Shown one piece after another: positions 1-64,000 of a DNA stretch of 64,000 nucleotides. Location of the stretch: contig JAQJDB010000007.1 of the NCBI GenBank assembly GCA_032139905.1, positions 1,116,001 through 1,180,000 on the forward strand, written 5' to 3'. The notes below the pieces were generated by a model. That model searched no databases and was not told the DNA's origin. It saw only the letters and a program-made list of their open reading frames with translations. Origin of the DNA: Nitrospira sp. MA-1. Lineage in GTDB: Bacteria > Nitrospirota > Nitrospiria > Nitrospirales > UBA8639. Each line of letters starts with the position of its first letter. Position 1 is the first letter of the stretch. Both the position numbers and the translations under genes were made by a program.

Positions 1-1
1 A

Positions 2-595
2 GAGTTTCCCTTTCCGGTCATTGTCAAATCCATTAGTGAGGAAGCATCCCTCGGTATTTCTCAAGCGTCTATCGTCCATGACGAGGACAAATTAAAAGAA
101 CGTGTTGAATTTGTGCATCAGAGTGTGGGCACGAGTGTCATTGTCGAGCGGTATATTGAAGGACGGGAATTATACGTGGGTGTGTTAGGGAATCGACGTT
201 TGCAAGCCCTGCCGGTCTGGGAACTTCACCTGAAAAATCTTCCTCCTGATGCTCTGCCGATTGCGACTGCCAGAGTGAAATGGAGCACGAAATATCAAAA
301 AAAATATGGGATTCAATCGGGTGAGGTCGAGGGATTAAGTCTTAAGTTGGTGCGTCATATTCAACAAACGGCCAAACGGGTTTTTCATATTTTGGGCTTA
401 AACGGCTATGCACGAATGGATTTTCGGTTAGACCCTCAGGAACATCTCTATATTCTGGAAGCCAATCCCAATGCCCAACTAGCCTATGGTGAAGATCTCG
501 CCGAGTCGGCTGAACGAGCCGGTATTTCCTATGAAGCGCTGATTCAACGCATACTGAATATCGGGCTAAGTTGGAAACCCGAAAGCCAGCGGTAA
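2..595 (+). CDS. ATP-grasp ligase, C-terminal part (5' end outside window)
   Basis: The frame is open from base 2, so the gene begins before the window; the GTG at 113 is internal. About 197 residues are visible. The opening segment FPVIVKSISEEASLGIS is the nucleotide-binding lysine/loop region of ATP-grasp enzymes, as in D-alanine-D-alanine ligase (FPVIVKP...GSSIGI). Further on, ARMDFRLD and ILEANPNAQL match the metal-binding strand and the E-x-N-x-N signature. The family makes an acyl phosphate and then couples it to an amine. The substrate cannot be told from this fragment. It could be a Ddl-type ligase or one of the D-Ala-D-Ala-ligase-like RimK/carboxylate-amine ligases. It ends at TAA at 595. 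Confidence 0.85.
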   Translation, partial: EFPFPVIVKSISEEASLGISQASIVHDEDKLKERVEFVHQSVGTSVIVERYIEGRELYVGVLGNRRLQALPVWELHLKNLPPDALPIATARVKWSTKYQKKYGIQSGEVEGLSLKLVRHIQQTAKRVFHILGLNGYARMDFRLDPQEHLYILEANPNAQLAYGEDLAESAERAGISYEALIQRILNIGLSWKPESQR

Positions 596-796
596 TGGGA
601 ATCCTAGGACAATATGCCCCGAGCAGGGTCGAAGGAATTGTCAGGTGGGACTTTTTGACCACTCCCTCTTGCTCTGAGATGTAGACCGTAGAATAATTTC
701 CTTGAACCTCTGTGTTGTGTTTCTGTGAGAAAATGAACCTTGTGTGAATATTGCGTGGTTATAACACCCGGACTAGTTTGTTCCAGAGAAATGCAA
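596..796. other. Intergenic, no gene seen
   Basis: About 200 bases between the ATP-grasp gene and the cyclase-end repeat. The only open frame here is a minus-strand shadow of the ATP-grasp gene. No clear terminator or promoter was recognised. Confidence 0.5.
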
Positions 797-850
797 GGTC
801 ATGAATTCTTTAATCCTGCTTGCCAAGTGGCAAGGGCCAACAGTGGAAAG
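797..850 (-). repeat. Displaced copy of the 3' end of the hopene cyclase gene
   Basis: These 54 bases match 1478-1531 at 51 of 54 positions. Read on the minus strand they encode the last 16 residues of the cyclase (FPLLALATWQAGLKNS) plus the TGA stop. The three differences are all silent: CCA/CCC, CTG/TTG and AAT/AAC. Similarity stops abruptly at the codon before the first F. The copy therefore comes from a cyclase coding sequence that diverged under selection. It is a relic of a second cyclase gene or the outer end of a recombination event that inserted 851-1477. Confidence 0.85.
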
Positions 851-1477
851 GGGTCGGTCACCTGAATGAGATGGCTTGCCCGGTGGGAAGAGAATTACGG
901 AAGACAACAAGCAACAACAGACTTGCCCACTACTCAATCCATTTCAAAAGCCATATACGAAGATCTGGCAAAATTTCAAAATCCACTAATAAACTTAAAA
1001 ACATAATAATCCCAAGAATAACCGCACATACCAACCCAAAGAGAAGAACGCGGGCATTCCCTCGTTCCTCCGGAATCGACCAACGGCGCTTCACATCCCA
1101 ATATAAGTACCAACTTCCCCATATCGAGAAGACTACTAACAGAATACTTGAACTTATATCTAGTGAATCCATCGTTTCTAACAAGATGAAGACAGCGTAG
1201 AATTTTTATGGTTGAAGCGTTGGCGTCCTCGCACTAATCATTATCTTACATGCCCTGAAAACGCCTACTTCGCGATGTTGGTGCTCCCTATTCAATCTTT
1301 AGTCCATCTTGCCCACCCAGAAGGTGAAGGCCACACTCTCTTTATGGAAAATATTCAACAGTCCCATGGAGATTGTAGACGAATTTCCTTAGTCCACTGG
1401 GCTGCATTTGGTGCCTGCAAGGGAAGGAATATTGTATGGTTGTACTCGGCGGACTATTATATTTGAGAGAAGAATAT
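851..1477. other. Segment between direct repeats of the cyclase 3' end
   Basis: About 630 bases bounded by 797-850 and 1478-1531. It contains one credible small membrane protein on the minus strand (930-1172). The part from 1185 to 1477 has only an 84-codon plus-strand frame with no recognisable motif or ribosome binding site. No transposase, integrase or terminal inverted repeats were seen. Confidence 0.5.
930..1172 (-). CDS. Small predicted membrane protein, two helices
   Basis: An 80-residue frame starting at ATG 1172 (MDSLDISSSILLVV...); a TTG at 1184 would add four residues. Two hydrophobic segments are obvious, at about residues 8-27 (rich in I, L, V, W and Y) and 42-66 (ending GIIMFLSLLVDF). 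They are separated by a basic linker containing KRRWSIPEERGN, which suggests a cytoplasmic loop. The family is not recognised. It lies on the same strand as the hopene cyclase and between the two copies of that gene's 3' end. No good Shine-Dalgarno is visible. The overlapping plus-strand frame has no such structure and is judged a shadow. Confidence 0.45.
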   Translation of the reverse strand: MDSLDISSSILLVVFSIWGSWYLYWDVKRRWSIPEERGNARVLLFGLVCAVILGIIMFLSLLVDFEILPDLRIWLLKWIE

Positions 1478-1531
1478 GGTCATGAGTTCTTTAATCCTGC
1501 TTGCCAAGTGGCAAGGGCCAACAAGGGAAAG
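1478..1531 (-). repeat. Native copy of the cyclase 3'-end repeat
   Basis: The partner of 797-850 in the same orientation, 681 bases away. It contains the real last 16 codons and the stop of the cyclase gene. The flanking bases on the 3' side of the gene are also partly alike (about 1462-1477 against 781-796). Confidence 0.85.
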
Positions 1532-4005
1532 TAGTGTGCGTACAAATGGTATTTCAAATAGAAAACGTTAGGGAAGCCGGTTCCTGTCATAAGTTCTTCG
1601 TCCCACCCACCCTGTTGATTCTGATGTGTAAGTAGCCATTCGATCCCCTGATGAACATTTTTTGAAGTTCGATCGCCAGCCGCTTCAAGTGCGAGTAAGC
1701 CCCAGGCTGTTTGTGAAGGTGTGCTTGATGCGGGAACAAATTCCTGCTTTTCATAGCTGGCACAGCTTTCCCCCCAACCACCATCCTGGTTTTGGATTGA
1801 GCGTACCCATGTGGCGGCACGCTGGATTGCGGAGTTTGCAGTTGGGGAACCACTTGCGCGAAGGCCGCGTACGGCGAGAAATGTTCCATAGGTATAATTT
1901 ACGCCCCAGCGTCCATCCCAACTCCCGTTGGCTTGTTGGTGGCCCAAAAGAAATTGGACGGCACGGGCGATTGCCGGATGTTGGTGTGTGTAATCACGCC
2001 TGCAGAGTGCCTCCAATACCCGTCCCGTAATGTCCGGGCAGCTTGGATCAAGCATGGCATTGTGGTCTGCGAAGGGGACCTTATTCAGTAAGGCCCAATT
2101 ATTATCGACATCAAAGGCAGCCCAACCTCCGTCCGAGGACTGCATCCCTAATAACCAGTTGATGGCACGCCCTTCGGCGCGAGTCTGCCGGTCAGGATCC
2201 GAGGCCTTGGCATGTTCAAGTGCCAACAGGACCATGGCGGTATCGTCGATGTCCGGGTAGAGTTCGTTCGCAAATTGGAAGGGCCATCCTCCAGGCTGTA
2301 AATCCGGACGCTTTACGGACCAATCTCCCTTGCGGCGAACCTCTTTGCTTAATAACCAGTCGGCTGCCCGCTGCATAGCCTGCGGTTCCCCAACGCCGAG
2401 TTCTCCCAATGCAAACATTGAGATGGCAGTATCCCATACCGGTGATAAGCTTGGCTGAAACTGCAGAGCACCTTCCTTTTCAAGAATGAGTCCTTCGAGT
2501 TGGCCAAGGGTTTCAATAAAGTCGGGATGGTCACGCTCATAGCCAAGAGCATCCATCGCCATGAGGGCGTACATCATCCCCGGAAAAATTGCTCCCAACC
2601 CATCCGTGAACCGCATGTGATCCAGCATCCACTTCTCTGCTTCGCGGATCGCCTTGGCGCGAATATCCTTAAATCCCCGTTTTTCCCAGATTTTTAAAAT
2701 CTTATCCACTTGATGAAACATGAGAGAAAAGGGATCTTTTTTCGGAAATCGCAGCTTCCGATTGGGCACCATTAGTTCGTCAACGGTCCAATTCCCAGGC
2801 ACTCTACGTTGTGCCCCGGACGCTTGAAGAATGGAAAGTGGGACGACGATGGCCCGACTCCACGATGAAATTTCATACAAGACATTCCCAGGGATAAGGA
2901 CGAGTTCAGGCGGCACACTGGGAGTGTACTTTCTTGGGAAAAGACCAAACATGCTTAGATTATTTTTGGTATAGCTATTGGTTGCCTGAAGCCCACCAAG
3001 GGCAAGAATACATTCACGTGCCCGCTGCATAAGTGGTTGGTCAGGATCATGGCCGCCAACCCGAAGTGCCACGTACGCACGGGTTGTTGCATTCACCTCG
3101 GCTGGGCCCTCTGAGTAGATATTCCACCCCCCATCTGAAAGTTGGCGGTCAAGGATGGTGCGTATGGCCTCCTTCACTTTGGTCTGAATCCGAGGCTCCC
3201 ACACACCGTTTTCCGGTGGATAGAGCCAGAGTAAAAGCAACACGTAGTCGGATTCCAATGTTGTGTCGGCAGTAAGATCGCCCTGCCAAAACCCTTGAGA
3301 ATATTGTTTCGCCAATAGTGAACGCGCAGAAACTTGTGTGGTTTGATATGCTTGTTGTTCAAGTTCCTCTACATTCGCTTTAAAAGAAGCAAGTTCCGCG
3401 AAGGCGTCTGTAGACTGTGTGGGTATGATACTTGCGGAAGGTTCTCTCATGAGTTCTCCTGATTGTGTTTGAGATTGGATCTCCAGAACAAGCGCAGCTC
3501 GTTGCTCGCGAGTTGGTGGGGCTAATCCCATCGCATCTCTGAACCACAACCCTTCGGTAGCAAGCCGTCCAACGAGGGAGCGGGTTGGATCAACGGTATT
3601 AGCCAAAAAAATGCTTTGCCAATTTTGGTATCGCTCTCGAATGGGATCAAGGAGATTGGGGTTGATCGCAAGAGCGGCCATGAGAATTGAGGCAATTTCG
3701 TGGCCCTGCAGGGAGCGATGGCTTATAGGATTTTCGACTATATCAGTCTCAATTGCTGGCCAGGGAAGCTCTTCATCAATGGAGCTGGAGAGAAAATTCC
3801 CAACTTGTTTCCGGTCTAAATCCTGGATGAGTAACTCTATGAGCCCTGTCAGTAACTGTTCTTTCCCCTCAAAATGATAGAGTAACCCACCCTTGCTCAG
3901 TCCAGCTTCCCGAGCGACATGCTCCAGTGTCAACGCACTGGCTCCGTCCCGTCCCAACAGGTCAATAGCGGTCTCAAGAATTAAATAACGGGTTGAAGTC
4001 AGCAT
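1480..4005 (-). CDS. TetR-type regulator fused to squalene-hopene cyclase
   Basis: One uninterrupted 841-codon frame holds two proteins. Residues 1-185 are TetR-like: an N-terminal helix-turn-helix (LTLEHVAREAGLSKGGLLYHF, about 26-46) and a helical ligand domain. Residues 186-841 are a full-length class II triterpene cyclase. The catalytic acid motif DIDD is at 585-588 and there are repeated QW motifs (near 288, 622, 690, 738 and 796, e.g. QSSDGGW, QNQDGGW). SHC folds squalene into hopene/hopanol for hopanoid membrane lipids and is a monotopic inner-membrane enzyme. The domain boundary coincides with Met186, which has its own AGGAG five bases upstream, so free cyclase (656 residues, normal family length) may also be made. 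The upstream start at 4005 has no Shine-Dalgarno. The fusion could be genuine, or could reflect a lost stop codon between two once separate genes. Confidence 0.88.
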   Translation of the reverse strand: MLTSTRYLILETAIDLLGRDGASALTLEHVAREAGLSKGGLLYHFEGKEQLLTGLIELLIQDLDRKQVGNFLSSSIDEELPWPAIETDIVENPISHRSLQGHEIASILMAALAINPNLLDPIRERYQNWQSIFLANTVDPTRSLVGRLATEGLWFRDAMGLAPPTREQRAALVLEIQSQTQSGELMREPSASIIPTQSTDAFAELASFKANVEELEQQAYQTTQVSARSLLAKQYSQGFWQGDLTADTTLESDYVLLLLWLYPPENGVWEPRIQTKVKEAIRTILDRQLSDGGWNIYSEGPAEVNATTRAYVALRVGGHDPDQPLMQRARECILALGGLQATNSYTKNNLSMFGLFPRKYTPSVPPELVLIPGNVLYEISSWSRAIVVPLSILQASGAQRRVPGNWTVDELMVPNRKLRFPKKDPFSLMFHQVDKILKIWEKRGFKDIRAKAIREAEKWMLDHMRFTDGLGAIFPGMMYALMAMDALGYERDHPDFIETLGQLEGLILEKEGALQFQPSLSPVWDTAISMFALGELGVGEPQAMQRAADWLLSKEVRRKGDWSVKRPDLQPGGWPFQFANELYPDIDDTAMVLLALEHAKASDPDRQTRAEGRAINWLLGMQSSDGGWAAFDVDNNWALLNKVPFADHNAMLDPSCPDITGRVLEALCRRDYTHQHPAIARAVQFLLGHQQANGSWDGRWGVNYTYGTFLAVRGLRASGSPTANSAIQRAATWVRSIQNQDGGWGESCASYEKQEFVPASSTPSQTAWGLLALEAAGDRTSKNVHQGIEWLLTHQNQQGGWDEELMTGTGFPNVFYLKYHLYAHYFPLLALATWQAGLKNS
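3448..3460 (-). promoter_or_regulatory. Internal ribosome binding site and ATG at the TetR/cyclase junction
   Basis: On the minus strand AGGAG (3460-3456) is followed after five bases by ATG (3450-3448), codon 186 of the fused frame. It sits exactly where the TetR domain ends and the cyclase begins. This is a textbook spacing, whereas the upstream start has none. It suggests independent initiation of the cyclase. Confidence 0.65.
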
Positions 4006-4011
4006 TGCTAT

Positions 4012-4042
4012 GTACTGTACCGTCTAGCTGGTTTAGATTCAA
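4012..4042 (-). promoter_or_regulatory. Candidate promoter with overlapping operator for the TetR-cyclase gene
   Basis: On the minus strand TTGAAT (4042-4037) and TACAGT (4019-4014) are 17 bases apart. The -10 lies about 8 bases before the ATG, so the message would be nearly leaderless, which agrees with the missing Shine-Dalgarno. GTAC-A-GTAC (4012-4020) overlaps the -10 and is symmetric, a plausible site for autoregulation by the TetR domain. Assignment is by inspection only. Confidence 0.4.
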
Positions 4043-4226
4043 ATGGGAAATTTGGTAATACCCATAGAAAAGGAAAGATGACAATCATGCGATGGATTAA
4101 AGACCATGCAGCAAAATATCCACAAAATAGCAGCACACAATTGGCTCTGGCACTCCATTGAGGCGAATATCGTCTGTAAGTCAGTATTGAGTATGATGAT
4201 CCAGACGAGAGGCGAGGGGCGAGATA

Positions 4227-4580
4227 TTAATTAAAGGCCAAAAAGCGGTCACACCCGTCGATGATATTTGAGAGAATAACCAAGCCGCAAAAAGTCACTT
4301 CTTTACCATATCCGTCGGTGGAGATGTGATGTTGTTGGCATCCATAGGCGCATACAAATAACTTCAGTCCATCCTTCGCCAACTCGGAAAACCTTCGGTC
4401 TTCTAGGTTTTTGACTCCCTCATCGATGAAATATAGATAAGTATCTACCTTATTGGCCAAGGCGGTTTTGGCGAGATGATAGACGGTTTCCGCATTGGGA
4501 TGTTCAGGTGAGGTTGAGAGCAGTAAGCCTAGCTTTTTATTTGCGAGGGTAGGATTGGCTATAATTGTGGTGGTGTCCAT
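4227..4580 (-). CDS. DsrE-family protein
   Basis: 117 residues, a normal length for the DsrE/DsrF-like fold. The N-terminal part KKLGLLLSTSPEHPNAET is the typical first strand and loop, followed by LAKTALANKVDTYLYFIDEGV (helix and second strand). The segment FVCAYGCQQH carries cysteines at the position where sulfur-carrying members hold the reactive Cys. The family includes sulfurtransferase subunits and peroxiredoxin-like proteins, but no DsrF/DsrH partners are next to it, so a role in sulfur relay is not established. It is divergent to moaC. Confidence 0.75.
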   Translation of the reverse strand: MDTTTIIANPTLANKKLGLLLSTSPEHPNAETVYHLAKTALANKVDTYLYFIDEGVKNLEDRRFSELAKDGLKLFVCAYGCQQHHISTDGYGKEVTFCGLVILSNIIDGCDRFLAFN

Positions 4581-4670
4581 GGGTGAAATCTCTGAATAAT
4601 ATGGTAGTACCGACTGTTTATAGGTGGAATGAGGTCGGGTGTCAAGGGAGAATTCAAGGGGATGTTTTGC

Positions 4671-4700
4671 TTGACGTCGTTTTTCCTCTGTCCTTATAAT
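4671..4700 (+). promoter_or_regulatory. Sigma70-type promoter for the moa genes
   Basis: TTGACG (4671-4676) and a perfect TATAAT (4695-4700) are 18 bases apart. Transcription should start near 4707, giving a leader of about 38 bases before moaC, too short for a molybdenum-cofactor riboswitch. Confidence 0.7.
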
Positions 4701-4744
4701 TTACTGATTTTCAAGAGGTTTTTTATCTGTGGTAATTTTTGAAT

Positions 4745-5248
4745 ATGGCGAATCTTACGCATTTTAATGAATCCGGTCGGGCTCGAATGGTGGATGTCAC
4801 CGACAAGCGTTCAACCGAGCGTGTAGCGGTAGCCCAAGGGAAGGTGTTTATTTTGCCGGAAACCCTTGAGAAAATTCATGAGGGTCGAATTGCGAAGGGT
4901 GATGTGCTGGCCGTAGCCCAAGTGGCCGGGGTTATGGGGGCCAAACGGACTCCCGATCTGATCCCAATGTGTCATCCTCTTCTGTTGACCGGTGTGGATG
5001 TAGATTTCAAAGAGAGTTCTCAGCCTAATTCTGATGGAAAGTACGCGATTACCATTGTCGCAACGGTGAAAACCACGGGAAACACCGGAGTGGAAATGGA
5101 AGCCATGACAGCAGTGTCCGTGGCCGCTCTGACCATTTATGATATGTGTAAGGCGGTCGATAAGGGCATGGAGTTTGGAGAAATTGCTCTTGTGTCGAAG
5201 TCAGGGGGAAAGTCTGGTACGTATGTCCGTGTTCAAAAGACAAAATAG
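4745..5248 (+). CDS. moaC: Cyclic pyranopterin monophosphate synthase accessory enzyme MoaC
   Basis: 167 residues, the family length. MoaC converts the MoaA product (3',8-cyclo-GTP) to cyclic pyranopterin monophosphate, the first stable intermediate of molybdenum cofactor synthesis. Visible signatures are [15 protein letters not shown] at the start, [12 protein letters not shown] (active-site region) and [20 protein letters not shown] with the catalytic-lysine segment [11 protein letters not shown] 4745 is chosen over the TTG two codons upstream because family members begin just before LTH. It is the first gene of the moaC-moaD-moaE-moaA operon. Confidence 0.95.
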
Positions 5249-5297
5249 CCGTGGGTGATGTCCGTTGTCTTTGTCTGGTCGTGGGAGTAGTAGAATT

Positions 5298-5576
5298 GTG
5301 AAGGTTAAATTATTCGGAATGTTAAAAACCATGATTCCTGGAGGAAAGGATTTGGAGGTCGCCATTGCCGAAGGTGGACAGGTCAGGGATCTGGTTCACT
5401 CCATTCAGGTTGAGCATCCTCAAGTTGGGGAACTACTCGATAAAAAAAAGGTATTGATATCGGTGAATCAAGAAATTGCACATTGGGACACAGTGCTTAA
5501 AGAGGCTGACGAGATAGCATTATTGCCTCCTTTTGCCGGAGGGTCCTGGGTATCATGGGCTAAGGAGAAAGGGTAA
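5298..5576 (+). CDS. moaD: Molybdopterin synthase small subunit MoaD with C-terminal extension
   Basis: 92 residues from GTG 5298 (start chosen because the beta-grasp strand KVKLFGMLK begins there). MoaD carries the thiocarboxylate sulfur to molybdopterin synthase. The family ends in Gly-Gly, which is adenylated by MoeB. Here LLPPFAGG stands at residues 75-82 but is followed by ten more residues, SWVSWAKEKG. The reading frame is clean, and a shift into either other frame does not put a stop directly after GG. As encoded, the protein would need trimming after GG to function. It is followed after 4 bases by moaE. Confidence 0.88.
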   Translation: MKVKLFGMLKTMIPGGKDLEVAIAEGGQVRDLVHSIQVEHPQVGELLDKKKVLISVNQEIAHWDTVLKEADEIALLPPFAGGSWVSWAKEKG

Positions 5577-5580
5577 TCCG

Positions 5581-6024
5581 ATGGCCGTTGATCTTGTAGA
5601 AAGCATGTTGGTTCGGGTGCAACTGGAAAATTTTTCAATTGATGAGGAATTGGATCGGGTGCGGTCTCGATCCCGTCGGATCGGTGGCATTGCGATGTTT
5701 TTGGGCACGGCCCGTGACCACTCCAAAGGCCGAGACGTGAGTTCCATGAGTTTTGATCACTACGAAGGAATGGCGCAGAAAAAACTCAAGGAAATTCGCG
5801 AACAGGCTCTTCGGGATTTTGACATAATTGAGGCCTTGGTGCTCCATCGCTATGGGCCAATTGAAATTGGTGAGAATATTGTGCTGATCATTGTGGGGGC
5901 CGAACATCGGGCCGATGCCTTCAAGGCCTGCCAATGGTGTATTGATGAACTCAAAAAAATCACTCCCATCTGGAAGATGGAAACGACGCCGGAAGGCGAG
6001 GTGTGGGTAGAGGAACATCCATAA
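5581..6024 (+). CDS. moaE: Molybdopterin synthase large subunit MoaE
   Basis: 147 residues. MoaE is the catalytic subunit that inserts two dithiolene sulfurs from MoaD thiocarboxylate into cyclic pyranopterin monophosphate. Visible motifs are IGGIAMFLGTARDHSKG near residue 37, SFDHYEGMAQKKL, and the C-terminal PIWKMETTPEGEVWVE, which contains one of the conserved active-site lysines (compare PFWK...TPEG in E. coli). The longer frame upstream overlaps the end of moaD. ATG 5581 is preferred because family similarity starts there and AAGGAG lies upstream. Confidence 0.93.
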   Translation: MAVDLVESMLVRVQLENFSIDEELDRVRSRSRRIGGIAMFLGTARDHSKGRDVSSMSFDHYEGMAQKKLKEIREQALRDFDIIEALVLHRYGPIEIGENIVLIIVGAEHRADAFKACQWCIDELKKITPIWKMETTPEGEVWVEEHP

Positions 6025-7085
6025 TGGAGGCGGGTGAAGCTGTGGCTCTGCCGGATGCGGTTAGAGATAGCTTGGGGCGTCCGTTGCGATCCTTGCGGGT
6101 ATCCGTGACCGATCGATGCAACTTACGGTGTCAGTACTGTATGCCCGAGGAAAATTATGTGTGGCTTCCTCGAGAAAACCTGTTGACGTTTGAAGAAATC
6201 GCCTTGCTCACGAATTTGTTTTCCGATCAGGGAATTGATCGAGTGCGTATTACCGGGGGGGAGCCCCTATTACGCAATAATGTGGCGGAACTCATTAGAA
6301 TGCTTCGTCAAAACTCTCGCATCCAGGATATTGCGATGACCACCAATGGGGTGTTGTTGAGTGAACAGGCTCAGGCTCTTTTCGATGCAGGGCTCCATCG
6401 GGTCACAGTGAGTCTGGATACGTTGAAGCCAGAGCGGTTTAAGGCGTTAACTCGACGCGATACGTTGGATCGTGTTTTTGAGGGAATTGCCTCGGTGGGG
6501 CGAGTCGGATTTACAGGATTAAAGTTGGATACGGTCGCGATGAAAGGGTACAACGAAGATGAAGTTCTGCCCTTGATGGAATACGGCAAGCAGGTCAACG
6601 GAGAAGTCCGTTTTATCGAATATATGGACGTTGGCGGAGCCAATGACTGGTCAGCGGATAAGGTTCTTTCCCGGAAAGAGATTTTAAAGATGGTCGGAGA
6701 TCATTATGGGAAGGTTGAACCGGTGGAGGAGGTTAGCTCGGCTCCTGCACAGCGATTTCGGCTGCCTGACGGCACGACATTTGGTATTATTTCTTCCACC
6801 ACAGTACCTTTCTGTTCGACCTGTGACAGGAGTCGGTTAACGGCTGATGGGATGTGGTATTTATGCTTGTATGCCAAAACAGGTCTTGACCTTCGCAAGC
6901 TTCTTCGGATGGAACGACCACGAGAAGATATTCTTTCCATCATTCAGTCTGTCTGGGAATCTCGAAAAGATCGTGGGGCGGAAGAACGAAAAGAGCTTGA
7001 ACAGGTCAGCGGTCGTGGCCGGTACATTGACATTGAGCGGTTGCGCCAGGATCCACATCTGGAAATGCATGCAAGGGGTGGTTGA
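6024..7085 (+). CDS. moaA: GTP 3',8-cyclase MoaA
   Basis: 353 residues; a radical-SAM enzyme that starts molybdenum cofactor synthesis from GTP. The N-terminal cluster motif C-x3-C-x2-C is at residues 32, 36 and 39 (CNLRCQYC). The second cluster uses C264, C267 and C281 (CSTCDRSRLTADGMWYLC). The protein ends in MHARGG, matching the conserved C-terminal Gly-Gly that approaches the active site. The start at ATG 6024 overlaps the moaE stop as TAATG, supporting translational coupling; a GTG at 6003 would add seven residues. Confidence 0.95.
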   Translation: MEAGEAVALPDAVRDSLGRPLRSLRVSVTDRCNLRCQYCMPEENYVWLPRENLLTFEEIALLTNLFSDQGIDRVRITGGEPLLRNNVAELIRMLRQNSRIQDIAMTTNGVLLSEQAQALFDAGLHRVTVSLDTLKPERFKALTRRDTLDRVFEGIASVGRVGFTGLKLDTVAMKGYNEDEVLPLMEYGKQVNGEVRFIEYMDVGGANDWSADKVLSRKEILKMVGDHYGKVEPVEEVSSAPAQRFRLPDGTTFGIISSTTVPFCSTCDRSRLTADGMWYLCLYAKTGLDLRKLLRMERPREDILSIIQSVWESRKDRGAEERKELEQVSGRGRYIDIERLRQDPHLEMHARGG

Positions 7086-7349
7086 CCCTCGTGTCTTCTC
7101 CCTGTTTCTCCTGTCCGCACTCTGCTGATACTCTGGAATCGTCTTCGGTGTAGGCACCTTCTCCGGGGGATTCTTGCCGGTTTAACCTCCCTATGGTAAG
7201 GTCGTATCGTGACTGAAGACTGTGTCGAAGTACAGATTTCTTGTTGTGTTCTTTCCCTTCCTTTCTCGAATTTTCTTTTTCACCGCCAGAACTACATGTG
7301 GATTCGCGTGCATTGTGTTCATGAGAGAAGCTTAAGGGTAGACTGATCT
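7086..7349. other. Intergenic between moaA and accD
   Basis: 264 bases, pyrimidine-rich in the middle. No gene, terminator or convincing promoter was recognised. Confidence 0.4.
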
Positions 7350-8210
7350 ATGGGATGGTTTAAACGGAATAAAAACACGGATACCGAAGGCACGTCCATT
7401 AAAATCGTGGAAGGGATGTGGGTCAAATGCGCAGTCTGTCGCACCATTATTTTTAAACGCGAAGTTGAACGAAATTTAAAAGTCTGTCCGAAATGCCAAT
7501 ACCATTTTCCCCTGTCGGTGGGTGAGCGGTTGGAGTTGATCGTCGATCCCGGTTCATTCGAGGAATGGGATGGAGAGTTAGTCCCGGGGGATCCTTTACA
7601 GTTTATTGATACGCTGCCGTACCGTAAGCGCATTCAAAAGGCTCAGGAAAAAACGGGAAAAAAAGAAGCAATCTTGACCGGGCGATGCCAAATTGGCGGG
7701 AAGCCCGTTGCCCTTGGAATTTTTGATTTTTCATTTATGGGTGGCAGTATGGGATCGGTGGTTGGCGAGAAAATCTGCCGAGCAATCGATCAGGCGTTGA
7801 TCGGCCATATGCCATTTTTGTTGGTCACCACCTCCGGTGGGGCACGGATGCAGGAGGGGACCTTGTCACTCATGCAAATGGCGAAAACGGCATCAGCCTT
7901 GGCGAAATTGCAAGAGGCTCGACTTCCCTTTGTTGTCCTGCTAACGGATCCGACATTTGGAGGGGTCACCGCCAGTGTCGCGATGTTAGGGGATATCATT
8001 CTGGCTGAACCGAAGGCACTGATCGGGTTTGCCGGCCCACGGGTTATTGAACAAACGATCAAAGAACATTTGCCGGAAGGCTTCCAACGTGCTGAGTTTT
8101 TGTTGGAGCATGGCATGGTTGATCATATCGTGGAACGGAAAATCCTCAAGGCGACCCTGGAAACGTTGCTTGCGCATTGTGTGACCACAGTCTCTTCCTC
8201 TTCGGTGTAG
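7350..8210 (+). CDS. accD: Acetyl-CoA carboxylase carboxyltransferase subunit beta
   Basis: 286 residues. With AccA it transfers carboxyl from biotin to acetyl-CoA, the first step of fatty-acid synthesis. A four-cysteine zinc ribbon sits at C27, C30, C46 and C49. The crotonase-fold carboxyltransferase domain follows, with FDFSFMGGSMGSVVGEK, TTSGGARMQEG and PTFGGVTASVAMLGD forming the CoA and oxyanion-binding parts. The accD-folC order is common in bacteria, and the next gene in the window is folC. Confidence 0.96.
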   Translation: MGWFKRNKNTDTEGTSIKIVEGMWVKCAVCRTIIFKREVERNLKVCPKCQYHFPLSVGERLELIVDPGSFEEWDGELVPGDPLQFIDTLPYRKRIQKAQEKTGKKEAILTGRCQIGGKPVALGIFDFSFMGGSMGSVVGEKICRAIDQALIGHMPFLLVTTSGGARMQEGTLSLMQMAKTASALAKLQEARLPFVVLLTDPTFGGVTASVAMLGDIILAEPKALIGFAGPRVIEQTIKEHLPEGFQRAEFLLEHGMVDHIVERKILKATLETLLAHCVTTVSSSSV

Positions 8211-8356
8211 CCGCCGAATGGTCCGATTCACCTTGTACCCCTGTGGATCTCAACAGGCTTGACGAAAGACCCGATAATGGTGAGAGCCATACACTGTAGT
8301 TATTATTGATACGAAATCTCCTTCCCTTAATTGTCTCCCGCCTAGTTTTGATTCCT

Positions 8357-9646
8357 GTGGCTACGTATCTAGAAACGCTCGAATTTCTCTTTTCCTTGCA
8401 CCGATTTGGTATCAAGCTGGGATTGGAGTCCATTACCGATATTCTTGACCGGTTGGACAATCCTCAGCACCGGTACGCCACGGTTCATGTGGCCGGCACG
8501 AACGGGAAGGGGTCCTCATCGGCCATGGTGGCTGCGATTCTTCAAGCAAGCGGATATCGGGTCGGACTATATACCTCACCGCATTTAATTGATTTCCGCG
8601 AGCGCATTCGGGTTCAGGGAGCAGATATTTCTGAAGAGGCTGTCTGTGGCTTGATTGCGCAGATTCGGCATGCTGCCAATTCCCTCACCACACTCACTTT
8701 CTTTGAATTCACCACCGCACTGGCCTTTTTGCATTTTAGAAATGAGCAGGTAGACATTGCTGTAGTAGAAGTTGGCATGGGGGGACGCTTTGATGCGACT
8801 AATGTATTAAACCCCACCGGTGTCCTGATTACCGGAATTAGCTTCGATCATGAAGCGTATTTAGGGGACTCTCTTCAGAAGATTGCGCAGGAGAAGGCCG
8901 GGATCATTAAGCAAAAGGCTCCGATCGTGTTGGGTCCGATGCCGGAGGGTATTGCCCAGATATTTGAAACTCAGGCCCGTAAGTGGTCAGCGCCAATTTT
9001 TCGGATGGGAAAGGAGTTTTCCTTCCTGGAAACCAGTGCGACAACTTTTACCTATCAAGGGCTGGGATGGACGATTCCGGAAATACAGGCCAATTTGCTC
9101 GGCCGTCATCAGATGGTCAATGCCACGAATGCCCTGGCGGTATTGGAGACGGGCGTTGATGGCACCTTCCCTGTTTCGCAGATGGCGATCCGGATTGGGT
9201 TGCAGAGTGTCAAATGGAGGGGTCGGTTAGAGGTTGTGGATCGCAATCCCCTTTTAATTGTGGATGGCGCTCACAATCTTGCCGGTGCTCAGGTGTTATT
9301 TGACTTTCTCTACTCACAAATTCATGATGGCGCGGGACGAAAACTCATTTTGGTCGTCGGGATGATGCGTGACAAAAACCTGCAAGGATTTCTGCGCGTT
9401 TTTCTTCCTCTTGTTGACCACCTGATTCTCACCCAGCCACGGATGGAAAGAGCGGCATCGGTGGATGAGCTCAAGCGCCTGGTCGATCGCGAAGATTTGG
9501 TTCCGTGTCTACTTGCCGATTCATGGGAGGCTGTTTGTCAAGCCAAGGAAATGGCGAATCCATCAGACGTCATTTGTGTCACTGGTTCGTTATTTTTGGT
9601 TGGGGAGGTACTCAATCGGCTCACTCGGCCGGGTTCCCCAACGTGA
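8357..9646 (+). CDS. folC: Folylpolyglutamate synthase / dihydrofolate synthase
   Basis: 429 residues from GTG 8357; upstream codons back to a TTG at 8306 resemble no family member. FolC adds glutamate to dihydropteroate and to reduced folates using ATP. The Mur-ligase-type P-loop is HVAGTNGKGSSS (about 44-55). VEVGMGGRFDATNV is the glutamate/metal-binding signature, and DGAHN in the C-terminal domain is diagnostic. It is preceded by accD and overlaps the lptD start by four bases (GTGA). Confidence 0.94.
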   Translation: MATYLETLEFLFSLHRFGIKLGLESITDILDRLDNPQHRYATVHVAGTNGKGSSSAMVAAILQASGYRVGLYTSPHLIDFRERIRVQGADISEEAVCGLIAQIRHAANSLTTLTFFEFTTALAFLHFRNEQVDIAVVEVGMGGRFDATNVLNPTGVLITGISFDHEAYLGDSLQKIAQEKAGIIKQKAPIVLGPMPEGIAQIFETQARKWSAPIFRMGKEFSFLETSATTFTYQGLGWTIPEIQANLLGRHQMVNATNALAVLETGVDGTFPVSQMAIRIGLQSVKWRGRLEVVDRNPLLIVDGAHNLAGAQVLFDFLYSQIHDGAGRKLILVVGMMRDKNLQGFLRVFLPLVDHLILTQPRMERAASVDELKRLVDREDLVPCLLADSWEAVCQAKEMANPSDVICVTGSLFLVGEVLNRLTRPGSPT

Positions 9647-11940
9647 CTGGTGCGGGCCTGGGTGTAGACCGGCGTGTTCTCTCTCGCCGATCTCATGGGT
9701 TGTTGGTCGGTGTATTCATTCTTCTTGCGATGTCGGCAACGGGAGAAACGACGTTCGGACAAGCCGATTCCGACCCTGTGGAATCCGAGGGACTCTCCGC
9801 AGATACCTCGTCTCAGGAGGAGCCTGCCGAATCAACTTCAGAGGGATCCCCCGTCGCCATTAATGCCGACCGGATTGAATATAGTCGTGATCGGGAAGAA
9901 TATCACGCTATCGGTGCCGTGGATGTTAGGCGTGGTCCCATTCATCTTAATTCGGATGAGGCCACGCTTCAAAGACTCACGGGGCGTCTAACAGCGCGCG
10001 GAAATGTGCATTTACAGGATGCCCAGACGGATATCTGGTCGGAAACGCTTCAGCTGAATCTCAATACCGAAGCGGGTGTGATTACCAATGGACAAATTTT
10101 TTGGAAGGAACAGAATTCCTTTGTCACGGGGCGACGGCTTCAGCGATTTTCCGAAACCCATTATCGGGTCAAGGAGGGCTCTTTTACCAACTGTGATGTC
10201 CAGAACGGCGAGATTCCGGCATGGCGATTTAAGTTTCATGATATGGATTTGGAATATGAGGACAGTTTGTTTGGAAAAGGCGTGTGGTTCAATGTGAACG
10301 ATGTGCCGGTGATCCCGCTTCCCACCTTTCGATATCCGCTTGGCGCTTCTCGAAAAAGCGGATTCTTGTTTCCGACAACCGGGTACAATACGAATTTCGG
10401 GTACCAGTATCGGCAGGGGTATTTCTGGGCCATTAATCCCAGTAGCGATTTAACCGTTTCCCCGCAGATATTAACGGAGCGTGGAGGAGGTGCGGATCTG
10501 CAATATCGCTATGTGTGGAATCGGCTCACAAAGGGAGAATGGTTGATACGCTCGCTCTATGATACCGAGCAAAGTCGTGGGCGAGCCGAAGTTCGGGGGG
10601 CTCATGTTCAGCAATTCAATCCCGATTTATCTTTACGCATGCGGGCCAACTTTTCAAGTGATCGCACGGTTCTGCAAAATTTCAGCAGTTCCGGGACTCA
10701 ACGGGCTTTACCCAGTCAAGAATCGAATCTCACCATTTTGCAACGACTTGATCATGGAGCGCTGTATTTTTCGGGTCAATATATTCAACCGTTAGCCACG
10801 GGCGGGAATTCGACTTTTCAGCGGTTACCTGAAGTCGGGCATCGCTTCGTGAATCCCAGTGTCTTGGGCAGTCCCATATCGCTGACAGCGGAAACGACCG
10901 CGGTGCAATTTTACAGGCAGACGGGGTTCAATGTTGGTCGTCTCGACGTGTTGCCGGGGCTTTCGATGGAAGGACTCCATCTGGGGCACACCTTGGGATT
11001 TCGTCCTCAAGTTAAATTTCGTGAAGTGGGCTATACCCGGGGAATCACCGAGAAATCATTCCAACATCGTGAAACCTTTTGGGTAGGCGCTGAATTATTT
11101 TCGAATATGTCGAAACGGTTTTCCATCGGCGAGGGGGATTGGATCCGACATTCTATTCAACCGAATGTGATTTATGAGTATGTGCCACAGACGAAACAAG
11201 CGGAATTCGTTCAGATCGATGCGGTAGATGATTTAATTCAAAAGAGTCTGGTCACCTATTCCTTGAAAAATCGTCTGAGCCAAATTGGTGGCACGGAATC
11301 TAATTCCTGGTTGGATCTGTTATTTGCCCAAAGTTATCATGTGGCCAATCCGTCGCCCTTGGCCTCCAAATTTTCGGATATCTGGACACGGGGGCAATTT
11401 CATTCACCAGTGAATTCCTCAGCATTCATCTCGGCATTCGATCTGAGAGTGGATGCCTTCTACGATCCGAACAGGAAATATTTTTCTCAGATGAACACCG
11501 ACGTATTCATTCAAAGTCGACAGGCGTGGTATGTGACCGTTGGGCAACGGTACGCGAGAGAAGGGTCGAGAGTCCGTCGGGGAGATATTTGGAACCCCGT
11601 GTCGTTTAATGAAGTCCTAGCTCCGGCCCAGGAAATCCTCTATTTGACGACCGGGGGTGGATTGCGGTTGCCGTATGGTGTGACCTTGGGCACCAAATGG
11701 TATCATGACTTCCGGACAGGGGAAACGGCTGAATTGGATGTGGTGGGATTGTACCAAAATCCTTGCCGATGTTTTTCGCTTGGGCTCACCTATACGAAGC
11801 TTCCTGACCGTTCTCAAATTGAATGGCTCGTTAGCTTGACTGGGTTGTGGGGGACCCAAGGGCATGGAACACAATTAATGAAGTTAATTTTGGGCCCCAT
11901 CATGGGCGGAGAGCGTGGAGTTCCCTGGGACTACCGGTAA
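9643..11940 (+). CDS. lptD: LPS-assembly protein LptD
   Basis: 765 residues from GTG 9643, whose GTGA overlaps the folC stop. An arginine-containing N-terminus and a hydrophobic core (GLLVGVFILLAMSATG) give a signal peptide. Residues about 65-190 form the OstA/LptA-like jellyroll (INADRIEYSRDREEYHAIGAV, GNVHLQDAQT). The rest is the outer-membrane beta-barrel with many alternating aromatic strands (e.g. RKSGFLFPTTGYNTNFGYQY). LptD with LptE inserts lipopolysaccharide in the outer leaflet. Only a few cysteines are visible, so the E. coli disulfide pattern cannot be assumed. Confidence 0.92.
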   Translation: MTGAGLGVDRRVLSRRSHGLLVGVFILLAMSATGETTFGQADSDPVESEGLSADTSSQEEPAESTSEGSPVAINADRIEYSRDREEYHAIGAVDVRRGPIHLNSDEATLQRLTGRLTARGNVHLQDAQTDIWSETLQLNLNTEAGVITNGQIFWKEQNSFVTGRRLQRFSETHYRVKEGSFTNCDVQNGEIPAWRFKFHDMDLEYEDSLFGKGVWFNVNDVPVIPLPTFRYPLGASRKSGFLFPTTGYNTNFGYQYRQGYFWAINPSSDLTVSPQILTERGGGADLQYRYVWNRLTKGEWLIRSLYDTEQSRGRAEVRGAHVQQFNPDLSLRMRANFSSDRTVLQNFSSSGTQRALPSQESNLTILQRLDHGALYFSGQYIQPLATGGNSTFQRLPEVGHRFVNPSVLGSPISLTAETTAVQFYRQTGFNVGRLDVLPGLSMEGLHLGHTLGFRPQVKFREVGYTRGITEKSFQHRETFWVGAELFSNMSKRFSIGEGDWIRHSIQPNVIYEYVPQTKQAEFVQIDAVDDLIQKSLVTYSLKNRLSQIGGTESNSWLDLLFAQSYHVANPSPLASKFSDIWTRGQFHSPVNSSAFISAFDLRVDAFYDPNRKYFSQMNTDVFIQSRQAWYVTVGQRYAREGSRVRRGDIWNPVSFNEVLAPAQEILYLTTGGGLRLPYGVTLGTKWYHDFRTGETAELDVVGLYQNPCRCFSLGLTYTKLPDRSQIEWLVSLTGLWGTQGHGTQLMKLILGPIMGGERGVPWDYR

Positions 11941-11945
11941 CGGTC

Positions 11946-12590
11946 ATGCGGATTATGCCTGTCCATTGGTGCATTGTACCGGTGATGATTTTATGGGGAT
12001 TGGCCGGCTGGCCGCTTCATGTTTGGTCGCAAGAAGTTGTCACCGATCAGGTGACCATCACGTCAGCAAGGGGACAACTGTTTGGTATCACTTCCGGCGA
12101 AGGTATTGCCAAAACGGTATTAGCTTCTGGAGAAGACGTGCTGGTAGTTGAAACCAAAGGCGTGACGGGATATGTCCAGACCACCACCAGGTTGCTGGGG
12201 TTTTCAGGTCGGTTACAACGGTGGGTGGAGTTGAATCTTTCCTCGGCGGAGGAGGTGGTTTCTGCGACGGTCACTCCCAGAATGATTATCGTTCAAGGTC
12301 GACAGGCGGCCTATGGTTTTCAAAGTGATCTTGGTCGTTGGAAACGAGACTCTTGGGGAGCTGGAGAGTTGTTGGTGGAGAGTATCGTGAATGACCACGT
12401 GGCTGTTTTCCTTACCAACCGACGGGCATTGGGATTTTCTGCGTTGACCGGAGGATTTTTCCCGCAAGACCTTCCATCCGGCAATGCGATTGTCCAGACG
12501 GAAGCCAATGCTAACGTTGTGGTCATCCACCTGTCAGGATTGATGTTGGTTTTCCGGTCCGGCTTAGCGATTTGGACGGTGTTGCCTTGA
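11946..12590 (+). CDS. Exported protein of unknown function downstream of lptD
   Basis: 214 residues. ATG 11946 is five bases after the lptD stop; an upstream overlapping start would destroy the clear signal peptide MRIMPVHWCIVPVMILWGL followed by HVWSQE. The mature part has short repeated beta-strand units containing RxxYGFxxxLGRW and RRALGFSALTGGF, which hint at a small beta-propeller or PQQ-like repeat fold. The family is not recognised. Position suggests co-transcription with accD-folC-lptD and an envelope location. Confidence 0.75.
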   Translation: MRIMPVHWCIVPVMILWGLAGWPLHVWSQEVVTDQVTITSARGQLFGITSGEGIAKTVLASGEDVLVVETKGVTGYVQTTTRLLGFSGRLQRWVELNLSSAEEVVSATVTPRMIIVQGRQAAYGFQSDLGRWKRDSWGAGELLVESIVNDHVAVFLTNRRALGFSALTGGFFPQDLPSGNAIVQTEANANVVVIHLSGLMLVFRSGLAIWTVLP

Positions 12591-12818
12591 TTAATTAGAG
12601 GAAAGATTGCTCGCCATTTGCGGGTGTTTGGTCACGCCTGGATAATCCACTCCAATAGGGGTGTTCGAACAATAGTGGGTCCACCAGTCAATGACTTCCT
12701 GCAAAAAAGGATCTTCCGGGCCTGTCGCAAATAGGTGACCATAGAGGTAACCCGTTTGGGTATCAAAGAGCATGAAAATCGGCATGGGTGCAGGCTGTGG
12801 AATATGTGGCGTGTCCAT
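12591..12818 (-). CDS. Small hypothetical protein
   Basis: 75 residues, converging tail to tail with the exported protein (stops are adjacent). The sequence is Pro- and aromatic-rich with MFLLFDT-like and DWWTHYCSNTP segments and no membrane helix. It has no recognised domain and only a weak, distant GAGG as ribosome site. It could be a real small protein or a chance frame. Confidence 0.4.
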   Translation of the reverse strand: MDTPHIPQPAPMPIFMLFDTQTGYLYGHLFATGPEDPFLQEVIDWWTHYCSNTPIGVDYPGVTKHPQMASNLSSN

Positions 12819-12913
12819 GAGTAGTTGAGACCGATCCTCAGAGGTTCCTTCTGTTTTTGCCTACGTATTCTTATCGGAACCTATTTTATTTTTCTTAAAT
12901 AGGCCTTTTGCTC

Positions 12914-12936
12914 AAACGGCTCTGACCGTTTTTTTT
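12914..12936 (+). terminator. Rho-independent terminator
   Basis: AAACGG, a six-to-seven-base loop, CCGTTT, then a run of eight T (12929-12936). It is placed to end transcripts of the accD-folC-lptD-exported-protein unit, after the small convergent frame. Confidence 0.75.
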
Positions 12937-13110
12937 GACTCAAGGCCGATTCAAGGGTTTCAGGGAGATCGGAGAGGGGACTCAGCAACGATTGGGGCAA
13001 ATTAGAAGACAACCCTTGACCTTCCCCGTCAAATGGGGTAGCTATGTTCCTTCACCGCACAACCGGGTCAACGGGATGTGCGTTTATATGGGTTGAGAGG
13101 GAGGCCATTC

Positions 13111-14571
13111 ATGGATGTGTTTGATTCGGCTGAATCAGGTATCACGAAGCAGGTTGCCAGGATCCTGCTGGTTGAAGATGAGGTAGATGTGCGGGAGTCC
13201 CTCAAGTTGCAGCTTGAGGATGAAGGGCATCAGGTTGTGGACACGGAATCAGGAAGCGATGCCTTGGCTCTCGCCGAGTCCTCCCTGTTCGATATTGTCT
13301 TGACCGATGTGATGATCCCCGACATCAACGGAATTGAGTTGGTTCAGCGCATTATGCAGCTCCCGAATCATCCTGTGACGGTCGTCATGACAGGATATGG
13401 GTCGGTAGAGATGGCGGTGAAAGCCATTAAGGCCGGCGCCTTTGATTTCCTCTCTAAACCATTTTCCATGGATGTCTTGAGCGCCACTGTTGCCAGTGCC
13501 TTAAGGGTCAAGTGTCTTCAGGACGAGAATGTCGAACTGAAGAAAACCGTCAAGGGGCAATTTAGTTTGGGAAAACTCATTAGCTCCAGTCAGGTGATGC
13601 AAGAGGTGTTTCAGTTGATTGATTGCGTGGCGGACACCGATAGTACCGTGCTGATTTTAGGGGAAAGTGGAACCGGCAAAGAATTAATTGCCCAAACCAT
13701 TCATTGTCATAGCACGCGGCACCGGGGAAGCCTGATTCCTGTCAATTGCGGAGCGATCCCCGAGGCGTTATTGGAAAGTGAATTGTTCGGTCATGAAAAA
13801 GGGGCATTTACCGGAGCGGTGGCCTCACGAGTGGGACGATTTGAGCTGGCGACTGGAGGAACAATTTTCCTCGATGAAATCGGTGATCTGAGTCCTCCGC
13901 TCCAGGTCAAACTTCTTCGCGTCCTGCAGGAGCGAACGTTTGAACGAGTGGGGGGTAGTCGAACTTATAAGTCGGATGCCCGTGTCATTGCCGCCACCAA
14001 TCAGGACCTTGAAACCCTGGTCGCGGCTAAACAATTTCGAGAAGATCTGTTTTATCGGTTAAATGTGGTGCCGGTTCTTGTTCCTCCTCTCCGTCAACGC
14101 GTGGAAGATATCCCGCTATTACTCCAGCATTTCATTACGATGTTCAATGATCGGCGAAAAGCGGAACTCACCGGTGTGGCTGAGGACGCGATGAGTCTCT
14201 TATGTGATTATCCCTGGCCGGGAAACGTTCGTGAACTCGGAAATATTGTTGAGCGGATTGCTATTTTAAAACGGCGGGGATTAATAGTCCCGGGAGATTT
14301 GCCGGAAAAAATCAGGCGACTTCCACCTTCCCATCTCCCCACCATGCCGGCGGCAATTCCGGTGGCCGGGATGGATCTTTCCAGAACAGTTGAGGAATTT
14401 GAAAACCGGCTGATTCTTGAGGCTCTTGAGCGAACCAATTGGGTCAAAAGTAAGGCGGCTCGTCTTTTGCAAATTAATCGCACCACTCTCATTGAAAAGT
14501 TAAAAAAGAAATCTCTGGCCGAAGTGGTCGCACAACGGGCCGCGCCATCGGAAGATCTGGCTGACGTGTAA
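13111..14571 (+). CDS. NtrC-family sigma54 response regulator (FlrA/FleQ position)
   Basis: 486 residues. Receiver domain 1-130 with acid pocket VEDE and phospho-acceptor D66 (LTDVMIPD). AAA+ domain with Walker A GESGTGKE, the sigma54-contacting GAFTGA, Walker B FLDEIGD and arginine-finger region. Fis-type helix-turn-helix at the end ([22 protein letters not shown]). It activates sigma54 promoters when phosphorylated. It is the first of two such regulators bracketing a TPR protein and a histidine kinase directly before the flagellar genes, so a role as flagellar master or second-tier regulator is inferred. ATG 13111 has GGGAGG eight bases upstream. Confidence 0.92.
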
Positions 14572-14814
14572 CGATACAAGACCGTTGGCCTTTCCTACCC
14601 TGTTCTAGCTTTCCCTTTCCCTTTCCAAACCAGCCTGAGGTTCTGACCATTGCGTCAACTCCTTGACGGCGGCAATTTTGTCCGCTCGTCGGTGTTTGTC
14701 TCAAACCTCCTGGTTTATCAACAAAAACCCTGTGAGTAAAATTTTCCCCCGGCAAGAATAACTCCGGTCTAATTTTTGCTGAATACGTTCAGCAGGTTGG
14801 AGCAGAAACAAAAA

Positions 14815-16893
14815 GTGAGGAAATTTACTTGGATTGCCCTGTCGTGTCTTATCTGGCCCAGCACGGTTATGGGAGGCCCCTGTTCTGAATTTTCCTGGTA
14901 CGTTTCCAGGGATATGGTGATGCCAGAGATGATTCAACACGGACAGGATGCTATGCGGGCCGGACAACTCTTGGAAGCCCGAGACATGTTTGCTACCTAT
15001 CTGAATGAACAGGAAGACGGAAAGTTTGCAGAAGGCGTTCGTTGGGTCATGGCCTCTCTTCCTGATCCTTCGGATGAACCAGGCAAAGAAAATTTTCAAC
15101 GAATTAAGCGGTTACAGGCCATGAAAACAAGTCATCCGGAAAGTGTGTATGCTCCATGGGCTCTTTGTGCCATGGGGGAAGTGTATTGGGAGGCTGGATG
15201 GTTTTCAGAAGCCAGCGGGATATTCGAAGAATTCCTCCGGTCCTATCCAGAACATCCATTAGCGGGAGGAGTCATGGTTGAGGCCGGACTAGGGTATCTG
15301 AGTAATAAACAATATTTGGAGGCAGCACTGATCTTCCGGCGGGTGGTAGAAGAACCCAAGTGGAATGCCCATCGCATTAAAGGTGCATTAGGGCTGGCCG
15401 ATGCCACAGCCAAGGCAAAGGCTTGGAAGCAGGCCTACTATTGGTATCGGGTGGTGGAAGCCGAAAGGCCTGAACTCATTCGCCAGTCTGCGGAGTCATC
15501 GTATCACTATGGCTTGACAGAAATTGCTGTAGGAAATCCCGCCATGGCGATATCCAGATTTTTATTGCCAGTCAATCTTCATCCGCATCAGGAAGCAGCC
15601 GGGAGAGCCCTCACCCACATATCAGAAAAATTACGAAAGGAAGGGCATGATTTTTTAGCCTTGTATTTTGCGGATCATGCCCGACAACAATTTCCGGATC
15701 AGGAACCCGGTCGACGCGGGCAGGCTGCACTCACCAGATGGATCGTGGAGTTTGTTTCCCGGGAGCATGCTAAGGAAGACTGGAACAAGGTCTACCAACG
15801 GTTAGATGATTTGGAAATATACCTCTCGCTCTCATGGGATTATGTTCTGGAAACCGCGGGTGCGTTAAGTCATGCACCTGAAAACGACGTGGCTGATGAA
15901 AGCCTGCTGTGGATGGGGCAAGCGTATCAGGCGTTAGAGGATTATTCTGATGCCGTTCAGACTTTCACCCGTCTCATTATCGCGGCCTCGTCGGATGTAA
16001 AACGTCTGGAGGGGCAGGAACGACTCGCGTCCTTGTTACAGGATCAGATTCGCTGGTTCTATGCTCGGAAAGCCTGGGTACCATTACTCAAGTTTCACGC
16101 CGACCATCGGGACGCGTTTCAGCTGGTGCCATTGGAGCGGGAGCGACTCTTGATGGTGGCGCAAGCCTATCAGCAGGTGAATCTTCCTGCAGAAGCCTTG
16201 CATTGGTATGACCAACTCATAAAGGAGTACCCCAACAGTCCGCACCGGGAAGAGATTCTTCTTCAGCAGGTTCTGGTCGCTCAGGAGCAAGGCAACGGTT
16301 CATTGATTCGAGAGGCGGGGGCATCCTACCTACAGGAGTTTCCCGAGGGCCGAGGACGAGGGCAAGTGGAGATCGCCCTCGGCATGGAAGCCTTCGCTGA
16401 CAAACGGTATGTAGAAGCGATCCGGAATTTCACGTCGGCCCTACAGCATGTGGATGGAGAAGTGGGACAACGCTATGTGCTCAGGAATCGGGCACGCGCC
16501 AATCGAGCCCTCGGGCAGATGGAGTTAGTGGTTCAAGACATGCGACAGGCGGTGTCTATCGAACCTGCTCAGGCTTCCGATGTTCTCCGCTTGGGGGATG
16601 CCATGTTTGATCAAGGTGACTATGTCGAAGCCCAGAGCCTGTACGATCAAGTCCTGGCCTTGGATGTGCCAGCGGCGTTGCACATCTGGGCTAAGTATCG
16701 GTTGGCGGTCTCGTTTGAACATATGGGCAAATCCGCTGAAGCCGCGTCACTACTTGCCGAAATCAAGGAATTAAAAACCCGTTCTCCGGAATTGGAACAT
16801 ACGATTCGTTCAGCCGCCACGGCGGTGTTGGATGAAATGTCATTGATTGAAACGCCATCAACCAGGATACCCGATGTCCCAATTAAATCCTAA
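14815..16893 (+). CDS. Exported TPR-repeat protein
   Basis: About 692 residues from GTG 14815, chosen because a clean signal peptide follows (RKFTWIALSCLIWPSTVMGG); a TTG 13 codons upstream is the alternative. The mature protein is almost wholly helical tetratricopeptide-type repeats, e.g. AGWFSEASGIFEEFLRSYP, YLEAALIFRRVVEEP, YSDAVQTFTRLI, YVEAQSLYDQVLAL. It is likely periplasmic. It overlaps the start of the histidine kinase gene by 20 bases, so the two are probably made together. Partner proteins are unknown. A sensory or scaffold role linked to the kinase is only an inference from position. Confidence 0.8.
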   Translation: MRKFTWIALSCLIWPSTVMGGPCSEFSWYVSRDMVMPEMIQHGQDAMRAGQLLEARDMFATYLNEQEDGKFAEGVRWVMASLPDPSDEPGKENFQRIKRLQAMKTSHPESVYAPWALCAMGEVYWEAGWFSEASGIFEEFLRSYPEHPLAGGVMVEAGLGYLSNKQYLEAALIFRRVVEEPKWNAHRIKGALGLADATAKAKAWKQAYYWYRVVEAERPELIRQSAESSYHYGLTEIAVGNPAMAISRFLLPVNLHPHQEAAGRALTHISEKLRKEGHDFLALYFADHARQQFPDQEPGRRGQAALTRWIVEFVSREHAKEDWNKVYQRLDDLEIYLSLSWDYVLETAGALSHAPENDVADESLLWMGQAYQALEDYSDAVQTFTRLIIAASSDVKRLEGQERLASLLQDQIRWFYARKAWVPLLKFHADHRDAFQLVPLERERLLMVAQAYQQVNLPAEALHWYDQLIKEYPNSPHREEILLQQVLVAQEQGNGSLIREAGASYLQEFPEGRGRGQVEIALGMEAFADKRYVEAIRNFTSALQHVDGEVGQRYVLRNRARANRALGQMELVVQDMRQAVSIEPAQASDVLRLGDAMFDQGDYVEAQSLYDQVLALDVPAALHIWAKYRLAVSFEHMGKSAEAASLLAEIKELKTRSPELEHTIRSAATAVLDEMSLIETPSTRIPDVPIKS

Positions 16894-18037
16894 ACCGATG
16901 ATCGCGCTCAGTTCCAAAAAAAACGGGGACACGTCCTGGCCGACGCTCGACCCTATCACGGAGCCGACAATTTCCAGTGAAACCCTCAGTCTGGCGCTTG
17001 AGGCCAAGTATGCAGAAACGCAACGACTGCATCATCACCTTCATCGTTTGGTGAAGAGTCTTCCGTTACCCGCCTTGCTCTACAACCGGAAAGGCCGGAT
17101 TGTCACTGCCAATCACAAGGCTCAAATCCTGATGGGAGAAATCGATTGGAAGAAGATGAATTGGCATATTCAGGATCTCTGGACTTCCCTGGTGTGGCCG
17201 ACGGTTCCCTTTACCGATTGGAAATGGAAGGCGGGCCGGGTGTCCTGTTGGGATTGTCCGTTAGGGGGGGGGGATCAACCCTCCAGTTTGACTGTTCGTT
17301 ATCTCAGATACGAAGAGGAGGTGCTCAGTGAAGGGACGGAGCAGCTTCAACGCTTGGCGGCCATAGGAGAACAGGTCGGGAGGCTGGCGCATGATATTCG
17401 CAATCCGCTCGCAAGTATTGAATGGTTTGCCACACTATTGGGCCGCGACCGTCAGTCCGGTTTGGAACGCGGGGACCTGGCGGGTCAATTACTTCAGGCC
17501 ATTCGTTCATTGGATGGGCTGGTCTCGAATCTCTTAACGGCGAGCACGCCATTGAAGCGGGAACGGCAGAGTGTGAACCTCTCGAGGCTGTTGGATGATG
17601 TGGAGCTCTTAGCCATGTATTCCTTCAGAAGAAAACGGCTGACTATCCATCGGGAGAAGGAAGTGTCACATCTCGAAATCTTGGGGCATGAGCAGTTATT
17701 AAAGCAGGCCCTTTTGAATCTGCTCCTGAATGCGATTCAGGCCTCCCCGCAAGACGGTCATATTGAAATTCGTTGTCGGCTGATGTCCCTGCCGGTCACT
17801 GGAGAACCCGTCTCTCCTGGAATCAATGGCGTGGCATTAAGTATTCGAGACGAAGGATGTGGGATGTCCAAAGAAGAACTCTCCAGAGTATTTCAGCCAT
17901 TTTATTCGAAGCGTCAGGGTGGGACCGGTCTTGGGCTTCCGATTGTGAAAGACATAGTCCAGGTGCATCAAGGCAGAATTGAGATAGAAAGCCAGACGGA
18001 CAAAGGAACAACGGTCAAACTATTTCTTCCCCAATAA
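16874..18037 (+). CDS. Soluble PAS histidine kinase (FlrB/AtoS-like)
   Basis: 387 residues without a membrane segment. A PAS-like domain lies at about 55-130 (LPLPALLYNRKGRIVTANHK). The HisKA domain has H173 in LAHDIRNPLASIEWF. The ATPase has N-box LLNLLLNAIQAS, G1 DEGCGM and G2 GGTGLGLPIV. In polar flagellar systems such as Vibrio FlrB or Pseudomonas FleS, a soluble kinase next to an NtrC-type regulator controls the hook-basal-body genes. ATG 16874 overlaps the TPR gene; the downstream regulator starts 11 bases after the stop, with AAAGGAG before it. Confidence 0.92.
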   Translation: MSQLNPKPMIALSSKKNGDTSWPTLDPITEPTISSETLSLALEAKYAETQRLHHHLHRLVKSLPLPALLYNRKGRIVTANHKAQILMGEIDWKKMNWHIQDLWTSLVWPTVPFTDWKWKAGRVSCWDCPLGGGDQPSSLTVRYLRYEEEVLSEGTEQLQRLAAIGEQVGRLAHDIRNPLASIEWFATLLGRDRQSGLERGDLAGQLLQAIRSLDGLVSNLLTASTPLKRERQSVNLSRLLDDVELLAMYSFRRKRLTIHREKEVSHLEILGHEQLLKQALLNLLLNAIQASPQDGHIEIRCRLMSLPVTGEPVSPGINGVALSIRDEGCGMSKEELSRVFQPFYSKRQGGTGLGLPIVKDIVQVHQGRIEIESQTDKGTTVKLFLPQ

Positions 18038-18048
18038 AGGAGATTGGC

Positions 18049-19437
18049 ATGATAGACACTGAGGGTGGAGCGAGCCGGGGGATCCTGGTCGTTGAAGATG
18101 ATGAGCAACTGCAATCAGCCCTGACTCACGCATTAAGCCAACATGGGTATGCCGTTACGGTTGCCAGAGATGGCTATGAGGGGTTGGAGCGAATGGAACG
18201 CGAAGCCCCATGGCTGGTGTTGACTGATCTGAATTTGCCGGGAAAAGGCGGAATGGAATTTTTACGTGAGGTTCGAAGCCAGGGCTACCATATGCCTGTG
18301 GTCGTCATGACGGCATATGGTGGAGTGGATGCAGCCGTTGAGGCTCTCAAATATGGGGCCACCGATTTCCTTCAGAAGCCGTTTCCCCTGGATCGTCTTG
18401 AAAAATTAATTGACCAGTTAAAGTATGAGCAGCCTGTCTCAGGACTGGATGTCTTGAGGGAACAGGAAAGAAACCGTCGTGAGGAACCGCGTGAAGGATT
18501 TCTGACCAGAGATCCGAAAGTGCTGCAGACGATCAGTATGTTGGAAATGGTGGCAGGGAGCCAGGCGACAATTTTGATTCAAGGGGAAAGCGGGACGGGA
18601 AAAGAAGTTCTGGCGCGGCATGTCCATCGTCATAGCCCACGTGCCTCTCAACCCTTCGTGGCCATCAATTGTGCCGCTCTGCCGGAAGGACTCTTGGAAA
18701 GTGAATTATTCGGCTATGAGAAAGGAGCCTTTACCGGTGCCCTCGCAAGACGATGCGGCAAGTTTGAACTAGCCCACCAGGGGACCTTGTTGTTGGATGA
18801 AATCGGGGAAATGAGTTTGGGGTTACAAGCCAAATTACTCAGGGTCCTTCAGGAACGTGAAGTGGATCGTCTTGGCTCACGGCAGCCGGTGCAGGTGGAT
18901 GTGCGGGTGATTGCCACCACGAATCGGAATCTGGCGCAGGAAGTTCAGGCCGGGCGCTTTCGTGAGGATGTGTATTACCGGCTGAGTGTGATGCCGTTCA
19001 CTATCCCCCCGTTGCGTGATCGACCTGAGGACGTGCAATTGTTGGCGGAATACTTTGCCAACCGGTCATTGCGGCGAAACCGGCGTACACCGTGTGAGAT
19101 TTCTGAAGAGGCGATGTCGCATTTGAAGCGGAGGCCGTGGCGGGGAAACGTGCGGGAACTGGAGAATGTGATTGAGCGAGGCGTGTTGTTAGCCGGTAAC
19201 GGCCCTTTACGGATGGAGCATTTTCAGTTTGAGGAACCCGTGTTGACGGCCAATCATGCCAGTGTGCCAAGTGGAACTATCTGGGAAATGGAACGGGAAC
19301 TTATTTTAAAAACCCTGGAGCGCCATGATGGCAATCGGACCCATGCCGCCAGGACCCTGGGAATCAGCATTCGTACATTACGGAATAAATTGCGGGAATA
19401 TCGACAGTTAAACGGTGGTCTTTCGTTGAGTATATAA
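18049..19437 (+). CDS. NtrC-family sigma54 response regulator (FlrC-like)
   Basis: 462 residues: receiver with VVEDDE and acceptor D60 (LTDLNLPGKGG); AAA+ domain with [14 protein letters not shown] and LLDEIGE; C-terminal Fis-like helix-turn-helix (RTHAARTLGISIRTLRNKLREY). It is directly downstream of its probable kinase. A sigma54 promoter in front of flgB (19652) and another in front of fliL (31270) are likely targets, as in FlrBC/FleSR systems. Which of the two regulators in this window acts on which promoter cannot be seen. Confidence 0.93.
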   Translation: MIDTEGGASRGILVVEDDEQLQSALTHALSQHGYAVTVARDGYEGLERMEREAPWLVLTDLNLPGKGGMEFLREVRSQGYHMPVVVMTAYGGVDAAVEALKYGATDFLQKPFPLDRLEKLIDQLKYEQPVSGLDVLREQERNRREEPREGFLTRDPKVLQTISMLEMVAGSQATILIQGESGTGKEVLARHVHRHSPRASQPFVAINCAALPEGLLESELFGYEKGAFTGALARRCGKFELAHQGTLLLDEIGEMSLGLQAKLLRVLQEREVDRLGSRQPVQVDVRVIATTNRNLAQEVQAGRFREDVYYRLSVMPFTIPPLRDRPEDVQLLAEYFANRSLRRNRRTPCEISEEAMSHLKRRPWRGNVRELENVIERGVLLAGNGPLRMEHFQFEEPVLTANHASVPSGTIWEMERELILKTLERHDGNRTHAARTLGISIRTLRNKLREYRQLNGGLSLSI

Positions 19438-19554
19438 CTTGAGGCAGTCGGAGAACATCAGAATGTCTCGCTTCGATCTGTTATGAGGAATGACAGGAGT
19501 TGAGCGGAAAAATATGCCGGTGCAGGCAAAAGTTTCCTCCAGACCAGACAAGAT

Positions 19555-19641
19555 GTAAAGCGTGAGAAGTAGGCGTAAGGGGGAAAACGTGACGGGGAAA
19601 ACGTGAGGAACTCTTTTTTCTCCTTCATGTGGATTCCTTAC
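19555..19641. repeat. Heptad-type palindrome, weak example
   Basis: Left arm units GTAAAGC, GTGAGAA, GTAGGC, GTAAGGG (19555-19581). The right arm includes the complement of GTAAGGA at 19635-19641. The region lies just upstream of the flgB sigma54 promoter. Confidence 0.5.
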
Positions 19642-19651
19642 GGATGATTTC

Positions 19652-19667
19652 TGGCATTGGTGTTGCT
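19652..19667 (+). promoter_or_regulatory. Sigma54 promoter of the flgB operon
   Basis: TGGCATTGGTGTTGCT: GG and GC are separated by ten bases, as required for -24/-12 recognition, and it differs little from TGGCACN5TTGCW. It lies about 95 bases before flgB, directly after the NtrC-type regulator genes. Confidence 0.85.
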
Positions 19668-19762
19668 GACTTGAATGACGACGTCAAGGATTCCATGGTC
19701 AGGGAAGAAGGGATACAGGTGAAGATACAGGAGAACATGGGAACCGGAGAGGAGAAACTGCC

Positions 19763-20179
19763 ATGATGATTTCCCCTTGGGATGAAGGTACGAGACTTTT
19801 CGAGCGTTCACTGGATGTCCGGAGCGGGATTCAGGAAACGATTGCCTCCAACATGGCCAACGAAGAAACACCTGGCTACAAGTCCAGGATCCTGCCTTTT
19901 CAGGAAACGTTTAATGCGGTTCTTCGAGGGGATGGTCCATTGGAATCAGTCGTCACCAATCCGAAGCACGTGCGCATTGGCTCAGAGGATTCCCGGATAT
20001 TTCAGCACACCATTAAACAGGATGCGGGAGCCGGATTAGACGAAAATACCGTGAATTTGGAAAAAGAAATGACCCTGATGGCGGAAAATACCTTGATGTA
20101 TATGGCGGTCAGTCAATTTCTAAAAGGTCGCTTCGAGGGGTGGAATGCGGCTATTGATGGAGGAAATGGCGGTAGGTGA
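19763..20179 (+). CDS. flgB: Flagellar basal-body rod protein FlgB
   Basis: 138 residues; proximal rod subunit placed on the MS ring/export apparatus. The N-terminal helix with SNMANEETPGYKSR is the conserved rod/hook signature (ASNxANxxTPGYK). The C-terminal helix ENTLMYMAVSQFLKGRF is the matching partner. It is the first gene of the sigma54-driven cluster. GAGGAGAAAC lies before ATG 19763. Confidence 0.95.
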   Translation: MMISPWDEGTRLFERSLDVRSGIQETIASNMANEETPGYKSRILPFQETFNAVLRGDGPLESVVTNPKHVRIGSEDSRIFQHTIKQDAGAGLDENTVNLEKEMTLMAENTLMYMAVSQFLKGRFEGWNAAIDGGNGGR

Positions 20180-20303
20180 CAGCCGTTGAACTGATAGCCG
20201 TTATGACGCTGATTCCAGGAAAACAGAGCGAGGGAATCGGGAAGTTGTTGAGGATGAGAAGGATTGGAAGATCTGAAAAGGGTGTCGGAAAAAGGAGGCT
20301 GAA

Positions 20304-20747
20304 ATGAATATTGATCGCGTGTTTGCGGTGGTGGGGTCTGCCTTAGATGCACAACGACAGCGGCTAAATATCATTGCCAGCAACCTGGCCAATGCAGAAT
20401 CCACCCGAACGCCGGAAGGGGGGCCGTACATCAGGCGTGATGTGGTATTTCAGGCCTCACCGGCCGGGCAACAGTTTTTCAATGTATTTGCCAATGCCTT
20501 TGGCGATCAGTCCGGGCCATCCGGCGTTCGGGTGACGGATGTGATCCAAGACGATCGGCCGTTGAGGACCGTGTACGATCCCAGTCATCCCGATGCGGAT
20601 GACCAAGGGTATTTACATCTTCCTAATGTGAATCCGATCGAGGAAATGGTGAATCTCATGTCCGCGACCCGTGCCTACGAGGCGAATTTAGCGGTAATGG
20701 AAACCGGCAAAACCATGACACTTCGTGCATTAGAAATGAGTCGTTAA
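20304..20747 (+). CDS. flgC: Flagellar basal-body rod protein FlgC
   Basis: 147 residues. The N-terminal rod signature is IIASNLANAESTRTPEGGPY, and the C-terminal helix is NPIEEMVNLMSATRAYEANL, as in all axial proteins. A strong AAAAGGAGG precedes the ATG. FlgC forms the proximal rod with FlgB and FlgF. Confidence 0.96.
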   Translation: MNIDRVFAVVGSALDAQRQRLNIIASNLANAESTRTPEGGPYIRRDVVFQASPAGQQFFNVFANAFGDQSGPSGVRVTDVIQDDRPLRTVYDPSHPDADDQGYLHLPNVNPIEEMVNLMSATRAYEANLAVMETGKTMTLRALEMSR

Positions 20748-20781
20748 GGTGTCCCAATCTTGAAGGAAGGAGGACAATGAA

Positions 20782-21084
20782 ATGGAATATCTCCCGATAA
20801 AAAGCATTGAAGGTATTTCAGAGCCGTTTGGGGTCACGCCGCTTAAGGGACCAGCGGGCCAGGACAAGGGATTCGGCGATCTCTTGAAAAACGCGGTGGA
20901 GTCGGTCAATACCATGCAACATGAGGCCGGGCGTTTAGAGGAAGCCGTTGCCCATGGAGAAAACGTGAATATTCATCAAGCGGTCATTGCCGGGGAAAAA
21001 GCCGGTTTATCGTTCAAGCTTTTGATGCAAGTGAGAAATAAGGTGATTGATGCATACCAGGAAGTGATGCGGATGCAAGTGTAA
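20782..21084 (+). CDS. fliE: Flagellar hook-basal body protein FliE
   Basis: 100 residues. C-terminal features VNIHQAVIAGEKAGLSFKL and QVRNKVIDAYQEVMRMQV are typical. FliE connects the MS ring/export gate to the rod and is itself exported. GGAAGGAGG stands before the start. Confidence 0.95.
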   Translation: MEYLPIKSIEGISEPFGVTPLKGPAGQDKGFGDLLKNAVESVNTMQHEAGRLEEAVAHGENVNIHQAVIAGEKAGLSFKLLMQVRNKVIDAYQEVMRMQV

Positions 21085-21135
21085 GGGAGTATTGAGTTGC
21101 CGATGATGACGATCATGGGGGAGGTTGGAATGAAC

Positions 21136-21187
21136 GAGACCCCGCACCGGTCTCATCGGGTACGAATCATTAGTGTCAGAATGACAC
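21136..21187. repeat. Two short perfect inverted repeats upstream of fliF
   Basis: GAGACC/GGTCTC with a seven-base loop (21136-21154) and GTGTCA-GAA-TGACAC (21173-21187). They could be a protein-binding site or an RNA hairpin between fliE and fliF. There is no T-run, so neither is a normal terminator. Confidence 0.45.
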
Positions 21188-21229
21188 CCACATTTTTATC
21201 CAAAGAGTTGAGCGGAACCCGTTAATTTA

Positions 21230-22822
21230 ATGGACAGTCTCCTCGGTAATTTTCAAGCCTTAACCCTGACCCAGCGGATCGGCGTGGTCGTGGTGGTGGC
21301 GTTAGCCCTGGCGACTATTCCAATGTTGATGATGGTCGGTAAGTCTCCGGAATTGGTGACCCTGTTCTCTCAGCTCAATCCTGACGATACGCGAGCGATT
21401 ATTCAGGAGCTTGGGAAGCAAGGTGCCGTCTATGAGGTGGGTGACAGCGGGAATTCAATTAAAGTTCCGGCGGAACGGGTGCATGAATTGCGACTGCAGT
21501 TGGCCTCCTTGGGACTTCCTGAGTCGGCTGGTGTGGGATTTGAAATATTCGATCGCACCGGATTGGGCGCGACCCCTTTTACGCAGCAAATGAATTACCG
21601 GCGAGCGCTTCAGGGAGAGCTGGCTCGGACCATCGGTCAATTATCTCAAGTTGAGCGGGTACGCGTGCATCTGGTGATGCCGGAGAAACGTCTGTTTGCG
21701 ACGGAACAAAAACCGGCTCAGGCGGCGGTTGTGTTGACTCTCAAACGCGGGGCTCCTCTTGGAGGCTCTCAAGTCCAGGGAATCGTGCATTTAGTAGCCA
21801 GTAGTGTCGAAGGATTGGAGCCCAGCCAGGTGACGGTCGTGGACAATCATGGTCAGGTCTTGAGTCAGAACTCTGCGGATAGTGATGCTCAACTGACGGC
21901 CTCCCAAATTGAAACCCAACGACGGGTGGAACGGGACCTTGAGCAACGGGTGCAGACCATGTTGGACCAGGTCCTGGGCCGAGACAAATCCGTGATTCGG
22001 GTCACTGCGCCGTTGGAGTTTCGGCAAGTCGAAATTACCGAAGAAAGTTTTGATCCCAATAGCCAGGTGGTGCGAAGTGAAAACCGTAGTCAGGAAAAGG
22101 TGTTGGAATCCGGTTCGAGCAGAGGAGGGCCTGGTGTTCCCGGTGTCAGGAGTAATGTGCCAAGCGAGCTCAAGGCAGGAAATGGAGCAGAGCAAAAGGA
22201 AGCCAAACGAAAAAATGAAACATTGAATTATGAAGTCAATCGTAAAGTGAGCAAAATTATTGAGCCGACCGGTGCCATTAAACGATTAAGTGTGGCGGTC
22301 TTAGTGGATGGGACCTATGAAGGGGCTCCGGGCGCTGAGGGACCAGCAGCTGAGAATGCGGCCGAAAAGAAATATGTGCCACGGCCGGAACAGGAAATAC
22401 AGAATCTGGTTCAAATTGTGAAAAAAGCCGTCGGATTCTCCGAAGAACGCGGAGATCAAATTGAAGTCATCAATGTCCCATTTGAATCGCCCACTATCCT
22501 TGAGGGTGAGGAAAGTATGACGGCGGGGGTTCAATCGTTCCTGGCCGTCTGGGGTGGATTCCTCAAACCGATACTCTTTTTCTTCCTTGGGGCCATGGTG
22601 TTGTGGTTTGTCGTTCGACCGATGGCGTTGAATCTTACCAAGCCCGCAGCGGCAGCGGTCGTCCTCCCACAGAAAGGATTGCCTGCCACCGTCACCGAGT
22701 ATGAAGCGGAAATTTCAGAAACCCCTCAGGAGCAAGCCATTAAGCTTGCAGCAGACAATCCAGCTTCCGCCGCTCAAGTAATTCGAACCTGGATAAAAGA
22801 AGAACAAGGAGAAAAGGTCTAA
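21230..22822 (+). CDS. fliF: Flagellar MS-ring protein FliF
   Basis: 530 residues. The first membrane helix is about 18-38 (RIGVVVVVALALATIPMLMM). The large periplasmic ring-building region contains QMNYRRALQGELARTI and VHLVMPEKRLF. A second helix is at about 443-463 (FLKPILFFFLGAMVLWFVV). The cytoplasmic tail EQAIKLAADNPASAAQVIRTWI is the FliG-binding motif. FliF is the platform on which the basal body and switch assemble. The gap to fliG is three bases. Confidence 0.97.
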   Translation: MDSLLGNFQALTLTQRIGVVVVVALALATIPMLMMVGKSPELVTLFSQLNPDDTRAIIQELGKQGAVYEVGDSGNSIKVPAERVHELRLQLASLGLPESAGVGFEIFDRTGLGATPFTQQMNYRRALQGELARTIGQLSQVERVRVHLVMPEKRLFATEQKPAQAAVVLTLKRGAPLGGSQVQGIVHLVASSVEGLEPSQVTVVDNHGQVLSQNSADSDAQLTASQIETQRRVERDLEQRVQTMLDQVLGRDKSVIRVTAPLEFRQVEITEESFDPNSQVVRSENRSQEKVLESGSSRGGPGVPGVRSNVPSELKAGNGAEQKEAKRKNETLNYEVNRKVSKIIEPTGAIKRLSVAVLVDGTYEGAPGAEGPAAENAAEKKYVPRPEQEIQNLVQIVKKAVGFSEERGDQIEVINVPFESPTILEGEESMTAGVQSFLAVWGGFLKPILFFFLGAMVLWFVVRPMALNLTKPAAAAVVLPQKGLPATVTEYEAEISETPQEQAIKLAADNPASAAQVIRTWIKEEQGEKV

Positions 22823-22825
22823 TCC

Positions 22826-23821
22826 GTGAATAGTCAATTATCCGGATATGAAAAAGCGGCTATTTTATTACTCGCAATCGGGGAAAGCGCCGCGGTCGAG
22901 GTCTTGAAAGTGTTAGACCAAAAAGATATCCGGGCAATTGGCGCGTATCTGGGCGCGTTGGTGAATGTCGGGCAGGACGAACATCGAATGGTGCTTAAAG
23001 AGTTTCGGGAATTGGCCGGAACATCCGGTCTGTCGGTTGAAGGAAAAGCCTACCTCTCAAAAATCCTGAATGCGGCCTTGGGCAAGGATAAAGCTCGTCG
23101 AATCCTGAGTTCCCTGAACACCTCGGAGAATGCCGGATTTGAAACCTTAAAATCCCTTGATGCGGCTTCGATTGCGAATTTATTGGCGGGTGAACATCCT
23201 CAAACGGGCGCCTTGATCCTGGCTAACTTAGAGTCCGATCACGCGGCTCAGATTTTGTCATTGCTCCCCGCACATAAGCGGGATGCCATCGTCTACCGGT
23301 TAGCCACCACGGAAGAAGTCTCGCCCAATATGCTGGATGAATTGAATTCCGTGCTTCAGGAGGAATTGCGTCTGGGATCGTCGAAAAATGCGGTGGCCAT
23401 AGGTGGGACCGGTCTGGTCGCCGAAATCCTGAATTCGGTGAAACGCAATGTGGAAGGGGAAATCCTGACGGCCCTGGAAGGCAAAAATCCGGAGATTGCC
23501 GAAGAAATTCGTGGAAAGATGTTTGTGTTCGAAGATCTGGAAAATATTGATGACCGTGGGATGCAGGAAGTGCTGCGAGAAGTGAGCAAAGAAGAATTGC
23601 TTCTCGCCCTGAAACCGATCGATGGTCCGCTCAGGGACAAATTCTTCAGGAATATGTCCAGTCGCGCGGCGGAATCCCTCAAGGAAGATATGGAAACTCG
23701 AGGACCGGTCAAGCTGAGTGATGTGGAAGCCTCTCAGCAGAACATTATTAAAACCGTTCAACGCCTGGCCGGTGAAGGCCGTGTAGCCTTGGGAGGAAAA
23801 GGTGAGGAGCAGATGGTCTAA
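22826..23821 (+). CDS. fliG: Flagellar motor switch protein FliG
   Basis: 331 residues from GTG 22826 (AAGGAG upstream). It shows the three-domain family layout, with GEHPQTGALILANLESDHAAQIL (middle domain) and C-terminal FVFEDLENIDDRGMQEVLREV containing the charged ridge that contacts the stator. It couples MotA/FliF to the C-ring. Confidence 0.97.
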   Translation: MNSQLSGYEKAAILLLAIGESAAVEVLKVLDQKDIRAIGAYLGALVNVGQDEHRMVLKEFRELAGTSGLSVEGKAYLSKILNAALGKDKARRILSSLNTSENAGFETLKSLDAASIANLLAGEHPQTGALILANLESDHAAQILSLLPAHKRDAIVYRLATTEEVSPNMLDELNSVLQEELRLGSSKNAVAIGGTGLVAEILNSVKRNVEGEILTALEGKNPEIAEEIRGKMFVFEDLENIDDRGMQEVLREVSKEELLLALKPIDGPLRDKFFRNMSSRAAESLKEDMETRGPVKLSDVEASQQNIIKTVQRLAGEGRVALGGKGEEQMV

Positions 23822-24440
23822 GGTGCGCTCGCTTATGGAACAGGATGACACGGTCAAATGTTTTCAGATGGTTGAATTAGTTCACAAAAGTGCGAAGCAA
23901 CGCGCCGAAGAGGCCCAACCGCATGATTGTACCGAACTTCAACGTGACGCGTTTGAGCGGGGGAGGCAGGACGGGATTGCCGAGGGACGTGCCCAGTGCA
24001 AAGCTCAGGTAGAGGAGGAAGTCAAAAAGGCCATTCGGTTGGCTAACCAGATTGGTCGGGCCAGGCTGCTCGCGTTAGAAGAACATGAACGCGATATTGT
24101 GGAGGTCGCATTGGCCATTTCCCGAAAAATCCTGTTACGGGAATGTGAGATCGATAAAGAACTTGTCGTTCGGCAAGTGCGCCAGGTTCTTGGACTGCTC
24201 CCCGACAAAACGTTGGTGACGCTGAAAGTCCATCCACAAGATTTCACGACCTTAGAGCCCCTACAGCACACCTTACGACCGGAATGGGCGGATGGTGATC
24301 ATCTCGTGCTTGAAGCCTACGAAGACGTGGATCCGGGTGGATGCGTGGTTGAACAGGCCGGTCTACTTTTCGATGCCAGGCTGACTCAACAACTGGCTCT
24401 TGTGGCCAATGAATTCGGATTGGAAACACCGCAGGCATGA
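23802..24440 (+). CDS. fliH: Flagellar export ATPase regulator FliH
   Basis: About 212 residues from GTG 23802, which has GGGAGG seven bases upstream and overlaps the fliG end; GTG 23823 and ATG 23835 are alternatives. A charged coiled-coil middle contains GRQDGIAEGRAQCKAQVEEEV (GxxxG-like repeats). The C-terminal half has the FliH/YscL/V-ATPase-E fold with DPGGCVVE. It binds FliI and regulates its activity. It ends ATGA into fliI. Confidence 0.88.
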   Translation: MRSRWSKVRSLMEQDDTVKCFQMVELVHKSAKQRAEEAQPHDCTELQRDAFERGRQDGIAEGRAQCKAQVEEEVKKAIRLANQIGRARLLALEEHERDIVEVALAISRKILLRECEIDKELVVRQVRQVLGLLPDKTLVTLKVHPQDFTTLEPLQHTLRPEWADGDHLVLEAYEDVDPGGCVVEQAGLLFDARLTQQLALVANEFGLETPQA

Positions 24441-25780
24441 ACCTCGCCACCATTCAACAACGTTTGGACGACATTACTCCTGTGACAATTACGGGGCGGG
24501 TGGTCAAAGCCGTGGGCTTGACTCTGGAGGGAACAGGCCTGGGAGCTTCGGTTGGTCAGCGATGTCATATCTTCAGCACACGAGGGAAGTCCATGATGGA
24601 GGGCGAAGTCATCGGGTTTCGTGAGCAACGTGTGGTGGTCATGCCGTTCGGAGCTGTTCGCGGCATCGCTGCCGGAAATCTCATACGCTACGATCCGACC
24701 TCTCCACGATTATTGGTCGGGCCTCAAATGTTGGGACGAGTCCTGGATGGACTCGGGAACCCATTAGATGAAAAGGGTCCGCTCTCCCGTAGCCGTCGCT
24801 ATGCCCTCTATGCACCTGCGCCTGCTCCCATGCTCCGGGAGCGAATTCGTACGCCAATGGATTTAGGCGTACGAGCCATCAATGCCCTTTTGACCTGCGG
24901 GGTCGGGCAAAAACTCGGAATTTTTGCGGGGAGCGGAGTCGGGAAAAGTGTCTTGATGGGAACCATGTGCCGTCACACGTCTGCGGATGTGAATGTGATC
25001 GCGCTGGTGGGTGAGCGAGGACGGGAGGTGAGGGAATTTCTGGAACGGGATTTAGGGCGGGAGGGACTCCGGCGTTCTGTGGTCGTGGTCGCCACATCCG
25101 ATCAATCTCCGTTAGTCCGGGTCCGGGCGGCTTTTGTCGCGACAGCCATAGCTGAATTTTTCCGGGATCAGGGCAATCAGGTCCTCCTCCTGGTCGATTC
25201 CTTAACCCGCTTGGCTCATGCGCAACGGGAGGTGGGACTGGCTGCCGGAGAACCACCTACCACCAAAGGGTATCCCCCTTCGGTCTTTACGCTCTTTCCT
25301 CAAGTTCTGGAGCGGGTGGGCCCGATGGGCACAGGATCAATTACCGGTCTATATACCGTGCTCGTTGACGGAGACGATTTAAATGATCCCATTGCCGATT
25401 CCATCCGGTCCATTTTAGACGGGCATATTGTGTTGTCCCGGCGCTTGGCGATGCAAGGACATTTTCCCGCGATTGATGTCCTGCAAAGTGTGAGTCGGGT
25501 AATGTCGGATATTACCTCGACCGTCCATCAGGATGCTGCCAGGTTCCTGGTGCAGATGATGGCGGAATATCGCAATGCCGAAGATCTGATCAATCTAGGA
25601 GCCTATCAATTAGGGTCAAATCCTCGGCTTGATGCGGCGATCAACATGAAAGGGCCGATCGATTCCTTTCTCCGGCAAACCAGGGAGGAGGGGGTGGGAA
25701 TACCAGAAAGTTGCCAAAGTCTAGAAGCCTTGGCACAACAGGGCCGGCGTCTTCTTGAGAGAAAGGGAAAGACCCCATGA
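24437..25780 (+). CDS. fliI: Flagellar protein export ATPase FliI
   Basis: 447 residues, homologous to F1 beta. Walker A AGSGVGKS at about 164-171, catalytic GERGREVREF, Walker B VLLLVDSLTR, and the export ATPase segment GYPPSVFTLFPQVLER. It drives substrate unloading at the export gate. It overlaps fliH and fliJ by four bases each. Confidence 0.97.
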   Translation: MNLATIQQRLDDITPVTITGRVVKAVGLTLEGTGLGASVGQRCHIFSTRGKSMMEGEVIGFREQRVVVMPFGAVRGIAAGNLIRYDPTSPRLLVGPQMLGRVLDGLGNPLDEKGPLSRSRRYALYAPAPAPMLRERIRTPMDLGVRAINALLTCGVGQKLGIFAGSGVGKSVLMGTMCRHTSADVNVIALVGERGREVREFLERDLGREGLRRSVVVVATSDQSPLVRVRAAFVATAIAEFFRDQGNQVLLLVDSLTRLAHAQREVGLAAGEPPTTKGYPPSVFTLFPQVLERVGPMGTGSITGLYTVLVDGDDLNDPIADSIRSILDGHIVLSRRLAMQGHFPAIDVLQSVSRVMSDITSTVHQDAARFLVQMMAEYRNAEDLINLGAYQLGSNPRLDAAINMKGPIDSFLRQTREEGVGIPESCQSLEALAQQGRRLLERKGKTP

Positions 25781-26223
25781 ATTGGACTACATTACTTCGA
25801 TTTCGCAAGCAAGTGGAAGATCTCGCTCGTGAAGAAGTCGTCCTGGCCGAGTGGGAAAAAAGTCAGATCTCCTCGAAGCGTGATGACCTTATGGTGGAAA
25901 TGGAAGCGGTGGCCACTGAATTAGAACAGCGTATACGAGCGGGTATCGACAACATGATTGCCGAGCAACGCTATCAGTGGATGGATCGGATCAGCATAGC
26001 CATAGAACAACAGAGCCAACATATTCAGGAGGTGGAAGATAAGCTGGCTGATTTACGGGCCACATTAAAAAAAGCCCACCATGCCAGACGCGTAGTGGAA
26101 TTGGTGATTGCTAAAAAGGAAGAAGAGGTCATGCAGAAAATCGCGACACAGGAACAACAGATTCAGGAGGATGTGACGGCTCATGCCTATGCCATCTCTC
26201 ACCTTGAAGAAATGACCCAGTAG
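25777..26223 (+). CDS. fliJ: Flagellar export protein FliJ
   Basis: 148 residues forming one long antiparallel coiled coil rich in E, Q and R. It starts ATGA over the fliI stop. FliJ sits in the FliI hexamer and links it to FlhA. Primary sequence conservation in this family is low; the identification rests on length, coiled coil and position. Confidence 0.88.
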   Translation: MNWTTLLRFRKQVEDLAREEVVLAEWEKSQISSKRDDLMVEMEAVATELEQRIRAGIDNMIAEQRYQWMDRISIAIEQQSQHIQEVEDKLADLRATLKKAHHARRVVELVIAKKEEEVMQKIATQEQQIQEDVTAHAYAISHLEEMTQ

Positions 26224-26235
26224 GGGGCAGGAAAT

Positions 26236-26439
26236 ATGTCAATTTTTTCACCTTTCCATCAGCATATTCGTAATCGAGAGCATAGACCAAACACTGGAAT
26301 GTTCAAAAAGGCCGTTTCAGCATGGCTCCAGGCGTTTTGGGCGGGCGAAGCATACGGAGGAGTATGTGAGCACGGCCGAGTGGCAAGAACGCGGGTGTCG
26401 GCATTTTCCATCACTCCGGAGGGGAACAATGTTGCCTAG
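26236..26439 (+). CDS. Possible 67-residue protein between fliJ and the MotE-like gene
   Basis: ATG 26236 has AGGAAAT just upstream and the frame ends overlapping the next start by eleven bases. No domain or membrane segment is seen. It may be a coupling peptide or a chance frame. Confidence 0.28.
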   Translation: MSIFSPFHQHIRNREHRPNTGMFKKAVSAWLQAFWAGEAYGGVCEHGRVARTRVSAFSITPEGNNVA

Positions 26440-27013
26440 TCGATCACTCATTGTCTGGTGGGTGTTGGCCTTGATTTTGTGGGCCACCACGGTCGGGTCT
26501 GTTCAGGAAATGCCGGAGGTAGGAAAGACGAATTCATTTGAAAATCAATTAGTTGAAGATGAAAGGGTGGAGGAGGCGCCTAGTGCAGAAAGCACATTAT
26601 TGGAACAACTGCAAGCGCGTTTGAAAGTGGTGGAAGAGCGGGAACGTGCTTTGCAACAACGTGAAGAGCGGCTCACCGCACTCCAGCAAGACATAGAGGC
26701 GTTGGCGGCACGACAAACCAAAGAGGGGAAACGGTTAGTGGGTGAGGCATCCTCGCTCGCAGAAGAACAACGTCGATATGTGGAACAGGATCCGGCGTTA
26801 ATCCATTTAATCAAAATTTATGAATCCATGGATCCCGAAGAAGCGGCCTTGCGAATCGCAGAAATGCGAGAAGGGTTAGCCTTGGATATTTTGGCATCGA
26901 TCAAAGATAAAAAAGCCGCCGGAGTGTTAGCGGGAGTTGAACCGGTGAAAGCGGCACGATTATCTGAAGGCCTCCGGCGATATCGGGACATTAAATTGAA
27001 CCAAGCCAATTAA
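26429..27013 (+). CDS. MotE-like protein (MgtE-N-like domain)
   Basis: 194 residues from ATG 26429 with GGAGGGG close upstream; a GTG at 26366 would add 21 residues and spoil the N-terminal membrane helix (SLIVWWVLALILWATTV). A long coiled coil follows (EERERALQQREERLTALQQD), then a C-terminal domain with YESMDPEEAALRIAEM and KAAGVLAGVEPVKAARL. This is the MgtE-N-like layout of MotE, the periplasmic chaperone for MotC in some flagellated bacteria. The position between fliJ and fliK is the usual one. MotC is not in this window. Confidence 0.75.
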   Translation: MLPSRSLIVWWVLALILWATTVGSVQEMPEVGKTNSFENQLVEDERVEEAPSAESTLLEQLQARLKVVEERERALQQREERLTALQQDIEALAARQTKEGKRLVGEASSLAEEQRRYVEQDPALIHLIKIYESMDPEEAALRIAEMREGLALDILASIKDKKAAGVLAGVEPVKAARLSEGLRRYRDIKLNQAN

Positions 27014-27034
27014 CCCAAGACTCAGAATTAAACG

Positions 27035-28609
27035 ATGATCAATGCCCTTCCATTCTTTTTCGGACCTTCGGAGAGTCCTCCTCACGTAACCGGTCAAACG
27101 GGTGGACTTGGCCTGGATCAGGCGAAGACCACGGAGAATTCTTCCAATCATCTATTTGCCAAAATTTTTCGCGATCACTCGGGGCCGGACTCTTTTCAGA
27201 ACGGTGTATCCAACACGACGTCTGGAAAAGATGGGGGAAAAGTGTCGAATTTTGAGTTGCCTCTTGGCACGACGGCTGTGTCAGGTGACAATCTCTTGGC
27301 TCTTTATCTGGCGGGGGTCTTTGCTGAGGATGGACAGCGGGTACCGGAAGAAGGGGATGGACAACGGATTACCGAAGAAGCTGATGTAGGAAAAATCTCA
27401 TCGATTCCCTTGGCGGCAGAAGGCCTGAATGGAAGTCGCTCAGGCCTGGCCGTGAGCCAAAAGGCGTTGTTCGGACTCTTGCCCGGGAATGTGCCTCAGG
27501 ACGGGCCGGTTTCCGGTGTGGTGGTTTCGCCTCACGCATTCCTCAACGGAGTACGTGGAGGCCAGACAGGTTTGCCGCTTGTCATGGGGAATTCACCAAA
27601 TCAGATAGCATCCGTTGGGAACATACTCGTCGATCCGAGTGGAACTGACCTCATTGCCAAGGTCGATCCTCAACAGGTTCTTCGAAATCCCCTAGCATCG
27701 GTTGCTGGGGAGGCTGTGACAGAGCCTCACACGAATCAGGGGAAACCCGGGGAACCTTTTTCAAGCCTTGTTCAGGGTCCCGGGCCTCGTCCTTCGCAAG
27801 ATTCTCTCTCCCCGATGGGGCTTCCGCAGGAGTCACTCAAGCCTGTATCCAATCCAGTCAACCAGATGCTCCAGGTTCCCAAACCATTTGAAGACACGCC
27901 GGCAGGTATCGCCGATGTTGGTCAGTTGAATCAGAATCGATTGAAATATGTCAGTGGGGTTTCGTCCGTGCTGAGTGAGTCTACGGCGAACGGGAAAGAA
28001 TCCTCGGTCGGAATTCCCGTGGACCTTCTTGCTGATGCCAAGGTGTCTTTGACTGGCGTTGGTTCCAGGGACGTTCTTGAGGCAACAGGAAAAGCCGAGG
28101 GAGTCGATTCCAACGCCGGACAGGGGCTCAATCATGGCATGGGCAATCCAACCCATTCTCAGTCCGGCTTTCAGCAGTCCTCGTCTTCTTCCTCACCCGG
28201 ACCGACTGTCCGGATGCCGGAAGAGCCTGTTTCGAATCTTTCTGGTCCGGCGCTTCAACGCCTCCAAATGGAGGTGCAACTTTCGGAAACCAATCGAGTG
28301 CAGATTGATGTTGGCGTGCAGCACCGGCAGGTCTATGCCAGTTTGTTGATGGATCAAGCTACCTTGAAAAATCTTGCTGTTCAATTTGTTCCACAATTGG
28401 AAGAACAACTCACTCAGGGCGATATGGAGTTGCAGGAATTTTCCGCAGAAGTTCGTGATCAGCACGGTGAACGGGAGTCAAGCACACGGTCGGATGGGGC
28501 AGGAACGCAAACGAGCCAACGAGGGACGACATTCCTCCATCAGACACCAGGGTCGCTTTCCCATGTCGGCATGCGGGTGGACGAACAGGGTCTGCACTTG
28601 GTGGCGTGA
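27035..28609 (+). CDS. fliK: Flagellar hook-length control protein FliK
   Basis: 524 residues. The first ~390 are low-complexity, rich in G, S, P and Q, the ruler part. The C-terminal ~120 form the Flg_hook domain that switches export specificity: LQRLQMEVQLSETNRVQIDV, QHRQVYASLLMD, LKNLAVQFVPQLEEQL. Position before flgD/flgE agrees. FliK is poorly conserved outside this C-terminal domain. Confidence 0.88.
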   Translation: MINALPFFFGPSESPPHVTGQTGGLGLDQAKTTENSSNHLFAKIFRDHSGPDSFQNGVSNTTSGKDGGKVSNFELPLGTTAVSGDNLLALYLAGVFAEDGQRVPEEGDGQRITEEADVGKISSIPLAAEGLNGSRSGLAVSQKALFGLLPGNVPQDGPVSGVVVSPHAFLNGVRGGQTGLPLVMGNSPNQIASVGNILVDPSGTDLIAKVDPQQVLRNPLASVAGEAVTEPHTNQGKPGEPFSSLVQGPGPRPSQDSLSPMGLPQESLKPVSNPVNQMLQVPKPFEDTPAGIADVGQLNQNRLKYVSGVSSVLSESTANGKESSVGIPVDLLADAKVSLTGVGSRDVLEATGKAEGVDSNAGQGLNHGMGNPTHSQSGFQQSSSSSSPGPTVRMPEEPVSNLSGPALQRLQMEVQLSETNRVQIDVGVQHRQVYASLLMDQATLKNLAVQFVPQLEEQLTQGDMELQEFSAEVRDQHGERESSTRSDGAGTQTSQRGTTFLHQTPGSLSHVGMRVDEQGLHLVA

Positions 28610-28629
28610 AGAAAATGGTAGCGCGCAGG

Positions 28630-28734
28630 GTGAGGGTAAAAACATCAGTAGTAAGGGGTAAGGAATCAGGAATTATGAGAAGGCGATCAAATACGACGTT
28701 CGTTTCACGCCTGATGACTCCTGCTTCATTAATT
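28630..28734. repeat. Heptad-type palindrome between fliK and flgD
   Basis: Left arm has GTGAGGG (28630-28636) and phased GTAAGGG, GTAAGGA, ATCAGGA (28651-28671). The right arm is pyrimidine-rich with complementary TTTCACGCCTGAT and GACTCCTG. It lies wholly in the 224-base gap. Confidence 0.6.
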
Positions 28735-28833
28735 ACCGGAAAATGAGTTGCCGGTGAGCTGAGGGTCTCTCAGTCTTTAATTACAAATGATGCCCTCGCG
28801 TAAAAATGGTCGAAAAAACAGGAGCTCATAATT

Positions 28834-29502
28834 ATGGAAGTGACGCCGACACAAGCAGGAACGAATGCCACGGCCACAGGGAGCGCCAATGTGCAGGCGG
28901 CGGTTTCGGCACTCGGATCAGATGTGTTTCTTCGCTTGCTCGTCACGCAGTTGCAGAGCCAGGATCCCACCAACCCGGTTCAAAATGAGGAATTTGTGGC
29001 GCAGTTAGCGCAGTTCACCACGTTAGAGCAAGCCACGAGTACCAATAAACTCCTGGAAAAATTGATCGGCCAGGATACACAACGGACACAATTGGATCTG
29101 GTGAATTTGATTGGACGGACGGTCGTTGCGCAGGGTGATACCGTCAGTATTGCGGAGGATGAACAGCCCACCCTGGCCTATGCCTTAAGTGGAGAGGCCA
29201 GGTCAGTCATCATTAAAGTGGTTGACTCGGGCAAGCAAGTGGTTCGGACTATAGAATCGACAGATATTCAAAAAGCCGGGGCCAATCAGGTCCAATGGGA
29301 TGGGCTGAATGATTCGGGAGACCGGGTGCCGGAAGGAGTCTATCAGTTCATCGTGAAAGCCGTAGACGCTAATGAACAGCCTGTTCCGAATTTCACATTC
29401 GCTCGGGAACGGGTCATGACAATTGCATTTGGAACAGAGAGTCCGGTGGTCCTGCAAAGTGGAAAAACCTTACACACCGAGGACATTCTCTCCATACTTT
29501 GA
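28834..29502 (+). CDS. flgD: Flagellar hook capping protein FlgD
   Basis: 222 residues. LGSDVFLRLLVTQLQSQDPTNP is the conserved N-terminal scaffold signature. The rest has the FlgD_ig/tudor-like features (VQWDGLNDSGDRVPEGVYQF). It caps the growing hook. AGGAGCTC precedes ATG 28834. Confidence 0.95.
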   Translation: MEVTPTQAGTNATATGSANVQAAVSALGSDVFLRLLVTQLQSQDPTNPVQNEEFVAQLAQFTTLEQATSTNKLLEKLIGQDTQRTQLDLVNLIGRTVVAQGDTVSIAEDEQPTLAYALSGEARSVIIKVVDSGKQVVRTIESTDIQKAGANQVQWDGLNDSGDRVPEGVYQFIVKAVDANEQPVPNFTFARERVMTIAFGTESPVVLQSGKTLHTEDILSIL

Positions 29503-29565
29503 GGTGGGTAATTTTAGGGGAAACATCATCAGGTAGGTCAATCGAGAAACAAGGAGTAGACGCCA

Positions 29566-30939
29566 ATGGGAATTACCTCAGCTTTTTTTGCCGCTACCAG
29601 TGGGATAAACGCGACCAGTCGAGCGCTTAGTGAAATCGGTAACAACATCGCCAATGCGCAGACGATCGGCTATAAAAGCCGGTCGGTCTCATTCGGAGAT
29701 CTCTTCGGAGCCACGATTGGTGGTGGAGGGACCAGCACGGCCTTAGTGGAAGGTCGTGGGGTGCGAGTGCTGGGGATCGACCCGAGCTTTACGCAAGGGT
29801 CTCTTCAGACGACGTCCAATGCCCTGGACCTGGCCATTGATGGAGACGGATTTTTTCGGGTGAGTGATGCAACCGGAAATATTTTCTACTCCCGTGCCGG
29901 CCAGTTTGATGTTGATTCGCAAGGAAACCTCGTGAACCCCGCGGGGCTGAGATTACAGGGTGACCAAGCAGACGATACAGGGCTTTTAAGCGGGACTGTT
30001 GGGAACATCAGTTTGACCACCAGTACTCAACCTGGAAGACTCACATCCGAAATTGCGATGTCAGGCCGTCTGGCCGCAAATGCTCCCATTAATGCCTACA
30101 CCATCGCACAGGTGCTTGATCCTCAATCAAATAAGGGCCTATTCCCTGGTAATGCCCCAGTCCGGGTATTTGACTCCCAGGGAGTCGGGCATGATTTGCA
30201 AATATACTTTGCCAAAACGGCCGCCAATGTTTGGGAGTATAGTGTGTTGGCTCAGGAAGGAGAAATTGACCTCTCAACCCTTCCCGCCGCCAACGTTGAT
30301 ACCAATACGCATAATGCTTTGGTCGCAGACGGGACATTAACTTACACTGACGAAGGATTTTTAAATTTAGAATCCACTGTTAACTATTATAATACCGCGG
30401 GATCAGGTTTAGGAGGTGGTATCGATTTTTTAGGAAAAGCACCAAATCAACCTATTGCATTTGATTTTGGGACCAGCATTACAGAAGGTGGAGCCGGCAC
30501 GAATGGATTGTTACAACAGGGCACCTCTTTGAATAATAATGCGTTAGTGCTTGACACTTTATCTCAAGACGGGTTTGGACCGGGATCACTCGCGGGAACG
30601 TCTATTGGTGAAGACGGAATCATCACGGGGCGCTTCGATAATGGGACCACCAGGACGTTGGGACAGGTGCGCTTAACCCGATTTATCAACCCGGATGGAC
30701 TGCAACCGATTGGACGGAATTTGTTTATTCAATCCGGTGATTCCGGCACTCCCTTGGACGGGGTGCCAGGCACGGGTGCCTTTGGCAAAGTATCGGCCAG
30801 CACCCTCGAAGCCTCCAATGTGGATTTGGGTGAAGAGTTAGTCAATATGATTACCATGCAGCGTGGCTTCCAGGCGAATTCACGAATCATCACCACCACC
30901 AACGATCTGCTCGGAGAACTGGTAAATCTGGCCCGTTAG
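29566..30939 (+). CDS. flgE: Flagellar hook protein FlgE
   Basis: 457 residues. N-terminal SEIGNNIANAQTIGYKSRSVSF and C-terminal NVDLGEELVNMITMQRGFQANSRIITT are the axial-protein helices. DLAIDGDGFFRVSD is the FlgE/F/G core signature. Length and position after flgD favour hook protein over rod proteins. The gene is followed by a strong terminator, closing the flgB transcription unit. Confidence 0.95.
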   Translation: MGITSAFFAATSGINATSRALSEIGNNIANAQTIGYKSRSVSFGDLFGATIGGGGTSTALVEGRGVRVLGIDPSFTQGSLQTTSNALDLAIDGDGFFRVSDATGNIFYSRAGQFDVDSQGNLVNPAGLRLQGDQADDTGLLSGTVGNISLTTSTQPGRLTSEIAMSGRLAANAPINAYTIAQVLDPQSNKGLFPGNAPVRVFDSQGVGHDLQIYFAKTAANVWEYSVLAQEGEIDLSTLPAANVDTNTHNALVADGTLTYTDEGFLNLESTVNYYNTAGSGLGGGIDFLGKAPNQPIAFDFGTSITEGGAGTNGLLQQGTSLNNNALVLDTLSQDGFGPGSLAGTSIGEDGIITGRFDNGTTRTLGQVRLTRFINPDGLQPIGRNLFIQSGDSGTPLDGVPGTGAFGKVSASTLEASNVDLGEELVNMITMQRGFQANSRIITTTNDLLGELVNLAR

Positions 30940-30967
30940 ATTTTAAACTTGGATGTGACTCATCAAG

Positions 30968-31003
30968 CCCCCAGGCAGGTATTCCTGTCTGGGGGTTTTT
31001 TTT
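30968..31003 (+). terminator. Rho-independent terminator after flgE
   Basis: A 12-bp stem, CCCCCAGGCAGG with CCTGTCTGGGGG (one G-U), a four-base loop and eight T (30996-31003). It separates the flgB-flgE unit from the fliL unit. Confidence 0.92.
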
Positions 31004-31269
31004 CTAATGGATTGTTAAAAAAACTTGCCTCAGGAACCCAGAGGCGGAAGGTAAAAATCTGTTCCTTTCCCTTGCCTCCTTAGGCCTCATAGCTCACCTT
31101 CCATAATTGAACCTGTCAAAGCCTCCCCCGAAATGCCAGGAAAATGACGTAATGGTTCGTCTCATCTTGTTGCCGGGCAAATGAGATGCAGGCAGGGCCA
31201 CGGAATAAAACTATGCGAATTCAGTACGTTACAGGATTAGCTTCAGGCTGCTTACGTAGAAAATTGGAG
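31004..31269. other. Intergenic flgE-fliL, left part
   Basis: About 265 bases with no gene. Around 31022-31105 there are facing purine-rich and pyrimidine-rich stretches (GAGGCGGAAGG and CCTTGCCTCC) that resemble a decayed heptad palindrome. Confidence 0.4.
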
Positions 31270-31285
31270 TGGCACAAAGGTTGCT
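31270..31285 (+). promoter_or_regulatory. Sigma54 promoter of the fliL operon
   Basis: TGGCACAAAGGTTGCT matches TGGCAC-N5-TTGCT at every fixed position, with GG and GC ten bases apart. It lies 57 bases before fliL, after the flgE terminator. Confidence 0.92.
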
Positions 31286-31342
31286 GATTTGGAAAGAGGA
31301 ATGTGATGACCCACAAAAATTTCTAGCGTGTGAGGTTGATGT

Positions 31343-31837
31343 ATGGCTGAAGACGATGCCAAAGAGGAAGCTGCCGTTAAAGCTGGGGCAGGGAAAAAAA
31401 TGATCCTAATCATTATCGCAGGCGTTCTTCTTCTGGGCGGAGGAGGAGGTGCAGCCTGGTATTTCATGGGAGGCACAGAGGAAAAACCGGCGGAGCACGA
31501 TGAGCATGCCAAAGCCGAGACTGGTCATGAAGAGCCCGGGCCGGTGATGGAACTAGAACCTTTTCTTCTGAATTTAGCCGATCGTGAAGAGCTTCGATTT
31601 TTAAAAGTGAGTATCAAGCTTGAGTTGGACCGGGCTGAAGAAAAAACGGATTATCAGAATAAAATTCCGGCCATTCGTGATGCGCTGTTGGTGTTGCTGA
31701 GTAGTAAAGAATCGCAATTACTTAGAACGGTGAACGGGAAGCGGCGGGTTCGAGAAGAAATTATGACGCGAGTCAACGGCGTCATGAGTAAAGGGAAGGT
31801 CGCCAATGTATATTTTACTGATTTTATTATTCAGTAG
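31343..31837 (+). CDS. fliL: Flagellar basal body-associated protein FliL
   Basis: 164 residues: short acidic/basic N-terminus, one membrane helix (KMILIIIAGVLLLGGGGGAAWYF), a charged linker, and the stomatin-like periplasmic domain (MELEPFLLNLADREELRFLKV, ending VANVYFTDFIIQ). FliL supports stator function. It is the first gene after the sigma54 promoter. Confidence 0.94.
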   Translation: MAEDDAKEEAAVKAGAGKKMILIIIAGVLLLGGGGGAAWYFMGGTEEKPAEHDEHAKAETGHEEPGPVMELEPFLLNLADREELRFLKVSIKLELDRAEEKTDYQNKIPAIRDALLVLLSSKESQLLRTVNGKRRVREEIMTRVNGVMSKGKVANVYFTDFIIQ

Positions 31838-31930
31838 GGCGTGGGGAGAAAGAAGTAAGCGTTCAGGGTCCGGGAGTTAGAAAGAGGAGAGAAGAGACAG
31901 CAGGGCTGTTTCTTTGTACCACGTCCGAAC

Positions 31931-32920
31931 ATGGAAAAAATTCTTAGTCAGGATGAAGTTGATGCCCTTCTTCGGGGGGTTTCCGATGGGGGCGTTGAGA
32001 CGGAGCCTGAAGATCCGGTAGATGCCGGACTACACGACGGACCGGTTTCGTATGATTTGGGGAATCAGGAATGGGTCGTCCGCGGGCGAATGCCGACCCT
32101 GGATGTGATCCACCAACAATTCTCGCGTGGTTTTCGCATCTCTCTGAGCGATGTGCTTCGTAAAACTGCTGAGGTTACGGTCACCAACCAAACGGTGATG
32201 AAGTTCGGGGAGTTCACCAAACGTCTTCCCGTCCCGGCCTATCTCCAGATTATTTCCATGGACCCTCTTCGCGGCTTAGCGATGATCGCCACGGATGCGG
32301 CGACGGTGTATTTGCTTGTGGATCATTTTTTCGGGGGTGCCGGACAGACTCATGTGAAGCCAGAAGGGCAGGATTTTACCATCATAGAGCAGCGCGTGAT
32401 GAAAAAGGTCATGCTGATGGGGTTGGGGAATCTCCAAAAAGCCTGGGATCCTGTCCAAAAACTCCTCATCAATGCGGTTCGGGTAGAAATGAATCCTCAG
32501 TTGGCTGCCATTGTGTTGCCGGCGGATATCGTGATTGTGGTCACGTTAGGCATCGAATTAGGGAATTCGGTTGGAGATCTCCATCTCTGTCTTCCCTATA
32601 CGATGTTGGAGCCGATCCGGGAACGTCTACAGGTGAGTTTTCAGGGAGACTCGTTTGAAACGGATTATGGTTGGGTGAAACGATTTTCGGCCAGGCTGAA
32701 GGAGGCTTATGTCACGATGTCTGTCTGTTTGGGAGAAACGGAAATCTCGGTGGAGGAATTGATGCAATTTTCACCCGGCGATGTGATCGGGCTGAATCAA
32801 GGAACCACGCAACTGTTAACGGCCAGAGTGGAAGGAGTCCCGAAATTTCTTGGTTCTCCGGGAACCACCAAAGGCATGCAATCATTTCAGATTAAGGACA
32901 TCATCCTGGCGAGAGAGTAA
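31931..32920 (+). CDS. fliM: Flagellar motor switch protein FliM
   Basis: 329 residues. N-terminal LSQDEVDALLRGV is the CheY-P binding motif EIDALL-like. The middle CheC-like domain contains SLSDVLRKTAEVTV. The C-terminal SpoA domain resembles FliN. It receives phosphorylated CheY and sets rotation direction. Confidence 0.96.
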   Translation: MEKILSQDEVDALLRGVSDGGVETEPEDPVDAGLHDGPVSYDLGNQEWVVRGRMPTLDVIHQQFSRGFRISLSDVLRKTAEVTVTNQTVMKFGEFTKRLPVPAYLQIISMDPLRGLAMIATDAATVYLLVDHFFGGAGQTHVKPEGQDFTIIEQRVMKKVMLMGLGNLQKAWDPVQKLLINAVRVEMNPQLAAIVLPADIVIVVTLGIELGNSVGDLHLCLPYTMLEPIRERLQVSFQGDSFETDYGWVKRFSARLKEAYVTMSVCLGETEISVEELMQFSPGDVIGLNQGTTQLLTARVEGVPKFLGSPGTTKGMQSFQIKDIILARE

Positions 32921-32981
32921 GGGCCGGTGAACACGATGAGGAGCCGGCCAGTCACTGACCGTGGAAACCTGGAGATAAACG

Positions 32982-33407
32982 ATGAGTGAAGAAGACAACA
33001 TAGACATGGATACATTTGATGCTGAGAAAGAAATGATGGAGGCGTTAGCCCAGGAAGCGTCGGCGAAGGAACAGAGCGCTACGGCAAAAAAACAGGAGGT
33101 GGCGGCGAGTAGCAGTAGCCAGGCGCCAGAATTGATGACGTCCCACGATCCGAATTTAAATCGCATCTTAGATATTCCCTTGGTGCTTTCGGCACAACTG
33201 GGCAACACACGCATACTGATTAAGGACCTGTTGCAGTTAGGACCTGGATCCATTGTGGAATTAGATAAACTCGCGGGTGAACCGTTGGAAGTGTTGGTGA
33301 ATGAACGGTTAGTCGCACGTGGTGAGGTGGTGATGGTGAATGAGAAATTCGGCATCCGTCTCACGGACGTGATTAGCCCTTCTGAGCGGGTGAATAAACT
33401 TCGATAG
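32982..33407 (+). CDS. fliN: Flagellar motor switch protein FliN
   Basis: 141 residues: variable acidic/Ala-rich N-terminus to about 60, then the SpoA domain (IPLVLSAQLGNTRILIKDLL, GPGSIVELDKLAGEPLEVLVN, VVMVNEKFGIRLTDVIS). It forms the bottom of the C-ring and binds FliH. Confidence 0.95.
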   Translation: MSEEDNIDMDTFDAEKEMMEALAQEASAKEQSATAKKQEVAASSSSQAPELMTSHDPNLNRILDIPLVLSAQLGNTRILIKDLLQLGPGSIVELDKLAGEPLEVLVNERLVARGEVVMVNEKFGIRLTDVISPSERVNKLR

Positions 33408-33410
33408 GGA

Positions 33411-33478
33411 CATGAGGTGTAAGGATGAACACGTGAAGGGGCGATGAGGCCGTTTCACGCATCACGACTGACGCATCA
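33411..33478. repeat. Heptad-type palindrome between fliN and fliO
   Basis: Left arm ATGAGGT, GTAAGGA then GTGAAGG. The right arm (33451-33478) is four phased complements of GTGATGC, GTCAGTC, GTGATGC and GTGAAAC. It fills most of the 80-base gap. Confidence 0.7.
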
Positions 33479-33487
33479 CGAAACAAT

Positions 33488-33922
33488 ATGGATCTCACAC
33501 ATGAAGCGCTCAAAATGGCGGGTACCTTGGCCCTGGTGGTCCTGGTTCTTCTTGGAGGATTAGCCTGGGTTCGGCGTACATTCGGAGAATTGCCCGCGAA
33601 GAATGGTGAGCCGGTGATGCGCATTTTGGGCGGACTTCGGGTCGGGACGGGAAAGCACATCATGCTCGTGGAAGTGGCCGGAGAAGTGTTGGTGTTGGGA
33701 ACGACGGCCAGGGAGATGACGCTGCTGACGACCATAGCGGAGGCCGATCGGATTGATCGGCTCCGCTCCATTACGAATCCGCTTGTCGGACCGTTAGGCG
33801 CTTGGTTGAGTCAGTGGACGCGGCAGGCATTTGGGAAATCCGAAATGGGATCGGTGACATCCAAACCGCTCATCCGATTGGCCCAAGGCCTCGCAAGGTT
33901 GAGGGGAGAGGGAAAGTCGTGA
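33488..33922 (+). CDS. fliO: Flagellar biosynthesis protein FliO
   Basis: 144 residues. An N-terminal membrane helix (AGTLALVVLVLLGGLAWV) and a small cytoplasmic SH3-like part (MRILGGLRVGTGKHIMLVEV, EVLVLGTT) are characteristic. It helps FliP assemble. Its stop overlaps the fliP start (GTGA). Confidence 0.88.
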   Translation: MDLTHEALKMAGTLALVVLVLLGGLAWVRRTFGELPAKNGEPVMRILGGLRVGTGKHIMLVEVAGEVLVLGTTAREMTLLTTIAEADRIDRLRSITNPLVGPLGAWLSQWTRQAFGKSEMGSVTSKPLIRLAQGLARLRGEGKS

Positions 33923-34698
33923 TCAACGCCTATTGCGGGTTTCGTAAACGACGTGATTTTCGGGGACTGCTTGTCCTGAGTCTGGTCATGGGACCATCGA
34001 CTTCGGCCCTTGCCCAGGTCACGAAGGATCCGGCGATCAGTTTACAGGTGTCCGGATTGGACGGGACCGAACCCTGGACCTTCGGGCTTCGCATTCTCTT
34101 TCTTCTGACGGCCTTAACGCTTGCGCCTGCCCTGTTGATGTTGGTGACGGCATTTACACGCGTGGTGATTGTTCTGGGTCTTCTTCGGCAGGCGTTGGGG
34201 ACCATGCATGCTCCACCGAATCAAGTGATGATTGGATTGGCCATGTTTTTGACCCTGTTTATTATGATGCCGGTCTGGGAACAAATTCGGGTTGAGGCGC
34301 TTAATCCCCTATTGGAACAAACGGTGACTCAGGAAGTGGCGCTTGAACGGGCCAAAATTCCACTAAGAATGTTTATGCTGAAACAAGTGCGCGAAAAGGA
34401 TTTAACCTTGTTTGTGGAGATGGCCAAAGTTCCTCATCCTCAGACGCCCGATGATGTGCCGCTCCATGTCCTGGTGCCGGCGTTTGTCACGAGTGAATTG
34501 CGGACCGCATTTCAAATCGGTTTCCTGATCTATGTGCCTTTTCTCGTGATCGATATGATTGTCGCCAGCATATTAATGTCCATGGGTATGATGATGTTGC
34601 CACCGATCATGATCTCGTTGCCGTTTAAGTTGGTGCTGTTTGTGTTGGCGGATGGATGGTTTTTGGTCGTGGGAGCATTGATGAATAGTTTTCAATAG
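33919..34698 (+). CDS. fliP: Flagellar export gate protein FliP
   Basis: 259 residues from GTG 33919, which overlaps the fliO stop; the open frame further upstream is a shadow. A cleavable signal sequence with RKRR precedes GLLVLSLVMGPSTSALAQ. Family motifs follow: LTAFTRVVIVLGLLRQALG-type segment, PPNQVMIGLAMFLTLF, and PLHVLVPAFVTSELRTAFQ. It forms the core of the export channel with FliQ and FliR. Confidence 0.96.
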   Translation: MINAYCGFRKRRDFRGLLVLSLVMGPSTSALAQVTKDPAISLQVSGLDGTEPWTFGLRILFLLTALTLAPALLMLVTAFTRVVIVLGLLRQALGTMHAPPNQVMIGLAMFLTLFIMMPVWEQIRVEALNPLLEQTVTQEVALERAKIPLRMFMLKQVREKDLTLFVEMAKVPHPQTPDDVPLHVLVPAFVTSELRTAFQIGFLIYVPFLVIDMIVASILMSMGMMMLPPIMISLPFKLVLFVLADGWFLVVGALMNSFQ

Positions 34699-34710
34699 GA
34701 AAGGCCGCAG

Positions 34711-34794
34711 GACGTGAAGCGTATAGCGTGGGGAGTGATCGGATGCCGTCATTGTCTTTCTTCTGTCTGTCCCCTACGGCTTTATCTTCATGCC
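34711..34794. repeat. Heptad-type palindrome between fliP and fliQ
   Basis: Left arm GTGAAGC, GTATAGC, GTGGGGA in phase (34714-34734). The right arm (34770-34794) reads as its imperfect reverse complement over about 25 bases. Confidence 0.7.
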
Positions 34795-34836
34795 TAACTT
34801 TCCAAATTTCATGGCCAGTCTGAAAGGGTTATAGAG

Positions 34837-35106
34837 ATGACAACGGAAAGTGTCTTGAGCATCGGTCAGGAGGCGATTCAAACCATACTGCTTGTGGCTG
34901 GTCCAATGTTGGGGCTCAGTTTAGTGGTAGGACTCTGCGTGAGTGCGTTCCAAGCCATGACCCAAATCAATGAAATGACCCTCACGTTTTTGCCAAAGGT
35001 TGCCACCATGTTTGTGGTGCTCTTGGTCACCTTTCCCTGGATGGTGGAAATTCTTGTGGGATTCATGACAGGGGTATGGGCAAGGATACCCGAGTTTGCC
35101 CAATGA
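34837..35106 (+). CDS. fliQ: Flagellar export gate protein FliQ
   Basis: 89 residues, two membrane helices. Signatures GPMLGLSLVVGLCVSAFQAMTQINE and TLTFLPKVATMF are typical of FliQ. Adjacent to fliP and fliR. Confidence 0.96.
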   Translation: MTTESVLSIGQEAIQTILLVAGPMLGLSLVVGLCVSAFQAMTQINEMTLTFLPKVATMFVVLLVTFPWMVEILVGFMTGVWARIPEFAQ

Positions 35107-35154
35107 TAGAGGGAGTCAACCTACGACATGTGTGAGAAAGATGTCCGGTAACCG

Positions 35155-35940
35155 GTGTTTCAATGGGATTTTGCGATTCAGCAAGTGTGGCAATTCGTGG
35201 TGGTGCTCGTCCGAACAGCCGTCATTCTGTCGGCCTTACCGTTGCTGGGGGGGCAATCGGTTCCGAACCGCATCAAAGTCGGAATGGCGGTCATTATCTC
35301 CATCCTGTTGATGCCCGTCGTGACGTTTACCCTCCCTCCCAATTGGTTGGAACCTGCCAATCTGGTGATCGCGTTGGGTGCCGAATTGCTCGTCGGATTG
35401 GTCTTAGGTTTGGCATTGCGTTTACTTATGACCGCGGTGGAACTGGCTGGGAGTGTGATGGGTTTTCAGGTGGGGTTTGCCATGGCCGGAGTTTTGGATC
35501 CTGTCACGCAAGTGGAAACACCGGTGTTTGGTCAATTACTGACCATTCTGGCAACCCTTCTGTACTTTCAAGTCGATGGACATCATTTGGTGTTGTCGGC
35601 GTTGGGCAGTAGTTTTCAGTTGATTCCCCCCTTCGGCGCTCATTTAAGCGCCCCTCTGTTGAGCGATGTAACCGGAGTCATGCAACGAACCTACGATACG
35701 GGATTGAAGCTGGCCTTTCCGGTCATGGCCGCAACATTTCTGGTCCATGCCATCATGGGGATTCTTGGCCGGCTGGTTCCTCAGATGAACGTTATGCTCA
35801 CCAGTTTTCCCATTACGATTTCTGTTGGATTGTTGGTGTTAGGACTGGGTTTGCCCTTCATCGCCTTAGTCTTTCAAGACTGGATTGTCGGCATGGAGAC
35901 GGTCTTGTGGGATTTAGTTCAGGACTTAGGAAATGGCTGA
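35155..35940 (+). CDS. fliR: Flagellar export gate protein FliR
   Basis: 261 residues from GTG 35155, six hydrophobic segments. GLRLLMTAVELAGSVMGFQ-like and GFAMAGVLDPVTQVETPV are conserved FliR features. The end overlaps flhB by eight bases. Confidence 0.95.
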   Translation: MFQWDFAIQQVWQFVVVLVRTAVILSALPLLGGQSVPNRIKVGMAVIISILLMPVVTFTLPPNWLEPANLVIALGAELLVGLVLGLALRLLMTAVELAGSVMGFQVGFAMAGVLDPVTQVETPVFGQLLTILATLLYFQVDGHHLVLSALGSSFQLIPPFGAHLSAPLLSDVTGVMQRTYDTGLKLAFPVMAATFLVHAIMGILGRLVPQMNVMLTSFPITISVGLLVLGLGLPFIALVFQDWIVGMETVLWDLVQDLGNG

Positions 35941-37009
35941 GAATAAAGACGGGGCGGATAAATCAGAGCAACCGAGCCCGAAACGCTTAGCCGAGGCCCG
36001 TCGCAAAGGCCAAGTGCCGATGACCAGGGAATTGCCCTCCTTGTTTGTTTTGTTGGGAGGGGTCGGGATGATTTCTCTCTGGGCTCCTCACGCGTTTGTC
36101 CAGTTTTTTGATCACTACCGACAGTGGTTGGCGCAGGCCGGAACCCTCCAATTAGATGCTCAGTCCACACATGTATTGTTGTTTAATATCGCCTATCAAG
36201 CCTTTGTTCCTCTCATCCCCTTCGGACTCCTGGTTGGTGTGTTTGCGTTTCTCGCTATTGTGTTGCAAACCGGGCCGCTTTGGATTGAAAAAGCCTTGCA
36301 ACCCAAACCGTCGAAATTGAATCCCTCTAATGGGTTGAAGCGTATTTTTTCGTGGAAAGGGGTCGTCGACCTTTTGAAATCATTGCTGAAGCTGGCAGGC
36401 GTGAGTGGGATTGCCTATCTGATTCTGTCTCATAACATGCTCGCGATTCTTCAACTTCCCCTCCTTGAGCTAACCGAGGCGGTTGGTGGTGTGTGGGGGA
36501 TCCTGCAATACATTGTGTGGTCGGTCGGAGGGGCCTTGCTCCTGTTGGCTATCATCGATCTGATCTATCAGCGCTGGCAGCATACCGAAGATCACAAAAT
36601 GACCAAACAGGAAGTGAAAGATGAGTCGAAGGATGTGGAAGGTGATCCGCAGATTCGATCCCGCCGCCTCAGTTTGCAACGGGAACGTGCCAGACAGCGC
36701 ATGTTACAGGCTGTGCCCAAAGCCGATGTGGTGATTACCAACCCAACCCACGTGGCTGTGGCGCTCAGGTACGAAAGGGGAAAAATGGACGCTCCGGTGG
36801 TGGTGGCCAAAGGCGCAGGGTTTATGGCGGACAAGATTAAGCAGATTGCGCGGCATGCGGGGGTTCCCATTGTTGAAAACCGCAGTCTGGCCCGCGGGTT
36901 GTATAAAGCCGTGAAAATCGGCCAGGAAGTGCCCGGGGCATTATATCAGGCGGCGGCTGAGGTGCTGGCCTATGTGTATCGCTTGAAGAAAATGCATGAG
37001 GGACCGTGA
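35933..37009 (+). CDS. flhB: Flagellar export switch protein FlhB
   Basis: 358 residues: N-terminal SEQPSPKRLAEARRKGQVP, four membrane helices, and a cytoplasmic domain with the self-cleaving NPTH at 270-273. Cleavage between N and P permits the FliK-triggered switch from hook to filament export. The stop codon lies inside the first heptad of the following repeat. Confidence 0.96.
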   Translation: MAENKDGADKSEQPSPKRLAEARRKGQVPMTRELPSLFVLLGGVGMISLWAPHAFVQFFDHYRQWLAQAGTLQLDAQSTHVLLFNIAYQAFVPLIPFGLLVGVFAFLAIVLQTGPLWIEKALQPKPSKLNPSNGLKRIFSWKGVVDLLKSLLKLAGVSGIAYLILSHNMLAILQLPLLELTEAVGGVWGILQYIVWSVGGALLLLAIIDLIYQRWQHTEDHKMTKQEVKDESKDVEGDPQIRSRRLSLQRERARQRMLQAVPKADVVITNPTHVAVALRYERGKMDAPVVVAKGAGFMADKIKQIARHAGVPIVENRSLARGLYKAVKIGQEVPGALYQAAAEVLAYVYRLKKMHEGP

Positions 37010-37085
37010 CGCGTAAGGTCTAACGCATGAGGGGGAGAATCGAAAAAGGAAATATCGGCATGCCCCCTCACACTTCACACCTGCC
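37006..37085. repeat. Heptad-type palindrome overlapping the flhB stop
   Basis: GTGACGC, GTAAGGT, CTAACGC, ATGAGGG are in phase from 37006 to 37033, the first containing the flhB TGA. The right arm 37065-37085 is three phased complements of GTGAGGG, GTGAAGT and GGCAGGT. Confidence 0.75.
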
Positions 37086-37161
37086 GTCTCATGACGTGTA
37101 GGAGAGGCATATGAAAATAGAGTACCAACGAATGCTGCAACGGTAACCGATCAGGGCACAC

Positions 37162-39267
37162 ATGGCGTTTGATTCTCAAAAATTACGTGACGAACTCACT
37201 CCCGCGCATTATGGGGATGTCCTCTTGCCGGTCGGGGTGGTGGGGATGCTCCTCCTCATGCTGTTGCCCCTTCCCTCGTTTCTTCTGGACCTCTTTTTAT
37301 CCTTTAGTATTACCCTGGCTGTCTTAATTTTGCTCGTGACCATGCATGCCGGGCGTCCCGCGGAATTTTCCGTCTTCCCGTCGGTGGTATTGCTCACCAC
37401 CTTATTCCGGCTTGCGTTGAATATTGCTTCGACGCGGGCCATTCTTATGCATGGGAACGAAGGTCCCGCTGCCGCCGGGCAAGTCATTGCCGTGTTTGGG
37501 GAATTTGTGGTCGGGGGAAATTATGCCGTGGGCATTGTGGTCTTCTCCATCCTGGTGATTATCAATTTTGTCGTGATTACCAAAGGTGCCACCCGGATAG
37601 CTGAAGTGGCCGCGCGGTTTACCCTGGATGCGATGCCCGGCAGGCAAATGAGTATCGATGCGGATCTCAATGCGGGAATGATTGACGAAGCCGAAGCCAG
37701 GAAGCGGCGGGAGGCCATTTCGCAGGAAGCTGACTTTTATGGATCGATGGACGGTGCTAGTAAATTTGTTCGCGGCGATGCGATTGCCGCGCTGCTCATT
37801 ATCTTTATCAACGTCATCGGCGGGTTGGGCATCGGCGTGTTGGAACATGGGATGTCCATCGTGGAAGCCGCGAAACGCTTTACCCTGCTGACGGTCGGCG
37901 ACGCGATCGTGGCTCAAATTCCCGCCCTGATTATGTCGACTGCCGCCGGTATCATTGTGACACGGGTTTCGACCAAAACCAGCCTTGGCCGTGATTTAAC
38001 CGACCAAATCTTTTTTAATCCCCATCTTGTGGCCGCCGTGGCCGGCATGTTGGTCTTTTTGGGATTTCTTCCCGGATTGCCGCATGTCGCGTTTTTGATG
38101 TTGGGAGCGATGACCGCCGGTTTGGCTTATGTATTGAGGAATCAAAAGCAAGAAGCCGCTCGCCTCAAAAGTCTCCCCAAGAAAAAAGATCCATCGACAT
38201 CCCCTAGCACGGAATCGGTGGATACCGTCACTCCTCCGGATCTGATGGAGTTGCATGTCGGTTATGGACTTGTCCCGTTTGTCGATCAGGCCCAGGGAGG
38301 GGAGTTGCTAGAACGGATTCGGTCCATCCGGCGCCAAACGGCTCTTGATATGGGATTTGTCGTGCCCGCCGTGCATATCCGGGATAACCTCCAGCTCAAA
38401 CCGCATGAGTACAGTATTTTGTTGAAGGGGATTCAGGTGGCTAAGGGGGAACTGGTGCCCAGGCATTTATTGGCCATCAATCCCGGTCATGCAAGAAAGG
38501 GCCTACAAGGTAAGCCGGGAAAAGATCCGTGTTTCGGTTTGCCGTCGGTCTGGATTGCCCCCTCCGAAAAGGAGCGAGCTCAAATGGAGGGTTATACGGT
38601 CGTCGATGGGCCGGCCATTATTGCCACTCATCTAACGGAATTTATTAAATCCAATGGGCATGAATTGCTGGGTCGGCAAGAGGTCCAGAATTTGCTGGAT
38701 AACCTCGCTAAGACGTATCCCAAGGTGGTGGATGACTTGATTCCGACTCAAATAACGTTAGGAGCAGTGGTGAGAATCCTTAAGAATCTCTTACGAGAAC
38801 GAGTGTCGATCCGCGACCTGCGGACCATATTGGAGACTGTTGCGGATTACACCACTCAGAGTAAGGATCCTGACACCCTGACGGAATATGCTCGGCAAAA
38901 TCTATCTAGAACTATTTCGTCCCAATATGCCAATGCCGACGGATTGCTGCAGGTGATAAGTCTGGATCCAATGCTGGATCGCCGCTTGATGGAGGCGATG
39001 CGGCCCAGTGGTGGAGAACAAGGGGGATTGCCTCCCAGTTTGTTGAATCAAGTGATTGTGTCCGTCCGTCAGGCCATTGAGCGCGTGGTCAGTCAAGGGT
39101 ATCAACCCGTGTTGTTATGTTCCCAATCGATTCGATCCCAACTCTATCGGTTAGTCTCGCCGGGTGTACATGCTCTGGCGGTGCTCTCGCCGAACGAGTT
39201 GGACCCTAAAACTCAAATTCAAGCTATTGAAGTCGTGAGGATGCCACATGAAGCTGAAACGGTTTGA
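37162..39267 (+). CDS. flhA: Flagellar export gate protein FlhA
   Basis: 701 residues: about eight N-terminal membrane helices, the FHIPEP region (PAEFSVFPSVVLLTTLFRLALN) and cytoplasmic loop (MPGRQMSIDADLNAG, ADFYGSMDGASKFVRGD), and a soluble C-terminal domain that docks chaperone-substrate complexes. It overlaps flhF by 20 bases. Confidence 0.97.
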   Translation: MAFDSQKLRDELTPAHYGDVLLPVGVVGMLLLMLLPLPSFLLDLFLSFSITLAVLILLVTMHAGRPAEFSVFPSVVLLTTLFRLALNIASTRAILMHGNEGPAAAGQVIAVFGEFVVGGNYAVGIVVFSILVIINFVVITKGATRIAEVAARFTLDAMPGRQMSIDADLNAGMIDEAEARKRREAISQEADFYGSMDGASKFVRGDAIAALLIIFINVIGGLGIGVLEHGMSIVEAAKRFTLLTVGDAIVAQIPALIMSTAAGIIVTRVSTKTSLGRDLTDQIFFNPHLVAAVAGMLVFLGFLPGLPHVAFLMLGAMTAGLAYVLRNQKQEAARLKSLPKKKDPSTSPSTESVDTVTPPDLMELHVGYGLVPFVDQAQGGELLERIRSIRRQTALDMGFVVPAVHIRDNLQLKPHEYSILLKGIQVAKGELVPRHLLAINPGHARKGLQGKPGKDPCFGLPSVWIAPSEKERAQMEGYTVVDGPAIIATHLTEFIKSNGHELLGRQEVQNLLDNLAKTYPKVVDDLIPTQITLGAVVRILKNLLRERVSIRDLRTILETVADYTTQSKDPDTLTEYARQNLSRTISSQYANADGLLQVISLDPMLDRRLMEAMRPSGGEQGGLPPSLLNQVIVSVRQAIERVVSQGYQPVLLCSQSIRSQLYRLVSPGVHALAVLSPNELDPKTQIQAIEVVRMPHEAETV

Positions 39268-40585
39268 AGCCCTCTCATTACAAGAAGCTCTCCAAGCGGT
39301 GAAAGCGGAACTGGGTCCTGAGGCGGTCATCGTTTCGTCCCGCCGGATTCAAAAAGGGGGAGGCCTGTTTGGTCTGCTCAGTCAATCGATCATTGAGGTG
39401 ACGGCAGCGGTGGATCGTTCATCTCAGGCGGAAGTTGAGCCCGCACGTGTTGATCGATCTTTTCAGTCCCTTCTCGCCAAACGCTTTGTGCCTGATGCGC
39501 CTACTCCTCCACCTCCACCGGTGCCGATCAAAGCCGATCACGGATTTTCGGAAGCCCTGCAAGTCGCGAATGCGCTGGATCCGATGACTCAGCACCTTCA
39601 TGCGATGCACCAGGAAATTCAACGATTGCGCGAAGAACAACAAGATCCTGAACGGGTGTTGGGGCCCTTGCGACAAGAGTTAGAAGGCTTGCGGATTGTG
39701 GTGGGACAAGTGTTGGGAAGTCAGATGGACAAACGGGTTGAAGGCTTACCTGGAGACCTGATGGATGTCTATCAGTCCTTGGTGTCTCAAGGAGTGAACC
39801 CTCAGACCGCGCATCATCTGGTGCGTGCGGTGGTGGAAACGCTCGGCACAGCCGGTATTGGCAATCGGGAGGCGATGAAAAGTCTGTTATGGGAACGAAT
39901 GGAGGAGGCGGTGGCTGTCTCGGGTCCAGCGGTGTCCAAGCATTATGGCCAAAAAGTGATGATGCTGGTTGGACCGACAGGCGTGGGGAAAACGACGACC
40001 ATTGCCAAGTTGGCGGGGTTGGCCCGTCAACAGGATGACCATCGGCGAACGGTGTTGATTACGTTGGATACGTATCGTGTGGCGGCGGTGGAGCAACTTC
40101 GGGTGTTTGCAAAAATTTTAAAAATACCTCTGGAGGTAGCGGTCTCTCACAAAGATTTCATGGAATGCATGGGACGGCATCAGCATGCGGATTTATTGTT
40201 GATTGATACGGCGGGACGAAGCCCCAAGGATCAAGCCGGGTATGATGAATTACTCGCGATCACCAGGGGACAAGTCCATGTGGAAACGCATCTGGTCTTA
40301 GCCGCCCCCATGGCCGAGTTGGTCCAGATGGAGACCATTCGTCGCTATCAATCGGTCCCTATTCATAAGCTCATCATTACGAAACTGGATGAGGTGTCGA
40401 TGGGTGGCGGTCTATATAACCTGTTGTCACAGACGGGCCTGCCGGTTTCCTATCTTTCTGCCGGACAGCGTGTACCTGAAGATTTAGAGGTTGCCACCCG
40501 AACGCGCCTGGTGGAGTTGGCCTGGGGGCAATCACCGGGGCAGGTTCTTCAGGAACGTGTACCGTTGACGGGGGTCGCGCACTAA
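39248..40585 (+). CDS. flhF: SRP-type GTPase FlhF
   Basis: 445 residues: basic N-terminal domain, proline-rich linker (about 84-94), helical N domain, and GTPase G domain with P-loop GPTGVGKTT at 242-250, DTAGRSPKDQ and TKLDE. FlhF places the flagellum at the pole and, with FlhG, controls number. Its stop overlaps the next ATG (TAATG). Confidence 0.96.
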   Translation: MKLKRFEALSLQEALQAVKAELGPEAVIVSSRRIQKGGGLFGLLSQSIIEVTAAVDRSSQAEVEPARVDRSFQSLLAKRFVPDAPTPPPPPVPIKADHGFSEALQVANALDPMTQHLHAMHQEIQRLREEQQDPERVLGPLRQELEGLRIVVGQVLGSQMDKRVEGLPGDLMDVYQSLVSQGVNPQTAHHLVRAVVETLGTAGIGNREAMKSLLWERMEEAVAVSGPAVSKHYGQKVMMLVGPTGVGKTTTIAKLAGLARQQDDHRRTVLITLDTYRVAAVEQLRVFAKILKIPLEVAVSHKDFMECMGRHQHADLLLIDTAGRSPKDQAGYDELLAITRGQVHVETHLVLAAPMAELVQMETIRRYQSVPIHKLIITKLDEVSMGGGLYNLLSQTGLPVSYLSAGQRVPEDLEVATRTRLVELAWGQSPGQVLQERVPLTGVAH

Positions 40586-41517
40586 TGGCCGGGTCATCAT
40601 CTACACCACTCCTGGTTCCCGGTGTCTCCGTTCAACGACGACTGGATCAAGCTAGTGGATTACGTGCCGCCATGAACTCCAACCTACAGGATCCTTCACG
40701 CATTCAGGTGATAGCGGTCAGTTCAGGAAAAGGCGGGGTCGGGAAAAGTAATGTGGTTGCGAATTTAGCGGTGGCTGCGGCTCGTCAGGGACGGAAGGTG
40801 TTGATCATGGATGCGGATCTCGCTTTGGGAAATGTCGATATCTTATTAGGACTGACTCCACAGTTTACGATTGAGAACGTGCTTTCCGGGCAACGACGCT
40901 TGGAGGAAGTCCTGGTGACCGGGCCCGAAGGGATTCGTCTGTTGCCGGCAACGTCCGGAGGTCAGGCCTTCACTCAACTGACGCATGAGCAGCAACTCCA
41001 TTTACAATCCGCCTTTCTTCAGTTGGCGTCTCCGCCGGACTTGCTGCTGATTGATTGTGCGGCAGGAATTTCGGCCAATGTGTTGTACTTTAGTTTAGTG
41101 GCTCACGAAACGCTGGTGGTGGTCTCGCCCGATCCAACCTCTCTGACTGATGCCTATGCCCTGATCAAAATTCTTTCCACCCGCTATCACTTGCGGAAAT
41201 TCCGCATGCTTGTCAACAAAGTCAAGCATAGCCAGGAAGGCAAAGAGGTATTCAGAAAATTAAGTTTAGTGACGGATCGGTTTTTGACCATTTCGCTCGA
41301 TTATCTGGGATGTGTTCCCACAGATGACTATCTGACGATGGCCGTGGCTCAACAACGTGCGGTGTGTGATGTTTACCCGCGCGCTCCGGCGAGCCGGGCC
41401 TTTACTTCTTTGGTGAAGGTTCTCAATGAGTGGAGGGGAGATTGTTCCTGGCAGGGGGGATTTCAACTTTTTGGCCCTGCTGCCTTGGGAGCCACTAGAA
41501 CTGTGACGGAAGGATAA
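40585..41517 (+). CDS. flhG: MinD-like ATPase FlhG/FleN
   Basis: 310 residues. Deviant Walker A SSGKGGVGKSN near residue 47, switch region MDADLALGNVDILLGL, and DCAAGISANV. The N-terminus has a DQASGLRAAM motif like the FlhF-activating region DQAxxLR. It limits flagellar number and acts on FleQ/FlrA-type regulators. A C-terminal basic/hydrophobic membrane helix is not obvious. Confidence 0.95.
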   Translation: MAGSSSTPLLVPGVSVQRRLDQASGLRAAMNSNLQDPSRIQVIAVSSGKGGVGKSNVVANLAVAAARQGRKVLIMDADLALGNVDILLGLTPQFTIENVLSGQRRLEEVLVTGPEGIRLLPATSGGQAFTQLTHEQQLHLQSAFLQLASPPDLLLIDCAAGISANVLYFSLVAHETLVVVSPDPTSLTDAYALIKILSTRYHLRKFRMLVNKVKHSQEGKEVFRKLSLVTDRFLTISLDYLGCVPTDDYLTMAVAQQRAVCDVYPRAPASRAFTSLVKVLNEWRGDCSWQGGFQLFGPAALGATRTVTEG

Positions 41518-41520
41518 CGC

Positions 41521-42315
41521 ATGAAACGTGGCGCAGTAACAACAGTGTCAGAAAGACCGGTTTCGGAAAACACAGCACCGTCAATTCCGACGAAGCTTTC
41601 GCTCTCCCCCCAGGAACGCGAAGCGCTGGTTCAGGAGTTTTTGTCGGTCATTAAATACATGGCGATGCGAATGGCCATGCGAGCCTCGAGCGGGCTCAAT
41701 GTAGAAGATTTGATGAGTGCCGGCATGGTCGGGCTTCTGGATGCCCTGACGAAGTTCGATCCCTCACGAGAAATTAAATTTCGAACCTATGCCGAATTTC
41801 GTATTCGTGGCGCAATGCTTGACGAAATCCGCGCGATGGACTGGGTGCCAAGGTCTCTTCGGGAGCGAATCGGGAAAATCCAACATGCGGCCAATGAATG
41901 GACAAAACGCAAAGGTCGGCCACCCACAGAAGAAGAGTTGGCGGAATCCTTAGGTATGCAAGCGCAAGAAGTGGATGAGACTCTTTTGCAAGCCAAAGGC
42001 GCTGTGGTCTTGAGTCTCGATGATTTGGGCTCCAATGATGAAGATTCCCATCCCATTTTGGATGCGTTGGCGGATCGCGATCAACCTTCGCCGTTGGAGA
42101 CCCTGGTGTCCGAGGATGCACGCCAAGCCTTGGTTGATGCCATTGAGCGATTGCCTGAGCGCCAACGCCTTGTGTTGACCCTCTATTACTTTGAAGAGCT
42201 GACGATGAAAGAGATCGGTGTCGTCTTGCACGTCACGGAATCCCGCATTTGTCAGTTGCATGCGCAAGCCATGATTCGTCTGAAGGCTCTTCTCCATACA
42301 CGGCTCGGTCCGTAA
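41521..42315 (+). CDS. fliA: Flagellar sigma factor sigma28
   Basis: 264 residues with regions 2, 3 and 4: GLNVEDLMSAGMVGLLDALTKFD, RIRGAMLDEIRAMDWVPRSLR, and a C-terminal helix-turn-helix (LTMKEIGVVLHVTESRICQLHAQ). It directs late flagellar and chemotaxis genes. No flgM anti-sigma gene is recognised in the window. It is followed by a partner-switch module. Confidence 0.96.
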   Translation: MKRGAVTTVSERPVSENTAPSIPTKLSLSPQEREALVQEFLSVIKYMAMRMAMRASSGLNVEDLMSAGMVGLLDALTKFDPSREIKFRTYAEFRIRGAMLDEIRAMDWVPRSLRERIGKIQHAANEWTKRKGRPPTEEELAESLGMQAQEVDETLLQAKGAVVLSLDDLGSNDEDSHPILDALADRDQPSPLETLVSEDARQALVDAIERLPERQRLVLTLYYFEELTMKEIGVVLHVTESRICQLHAQAMIRLKALLHTRLGP

Positions 42316-42335
42316 TTAATTTCTGTCTCTGAGGA

Positions 42336-42400
42336 AAGCCCTCTAGGCGGAAACCTGTATGCGGTTTGTCCATGGGCTTAGGCCCCGCATCTTAACGGAG
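42336..42400 (+). promoter_or_regulatory. Structured leader with mutually exclusive hairpins
   Basis: One fold pairs AAGCCC (42336-42341) with GGGCTT (42374-42379) and, nested inside, GGAAACC (42349-42355) with GGTTTGTCC (42363-42371). A second fold pairs ATGCGG (42359-42364) with CCGCAT (42385-42390) and excludes the first. A GGAGG follows at 42397-42401. This could be an attenuator or riboswitch-like leader acting on the short ORF and the phosphatase gene. It does not match a riboswitch consensus known to me. Confidence 0.4.
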
Positions 42401-42410
42401 GTTTTACCCT

Positions 42411-42563
42411 ATGGACGTCATGTCCATGCCGGGAACCCTTGTATCTTCGACCTATCGGATGCCGCACATTGATGGTGGTGAGGAAAGCTCCCTGTTTCCC
42501 CATGAAGGGCCATCATCAGAGTTGGATTTGTGCCCATCCCTGGCGAAAAACACAAATATTTAA
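42411..42563 (+). CDS. Possible 50-residue protein ahead of the PP2C gene
   Basis: ATG 42411 stands nine bases after GGAGG. The frame runs MDVMSMPGTLVSSTYRMPHI and ends at TAA 42563, 30 bases before the phosphatase start. No recognised domain; acidic and serine/proline-rich. It may be a small regulator or a leader peptide for the hairpin region upstream. Confidence 0.4.
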   Translation: MDVMSMPGTLVSSTYRMPHIDGGEESSLFPHEGPSSELDLCPSLAKNTNI

Positions 42564-42593
42564 CATCGTCCAATAACTTCATTGAGAAAGATC

Positions 42594-43802
42594 ATGCTAC
42601 CGATGACGACCGGGAATATCCCGGATGGGGGAACCCTTACGGATAATTTTATCTATACCATTCTCATTGTGAATAATGAAAAAATTATGCGGATGGTTGC
42701 CAGGAAGCAATTGGCCAAACTGCAGTGTAGATTATTGGAGGCCAGTAATGGAGACGACGCTCTGGCCCTGCTTGATCAGGAGCCGGTGGATCTCATTCTA
42801 TCTGATTGGGTGATGCCCGGTCTTGATGGTCCCGGACTTTGTGAAGCGATTAAACAAGATGAACGCTATCGGACGATCCATTTCATCCTGATGACGGAAT
42901 TGGACCATCCGACGCAGATTGCCGAAGGACTCAGTCGGGGGGCCGATAATTTCTTATCCAAAACCGCTTCCGGTTATGAAATTGTCGCCAGAGTAGGCGC
43001 GGGTCTTCGAGCTCGACAGTTGATGCTGGATCTAGAAAAGATCAATCGTTTGTTGTCGCAAAAGCAAGCGGAATTACATTCTGAGCTCCGTTCGGCTTCC
43101 ACCTTTGTTCGAGATCTCCTCCCGCGGAAAGGGGAAGTGGTTCCCGGAGTTCACGTGGAGTGGGAATTTTTACCTTCCTCGCATTTGGGAGGAGATTTCT
43201 TTCAGGTCGCCCGATGGGGGGATGATCACCTTGGTCTCATGATGCTGGATATGTCGGGGCATGGGATCGGGCCCGCCTTACGGGCTGTGGCGTTATCGTT
43301 GTTTTTCAAGGAAGAACACATCCAACAAATGTTTCCCTCATACGATCCGGGCGAGATCCTGACGAGTCTGAACAAACAATATCCCATGAGCGATGACGGG
43401 GCGTATTTCACAATCTGGGTTGGGGTGTGGCAAAGCTCCACGCGCCTTCTTCGGTATGCGACTGCGGGACATCCCGGGGCCATTGTGGTGAAAAGAGACG
43501 GACCTTCGGTTGTGTTGGGAGGGCGATCCTGGCCTATAGGTTTTTCGGGTGATGAGGTGTATGGAACGGATTCCGTCGTTCTGAATCCCAGAGACCGGAT
43601 GTATCTTTTTAGCGATGGTATTTATGAAGTGATGAATCCTCAGGAAGAGATGTGGGGAAGAAAAAGGCTTCAGAAAGCATTTGAAGAGTTTGCCGGTCAG
43701 CCGTTGCAGGCAGGATTGTCCTGTATTATTGAGGGGAGCCGGACATGGAATGCCCAAGCCGGCTTTGAGGATGACGTGGCCTTACTCGGGGTGGAGTTTT
43801 AG
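42594..43802 (+). CDS. Receiver-PP2C phosphatase (RsbU/SpoIIE type)
   Basis: 402 residues from ATG 42594 (TTG 42582 and ATG 42603 are alternatives). An N-terminal receiver (about 22-140) is followed by a coiled linker and a PPM/SpoIIE phosphatase domain with GGDFFQVA, MMLDMSGHGIGPAL, YATAGHPGAIV and LFSDGIYEV carrying the metal-binding acids. In the receiver the usual acidic pair is replaced (ILIVNNEK, N27/N28), while acceptor D71 (LSDWVMPG) remains, so phosphorylation may be altered. Such enzymes dephosphorylate STAS antagonists in partner-switch pathways, and STAS genes lie nearby. Confidence 0.92.
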   Translation: MLPMTTGNIPDGGTLTDNFIYTILIVNNEKIMRMVARKQLAKLQCRLLEASNGDDALALLDQEPVDLILSDWVMPGLDGPGLCEAIKQDERYRTIHFILMTELDHPTQIAEGLSRGADNFLSKTASGYEIVARVGAGLRARQLMLDLEKINRLLSQKQAELHSELRSASTFVRDLLPRKGEVVPGVHVEWEFLPSSHLGGDFFQVARWGDDHLGLMMLDMSGHGIGPALRAVALSLFFKEEHIQQMFPSYDPGEILTSLNKQYPMSDDGAYFTIWVGVWQSSTRLLRYATAGHPGAIVVKRDGPSVVLGGRSWPIGFSGDEVYGTDSVVLNPRDRMYLFSDGIYEVMNPQEEMWGRKRLQKAFEEFAGQPLQAGLSCIIEGSRTWNAQAGFEDDVALLGVEF

Positions 43803-43804
43803 CC

Positions 43805-43850
43805 GTGAGAGAGTAAGACCTGAGGAGTTAATTCACCCTCACCCCTCACG
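43805..43850. repeat. Heptad-type palindrome after the PP2C gene
   Basis: GTGAGAGA and GTAAGACCTGAGGA on the left; two phased complements of GTGAGGG on the right (43836-43849). Very short loop. Confidence 0.6.
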
Positions 43851-43875
43851 TTTGGTCGTTGTCGAGCGCACACAC

Positions 43876-44790
43876 ATGAAAAACACATTTTCCCGTATCT
43901 TATTAGTAGACGACGATGAGTCAAACCTGGATGTCCTTGTTGAATGTCTTAAGGATGAACCCTATGAACTTGTTCAAGCGCATAACGGCGAAGAGGCCTT
44001 AGCGCAATTACAACAGGATCAACAAGGGTTCCATGCCATGGTTCTGGATCGAATGATGCCGGGGATGAGTGGCCTTGATCTGTTGTTGCATGTGAAACGC
44101 GAGGAACACCTCCAATGGCTTCCGGTTGTGATGCAAACCGCAGCGGGATCCCCCCAGGAAATATGCGAAGGGATTGAAGCGGGGGTCTTTTTTTATCTGA
44201 TCAAGCCCTTTGACCAACCGTTGTTATTGCGGATTGTGAACGCAGCGGTGGAAGAGGGGTTGAAATGGAAACGGATATTCCGAAATCTTAGCCAGCAGTC
44301 CCGGATTATTGAATTATTACAGCAAGGCCGTTTCCACGTTCGAACCATGGAAGAGGCCTATGATCTCGCCTTCTTGTTGGGGCGAGCCTGTCCCAATTCA
44401 GAAAAAGTCGTGTTCGGATTGAATGAATTGCTGATGAATGGAGTGGAGCACGGAAATTTGGGAATCGGGTTCGATGAAAAAACCGCTCTTCAGGCAAGTG
44501 GAACCTGGGAGGAAGAAATTCAATATCGGGTGGGACTTCCTGAGTACGTCCATAAAGTGGTCGACGTACTGTTTGAACGATGCTTGGATTGCATCCGGGT
44601 GACAATAACCGACCAGGGTTCCGGCTTCGACTGGCGGAGGTATGAACAGATCAACCCCGACCGGATTTTGGAAAGTCACGGACGGGGTATTGCGATGGCC
44701 AAAGCCTTAAGTTTCTCACGAGTTGAGTATCGGGGGAAAGGCAATCAAGTCGTGTGTGTCATCAAAACAGACACGCCGATCGGCGAGTAA
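43876..44790 (+). CDS. Receiver fused to RsbW-like serine kinase/anti-sigma domain
   Basis: 304 residues from ATG 43876. The receiver (1-125) has ILLVDDDESN and acceptor D in MVLDRMMPGMSG. A GHKL ATPase domain follows, with N-box FGLNELLMNGVEHGN, ITDQGSGFDWRRY and SHGRGIAMAKAL, the RsbW/SpoIIAB pattern. RsbW-type proteins phosphorylate STAS antagonists and sequester sigma factors. Placed after fliA and a PP2C gene, it could gate FliA or another output. That target is inferred, not shown. Confidence 0.9.
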   Translation: MKNTFSRILLVDDDESNLDVLVECLKDEPYELVQAHNGEEALAQLQQDQQGFHAMVLDRMMPGMSGLDLLLHVKREEHLQWLPVVMQTAAGSPQEICEGIEAGVFFYLIKPFDQPLLLRIVNAAVEEGLKWKRIFRNLSQQSRIIELLQQGRFHVRTMEEAYDLAFLLGRACPNSEKVVFGLNELLMNGVEHGNLGIGFDEKTALQASGTWEEEIQYRVGLPEYVHKVVDVLFERCLDCIRVTITDQGSGFDWRRYEQINPDRILESHGRGIAMAKALSFSRVEYRGKGNQVVCVIKTDTPIGE

Positions 44791-44843
44791 TGTATCTCAA
44801 TTGGCTCTGAAACCTCCGGGAAGGCTCACCAATTGGAAAAGGC

Positions 44844-44928
44844 ATGAGGAGTAAAGCGTGAAAGTAAGGAATGCGGAAAAAATGATTTTGTCTTTCGGAC
44901 ATTCTTTTTTCCTATCTTCTTTCACTGC
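44844..44928. repeat. Heptad-type palindrome before the STAS gene
   Basis: ATGAGGA, GTAAAGC, GTGAAA, GTAAGGA (44844-44870) face ATTCTTTTTTCCTATCTTC and TTTCACTGC (44901-44928), an imperfect reverse complement. Confidence 0.6.
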
Positions 44929-44964
44929 GGGTTGTGGCCACAATAAAGGAATGTGGAGTCTTTC

Positions 44965-44992
44965 TAAAGTAGGGTCCTTTGGGTTCCGATAG
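44965..44992 (+). promoter_or_regulatory. Candidate sigma28 promoter
   Basis: TAAAG (44965) and TCCGATAG (44985-44992) are spaced 16 bases apart. This resembles TAAA-N15-GCCGATAA with one extra base. It would serve the STAS gene and the chemotaxis genes downstream. Confidence 0.4.
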
Positions 44993-45113
44993 TCCTGTTT
45001 GTCCCCTGTTTGTTTCTGACCATGTCAAAGGCGCTCAGGCGGGAAACTAAAGCATCAGGCCAGGAGAGTCGTCTGAATATTCACGTTTTTTCCCCGAGAG
45101 ATGAGAGGATAAC

Positions 45114-45410
45114 ATGGAAGAATGTCAAGTCATGCCAACGATTCCTGATGAGTCGATTCTCAGTCCTCTGGGCGATCTCACCATTTTTGAAGCAGCTCAA
45201 TTTCATGCCGATCTGGTGGCCTTGCATCAACAGGAAGGGCCCCTCAAAATTGATTTAAGCGGGGTGACTTGTATGGATTCCTCCTGTGTACAGCTGATGG
45301 TGGCAGCGACCCGATCCGGGCGGGTATCCGTGCAAGGGTATTCCAGTCGTATTCGTGACAAGTTTGAGCAAATTGGATTTGCACAGTTTCTCCCCACCCA
45401 GGAGTCGTAA
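45114..45410 (+). CDS. STAS-domain anti-anti-sigma-like protein
   Basis: 98 residues. A beta-alpha STAS fold with the phosphoserine loop KIDLSGVTCMDSSCVQLMVA; the DSS serine is the likely target of the RsbW-like kinase and PP2C phosphatase encoded just upstream. The tail RDKFEQIGFAQFLP is also typical. GAGAGGATAAC lies before ATG 45114. Confidence 0.88.
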   Translation: MEECQVMPTIPDESILSPLGDLTIFEAAQFHADLVALHQQEGPLKIDLSGVTCMDSSCVQLMVAATRSGRVSVQGYSSRIRDKFEQIGFAQFLPTQES

Positions 45411-45467
45411 TACAGAGCCAATAAATTATGCAATCGATAATCATCGAGATTCAAAATGAGGTGACGT

Positions 45468-46604
45468 GTGAATGGTGATTGGATCGTATGGATGTGTGTA
45501 GTGATGGTCGGAACAGGGATCGGATATGCCTTGGGCGTCAAAAGCCGCCAGACGCGTATCCACATGTTGGAAATGCAACTTCAGGAAGGTATTCAGGCCC
45601 AGCGCCGCTGGCTGGAGAACTGGAAGGCCTTTTGCCAATGTTTGGCCCCGGTGTTTCCGGTATTTGTGGGACAGATTAAAGCGGTCATTCAAGAAACGGG
45701 ACAAGCAGCCGACGGCTTGATTCAGCGATTTCAGGCAATTTCACGGAATGCCAGGGAGCAGGTAGAGGAAACCGAAGCGCTATTAAATATGGCCGAGGGG
45801 CATGGCGGGAATGATGACTATACCGTCGATCGGATTCTTCATGACACACAAAAGACCATAGAAATGTTCGTCAACCAAGTCACACAGACGACCACGGTGA
45901 CGCTCGCAACGGTTAGCGTGATGGAGCAAGCCTTGGAAACCACCTCTCGAATTTCAGAGGTGGTGGAAGAGGTCGAATTCATTGCTGATCAAACACGATT
46001 GTTAGCACTCAATGCGGCGATCGAAGCCGCACGGGCGGGAGAGCATGGCCGAGGGTTTGCCGTGGTAGCGGACGAAGTGACGAAATTGGCGAATCGGTCT
46101 GCTCAAGCCTCAGAGCAAATTCGAACTCTTGCGACGACGGTCAAAGGTACAACCGAATCCGCAATGTCGGAACTCCAGGTGCTGGCCTCATTAGACTTAT
46201 CGAAAACGGTTGAGGCTCAGAACAAAGTTCTGGAGATGATCAAGATTATGGGTCAAAAAAATGATGCCCTAAAAAAGAGCGTTGGACACAATTCGGGGCG
46301 AACCAAAGAACTTGGAAAGGATATCGGACAAATTGTGATGTCCATGCAGTTTCAAGATATCACCCGCCAAAAGTTGGAACATGTCTACCAACCATTGGAG
46401 CGAATTCATGCGCCGCTTCAAGCGGTGGTCAACGATACTGAAGGAATAGACATGATGCCCCAAGTGCTTGAAGAAATCCGGAATCTCGAACACACCTATA
46501 CGATGGAGTCTGAACGCCTCACCATGGAGGCTGCCAGATCGGGGCAAGGGACGGTGATGGTCGGAACCGGGTCTGATGGAGGGGACAACATCACATTATT
46601 CTGA
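45468..46604 (+). CDS. MCP-type signalling protein with a CheZ-like motif
   Basis: 378 residues from GTG 45468 (TGAGGTG upstream). One N-terminal membrane helix (about 5-24) and no periplasmic sensor. The MCP hairpin tip is [20 protein letters not shown] (about 170-189), then [19 protein letters not shown]-terminal to it, residues 294-301 read QFQDITRQ, closely like the CheZ catalytic segment FQDLTGQ: D297 and Q301 would be the Asp/Gln pair that hydrolyses CheY-P. No cheZ, cheC or cheX is recognised in the window, and cheY is the next gene. It could therefore combine CheA control with CheY-P dephosphorylation; that is a hypothesis. Confidence 0.85.
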
Positions 46605-46610
46605 AGAAGT

Positions 46611-46674
46611 TAGGTGTGGAGGGTCAGGCGTAAAAAGGTGGGTATTTTTCTTCCGTCCCACTCCTGACGCCATA
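46611..46674. repeat. Heptad-type palindrome before cheY
   Basis: GTCAGGC, GTAAAAA (46623-46636) after GTGTGGA on the left; complements of GTATGGC, GTCAGGA, GTGGG in phase on the right (46656-46674). Confidence 0.65.
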
Positions 46675-46759
46675 CGAAAAATTGGGTAGAAGCCGAACGA
46701 ACAGTGGTGATCGTACAGGGTTAATAATGAAATACACAGAACCAGAGTGAGGGAATGCT

Positions 46760-47131
46760 ATGGGCAAGACTGTTTTAGTTGTGGACGATTCCGTCTCAAT
46801 GCGTCAAATGGTGAGCTTTACGCTGACCGGTGCCGGCTACGAAGTGGTTGAGGCTGGAGACGGGAAAGAAGCCGTGGATAAACTCAATGGTGGGGCAAAG
46901 CCGAATTTGGTGATTACGGATCTGAATATGCCGAACATGGATGGAATTTCTTTGATAAAGGCAGTTAGAGGGATGCCCGCCCATAAATTCACCCCGATTC
47001 TGATGTTAACCACCGAATCATCTGAGGACAAAAAGAAGGAAGGCCAAAGTGCAGGAGCAACTGGGTGGGTCGTGAAGCCGTTTAACCCAGAACAAATGTT
47101 AGCCACGATTAAAAAAGTATTGCCAGGGTAG
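46760..47131 (+). CDS. cheY: Chemotaxis response regulator CheY
   Basis: 123 residues, a single receiver. VVDDSVSMR (acid pocket), phospho-acceptor D in LVITDLNMPNMDG, TTES threonine switch, and lysine in VVKPF. It lies between the CheZ-motif MCP and cheA and should shuttle phosphate from CheA to FliM. GAGGGAATGC precedes the start. Confidence 0.95.
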   Translation: MGKTVLVVDDSVSMRQMVSFTLTGAGYEVVEAGDGKEAVDKLNGGAKPNLVITDLNMPNMDGISLIKAVRGMPAHKFTPILMLTTESSEDKKKEGQSAGATGWVVKPFNPEQMLATIKKVLPG

Positions 47132-47135
47132 GAGA

Positions 47136-47155
47136 CATGAAGCCTAAGGCGGGAA
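47136..47155. repeat. Left arm of a split heptad palindrome
   Basis: Heptads ATGAAGC, CTAAGGC, GGGAAAC (47137-47157), continuing GTAAAGC. The 20 bases 47136-47155 match the reverse complement of 47544-47563 at 15 positions. The two arms enclose the S23-like ORF. Confidence 0.6.
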
Positions 47156-47181
47156 ACGTAAAGCGAAAGTTGATGTGAAAT

Positions 47182-47613
47182 TTGAAAAATTCACACAAAA
47201 CATTGAATCTATGGAATGTGGCACAGCCACTTGTGGCTAATGAGTACAGAAGATCAAAAACTTATCCTGACCAAAAGAGATTTTGGGCTACCAATCAAAT
47301 ACTGGGAACTGTAGTCCGTATTTCCAGTCATATCGCGGAAGGTGCGGCGGGGCAGACATCAACAGAATGCATTCAGTATTTTCACGTTTTTCAGAGGTTG
47401 GGAACCAAACCGGATACTCAACTGGGAATTGCCAAGCGACTTGGGTGGTTACAGAAAAAGAATGGGGATGAGCTTGAGAATGCAATGAGCCGAATGGATA
47501 AGATGCCGAGTGGTTTAAACCGGCATCAACAATCGTCCCGCCCTTCACGCGTTATCCTTCACGAAAGAAAAATCCTCAGTACATTCGCAAAGGAGTCGAA
47601 TAATGGCGGTTGA
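47182..47613 (+). CDS. S23-like four-helix-bundle protein, probably diverged
   Basis: Frame of 143 codons from TTG 47182. The part up to about residue 105 follows the family of 23S rRNA intervening-sequence (S23) proteins: L-x-LWNVAQPLV, then YPDQKRFWATNQI, RISSHIAEGAAG (family SIPSNIAEGAGR) and DTQLGIAKRLGWL. The last ~25 codons are read from the right arm of the heptad palindrome and overlap cheA by 11 bases, so the native C-terminus may be lost. Function of these proteins is unknown; in rRNA they lie inside a stem-loop insert, a layout mirrored here. It may be a pseudogene. Confidence 0.6.
   Translation: MKNSHKTLNLWNVAQPLVANEYRRSKTYPDQKRFWATNQILGTVVRISSHIAEGAAGQTSTECIQYFHVFQRLGTKPDTQLGIAKRLGWLQKKNGDELENAMSRMDKMPSGLNRHQQSSRPSRVILHERKILSTFAKESNNGG
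47544..47563. repeat. Right arm of the split heptad palindrome
   Basis: Reads on the minus strand as GTGAAGG, ATAACGC, GTGAAGG in phase. It is the partner of 47136-47155, some 390 bases away, and lies just before the cheA ribosome site. Confidence 0.6.
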
Positions 47614-49708
47614 TCTCTCACGTTTTCAAGAGTCGTTTTTTACTGAATCCGCAGAACATGTGGAAACCATAGAATCCGGTTTGTTGGCGTTAGAGCAACG
47701 TCCGAAAGACCTGGACTTACTAAATAGAATTTTTCGGGGTGCCCATTCGATTAAAGGTAACGCGGGGATGTTTCATTTTACCGCCATTGCCGGGTTGACT
47801 CACAAAATGGAAAACATTCTGGATGATCTCCGGAATGAGAAAATGCCGGTGACCCCTCATGCCATCGATGTGCTGTTGCGGGGGTTGGACGGCTTGAAAA
47901 GTCTGTTGGATGCGGCGCAAGGGGGTGAGTCGGCAGATGAGACAGCCATTCAGGTCGTAGAAGCTGAACTGGAAGCCTGTCAGAAGGGATCGACTGCCCA
48001 TGCACATGAGGAGTCTTCCTCAAAAACTGCTCCCAAGAGTTCTCCCCCTCAAACGGCGGCTTGGCGAATGATCCAAATTGATTGGAGTCCCTTACCTGAA
48101 TTATTTCAGCGAGGAATGGATCCGGCTCAGATTTTCAAAGAACTTCATGAGTTGGGCCTGGTGAAAGTGCTGCAAGTAAGAACTGATGGTCTTCCTCCCT
48201 TGGAAACTCTCGATCCGGAACGTTGTTATCTCAGTTGGACCGTGGAATTGGAAACCGATGCATCTATCGGTCAGGTCGAAGAGGTGTTCGCATTTGTACG
48301 GGACGGGAGTGAATTGACCATCATTGATCGTGCTCCGAAACAGGCAGAACGCTATAAACGGGTGGGGGATATTCTGGTAGAAGAAGGGGTGGTGACCCCG
48401 GAGCAAGTAACCGAAAGTCTGGCCAAGCAAAAGCCTCTTGGCGAAATTCTGGTGGAAGAGAAAAAGGCGTCTCCTCAACAAGTCGATAAGGCCCTTCAAA
48501 AGCAGCAGCAATTGAAAAAGAATGAAGTGGCATCCATTCGGGTCGATACGGAAAAAATCGACAAGTTGATCAATTTGGTCGGAGAATTAGTGATTACTCA
48601 ATCGATGATTACGGATCTCAGCGAGAAGTTCTCCATCGATCAGCTCCCCGTTCTCCAGGAACGTATTACCCAATTGGAACGCAATACCCGAGAGATTCAA
48701 GAACGGGTCATGTCCATTCGGATGATGCCGATCGGCAGTGCGTTCCACCGGTTCCCACGGTTAGTTCGGGATCTCGCAGGCAAAAGTGGTAAGCAGATCC
48801 AATTAGTCATGTCCGGCGAGGAAACGGAATTGGATAAAACGCTGATTGAGGCGATTGGCGATCCGCTCACCCATCTGGTTCGCAATTCGGCCGATCATGG
48901 ATTGGAGCTACCCGAAGACCGGTTGTCACAAGGCAAGTCGGCCCGTGGAACGATTCGACTCCATGCCTATCATGATGGCGGGAATATTTGTGTCGCCGTG
49001 GAAGATGACGGGCGAGGATTGAATCGGGAAAAAATCATTAAAAAAGCGGTTGAAAAAGGGATCATTGCCGATGGAAGCAATATGTCGGATGAGGCGGTGT
49101 ATCAACTGATTTTTCGTCCGGGTTTTTCGACCGCCGAGAGTATTACCGATGTGTCAGGTCGAGGGGTAGGCATGGATGTGGTGAAGCGGAATATCGAAGG
49201 GCTTGGTGGGTCGGTGGACATTCAGAGCACGATGGGCAAGGGTTCTCGTCTTACGTTGAAATTGCCGCTCACGCTGGCCATTATTGATGGGATGACTGTC
49301 CGGGTCGGTCAGGATAACTACATCATACCGCTTATTGCGGTCACCGAGTCCATTCGGCCTAAACCCAATGAATTGCAACGGATTGTGGGGAAGGGTGAGG
49401 TGGTCAGTCTTCGAGGAGAATGGGTGCCTGTGGTCAAACTTTATGAGGCTTTTAACCTCACGCCGGATTTTACTGATCCTTCACAAGCCTTGTTGGTGAT
49501 CGTGGAAGCCGATGGTCGGCGATTGGCCGTGTTGGTGGATGAACTGACAGGACAGCAACAAGTAGTTATTAAGAGTTTGGAGCAAAATTTCCGAAAGGTT
49601 GAGGCTATTTCCGGAGCCACAATTCTTGGGGACGGGCAAGTAGCCTTGATCTTGGATGTGCCGGGGTTAGCCAAATTGGCAAGGGTTGGGCACATCGCGG
49701 CGGCATAA
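47603..49708 (+). CDS. cheA: Chemotaxis histidine kinase CheA with extra MshEN-like segment
   Basis: 701 residues. HPt domain with H48 in RGAHSIKGNAG; a divergent P2-like part to about 250; then at 251-305 a segment with two units of the type VGDILVEEGVVTPEQV and GEILVEEKKASPQQV, resembling the GspE/MshE N-terminal fold; dimerisation helices; ATPase with LVRNSADHGLE, EDDGRGL and GRGVGMDVV; CheW-like domain at the end. It phosphorylates CheY and CheB. AAGGAG lies before ATG 47603. Confidence 0.96.
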   Translation: MAVDLSRFQESFFTESAEHVETIESGLLALEQRPKDLDLLNRIFRGAHSIKGNAGMFHFTAIAGLTHKMENILDDLRNEKMPVTPHAIDVLLRGLDGLKSLLDAAQGGESADETAIQVVEAELEACQKGSTAHAHEESSSKTAPKSSPPQTAAWRMIQIDWSPLPELFQRGMDPAQIFKELHELGLVKVLQVRTDGLPPLETLDPERCYLSWTVELETDASIGQVEEVFAFVRDGSELTIIDRAPKQAERYKRVGDILVEEGVVTPEQVTESLAKQKPLGEILVEEKKASPQQVDKALQKQQQLKKNEVASIRVDTEKIDKLINLVGELVITQSMITDLSEKFSIDQLPVLQERITQLERNTREIQERVMSIRMMPIGSAFHRFPRLVRDLAGKSGKQIQLVMSGEETELDKTLIEAIGDPLTHLVRNSADHGLELPEDRLSQGKSARGTIRLHAYHDGGNICVAVEDDGRGLNREKIIKKAVEKGIIADGSNMSDEAVYQLIFRPGFSTAESITDVSGRGVGMDVVKRNIEGLGGSVDIQSTMGKGSRLTLKLPLTLAIIDGMTVRVGQDNYIIPLIAVTESIRPKPNELQRIVGKGEVVSLRGEWVPVVKLYEAFNLTPDFTDPSQALLVIVEADGRRLAVLVDELTGQQQVVIKSLEQNFRKVEAISGATILGDGQVALILDVPGLAKLARVGHIAAA

Positions 49709-49714
49709 GAGACC

Positions 49715-49786
49715 GTGAGGGGAAAAGGACAAAGGGCACTGAAGTTGTGAAGTTTGTTATGCGCCTTATACTTCACACGTTTCAAG
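49715..49786. repeat. Heptad-type palindrome between cheA and cheW
   Basis: GTGAGGG (49715) and a GAAGTTGTGAAGTTT stretch face ATACTTCACACGTTTC (49769-49784). Arms are imperfect. Confidence 0.5.
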
Positions 49787-49844
49787 ACAAAATAATATAT
49801 GTGTTGAGCCAAAACCATGACGTACAAAACAAAGGAGTCTAACC

Positions 49845-50384
49845 ATGACCACCGCAACGGCTGAACCGATGGAGCAACGCTCGATTCGAACGACGTATGC
49901 CAGCGACGATCAACAATATCTGACCTTTAATCTGGCTGATGAATATTACGGAGTAGATATTCTGAAAGTACAGGAGATCAAGGGATACACCACGGTAACC
50001 AGGATCCCCAATACCCCGGATTTCCTCAAAGGAGTGCTCAACCTTCGTGGCACCATTGTACCCATTGTGGATCTTCGGATGAAATTCGGCATGGGGGTGA
50101 CCGAACCCACTTCGTTTACCGTGGTTGTTGTCGTCAATGTCCGGAATCGTGTGATGGGGTTTCTGGTTGATGCGGTTTCCGATGTGTTGGATATGAATGC
50201 CAAGGATATCCAGGCCCCTCCGGACATGGGTACCTCAGTCGATGTCACGTTTATCGCCGGCATTGGTAGTGCCCAGGATCGCTTAGTGACTCTGTTGGAC
50301 ATTGATCGGGTTCTCACGGAGGAGGAAGTCACCGTAGTGGGGAAGATTCAAGATGTGGAAGAAAAAGCTGAAGTCCATGCCTGA
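49845..50384 (+). CDS. cheW: Chemotaxis coupling protein CheW
   Basis: 179 residues. Two SH3-like subdomains: [48 protein letters not shown], and [13 protein letters not shown]. It links MCPs to CheA. AAAGGAG lies before the ATG; the N-terminal ~20 residues are variable. Confidence 0.96.
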
Positions 50385-50461
50385 CCCGAATCGACATAGG
50401 CCATGGATGGTCCAGGAGGCCAGAGGCCTTTAACAATTTCAAGGAAATCAGCGAGGCTTTT

Positions 50462-52699
50462 ATGAACAGGATGGTGAACAAAATTTTCCGTTTGGGAATC
50501 GCAACCAAGTTGGTGGTGTTGTTCGCCATCTTTGGCATAGTGCCGATGGCCGCGGTGGGGTATTTAGGGGCTTCCGCTACGGGGGAAATGGAAACAGCCG
50601 CCGGACTGCGCGTGCAAGCGATGGCTGAGACCATTGGAGATAAAATCGACCGTAATTTATTCGAACGGTATGGGGATCCTCAATCCTTTGGTCTTAATAG
50701 GATCGTGGGTGAGCGCTACCATTGGTACAGCAAGGAGAATAATGCGATAGCGAGTGCCATGAATCAATATGTCGCGACTTCCGGAATTTATTATTTGACG
50801 ATATTGGTAGATCCTGCTGGAGATGTCATGGCTGTGAACTCAAAGGATGCCAAAGGGAATCCGATCGACACCACGGCAATTTATTCAAAAAAATATACGG
50901 ACGCTCCCTGGTTTAAGGCGGTGGAAGCGAAAGAATTTACCACAAGACAACCCTTTACGAGCCCCGGCAATGATACGGCGACCGGGACCTACATTGAAGA
51001 CGTTCATGTCGATGAAGATGTGAAGTCGGTGTATTTGGGAGATGACGGGTTGACCTTGGGTTTTTCTGCTCCGGTGTATGTGGATGGCGATTTGATCGGG
51101 TATTGGACCAATCGGGTCAAATTTTCTTTGGTGGAAGAAATCGTGCAATCCGCTTATCAAGAGCTTAAAGGGGCCGGATGGATGGGGTCGGAAATTTCTC
51201 TGCTCGGAGATAAGGGGCAGGTCATCGTGGATTTTGATCCCTCCAATCAAGGCACAGAGGACATGACCCATGATTTTGAAAAGACGTTGTTTAAACTCAA
51301 TCTGGCAGACAATGGAGTAGAAACGGCAAAATTCGCCGTTGCTGGAAAAACAGGCTATCAATTAGCCCTCCATGATGAGAAGAACATCTGGCAAATGGGT
51401 GGCTATACCCATCTGAAGGGCGCCTTAGGCTATCCGGGGATGAATTGGTCCGTCCTGGTGAGAGTTCCTAAAGCCGAAGCCACTGCTGCGGCCATTGCAT
51501 TTAATCGAGATTTAACCATTACCGCCATTATTTGTCTGGTTCTGATTTTGGTCGTTGGATTGTGGGTTGGTCGTCGTGGGGCAAATAATCTGGTTCAAAT
51601 TAGCGAAGTGGCTCAACGGGCGGCCGATGGAGATTTGAGTCGGCGGGTCACCGTGATGTCCAATGATGAATTGGGAACCATGGGCAAGGCGATGAATGTC
51701 ATGTTGGATAATTTGGTGAGAGTGGTATCGGAAGTCCGCCAGGCTGCGGAACATGTCTCTATCGCATCAGGTGAAATCACCCAAGGTAATGAAGATCTCT
51801 CGCAACGCACCTCGGCTCAGGCAGGCGCCTTGGAGGAGACCAGCGCGTCGATGGAAGAGATGACGTCCACCATCAAGCAAAATGCCGATAACGCCAAGCA
51901 GGCCAACCAATTAGCGGTGGCCGCGCGGGAAGTGGCAGAGAAGGGTGGCGCGGTCACGGACAAGGCTGTGGTGGCCATGGATGAGATTAATAAGAGCAGC
52001 AAGAAGATCGCGGATATTATTAACGTGATTGACGAAATCGCGTTTCAGACAAACCTTTTGGCACTCAATGCTGCCGTGGAAGCTGCACGCGCAGGTGAAC
52101 AAGGCCGGGGTTTTGCTGTGGTGGCCTCGGAAGTGCGAAATCTGGCACAACGTTCGGCCTCGGCTGCCAAGGAGATCAAGACACTGATCAATGAATCGGT
52201 GCAAAAAGTTGGTGACGGCAGCGAGTTAGTGAATCGCTCGGGCCAGACGCTGGGCGAGATTGTGAATTCGGTTAAACGAGTCACGGATATTATTTCGGAA
52301 ATCAGTGCGGCCTCCCAGGAGCAGGCTGCGGGGATCGATCAGGTGAACAAGTCGGTGATGCAGATGGATCAGGGCACGCAGCAGAATGCGGCCTTGGTAG
52401 AGGAAGCTACGTCGGCTTCCCAATCCATGAAGCAGCAAGCGACTGAACTGTTGAATCAAGTCGCATTTTTTAAATTAGAAGATACAGAACAAAAACGGGT
52501 TGCAGGGACACAACCCGGATCGGGAGCCAAGGTTGCGCTTTCAAGTGGCAATAATTCCTCCGCCATGAGTAAGCCTTTACATTCAGTGAAGGGTGTCCTC
52601 CCTCCAAAGGCCACGGCGAAGACTCAACCGGTTGGCGTGGGCAGTTCGAATGGCCATGACCGCCGTCAACGTCAGGATGATTTTTTTGAAGAGTTTTAG
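50462..52699 (+). CDS. Methyl-accepting chemotaxis protein with Cache-type sensor
   Basis: 745 residues. Membrane helices at about 17-40 and 352-371 bracket a large periplasmic domain of double-Cache style (e.g. [36 protein letters not shown]). HAMP follows (about 372-425), then the signalling domain with tip [20 protein letters not shown]. The C-terminus ends DDFFEEF after a flexible linker, fitting the x-aromatic-x-x-aromatic tether that recruits CheR/CheB. The signalling half is nearly the same DNA as in the next gene. Confidence 0.93.
51809..52432 (+). repeat. Duplicated MCP signalling-domain DNA, copy 1
   Basis: About 620 bases strongly similar at DNA level to 53797-54420, same strand, offset 1988. 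Long blocks are identical or differ only at third codon positions. It points to duplication or gene conversion of the cytoplasmic half. Confidence 0.75.
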
Positions 52700-52704
52700 A
52701 AGAC

Positions 52705-52832
52705 GTGACGGGTCAATCGTGAGGGGAGAGACGAAATGACAGAAAAGAGGGAGACTGATGGCGTTGCATTTTCGGGCATCCCGGCCGGTTGGTAGGGGGG
52801 ATCCATCCTACGCCTTACGGTTCACCCCTTAC
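52705..52832. repeat. Heptad-type palindrome between the two MCP genes
   Basis: GTGACGG, GTCAATC, GTGAGGG in phase (52705-52725). Four phased complements of GTAGGAT, GTAAGGC, GTGAACC and GTAAGGG follow (52805-52832). Loop of about 80 bases. Confidence 0.75.
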
Positions 52833-52887
52833 GCGGGACATTGAGGCAGGCAAGTTTGTTTATTTATCAAATAAGATAGGAGGTCGC

Positions 52888-54696
52888 ATGGGTAAAGTAT
52901 GGAACTCAATAGGCATCGGTCCAAAGGTGGTGATGACTATTATGGTGGTCTTTTCAAGTTTACTTGCAGGGGGAGCGTATTTGCTCGGACAGCAATTGCA
53001 TTCCGATCTTGAACGGGTCTTGTCCGATCAGGCGTTTATTGTTCAAAAACAAATTGAGGTCACTCGTGCCTATGTGACCAAAGAGTTTGTGGTGAAAGCC
53101 AAAGCGGCTGGGATGAACATGGGTGTTGATCATAGTGCTCCCGATACGGTTCCCTTTCCCGCCACATTTGCCCGTGAAACCTCTGAACTATTGGCTGAGG
53201 AAGGGGTCTTTAATGCCCGGATCGTGAGTCTCTCTCCCCTGAATCCCAAAAATGCTCCGCAAGATGCCTTTGAGAAAGAGGCTCTAGCTGCCCTATCTGC
53301 GGGCCAAAAGGAATTTACCAAAAACGATACCGTGAATGGGAAAATGATGTTCCGGCGTGCGACCCCGGATCTGGCGACGACCCAGGCCTGTATAGGCTGT
53401 CATGAGGGTAAAAAAATTGGGGAGATGTTAGGAGCGGTGTCGGTACAAATTCCCATGGATGGTCCCGCGGCACAATTACAAGGGAATCTCAGCAATATGT
53501 ATATGGGGATACTGGCCGTAGGTGTGTTGATGATGGGGCTGTTGTATCTGATGATTGCGAAGCTGGTGGTCAAGCCGATGAAGAGTCTGGAGTCCATGGC
53601 GGAGCGAGCCAAGGAAGGAGATCTCACTGGTCGGGCCAGCGTGAACAGTCAGGATGAAATCGGTCGAACCAGTGAATCGTTTAATATGATGTTTGACCGG
53701 GTGAGTGAAGTAATCGGGTCTGTAAAAACCGCTGTTTCCGGAATTACGACAGGGACTTCCGAGATTAATGCAGGAACCTCCGATCTCGCCGGGCGAACCT
53801 CGGCGCAAGCAGGAGCCCTAGAAGAAACCAGTGCGTCCATGGAAGAGATGACCTCTACCATTAAACAAAATGCGGATAACGCCAAACAGGCGAACCAATT
53901 GGCGGTGGCCGCTCGGGAAGTGGCGGAGAAGGGTGGCGCGGTCACGGACAAGGCCGTAGAGGCCATGGATGAGATTAATAAGAGCAGCAAAAAAATTGCC
54001 GATATTATTAATGTGATAGATGAAATCGCGTTTCAAACAAATCTCTTAGCTTTGAATGCCGCGGTGGAAGCAGCAAGAGCGGGCGAGCAGGGTCGGGGTT
54101 TTGCGGTGGTGGCCTCAGAAGTGCGAAATCTGGCACAACGCTCAGCCACGGCGGCCAAGGAGATTAAGACGCTGATCAACGAATCGGTGCAAAAAGTTGG
54201 CGGTGGCAGTGAGTTGGTCAATCGCTCGGGTCAGACGCTGGCCGAGATTGTGAACTCGGTCAAACGGGTCACGGACATTATTTCAGAAATCAGTGCCGCT
54301 TCCCAGGAACAGGCGGCGGGGATTGATCAAGTGAATAAGGCTGTGATGCAGATGGATCAGGGCACGCAGCAAAATGCAGCCTTGGTGGAACAGGCGACTT
54401 CAGCATCCCAGTCAATGGCCCAACAGGCTGAGGATCTGTTGCGTCAGGTCGAGTTTTTCAAAGTCCAGACTGAATTCGCGGGGCAACGTTCTGAGCCTGT
54501 GGCGAAAACCGGCTCATCTGTTCACACTCAATCAATCAGCGGAACGGGGTCTCAATATTCTCGTTCGGCCTCGTCTATGAATGGTAAAGCTCAGGGAAAA
54601 CATTCCCCAACTAAAAAAGAGGTCGCTGTGGGTGTTGGAAGTTCGGGGACCAACGGGCATAAAAAGGCCGGGGATGATTTTTTCGAAGAATTTTAG
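52888..54696 (+). CDS. Methyl-accepting chemotaxis protein with c-heme DUF3365 sensor
   Basis: 602 residues from ATG 52888 (GGAGG eight bases upstream). Helices at about 15-34 and 208-230 enclose a DUF3365/Tll0287-like domain holding a covalent heme motif CIGCH near residue 170. HAMP and the MCP domain follow, with tip [20 protein letters not shown]. It ends DDFFEEF. A heme sensor implies response to redox, oxygen or NO. The ligand is not determinable here. The next gene encodes the same sensor fold alone. Confidence 0.93.
   Translation: MGKVWNSIGIGPKVVMTIMVVFSSLLAGGAYLLGQQLHSDLERVLSDQAFIVQKQIEVTRAYVTKEFVVKAKAAGMNMGVDHSAPDTVPFPATFARETSELLAEEGVFNARIVSLSPLNPKNAPQDAFEKEALAALSAGQKEFTKNDTVNGKMMFRRATPDLATTQACIGCHEGKKIGEMLGAVSVQIPMDGPAAQLQGNLSNMYMGILAVGVLMMGLLYLMIAKLVVKPMKSLESMAERAKEGDLTGRASVNSQDEIGRTSESFNMMFDRVSEVIGSVKTAVSGITTGTSEINAGTSDLAGRTSAQAGALEETSASMEEMTSTIKQNADNAKQANQLAVAAREVAEKGGAVTDKAVEAMDEINKSSKKIADIINVIDEIAFQTNLLALNAAVEAARAGEQGRGFAVVASEVRNLAQRSATAAKEIKTLINESVQKVGGGSELVNRSGQTLAEIVNSVKRVTDIISEISAASQEQAAGIDQVNKAVMQMDQGTQQNAALVEQATSASQSMAQQAEDLLRQVEFFKVQTEFAGQRSEPVAKTGSSVHTQSISGTGSQYSRSASSMNGKAQGKHSPTKKEVAVGVGSSGTNGHKKAGDDFFEEF
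53797..54420 (+). repeat. Duplicated MCP signalling-domain DNA, copy 2
   Basis: Partner of 51809-52432. Similarity fades after the [13 protein letters not shown] region, where the two C-terminal linkers begin. Confidence 0.75.
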
Positions 54697-54722
54697 ACAC
54701 CAGTAAGTCGTAAATCATTAAT

Positions 54723-54774
54723 GGTAAGGAGCGTGGGGAAAATCTTTTTGGGATTTTCTTCCGCTCCTTACTCC
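54723..54774. repeat. Heptad-type palindrome after the c-heme MCP, tight hairpin
   Basis: GTAAGGAGCGTGGGGAAAATC, a seven-base loop, and GATTTTCTTCCGCTCCTTAC. This is the most compact member of the family, with nearly complete pairing. No T-run follows, so it is not a standard terminator. Confidence 0.75.
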
Positions 54775-54898
54775 TGCCTTTTCTCCTTTCGTAAATTTAA
54801 TTGACTGTTCCTGGTTATGTCGGATAATCTACAGTCCCGAACCAGGGCATCTAATCCGTTCATATCATATTTTCAACACTCACAGGAGGAGGGTTGTT

Positions 54899-55438
54899 AT
54901 GAGAAGATGGGCTGCATTCGCAATGATGTTTGTCGTCTTCATGATGGGATTGGCCCTGGTTGTACCGGTGGGCCAAGCCGCAGACGCGGCTAAGGATTTG
55001 GCGGCGAAGTACATCCTGGCCACGGCTAAAGCTGCCAGAACGGTGTACGTCAAAGGTGTGGTGGCCGATGCGGGCAAAGGTGGCATGAAACCTGATGAAA
55101 ATTGGGTGAAGGATGACCACGCTATGATGCTCCCAGCTCAATTCGTGAAAGAGCTCGGAAAGGAATTAAAAGAATTTGATTTGTCCTTGGTGGGAACTGA
55201 GCCCTTGTATGCTTCCAATGCACCCAAGAGCGCAAAAGAAAAAGAAATGTTAGCAGAATTAGCCAAGGGGAAAGAAAAAGTGATCGTGGGAGAAGATGGT
55301 GGAGTGACCGTCGGTATGTCGGCCGATTATGCTATCGCTGATAGTTGTGCTGATTGCCATAACAAGCACCCTAAAACTACCAAAAAAGATTGGAAAAAGG
55401 GTGATTTTATGGGAGCCATTGTTGTCAGACTGAAATAA
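54899..55438 (+). CDS. Periplasmic c-type heme protein, DUF3365
   Basis: 179 residues. Signal peptide (RRWAAFAMMFVVFMMGLALV, cut near GQAADA), then a DUF3365/Tll0287-like domain with one CADCH heme site near residue 153 and C-terminal KKGDFMGAIVVRLK. The same domain is the sensor of the MCP encoded just upstream. It may be a soluble partner or ligand carrier for that receptor, or an unrelated cytochrome. GGAGGAGGG precedes the start and a strong terminator follows. Confidence 0.88.
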   Translation: MRRWAAFAMMFVVFMMGLALVVPVGQAADAAKDLAAKYILATAKAARTVYVKGVVADAGKGGMKPDENWVKDDHAMMLPAQFVKELGKELKEFDLSLVGTEPLYASNAPKSAKEKEMLAELAKGKEKVIVGEDGGVTVGMSADYAIADSCADCHNKHPKTTKKDWKKGDFMGAIVVRLK

Positions 55439-55469
55439 TTTCGTTGTAAGACTAATCGTCTTGAGGAAA

Positions 55470-55505
55470 GGCGGGGAAGGTATCACTACCTTCCTCGCCT
55501 TTTTT
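55470..55505 (+). terminator. Rho-independent terminator
   Basis: A 13-bp stem GGCGGGGAAGGTA / TACCTTCCTCGCC (one G-U), loop TCAC, then six or seven T. It ends the cheA-cheW-mcp-cytochrome unit. Confidence 0.93.
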
Positions 55506-55507
55506 AT

Positions 55508-56158
55508 TCCCACCCCGGGCTTCCATTTTTTTAATTACCTCCGGTCCTTACATTCGGTCATAGGTGTGCCGATAACATGAAATGGAAAAGGAAAAAGAAG
55601 TGAGACTGAAGGGTGAGTGGTAAAACCAATAGGCCAACGTCGCATGCCACATGAAAAAATTTGATTCTTGTATCCTTCCAATTTTCTTCACTTCATTGAT
55701 TCCCTGGAGTTGAAAACTTTCAACAGAGAATATGGTTGAAAAAAGTAATTTTTCGAATTGGGCTCTGGTCGGTAAGACCACCGCCCACAATCTTGCTCTT
55801 TTTGGGTGCAGGAGAAACTGCTGATGATTTTCCTCGGTATGGTAGCTCTTGAGTCAAAAGTCACCAATTAATTGAATGTCGGACATGAATAGTTGTACGG
55901 AACAGTCTGGCAATGTTGGGCCCAAGAATATGCCGAATCCTCGTGTGTATACGGACTCCGCGGGGATCACGATAGGATTGGGAACCACCAATACAGTACT
56001 TGAACTCCGGAAGCTTGGAAATGGAGTGGAGTTTGGTGGATGTGGGGAGGGTCACTTGGCATCGTCTTCCTCAGGCATATGATGCAATTGAAATTTCTGG
56101 AAAACCTTTTAGCGTTCTATATAGTCCATGGAATCCGATCTTTATGGGTTCCAGGATG
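55508..56158. other. Intergenic stretch without a convincing gene
   Basis: About 650 bases. Small frames exist (e.g. 55876-56082, 68 codons) but none has a recognisable motif or ribosome site. AT-richer than the neighbouring genes. Confidence 0.5.
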
Positions 56159-56221
56159 GTGAGAAGCAAGGCGTAAGGGAGGTGTGAGGTGTTCTTTGAC
56201 TCCTTACTTTTCACTCCTCAC
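56159..56221. repeat. Heptad-type palindrome before cheR, clearest phasing
   Basis: Left: GTGAGAA, GCAAGGC, GTAAGGG (56159-56179). Right: TCCTTAC, TTTTCAC, TCCTCAC (56201-56221), the complements of GTAAGGA, GTGAAAA and GTGAGGA. Both arms are exactly three heptads in mirrored order. Confidence 0.8.
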
Positions 56222-56271
56222 TATCAATCCCCTCCCTGTTTGGTTTGGATCAATTGAGGATAAAGGACAAT

Positions 56272-57111
56272 ATGATGACGACAACGTTGAGTGATAAAGA
56301 ATTTGAACAGTTTAAACACTTAATTTATCAGCAGGTCGGGATTACCCTCGATGTCCCTAAAAAAACGCTCTTAGTTTCTCGTTTGGGAAAACGGCTTCGG
56401 GATCTTCAGCTTTCCTCCTATCAGGCCTATTACGACTGCGTGAGCGGGAAAGGTGGAGAAGAAGAGTTGATGAAGTTGTTGGATCTTGTGTCAACGAATA
56501 AAACTGATTTTTATCGGGAGCCTGTGCATTTTGATTTTCTCCGCGACCAGGTTCTTCCAGAGATGCAATCGGCCAAGACTTTGAGAATTTGGTCTTCCGC
56601 GTCTTCTTCCGGGGAAGAACCCTATACGATTGCCATGACCTTGTCCGATGCCATTGCCGATATCAATCGATGGGACATCAAAATTCTCGCCTCGGATATT
56701 TCTACGCGGGTGCTGGCAAAGGCCTCCTCGGGTATCTATGAGGAGGAGCGGGTGAGTCAACTTCCCAATGATCTGGTGATGCGGCATTTTCTCCGTGGGA
56801 AAGGTCCGCAAGAGGGGAAACTACAGGTGCGCCCGCAGATCGCGCGCCTTGTGACCTTTCGACGGATAAATTTGATGGATCCGACATTTCCTATACGCAG
56901 TCAACTGGATGTGATTTTTTGTCGAAATGTGATGATTTATTTCGATCGTCCCACACAAGCCAAACTCATGGATAAGTTTTTCCGATATCTCCGCCCTGGT
57001 GGATATTTGTTTATCGGGCATTCCGAAAGTCTGCAGTGGATCGACCATCAATTTACGTATCTGCGCCCAACCATTTATCAAAAACCAGTTAGCGTGAAGA
57101 GTGAGGCGTAA
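56272..57111 (+). CDS. cheR: Chemotaxis protein methyltransferase CheR
   Basis: 279 residues from ATG 56272 (AAAGGA six bases upstream). N-terminal helical domain, then an SAM-binding domain: VSTNKTDFYREPVHF, LRIWSSASSSGEEPYTIAM, FCRNVMIYFD and GGYLFIGHSESL. It methylates MCP glutamates. The final codons and stop are made of the first heptads of the next repeat. Confidence 0.96.
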   Translation: MMTTTLSDKEFEQFKHLIYQQVGITLDVPKKTLLVSRLGKRLRDLQLSSYQAYYDCVSGKGGEEELMKLLDLVSTNKTDFYREPVHFDFLRDQVLPEMQSAKTLRIWSSASSSGEEPYTIAMTLSDAIADINRWDIKILASDISTRVLAKASSGIYEEERVSQLPNDLVMRHFLRGKGPQEGKLQVRPQIARLVTFRRINLMDPTFPIRSQLDVIFCRNVMIYFDRPTQAKLMDKFFRYLRPGGYLFIGHSESLQWIDHQFTYLRPTIYQKPVSVKSEA

Positions 57112-57181
57112 GGGGTGAAGGGTAAGTAGGGAGGAGTGGCGAAATGGAAATATTCATCCCGTTTCTCATGCTTCTGACTGG
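57094..57181. repeat. Heptad run overlapping the cheR stop
   Basis: Five units in exact phase: GTGAAGA, GTGAGGC, GTAAGGG, GTGAAGG, GTAAGTA (57094-57128), covering the last five sense codons and TAA of cheR. The right arm at 57161-57181 is weaker (complement of GTCAGAA, GCATGAG). Confidence 0.8.
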
Positions 57182-57204
57182 TGTCTCCGTACTTTAAGGA
57201 AATT

Positions 57205-57813
57205 ATGTCATCTACAGGATTGATGGAATTTGGACATATTCGGCGGATGCAGGATACCCGCTTCCCCTACGAAGTGGCCGTCATTCTTCCAGGTGAATAT
57301 TTTGTAAGCCGGGAACCCAAAGTTGTTTATACGGTATTAGGATCCTGTATCTCGGTGTGTCTGCGGGATCCAGAAGCCGGCGTGGGAGGGATGAATCATT
57401 TTATGTTAGCCGCACCCTCCAACACTGAAGGACACGATAATTGGGCGGATTCAGGACGATACGGGAGTTTTGCCATGGAAATGCTGATGAACGATATTTT
57501 TAAACGTGGCGGGAAAAAAGAGCGGCTTGAAGCGAAAGTTTTTGGCGGGGGAAAAATTTATGATGGCACCATTGATATTGGGGCTCAAAATGCCGCTTGG
57601 GCTCTTGCCTTTTTGGAACAGGAAGGTCTGTCGCCTATTAAGGCGGATGTCGGAGATGTCTGTCCTCGGAAGGTGTACTATTTCACCGATTCGGGGAAAG
57701 TACTCATGAAGAAGCTCGACCGTGTGGTGGCGAGTGCAATTGCGCAAGAGGAGGGGCAGTATCGAAGGAAACTGCAACATGCTCCTGTGCAGTCCGATGT
57801 CACACTTTTTTAA
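57205..57813 (+). CDS. cheD: Chemoreceptor glutamine deamidase CheD
   Basis: 202 residues from ATG 57205 (AAGGAAATT upstream). Catalytic Cys in TVLGSCISVCLRDPEAGVGG and His in GMNHFMLAAP are the family signature; KVFGGGKIYDG follows. CheD deamidates receptor glutamines and often works with CheC-type phosphatases, but no cheC is recognised here. Confidence 0.95.
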   Translation: MSSTGLMEFGHIRRMQDTRFPYEVAVILPGEYFVSREPKVVYTVLGSCISVCLRDPEAGVGGMNHFMLAAPSNTEGHDNWADSGRYGSFAMEMLMNDIFKRGGKKERLEAKVFGGGKIYDGTIDIGAQNAAWALAFLEQEGLSPIKADVGDVCPRKVYYFTDSGKVLMKKLDRVVASAIAQEEGQYRRKLQHAPVQSDVTLF

Positions 57814-57835
57814 GAAAACACGAGAATTACATGGA

Positions 57836-57901
57836 GTAAGGCGTGAGGAGAGAGGAATGTCGAGAGAACAGACCATTTGCTTTTTACTCTTGATTCCTCA
57901 C
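57836..57901. repeat. Heptad-type palindrome between cheD and cheB
   Basis: GTAAGGC, GTGAGGA, GAGAGGA (57836-57856) face three phased complements of GTGAGGA, ATCAAGA and GTAAAAA (57881-57901). Confidence 0.7.
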
Positions 57902-57933
57902 TGTTTGCTCTTTTCTGAATTAGGGGGATTAAT

Positions 57934-59001
57934 ATGAATGGGAAAAAAATCCGTGTGTTAATTGTTGATGACTCGGCGTTGATTCGGAATGTTATGACGG
58001 AGATTTTATCGCAAGACCCTGAAATTGAAGTGGTTGGAACCGCTCCTGACCCGTATGTCGCCAGGGATAAGATGAAAATCCTTCATCCTGATGTCCTGAC
58101 CCTGGATGTGGAAATGCCTAAAATGGATGGACTCACCTTTTTGCAGAAAATCATGGCGGCGCGCCCTATGCCTGTGGTGATGGTGAGTTCCTTGACTGAA
58201 CAAGGCGCGGCGACCACGTTACAGGCTTTGGAAGCCGGTGCTGTGGATTTTGTGACGAAGCCCACGGTGGATATTCAGCATGGTTTGTCGGACTTAGCTC
58301 ATCAAATTATAAGCAAAGTCAAGATCGCGGCCCAGGCCAGCGTGAAAAGCCGAACCCCACCGGCCGACTGTACTGAACGCATTAAACTGCTGGCTGCCCA
58401 ATCCGCAATGATTAAGACTACTGACACAATTATCGCTATCGGGGCGTCTACGGGTGGGACCGAAGCGCTCCGGGAATTATTGGAGGTGCTTCCACCGAAT
58501 ACCCCACCCATTATTATGACGCAGCATATGCCGGAACAATTTACCAAATCGTTTGCCAATCGGTTAAATGACCTGTGTCAGATTCACGTGAAAGAAGCTC
58601 GGGAAGGAGACAGCGTCATGCCTGGACAGGCCTTGTTGGCGCCGGGTAATTATCATATGGAACTTCGCCGGAGCGGGGCCCGCTATTATGTCTCACTTAA
58701 TCAAGAGCCACAGGTTAACCGATTTCGTCCTTCCGTGGACGTCATGTTTCGATCGGTCGCCCGGTATGCCGGAGGGAATAGTCTCGGGGTTATTCTGACC
58801 GGCATGGGGAGCGACGGAGCTGTGGGAATGTTCGAAATGAAACAGGCCGGAGCATATAACTTTGCCCAGGATGAAGCATCGTGTGTGGTTTTTGGGATGC
58901 CCAAGGAAGCCATCAAGGCTGGAGGAGTGGACAAAATTCTTCCGTTAAACGATATTCCTTCGGCAATGTTGGCTCATTTGAAAATGTTGGCTCCCCGTTA
59001 A
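57934..59001 (+). CDS. cheB: Protein-glutamate methylesterase CheB
   Basis: 355 residues: receiver (VDDSALIRNVM, acceptor in LTLDVEMPKMDG), linker, and methylesterase domain with catalytic Ser in IGASTGGTEAL, His in TQHMPEQFT and Asp in TGMGSDGA. It removes methyl groups from MCPs when phosphorylated by CheA. Confidence 0.97.
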   Translation: MNGKKIRVLIVDDSALIRNVMTEILSQDPEIEVVGTAPDPYVARDKMKILHPDVLTLDVEMPKMDGLTFLQKIMAARPMPVVMVSSLTEQGAATTLQALEAGAVDFVTKPTVDIQHGLSDLAHQIISKVKIAAQASVKSRTPPADCTERIKLLAAQSAMIKTTDTIIAIGASTGGTEALRELLEVLPPNTPPIIMTQHMPEQFTKSFANRLNDLCQIHVKEAREGDSVMPGQALLAPGNYHMELRRSGARYYVSLNQEPQVNRFRPSVDVMFRSVARYAGGNSLGVILTGMGSDGAVGMFEMKQAGAYNFAQDEASCVVFGMPKEAIKAGGVDKILPLNDIPSAMLAHLKMLAPR

Positions 59002-60056
59002 TGGGGCCTCATGGGTATGTCGGATACTGAGGCATGAACATGATTGTCTTTCCGATGGTTATTATTTGATTTTTCTTCAATTGAAACAAGACTACAAAAA
59101 ATCCTCAGGACCTTTGTTAGATCCGTCTCCGCAAAAAGAACGAATCCTGCCGGAAGTGATTCAAGCCAATTGGGACGCCAAGCGTTTATCTATCTGATGC
59201 AGGGTCAGTTCCAGCAGAGAGGAAACCTGTTTAATTTTCTTAATGATTTTGCATCATTTTTCAGAAATGATGGCCTGAAATATTCGTCTGTTCGCCATCG
59301 ATATTTCCCGGGAAATGATCGGACGTGGACAGGATGGATCATTCGATGTAAGTCGAGGTCTTTCCCTCCATTTCCTCAATACCTACTTTTCATGGCAGTG
59401 GATGGAATGGCAGATTCGTGAAGATGTGCGGAATATGATCGAATTTCCGGAGATGAATCTTACTGGTTCATGGCTGGTCCTTTTAAAGATGGATCTGGTG
59501 TTTATCCGAACTGTTATCGCGAATTTCGATATGAAGACCAAAAAAGACATTCTTCGGCGTATTTGAGGCATTCTCGCGTCTAATGGGTATTTCATTTGTT
59601 TGCCACGAAAACGACATCCACAGTGCTGATCATTTCAAGCGTGTGTCGGTAAACAGTTCCTCAGTGTACCCAGTTAGGACGGATTAACGGAGGGCTTAGT
59701 TCTTTGTCTTGGCTAATCTTTTCAAACTGCCTCACTCGAAGGGCCTAATATTTCAATAGATTTTGTCTATGTTCTTCGGTGGGCTCAGGAGAATGTTCGT
59801 CAGGTTCCCTCGAATGGATTGCTCACTACATATGGACAAACTGCGTGCTGGTCTCGATTCGAATTGTCAGAAAGTCCGGGTGCATAGGACGGTATGGTGC
59901 CAACTTGGCCGCATCATCTCTAGTCTCGTAGTCGATAAAAAAAAGCAATCTAAGGTTTAAAGGATAGAGCCGGAATGGTTAATTCTTTGTAAACCCCCAC
60001 CGATAAGGTGAATTGGATGATCACAGGATTGTCAAGAAGGATTCTTGTCATACACC
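59002..60056. other. Kilobase without an intact gene; possible gene remnant
   Basis: Between 59044 and 59566 two overlapping frames in different phases (59044-59421 and 59315-59566) have plausible protein-like composition (e.g. LTGSWLVLLKMDLVFIRTVI, KKDILRRI) but no complete domain. That would fit a decayed gene with a frameshift. From 59567 to 60056 nothing was recognised. Confidence 0.4.
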
Positions 60057-60068
60057 ATGGAGGAGTTT

Positions 60069-60416
60069 ATGAATGTCACGCAAGAAAAAATTGAGAAAGC
60101 CGTGGTCATGCATTTGGCTGGGCGGTTCGACTTTGGTGCAAAAAAAACCTTCAAAGACAGCTTAGATGAGGCAATGAAAGAGGGATCGCCGATAGTCTTG
60201 GATTTTGGGCAGGTCTCTTTTGTGGATAGTTCCGCCTTGGGTCTTTTGGTGATTGCCCATCAAACACTCAAAAGTAGAAAAATTCCTTTTAGTCTGGTGA
60301 ACCCGCAAACGTATGTTCGTCAGGTCTTGGATTTAGCCAATGTCGCCAAAATGATTCCCATTTATCAGACAATTGATGAGGTACCTCAATTGCCGGTCGT
60401 GCCATCAGGAGTGTAA
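60069..60416 (+). CDS. STAS-domain anti-sigma factor antagonist
   Basis: 115 residues from ATG 60069; ATG 60057 in frame is an alternative, and GGAGGAG lies between them. SpoIIAA/RsbV-like STAS fold: VVMHLAGRFDFGAKKTF, PIVLDFGQVSFVDSSALGLLV with the phosphorylatable serine in DSSALG. It is a second candidate partner for the RsbW-like kinase encoded at 43876-44790. Confidence 0.9.
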   Translation: MNVTQEKIEKAVVMHLAGRFDFGAKKTFKDSLDEAMKEGSPIVLDFGQVSFVDSSALGLLVIAHQTLKSRKIPFSLVNPQTYVRQVLDLANVAKMIPIYQTIDEVPQLPVVPSGV

Positions 60417-60516
60417 TCCATATTCATCTTTTTCCGACCTTGATGTTCTCTCTCACCAATGGAACCCAGATATGGATGGTGGAACATAAAAGATGAGTGT
60501 GAGAGGAAAGGAAGGA

Positions 60517-60657
60517 ATGACTACATTTCCCCATCATCTCCGCCGGTCGTTAGTGGGGATCTATCTGAAAAAGCAAAAGAGTATTACCGATGAAAAATGT
60601 CGGGAATGCCAGTGTATGATGGAGGGCGAAGGTGGGAGGGAACAGGACTGCTCCTGA
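60517..60657 (+). CDS. Possible 46-residue cysteine-rich protein
   Basis: ATG 60517 has AGAGGAAAGGAAGGA immediately upstream; ATG 60493 in frame would give 54 residues. Four cysteines: CRECQC followed by a final DCS. A basic N-terminal half (HHLRRSLVGIYLKKQK) precedes them. It might be a small metal-binding or regulatory peptide; no family recognised. Confidence 0.42.
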   Translation: MTTFPHHLRRSLVGIYLKKQKSITDEKCRECQCMMEGEGGREQDCS

Positions 60658-60710
60658 CTTTCCCCATTCAATAATAAAAAAAAGACCTTTCTTACGGAGA
60701 GCCCTCATCT

Positions 60711-61979
60711 ATGCCGACTCGAAAGCGTCTTGCCTGTTCACAGATATGTGCAGGCATGTATTTGGTTCGAATCCTCGATTCCTGGTGGAAGTCGCCGTTT
60801 TTTCGTCATCGCCGACTTCTATCCTCCCACGATGTGAAGCAATTGCGTCAGTCGGGAATTCAAGAAGTCGAAATTGATACTGCCAAGGGTCTCGATGTGT
60901 CGCCCGATGCAGAAGCCTTTCCGGTCGAGGACACCCAGGAGTGTCATCCGGAACTAGAAACGTCTTCCAGTCAGGCTGATCCATACAGCCAAGCGCCCAG
61001 GTCATACGCTCCAGAAGGAAAGGATGGAAGGGAGGATGAACATCAAGAACGGTTAATCCGGTTGCGCGGAGATACGATTGCAGCCTTGGAAGACATGTTC
61101 GAAGGCGTCAAAACCGGCCAGATCATTCCTCATGTCGCTATGCAGGAGGCGGCCAAGGCATTGGTTGAAAAGGCATTAGCTCACCCTACTGTGGTCGCCG
61201 AGATCCTCCTGATTGAGCATCTTGAACAGTTCGATCCCACTCTTTACTCGCATGTTGTCGATACCGCCTTGTTGTCGATTCTGGTTGGCCTTCAACTTAG
61301 GTGGGAGGTCAATCAGCTTGAACAGGTCGCCGTTGCCGCGCTTTTACATGATGTCGGCTATATGCGGCTTCCGCTCAACGTCGTCCAGGCACGGTGGGGA
61401 AGCATTGGAATTGATTATTCGTTGTTGCAACAACATGTCGATATGAGTGTGGCCCTGATTAATAAGAAATCGCAATTTTCTCAGGAAATCGTTCAAATTG
61501 TACAGGAGCATCATGCTTATCTAGACGGATCTGGATATTCCACGGATATGGGGGGGAACCCGGTCTCTGATTCTGGGACTTTATTGGGCCTCACTGATTA
61601 TGTTGATGAGTTGCTTGCTGTCGGGAATTCCTCCGGATCATTTCCTGTGGCTTTAGCAATCCGCCGAGTCTACCAAGAAGCCAAAAGTGGGAAGTTCCCG
61701 ACACGGTTTGTCGAAGCCATGATTCGGGTGTTGGGGGTCTATCCGGTGGGCACGGTTGTTCAACTTTCCACTGGTGAGGATGCCGTGGTGGTGAAACAGA
61801 ATCCTGAGATGAGTGTGAGACCGCAGGTTAAAATTATCAAGACTTGCACTGGCGAAATCCTTAAGAAGCCAGAAGTAAGAAATTTAGGGATCCCTTCAGA
61901 ATTAAAGTATGAAGTGAAGATTACGAAAGTACTTGATTCTGCGGATTCTTCTATAAACCTTCGAGAAATCCTGTCATAA
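60711..61979 (+). CDS. HD-GYP-type protein with altered motifs
   Basis: 422 residues. The N-terminal part resembles DUF3391 (about 1-60). The HD domain lies at about 150-340 with H181, H213-D214 in LLHDVGYM, and HHAYLDGSGYS (267-277). The canonical motifs are HDxGK and HHExxDGxGYP; here K is replaced by Y, the residue after HH is A and P is S. Cyclic-di-GMP phosphodiesterase activity is likely but may be weakened. A C-terminal extension VQLSTGEDAVVVKQNPE is usual for this group. A link to motility is suggested by its position. Confidence 0.88.
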   Translation: MPTRKRLACSQICAGMYLVRILDSWWKSPFFRHRRLLSSHDVKQLRQSGIQEVEIDTAKGLDVSPDAEAFPVEDTQECHPELETSSSQADPYSQAPRSYAPEGKDGREDEHQERLIRLRGDTIAALEDMFEGVKTGQIIPHVAMQEAAKALVEKALAHPTVVAEILLIEHLEQFDPTLYSHVVDTALLSILVGLQLRWEVNQLEQVAVAALLHDVGYMRLPLNVVQARWGSIGIDYSLLQQHVDMSVALINKKSQFSQEIVQIVQEHHAYLDGSGYSTDMGGNPVSDSGTLLGLTDYVDELLAVGNSSGSFPVALAIRRVYQEAKSGKFPTRFVEAMIRVLGVYPVGTVVQLSTGEDAVVVKQNPEMSVRPQVKIIKTCTGEILKKPEVRNLGIPSELKYEVKITKVLDSADSSINLREILS

Positions 61980-61982
61980 CTT

Positions 61983-64000
61983 ATGTGGGCAAATTCTCTT
62001 TTGTTTCAGACTCTGTGGGATGGCCTGATGATCGGGGTGTGTCTAGTTGATCGGAATGGTCTATTGACACATATGAATTTGGCCGGCTCACGTCTGTTAG
62101 GGTGGGGAGCCGCCTGTCCCACGAATGTTTCGTGTCATGATCTTTTGGAATGTCTGGTCCCCTGTGAGAAAAATCATACAGAAATCTGCCCTCTTTCAGG
62201 ATTACTACTGGAAAAAACCATGCTATGGGTTCCACGGACTCGTTTGCGAAGTCGGCAGGGGACATGGTGTTGGGTGGAATTGAAAGGGCTTGTGGTAGAT
62301 GACGTGGAGGCTTCGGGATACCTGTTGATGTTTCGAGATCTCAGTTCAGAAATGAAATTGACCGAAGAGACACGCCGATTAGCGTCCATTCCAAAGGAAA
62401 ATCCCTTCCCCGTGATTGAAGTCGATGCGGCGGGGCAACTTCTGTATGCCAATCCCGCTATGGTTCGCCTGATGGAAGAAGCCCATATCGGTCAGGACGG
62501 TTTTTCCACGGCTTTGCCGGATCGGTTTTTGGATTTGGCTAGACGTTGTTTGTCACAAAAACATCTAGAGATGCATTACGAAGTGAGTGTTGGGGAGAGG
62601 CAATATTCCTGGACATTTGCTCCCCATGCGGATTTGGGATTACTTCGCGGATATGGCATGGATATCACCGAGCCAAAGCGAGCCGCAGCAGAAATGTCGG
62701 CCTTTGCGGATACCTTGGAAGCAAAAAATCATGAACTGGATCATGCGTTAATTAAGGCTGAATCTGCTACTCGAGCCAAGGCCGCATTCCTGGCTGTGAT
62801 GAGTCATGAAATTCGCACGCCCTTAAACGGAGTGATTGGTATGGCGGAGGTCTTGCTTGCGTCATCTCTCGATAAAGAGCAACAGGAATGTGTCAACATT
62901 ATCCGTATGTCTGGTGAGGGGTTGCTTACCATCATTAATGATATTTTAGATTTTTCCAAACTTGAATCCGGTCAATTGGTATTGGAAAGCATTGGATTCG
63001 ATTTGACGTCTCTATTTGAAGAGGTCGTCGATCTGTTTTCAGAGCGGGCCCATCGAAAGGGTCTGGATTTGGCAGCCTATGTCGATCCGGATGTGCCCTT
63101 CGAACTGTTTGGCGATCCTCACCGTTTGCGACAAATTCTATGTAATTATCTTTCAAATGCCCTGAAATTTACGATGGAGGGATCAGTTTTGCTGCGCGGT
63201 TCTCTGATTCATCCAGCGAATCCTGCGTGTAATGGTTCCCTGCATGGGCTGAATGATCGTTCCGGTGAGTCAGGCGAAGAGACTCAGTTGTGGGTTCGAT
63301 TGTCGACCCAAGACACCGGCCTTGGTGTGTCCGAGGAGGTTCAGGAAAAAATTTTTCACGTGTTTACCCAGGCGGATAGCTCCATGAGCCGAAAATTCGG
63401 GGGGTCCGGTTTAGGGTTAGCGATTTGCAAACAATTAGCTGAGTTGATGCACGGGACTGTCGGGGTGAGTAGTCAACCCGATCAGGGATCGACATTTTGG
63501 TGTGATATTCCCTGTCGGGCATCACGGACTATACATGCGCCACGCCCTGACGTCAGATCCGTTGCTGGCAAAGAGGTCTGGGTGATCGGTCCTCAACAAT
63601 CGTCTGGGTGGGTGATGGGACAACTTCTTCAGGAAGTGCGTGTCAAGGTTGTGCAGATAGAGAGCCTTCAACAGGCGAACATCCTGTTCGAAAGTGTCCA
63701 CGAATCAGAACGTCACGTCGCAGGGGTTATTCTCAGTAATCGTCTGGAGAAAGCGGCTGTTCGGGAATGGGTTGGACGAATGCGTTTTTTTTCGCTGTTT
63801 CACGATGTCAAAGTTTTGGGTCTTAAGCCGTTTTGGTATGGCAAGGATGATGAAGAAAAAAGCTTGGGGTTTGATGGGATGATCACGCTTCCCTTACACC
63901 GGAAGCAATTTTTTCAATGCATATTTGGCGAAATGGACGATCCTGGACCGTCAGATATACCAAGACCCCCTGAGCGGCTTTCCGTTGAGAAAGTGCAGGG
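61983..64000 (+). CDS. Hybrid PAS histidine kinase (3' end outside window)
   Basis: Frame open from ATG 61983 to the window end (672 codons). Two PAS-like regions (about 5-110 and 135-230), a coiled linker, HisKA with H275 in MSHEIRTPLNGVIGMAEVLL, and ATPase with LSNALKFT, DTGLGV and GGSGLGLAICKQL. After about residue 530 a receiver-like fold begins (KEVWVIGPQQSSGWVM) in which the acceptor position reads VILSNRL, so it is a pseudo-receiver; true receiver or HPt domains may follow outside the window. It starts three bases after the HD-GYP gene. Confidence 0.9.
   Translation, partial: MWANSLLFQTLWDGLMIGVCLVDRNGLLTHMNLAGSRLLGWGAACPTNVSCHDLLECLVPCEKNHTEICPLSGLLLEKTMLWVPRTRLRSRQGTWCWVELKGLVVDDVEASGYLLMFRDLSSEMKLTEETRRLASIPKENPFPVIEVDAAGQLLYANPAMVRLMEEAHIGQDGFSTALPDRFLDLARRCLSQKHLEMHYEVSVGERQYSWTFAPHADLGLLRGYGMDITEPKRAAAEMSAFADTLEAKNHELDHALIKAESATRAKAAFLAVMSHEIRTPLNGVIGMAEVLLASSLDKEQQECVNIIRMSGEGLLTIINDILDFSKLESGQLVLESIGFDLTSLFEEVVDLFSERAHRKGLDLAAYVDPDVPFELFGDPHRLRQILCNYLSNALKFTMEGSVLLRGSLIHPANPACNGSLHGLNDRSGESGEETQLWVRLSTQDTGLGVSEEVQEKIFHVFTQADSSMSRKFGGSGLGLAICKQLAELMHGTVGVSSQPDQGSTFWCDIPCRASRTIHAPRPDVRSVAGKEVWVIGPQQSSGWVMGQLLQEVRVKVVQIESLQQANILFESVHESERHVAGVILSNRLEKAAVREWVGRMRFFSLFHDVKVLGLKPFWYGKDDEEKSLGFDGMITLPLHRKQFFQCIFGEMDDPGPSDIPRPPERLSVEKVQ

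What the first reader, a model, noticed from the sequence alone, without database searches (positions are those of the whole stretch)
1480..4005. TetR regulator and squalene-hopene cyclase in one reading frame
A DNA-binding regulator joined to a membrane-associated lipid cyclase is unexpected. Both parts look complete (185 and 656 residues), and the cyclase keeps DIDD and its QW motifs. The junction has a good AGGAG and ATG, while the upstream start has no Shine-Dalgarno and a promoter placed for a leaderless message. Either a dual product is made, with a membrane-tethered repressor that could sense squalene or hopanoids, or a stop codon was lost recently.
Basis: partly seen in the sequence, partly recalled or inferred. 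Interest (0 to 1): 0.72.

Follow-up and report, generated by a model that had tools for sequence, protein, structure and literature searches.

The report
Self-repressing TetR–squalene-hopene cyclase fusion
In a lineage of nitrite-oxidising bacteria (Nitrospirales), the enzyme that makes hopanoids (bacterial sterol-like lipids) carries its own DNA-binding repressor as a front domain, sits behind a conserved site that this repressor probably binds, and in most species seems also to be made as the free enzyme from an internal start.

Summary
The fusion is real. One open frame (minus strand, 1480-4005, 841 aa) holds a complete TetR repressor (TetR_N + TetR_C_28) and a complete squalene-hopene cyclase with its catalytic DIDD motif. 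It is not a recent stop loss: all 16 carrier genomes of two Nitrospirales genera have it, with no stop or frameshift, at three chromosomal locations and as a single origin. Both halves are under strong purifying selection (dN/dS about 0.05-0.12). Upstream DNA has diverged except for one dyad (CTAWACC-N3-CTAG-N3-GGTAYAG) lying between the -35 and -10, 6-8 nt before the ATG in 13 of 16. Its only strong match in each carrier is this promoter. This points to a leaderless, self-repressed gene. The AGGAG-ATG at codon 186 is kept in 13 of 16 genomes and lies in the most synonymously constrained stretch of the gene, so a second product (free cyclase) is likely there. Three genomes lack it, so their cyclase is made as the fusion. 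In Cupriavidus the same TetR subfamily overlaps shc by ATGA as a two-gene operon behind a similar site: the probable unfused counterpart. Best model: an autoregulatory 'trigger enzyme' for hopanoid synthesis. DNA binding, ligand and membrane switching are inferred, not shown.

The parts
1480..4005 (-). TetR–squalene-hopene cyclase fusion gene, 841 aa
3850..3981 (-). TetR_N helix-turn-helix (residues 9-52)
   Evidence: HTH residues 1-57 dN/dS about 0.055; nearest solved relative CgmR, 2yve
3472..3702 (-). TetR_C_28 ligand-binding/dimerisation domain (residues 102-178)
   Evidence: dN/dS about 0.115; the only TetR_C_28 match in the genome
3456..3460 (-). internal Shine-Dalgarno AGGAG
   Evidence: kept (AGGAG, AAGGAG or AAGGA) in 13 of 16 genomes; GGA183 is the only synonymously invariant glycine codon of 49
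3448..3450 (-). internal ATG (Met186), probable start of free 656-aa cyclase
   Evidence: present in 13 of 16, absent in G048, G041 and G040
3340..3471 (-). variable linker (residues 179-222), always open and in frame, indels of whole codons only
   Evidence: dN/dS 0.25-0.30; alignment
1501..3354 (-). squalene-hopene cyclase domain (residues 218-835)
   Evidence: model aligns to 1sqc with TM 0.93 on the target length
2242..2253 (-). catalytic DIDD (residues 585-588)
   Evidence: aligned to the DXDD of AaSHC
4015..4036 (-). probable autoregulatory operator, dyad CTAAACCAGCTAGACGGTACAG centred on CTAG at 4024-4027
   Evidence: mean 1.47 bits per base against 0.31 in flanking DNA; only strong site per carrier genome
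4037..4042 (-). -35 element TTGAAT
4014..4019 (-). -10 element TACAGT, 8 nt before the ATG (leaderless)

Best explanation
The gene encodes an autoregulatory enzyme. Its N-terminal TetR_C_28-type repressor is covalently joined to a catalytically complete squalene-hopene cyclase. The repressor half, most likely as a dimer, binds the dyad between the -35 and -10 of its own leaderless promoter and keeps cyclase expression low. A ligand in the TetR pocket, or occupancy or membrane docking of the cyclase half, releases it when more cyclase is needed. In most species ribosomes also start at an internal SD-ATG (codon 186) and make free cyclase, so one message gives a repressor-cyclase and a plain cyclase. 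In the G048/G041/G040 clade only the fusion can be made. Shown by sequence: the fusion, its conservation, selection on both halves, the conserved dyad/promoter, and the internal start with its constraint. Inferred: DNA binding by this TetR, repression as its sign, cyclase activity, and two products. Speculative: the inducing signal and membrane involvement.
For: In-frame fusion in 16 genomes of two genera with no stop, also seen in the named genome collection (largely the same assemblies). The TetR half occurs only fused in 236 genomes of the order, otherwise as distant relatives (about 31% over the whole domain). dN/dS: HTH 0.055, TetR_C 0.115, cyclase 0.05, linker 0.25-0.30. The upstream dyad is conserved in otherwise diverged DNA and is the only 0-1 mismatch site per carrier searched; three non-carriers checked have none even at 3 mismatches and a fourth has one weak site. 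No SD before Met1, and the -10 lies 6-8 nt from the ATG in 13 of 16. The window at codons 176-195 has the lowest synonymous divergence of all windows (0.221; mean 0.409, sd 0.056), and GGA183 is the only synonymously invariant glycine codon of 49. The unit sits at three genomic locations without a constant neighbour, which fits a self-contained unit. Cupriavidus has a TetR_C_28 gene overlapping shc by ATGA, with a similar site at the same distance from the ATG.
Against: No binding, expression or activity data exist. The dyad overlaps promoter elements, so part of its conservation is promoter conservation, although the left arm lies in the spacer, which a promoter alone does not constrain. Main-clade operators are imperfect dyads. 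AlphaFold confidence is low for the TetR C-terminal domain and linker (pLDDT about 25-50), so the arrangement of the halves is unknown. Several same-genus genomes, one of them 100% complete (G042), lack the gene, so it is not essential. Repression rather than activation is assumed from TetR biology and from the site overlapping the promoter.
Confidence: 0.72

Rival explanations
1. Recent stop loss, frameshift or assembly error fused two ordinary neighbouring genes; no function in the fusion.
For: Fusions of adjacent genes do arise this way; Cupriavidus keeps the two genes separate but overlapping.
Against: 16 genomes in two genera, complete genomes among them, no stop, indels in whole codons, purifying selection in the linker, and three genomes that lack the internal start.
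Confidence: 0.02
2. Two proteins by design: the internal start makes nearly all the cyclase, and the full-length product is just a TetR repressor dragging an inert cyclase tail.
For: Conserved SD-ATG and synonymous constraint around it in 13 of 16; the leaderless first start is probably weak.
Against: Three genomes have no usable internal start, so there the fusion must be the enzyme. A stop before codon 186 would be an easy way to drop the tail and never occurs.
Confidence: 0.2
3. The TetR half no longer regulates; it is a dimerisation or anchoring domain, and the upstream block is only a strong promoter.
For: TetR C-terminal domains dimerise; part of the conserved block is -35/-10.
Against: The HTH is the most constrained part of the TetR half (dN/dS 0.055); the spacer dyad is invariant at ACC, C and GACGGTA although spacers are normally free; it appears with the gene at all three locations.
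Confidence: 0.06

Closest known systems
Proline utilization A (PutA) of enterobacteria
   Same: One polypeptide that is both a metabolic enzyme and the repressor of its own operon (PMC6978683); membrane-associated when substrate is present (own knowledge).
   Different: PutA uses a ribbon-helix-helix domain and a flavoenzyme; here a TetR domain and a triterpene cyclase. No homology, and the switch is untested.
CgmR (C. glutamicum, TetR_C_28 family; PDB 2yve, 2yvh)
   Same: Closest solved relative of the repressor half (E 7e-11); C. glutamicum is one of two control genomes with the same Pfam C-terminal family.
   Different: Stand-alone multidrug-responsive repressor; no enzyme attached.
Squalene-hopene cyclase of Alicyclobacillus acidocaldarius (1sqc, 2sqc)
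   Same: Same fold (TM 0.93 on target), 38% identity in the structural alignment, DXDD and aromatic pocket residues kept.
   Different: No N-terminal regulatory domain.
TetR_C_28–shc overlapping gene pair of Cupriavidus metallidurans CH34 and Cupriavidus sp. EM10
   Same: Same TetR subfamily (33% identity), directly upstream of shc, similar promoter/operator layout 8 nt before the ATG.
   Different: Two genes overlapping by ATGA, not fused; the cyclase is a more distant type (about 36% over the joined match).
Stand-alone SHC of the same Nitrospirales genomes (G000:C6:100967-102808)
   Same: About 45% identity, same catalytic motifs; present beside the fusion in most carriers.
   Different: No TetR domain; the fused cyclase forms its own long branch.

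Membership tests
TetR-family regulators (TetR_C_28 / CgmR-like) | TetR_N HTH plus family C-terminal domain above curated cut-offs | tested here: met
   TetR_N 45.3 bits (cut-off 24), TetR_C_28 66.1 (26.4)
TetR-family regulators (TetR_C_28 / CgmR-like) | Palindromic operator at own promoter | tested here: met
   Conserved dyad over -35/-10 in all 16 carriers, only strong site in each carrier genome searched; by sequence only
TetR-family regulators (TetR_C_28 / CgmR-like) | DNA binding released by ligand | not testable with these tools
   Needs EMSA or reporter assays
Squalene-hopene cyclase (TIGR01507) | Score above equivalog cut-off, full length, DXDD | tested here: met
   607.5 bits, cut-off 431.1, positions 16-634 of 640; DIDD 585-588
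Squalene-hopene cyclase (TIGR01507) | Makes hopene from squalene; monotopic membrane protein | not testable with these tools
   Active-site residues conserved; activity and membrane binding not assayed
Trigger enzyme / autoregulatory enzyme (PutA-like in action) | Enzyme and DNA-binding repressor of its own gene in one polypeptide | tested here: inconclusive
   Architecture and operator met; repression not tested
Trigger enzyme / autoregulatory enzyme (PutA-like in action) | Substrate- or membrane-dependent switch between the two roles | not testable with these tools
   No data
Leaderless mRNA | Transcription start at or next to the start codon, no SD | tested here: inconclusive
   -10 ends 6-8 nt before ATG in 13 of 16 (21-29 nt in the other three; in L016 a repeated -10-like TACAGT restores about 8 nt), no SD; transcript start not mapped

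The most novel reading that the evidence does not exclude
A membrane-docking switch: when squalene is plentiful the cyclase half docks on the membrane and pulls the tethered TetR half off its operator; when squalene is scarce the protein stays on DNA and shuts its own gene. The internal start tunes the ratio of switch to free enzyme. This would be a PutA-like circuit, evolved independently, for a triterpenoid lipid pathway.
Probability: 0.25. Interest if true: 0.85.

Novelty: new variant of a known kind. Interest (0 to 1): 0.62.

Why it matters
Little seems to be known about how bacteria sense hopanoid or squalene levels; no report of a TetR–cyclase fusion turned up in the searched literature. 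Here the sensor candidate, its probable target site and the enzyme are in one gene, so the question is directly testable with one protein, one promoter fragment and a few lipids. It also gives a documented evolutionary pair: an ATGA-overlapping operon (Cupriavidus) and an in-frame fusion that apparently keeps an internal start.

Tried and rejected
Recent stop loss or assembly artefact: rejected by 16 genomes. Wider regulon: the dyad has no second site with 0-1 mismatches in the carrier genomes searched; the weaker hits occur about as often as for the reversed control pattern. Fusion in other phyla: none beyond the known carriers in 396 Nitrospirota genomes (best two candidates scored per genome, listing capped), none among the best matches in 246 genomes drawn around a Planctomycetota genome, none in the plasmid collection; the joined plasmid matches examined proved to be adjacent genes. 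Functional divergence of the catalytic centre: Lys at the AaSHC H451 position looked odd but is usual in stand-alone Nitrospirales cyclases. Structure of the TetR half: weak model, only generic TetR-family matches. The CgmR operator sequence could not be found in the open literature. Gene polarity (internal start gained or lost) could not be settled: the fused-gene tree groups the clade without it with genus g9, at low support (0.645) in the cyclase tree, and the root is uncertain.

Full report
Observation. The minus-strand frame 1480-4005 codes 841 residues without a stop. It carries TetR_N (9-52), TetR_C_28 (102-178) and the two squalene-hopene cyclase domains (226-835), all above Pfam cut-offs, and passes the hopene-cyclase equivalog cut-off.

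Not recent. The window lies in a 4.76-Mb genome (99.98% complete) of a Nitrospirales family. All 49 genomes of the family have a cyclase-like match, but the fusion is in 16: 13 of the genus and 3 of another genus, at 70-96% identity to the window's. No copy has a stop or frameshift; linker indels are whole codons. The named genome collection shows the same fusion in records such as Nitrospirales NPIRA01-04 and NPIRA06 (largely the same assemblies as). The fused cyclase is one clade on a long branch, clearly apart from the stand-alone cyclase (about 45%) that most of these genomes also carry. The closest unfused cyclases found are about 48% identical. The TetR half is not found alone in 236 genomes of the order except as distant relatives (about 31% over the whole domain).

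Selection. dN/dS is about 0.055 for the HTH, 0.115 for the TetR C-terminal domain, 0.05 for the cyclase and 0.25-0.30 for the linker. Both halves are therefore maintained.

Promoter and operator. Around the start the DNA has diverged between species except for one block: TTGAAA/TTGATA-like -35, a spacer reading mostly CTAWACCNNCYRGACGG, then TAYAGT, then 6-8 nt to the ATG in 13 of 16. Mean information in the block is 1.47 bits per base against 0.31 upstream. The best dyad centre over all sequences falls on CTAG; two species (L014, L015) have nearly perfect arms around it. Searching 14 genomes with up to 3 mismatches finds each carrier's 0-1 mismatch sites only at this promoter (the reverse-strand reading of the same dyad included), while three of four non-carriers have no site at all and the fourth one weak site. 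One 2-mismatch site in G000 (C7:287402) and one in G038 were not followed up. In L004, L005 and L016 the -10 region is partly duplicated and the first -10 lies 21-29 nt from the ATG. This layout, an operator inside a leaderless promoter, fits a repressor that controls its own gene. No properly spaced SD precedes Met1 in any copy.

Internal start. At codon 186 an ATG with AGGAG, AAGGAG or AAGGA is present in 13 of 16 genomes. Across 11 full-length carriers of it, GGA183, the core of that SD, is the only one of 49 invariant glycines that never changes codon. The window 176-195 has the lowest synonymous divergence in the gene (0.221 against a mean of 0.409, sd 0.056). In G048, G041 and G040 the ATG is replaced by ACA/ACG and no start with a well-placed SD lies nearby, so their cyclase must be translated as the fusion.

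Context. The gene stands at three different places: between an ATP-grasp ligase and a DsrE-like gene/moaC in the main clade, near a Rieske/HNH cluster in genus g9, and downstream of what look like lysS-lolC/E-lolD in the G048 clade (neighbour names are read from sequence, no family search). It keeps no constant partner, so operator plus fusion looks like a self-contained unit.

Unfused counterpart. In Cupriavidus metallidurans CH34 (chromid) a TetR_C_28 gene (L085:3941-4540) overlaps shc (4537-6522) by ATGA; Cupriavidus sp. EM10 has the same TetR at 79%, ending in the same ATGA, with a cyclase frame downstream. The TetRs are 33% identical to the window's. The Cupriavidus promoter reads TTGMAA-ACAATCCGKCCGGATGG-TATCTT-8 nt-ATG (M = A or C, K = G or T). 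Its spacer scores against the Nitrospirales operator matrix better than all but 24 and 11 of 20,000 shuffles for the two species, suggestive of a shared operator. Whether this pairing is ancestral or a second, convergent pairing of the same TetR subfamily with shc is open, since the two cyclases are not close.

Structure. The AlphaFold model (mean pLDDT 77) matches A. acidocaldarius SHC with TM 0.93 over the target. The HTH is confident; the TetR C-terminal half and the linker are not, so geometry is open. The DXDD and pocket residues align with AaSHC.

Verdict. The architecture, its conservation and the conserved regulatory site are shown. Autorepression is likely, two products are likely in most carriers, and substrate or membrane sensing is a hypothesis. 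The nearest analogy in action is PutA (enzyme plus repressor of its own operon, PMC6978683). I found no report of a TetR–SHC fusion in the searched literature. The study of cultured marine Nitrospirales mentions shc and hpnH but no TetR regulator (PMC10579370).

Noticed in passing
L093:16-3450 (+), from G011:C22; similar 986-1223 aa frames in about ten genomes of genus g2: Squalene epoxidase-like FAD monooxygenase fused to an oxidosqualene-cyclase-like domain (PF08491 SE 3e-23; TIGR03463 732 bits, below its 851 cut-off) in a Nitrospirota family: a possible one-gene start of a bacterial sterol-like pathway.
   Followed up: partly
L094:817-4011 (-), from G724:C22, reached as a relative of a Planctomycetota genome: Squalene-hopene cyclase fused to adenosyl-hopene transferase HpnH (TIGR03470 378 bits, cut-off 225), two consecutive hopanoid steps in one 1064-aa frame.
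   Followed up: partly
L085:3941-6522 and L092 (Cupriavidus chromids): TetR_C_28 gene directly upstream of shc, overlapping it by ATGA in CH34, with a conserved operator-like promoter; a regulated shc unit outside Nitrospirota.
   Followed up: yes
L004, L005, L016 upstream of the fusion start: The -10/half-operator is partly duplicated, giving a second half-site just before the ATG.
   Followed up: no
window 1480-4005, fusion gene codons 61-80 and 736-755: Two further troughs of synonymous divergence (0.26-0.31 against a mean of 0.41), unexplained.
   Followed up: no
G000:C6:92000-111000 (L080): The stand-alone SHC lies upstream of what look from sequence like Mla-type lipid transport genes, dxs and ispG (read from sequence, no family search).
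   Followed up: no
G007:C7:66777-68765: Stand-alone cyclase matched in two separate pieces within one 757-aa frame; possibly an insertion in the cyclase.
   Followed up: no
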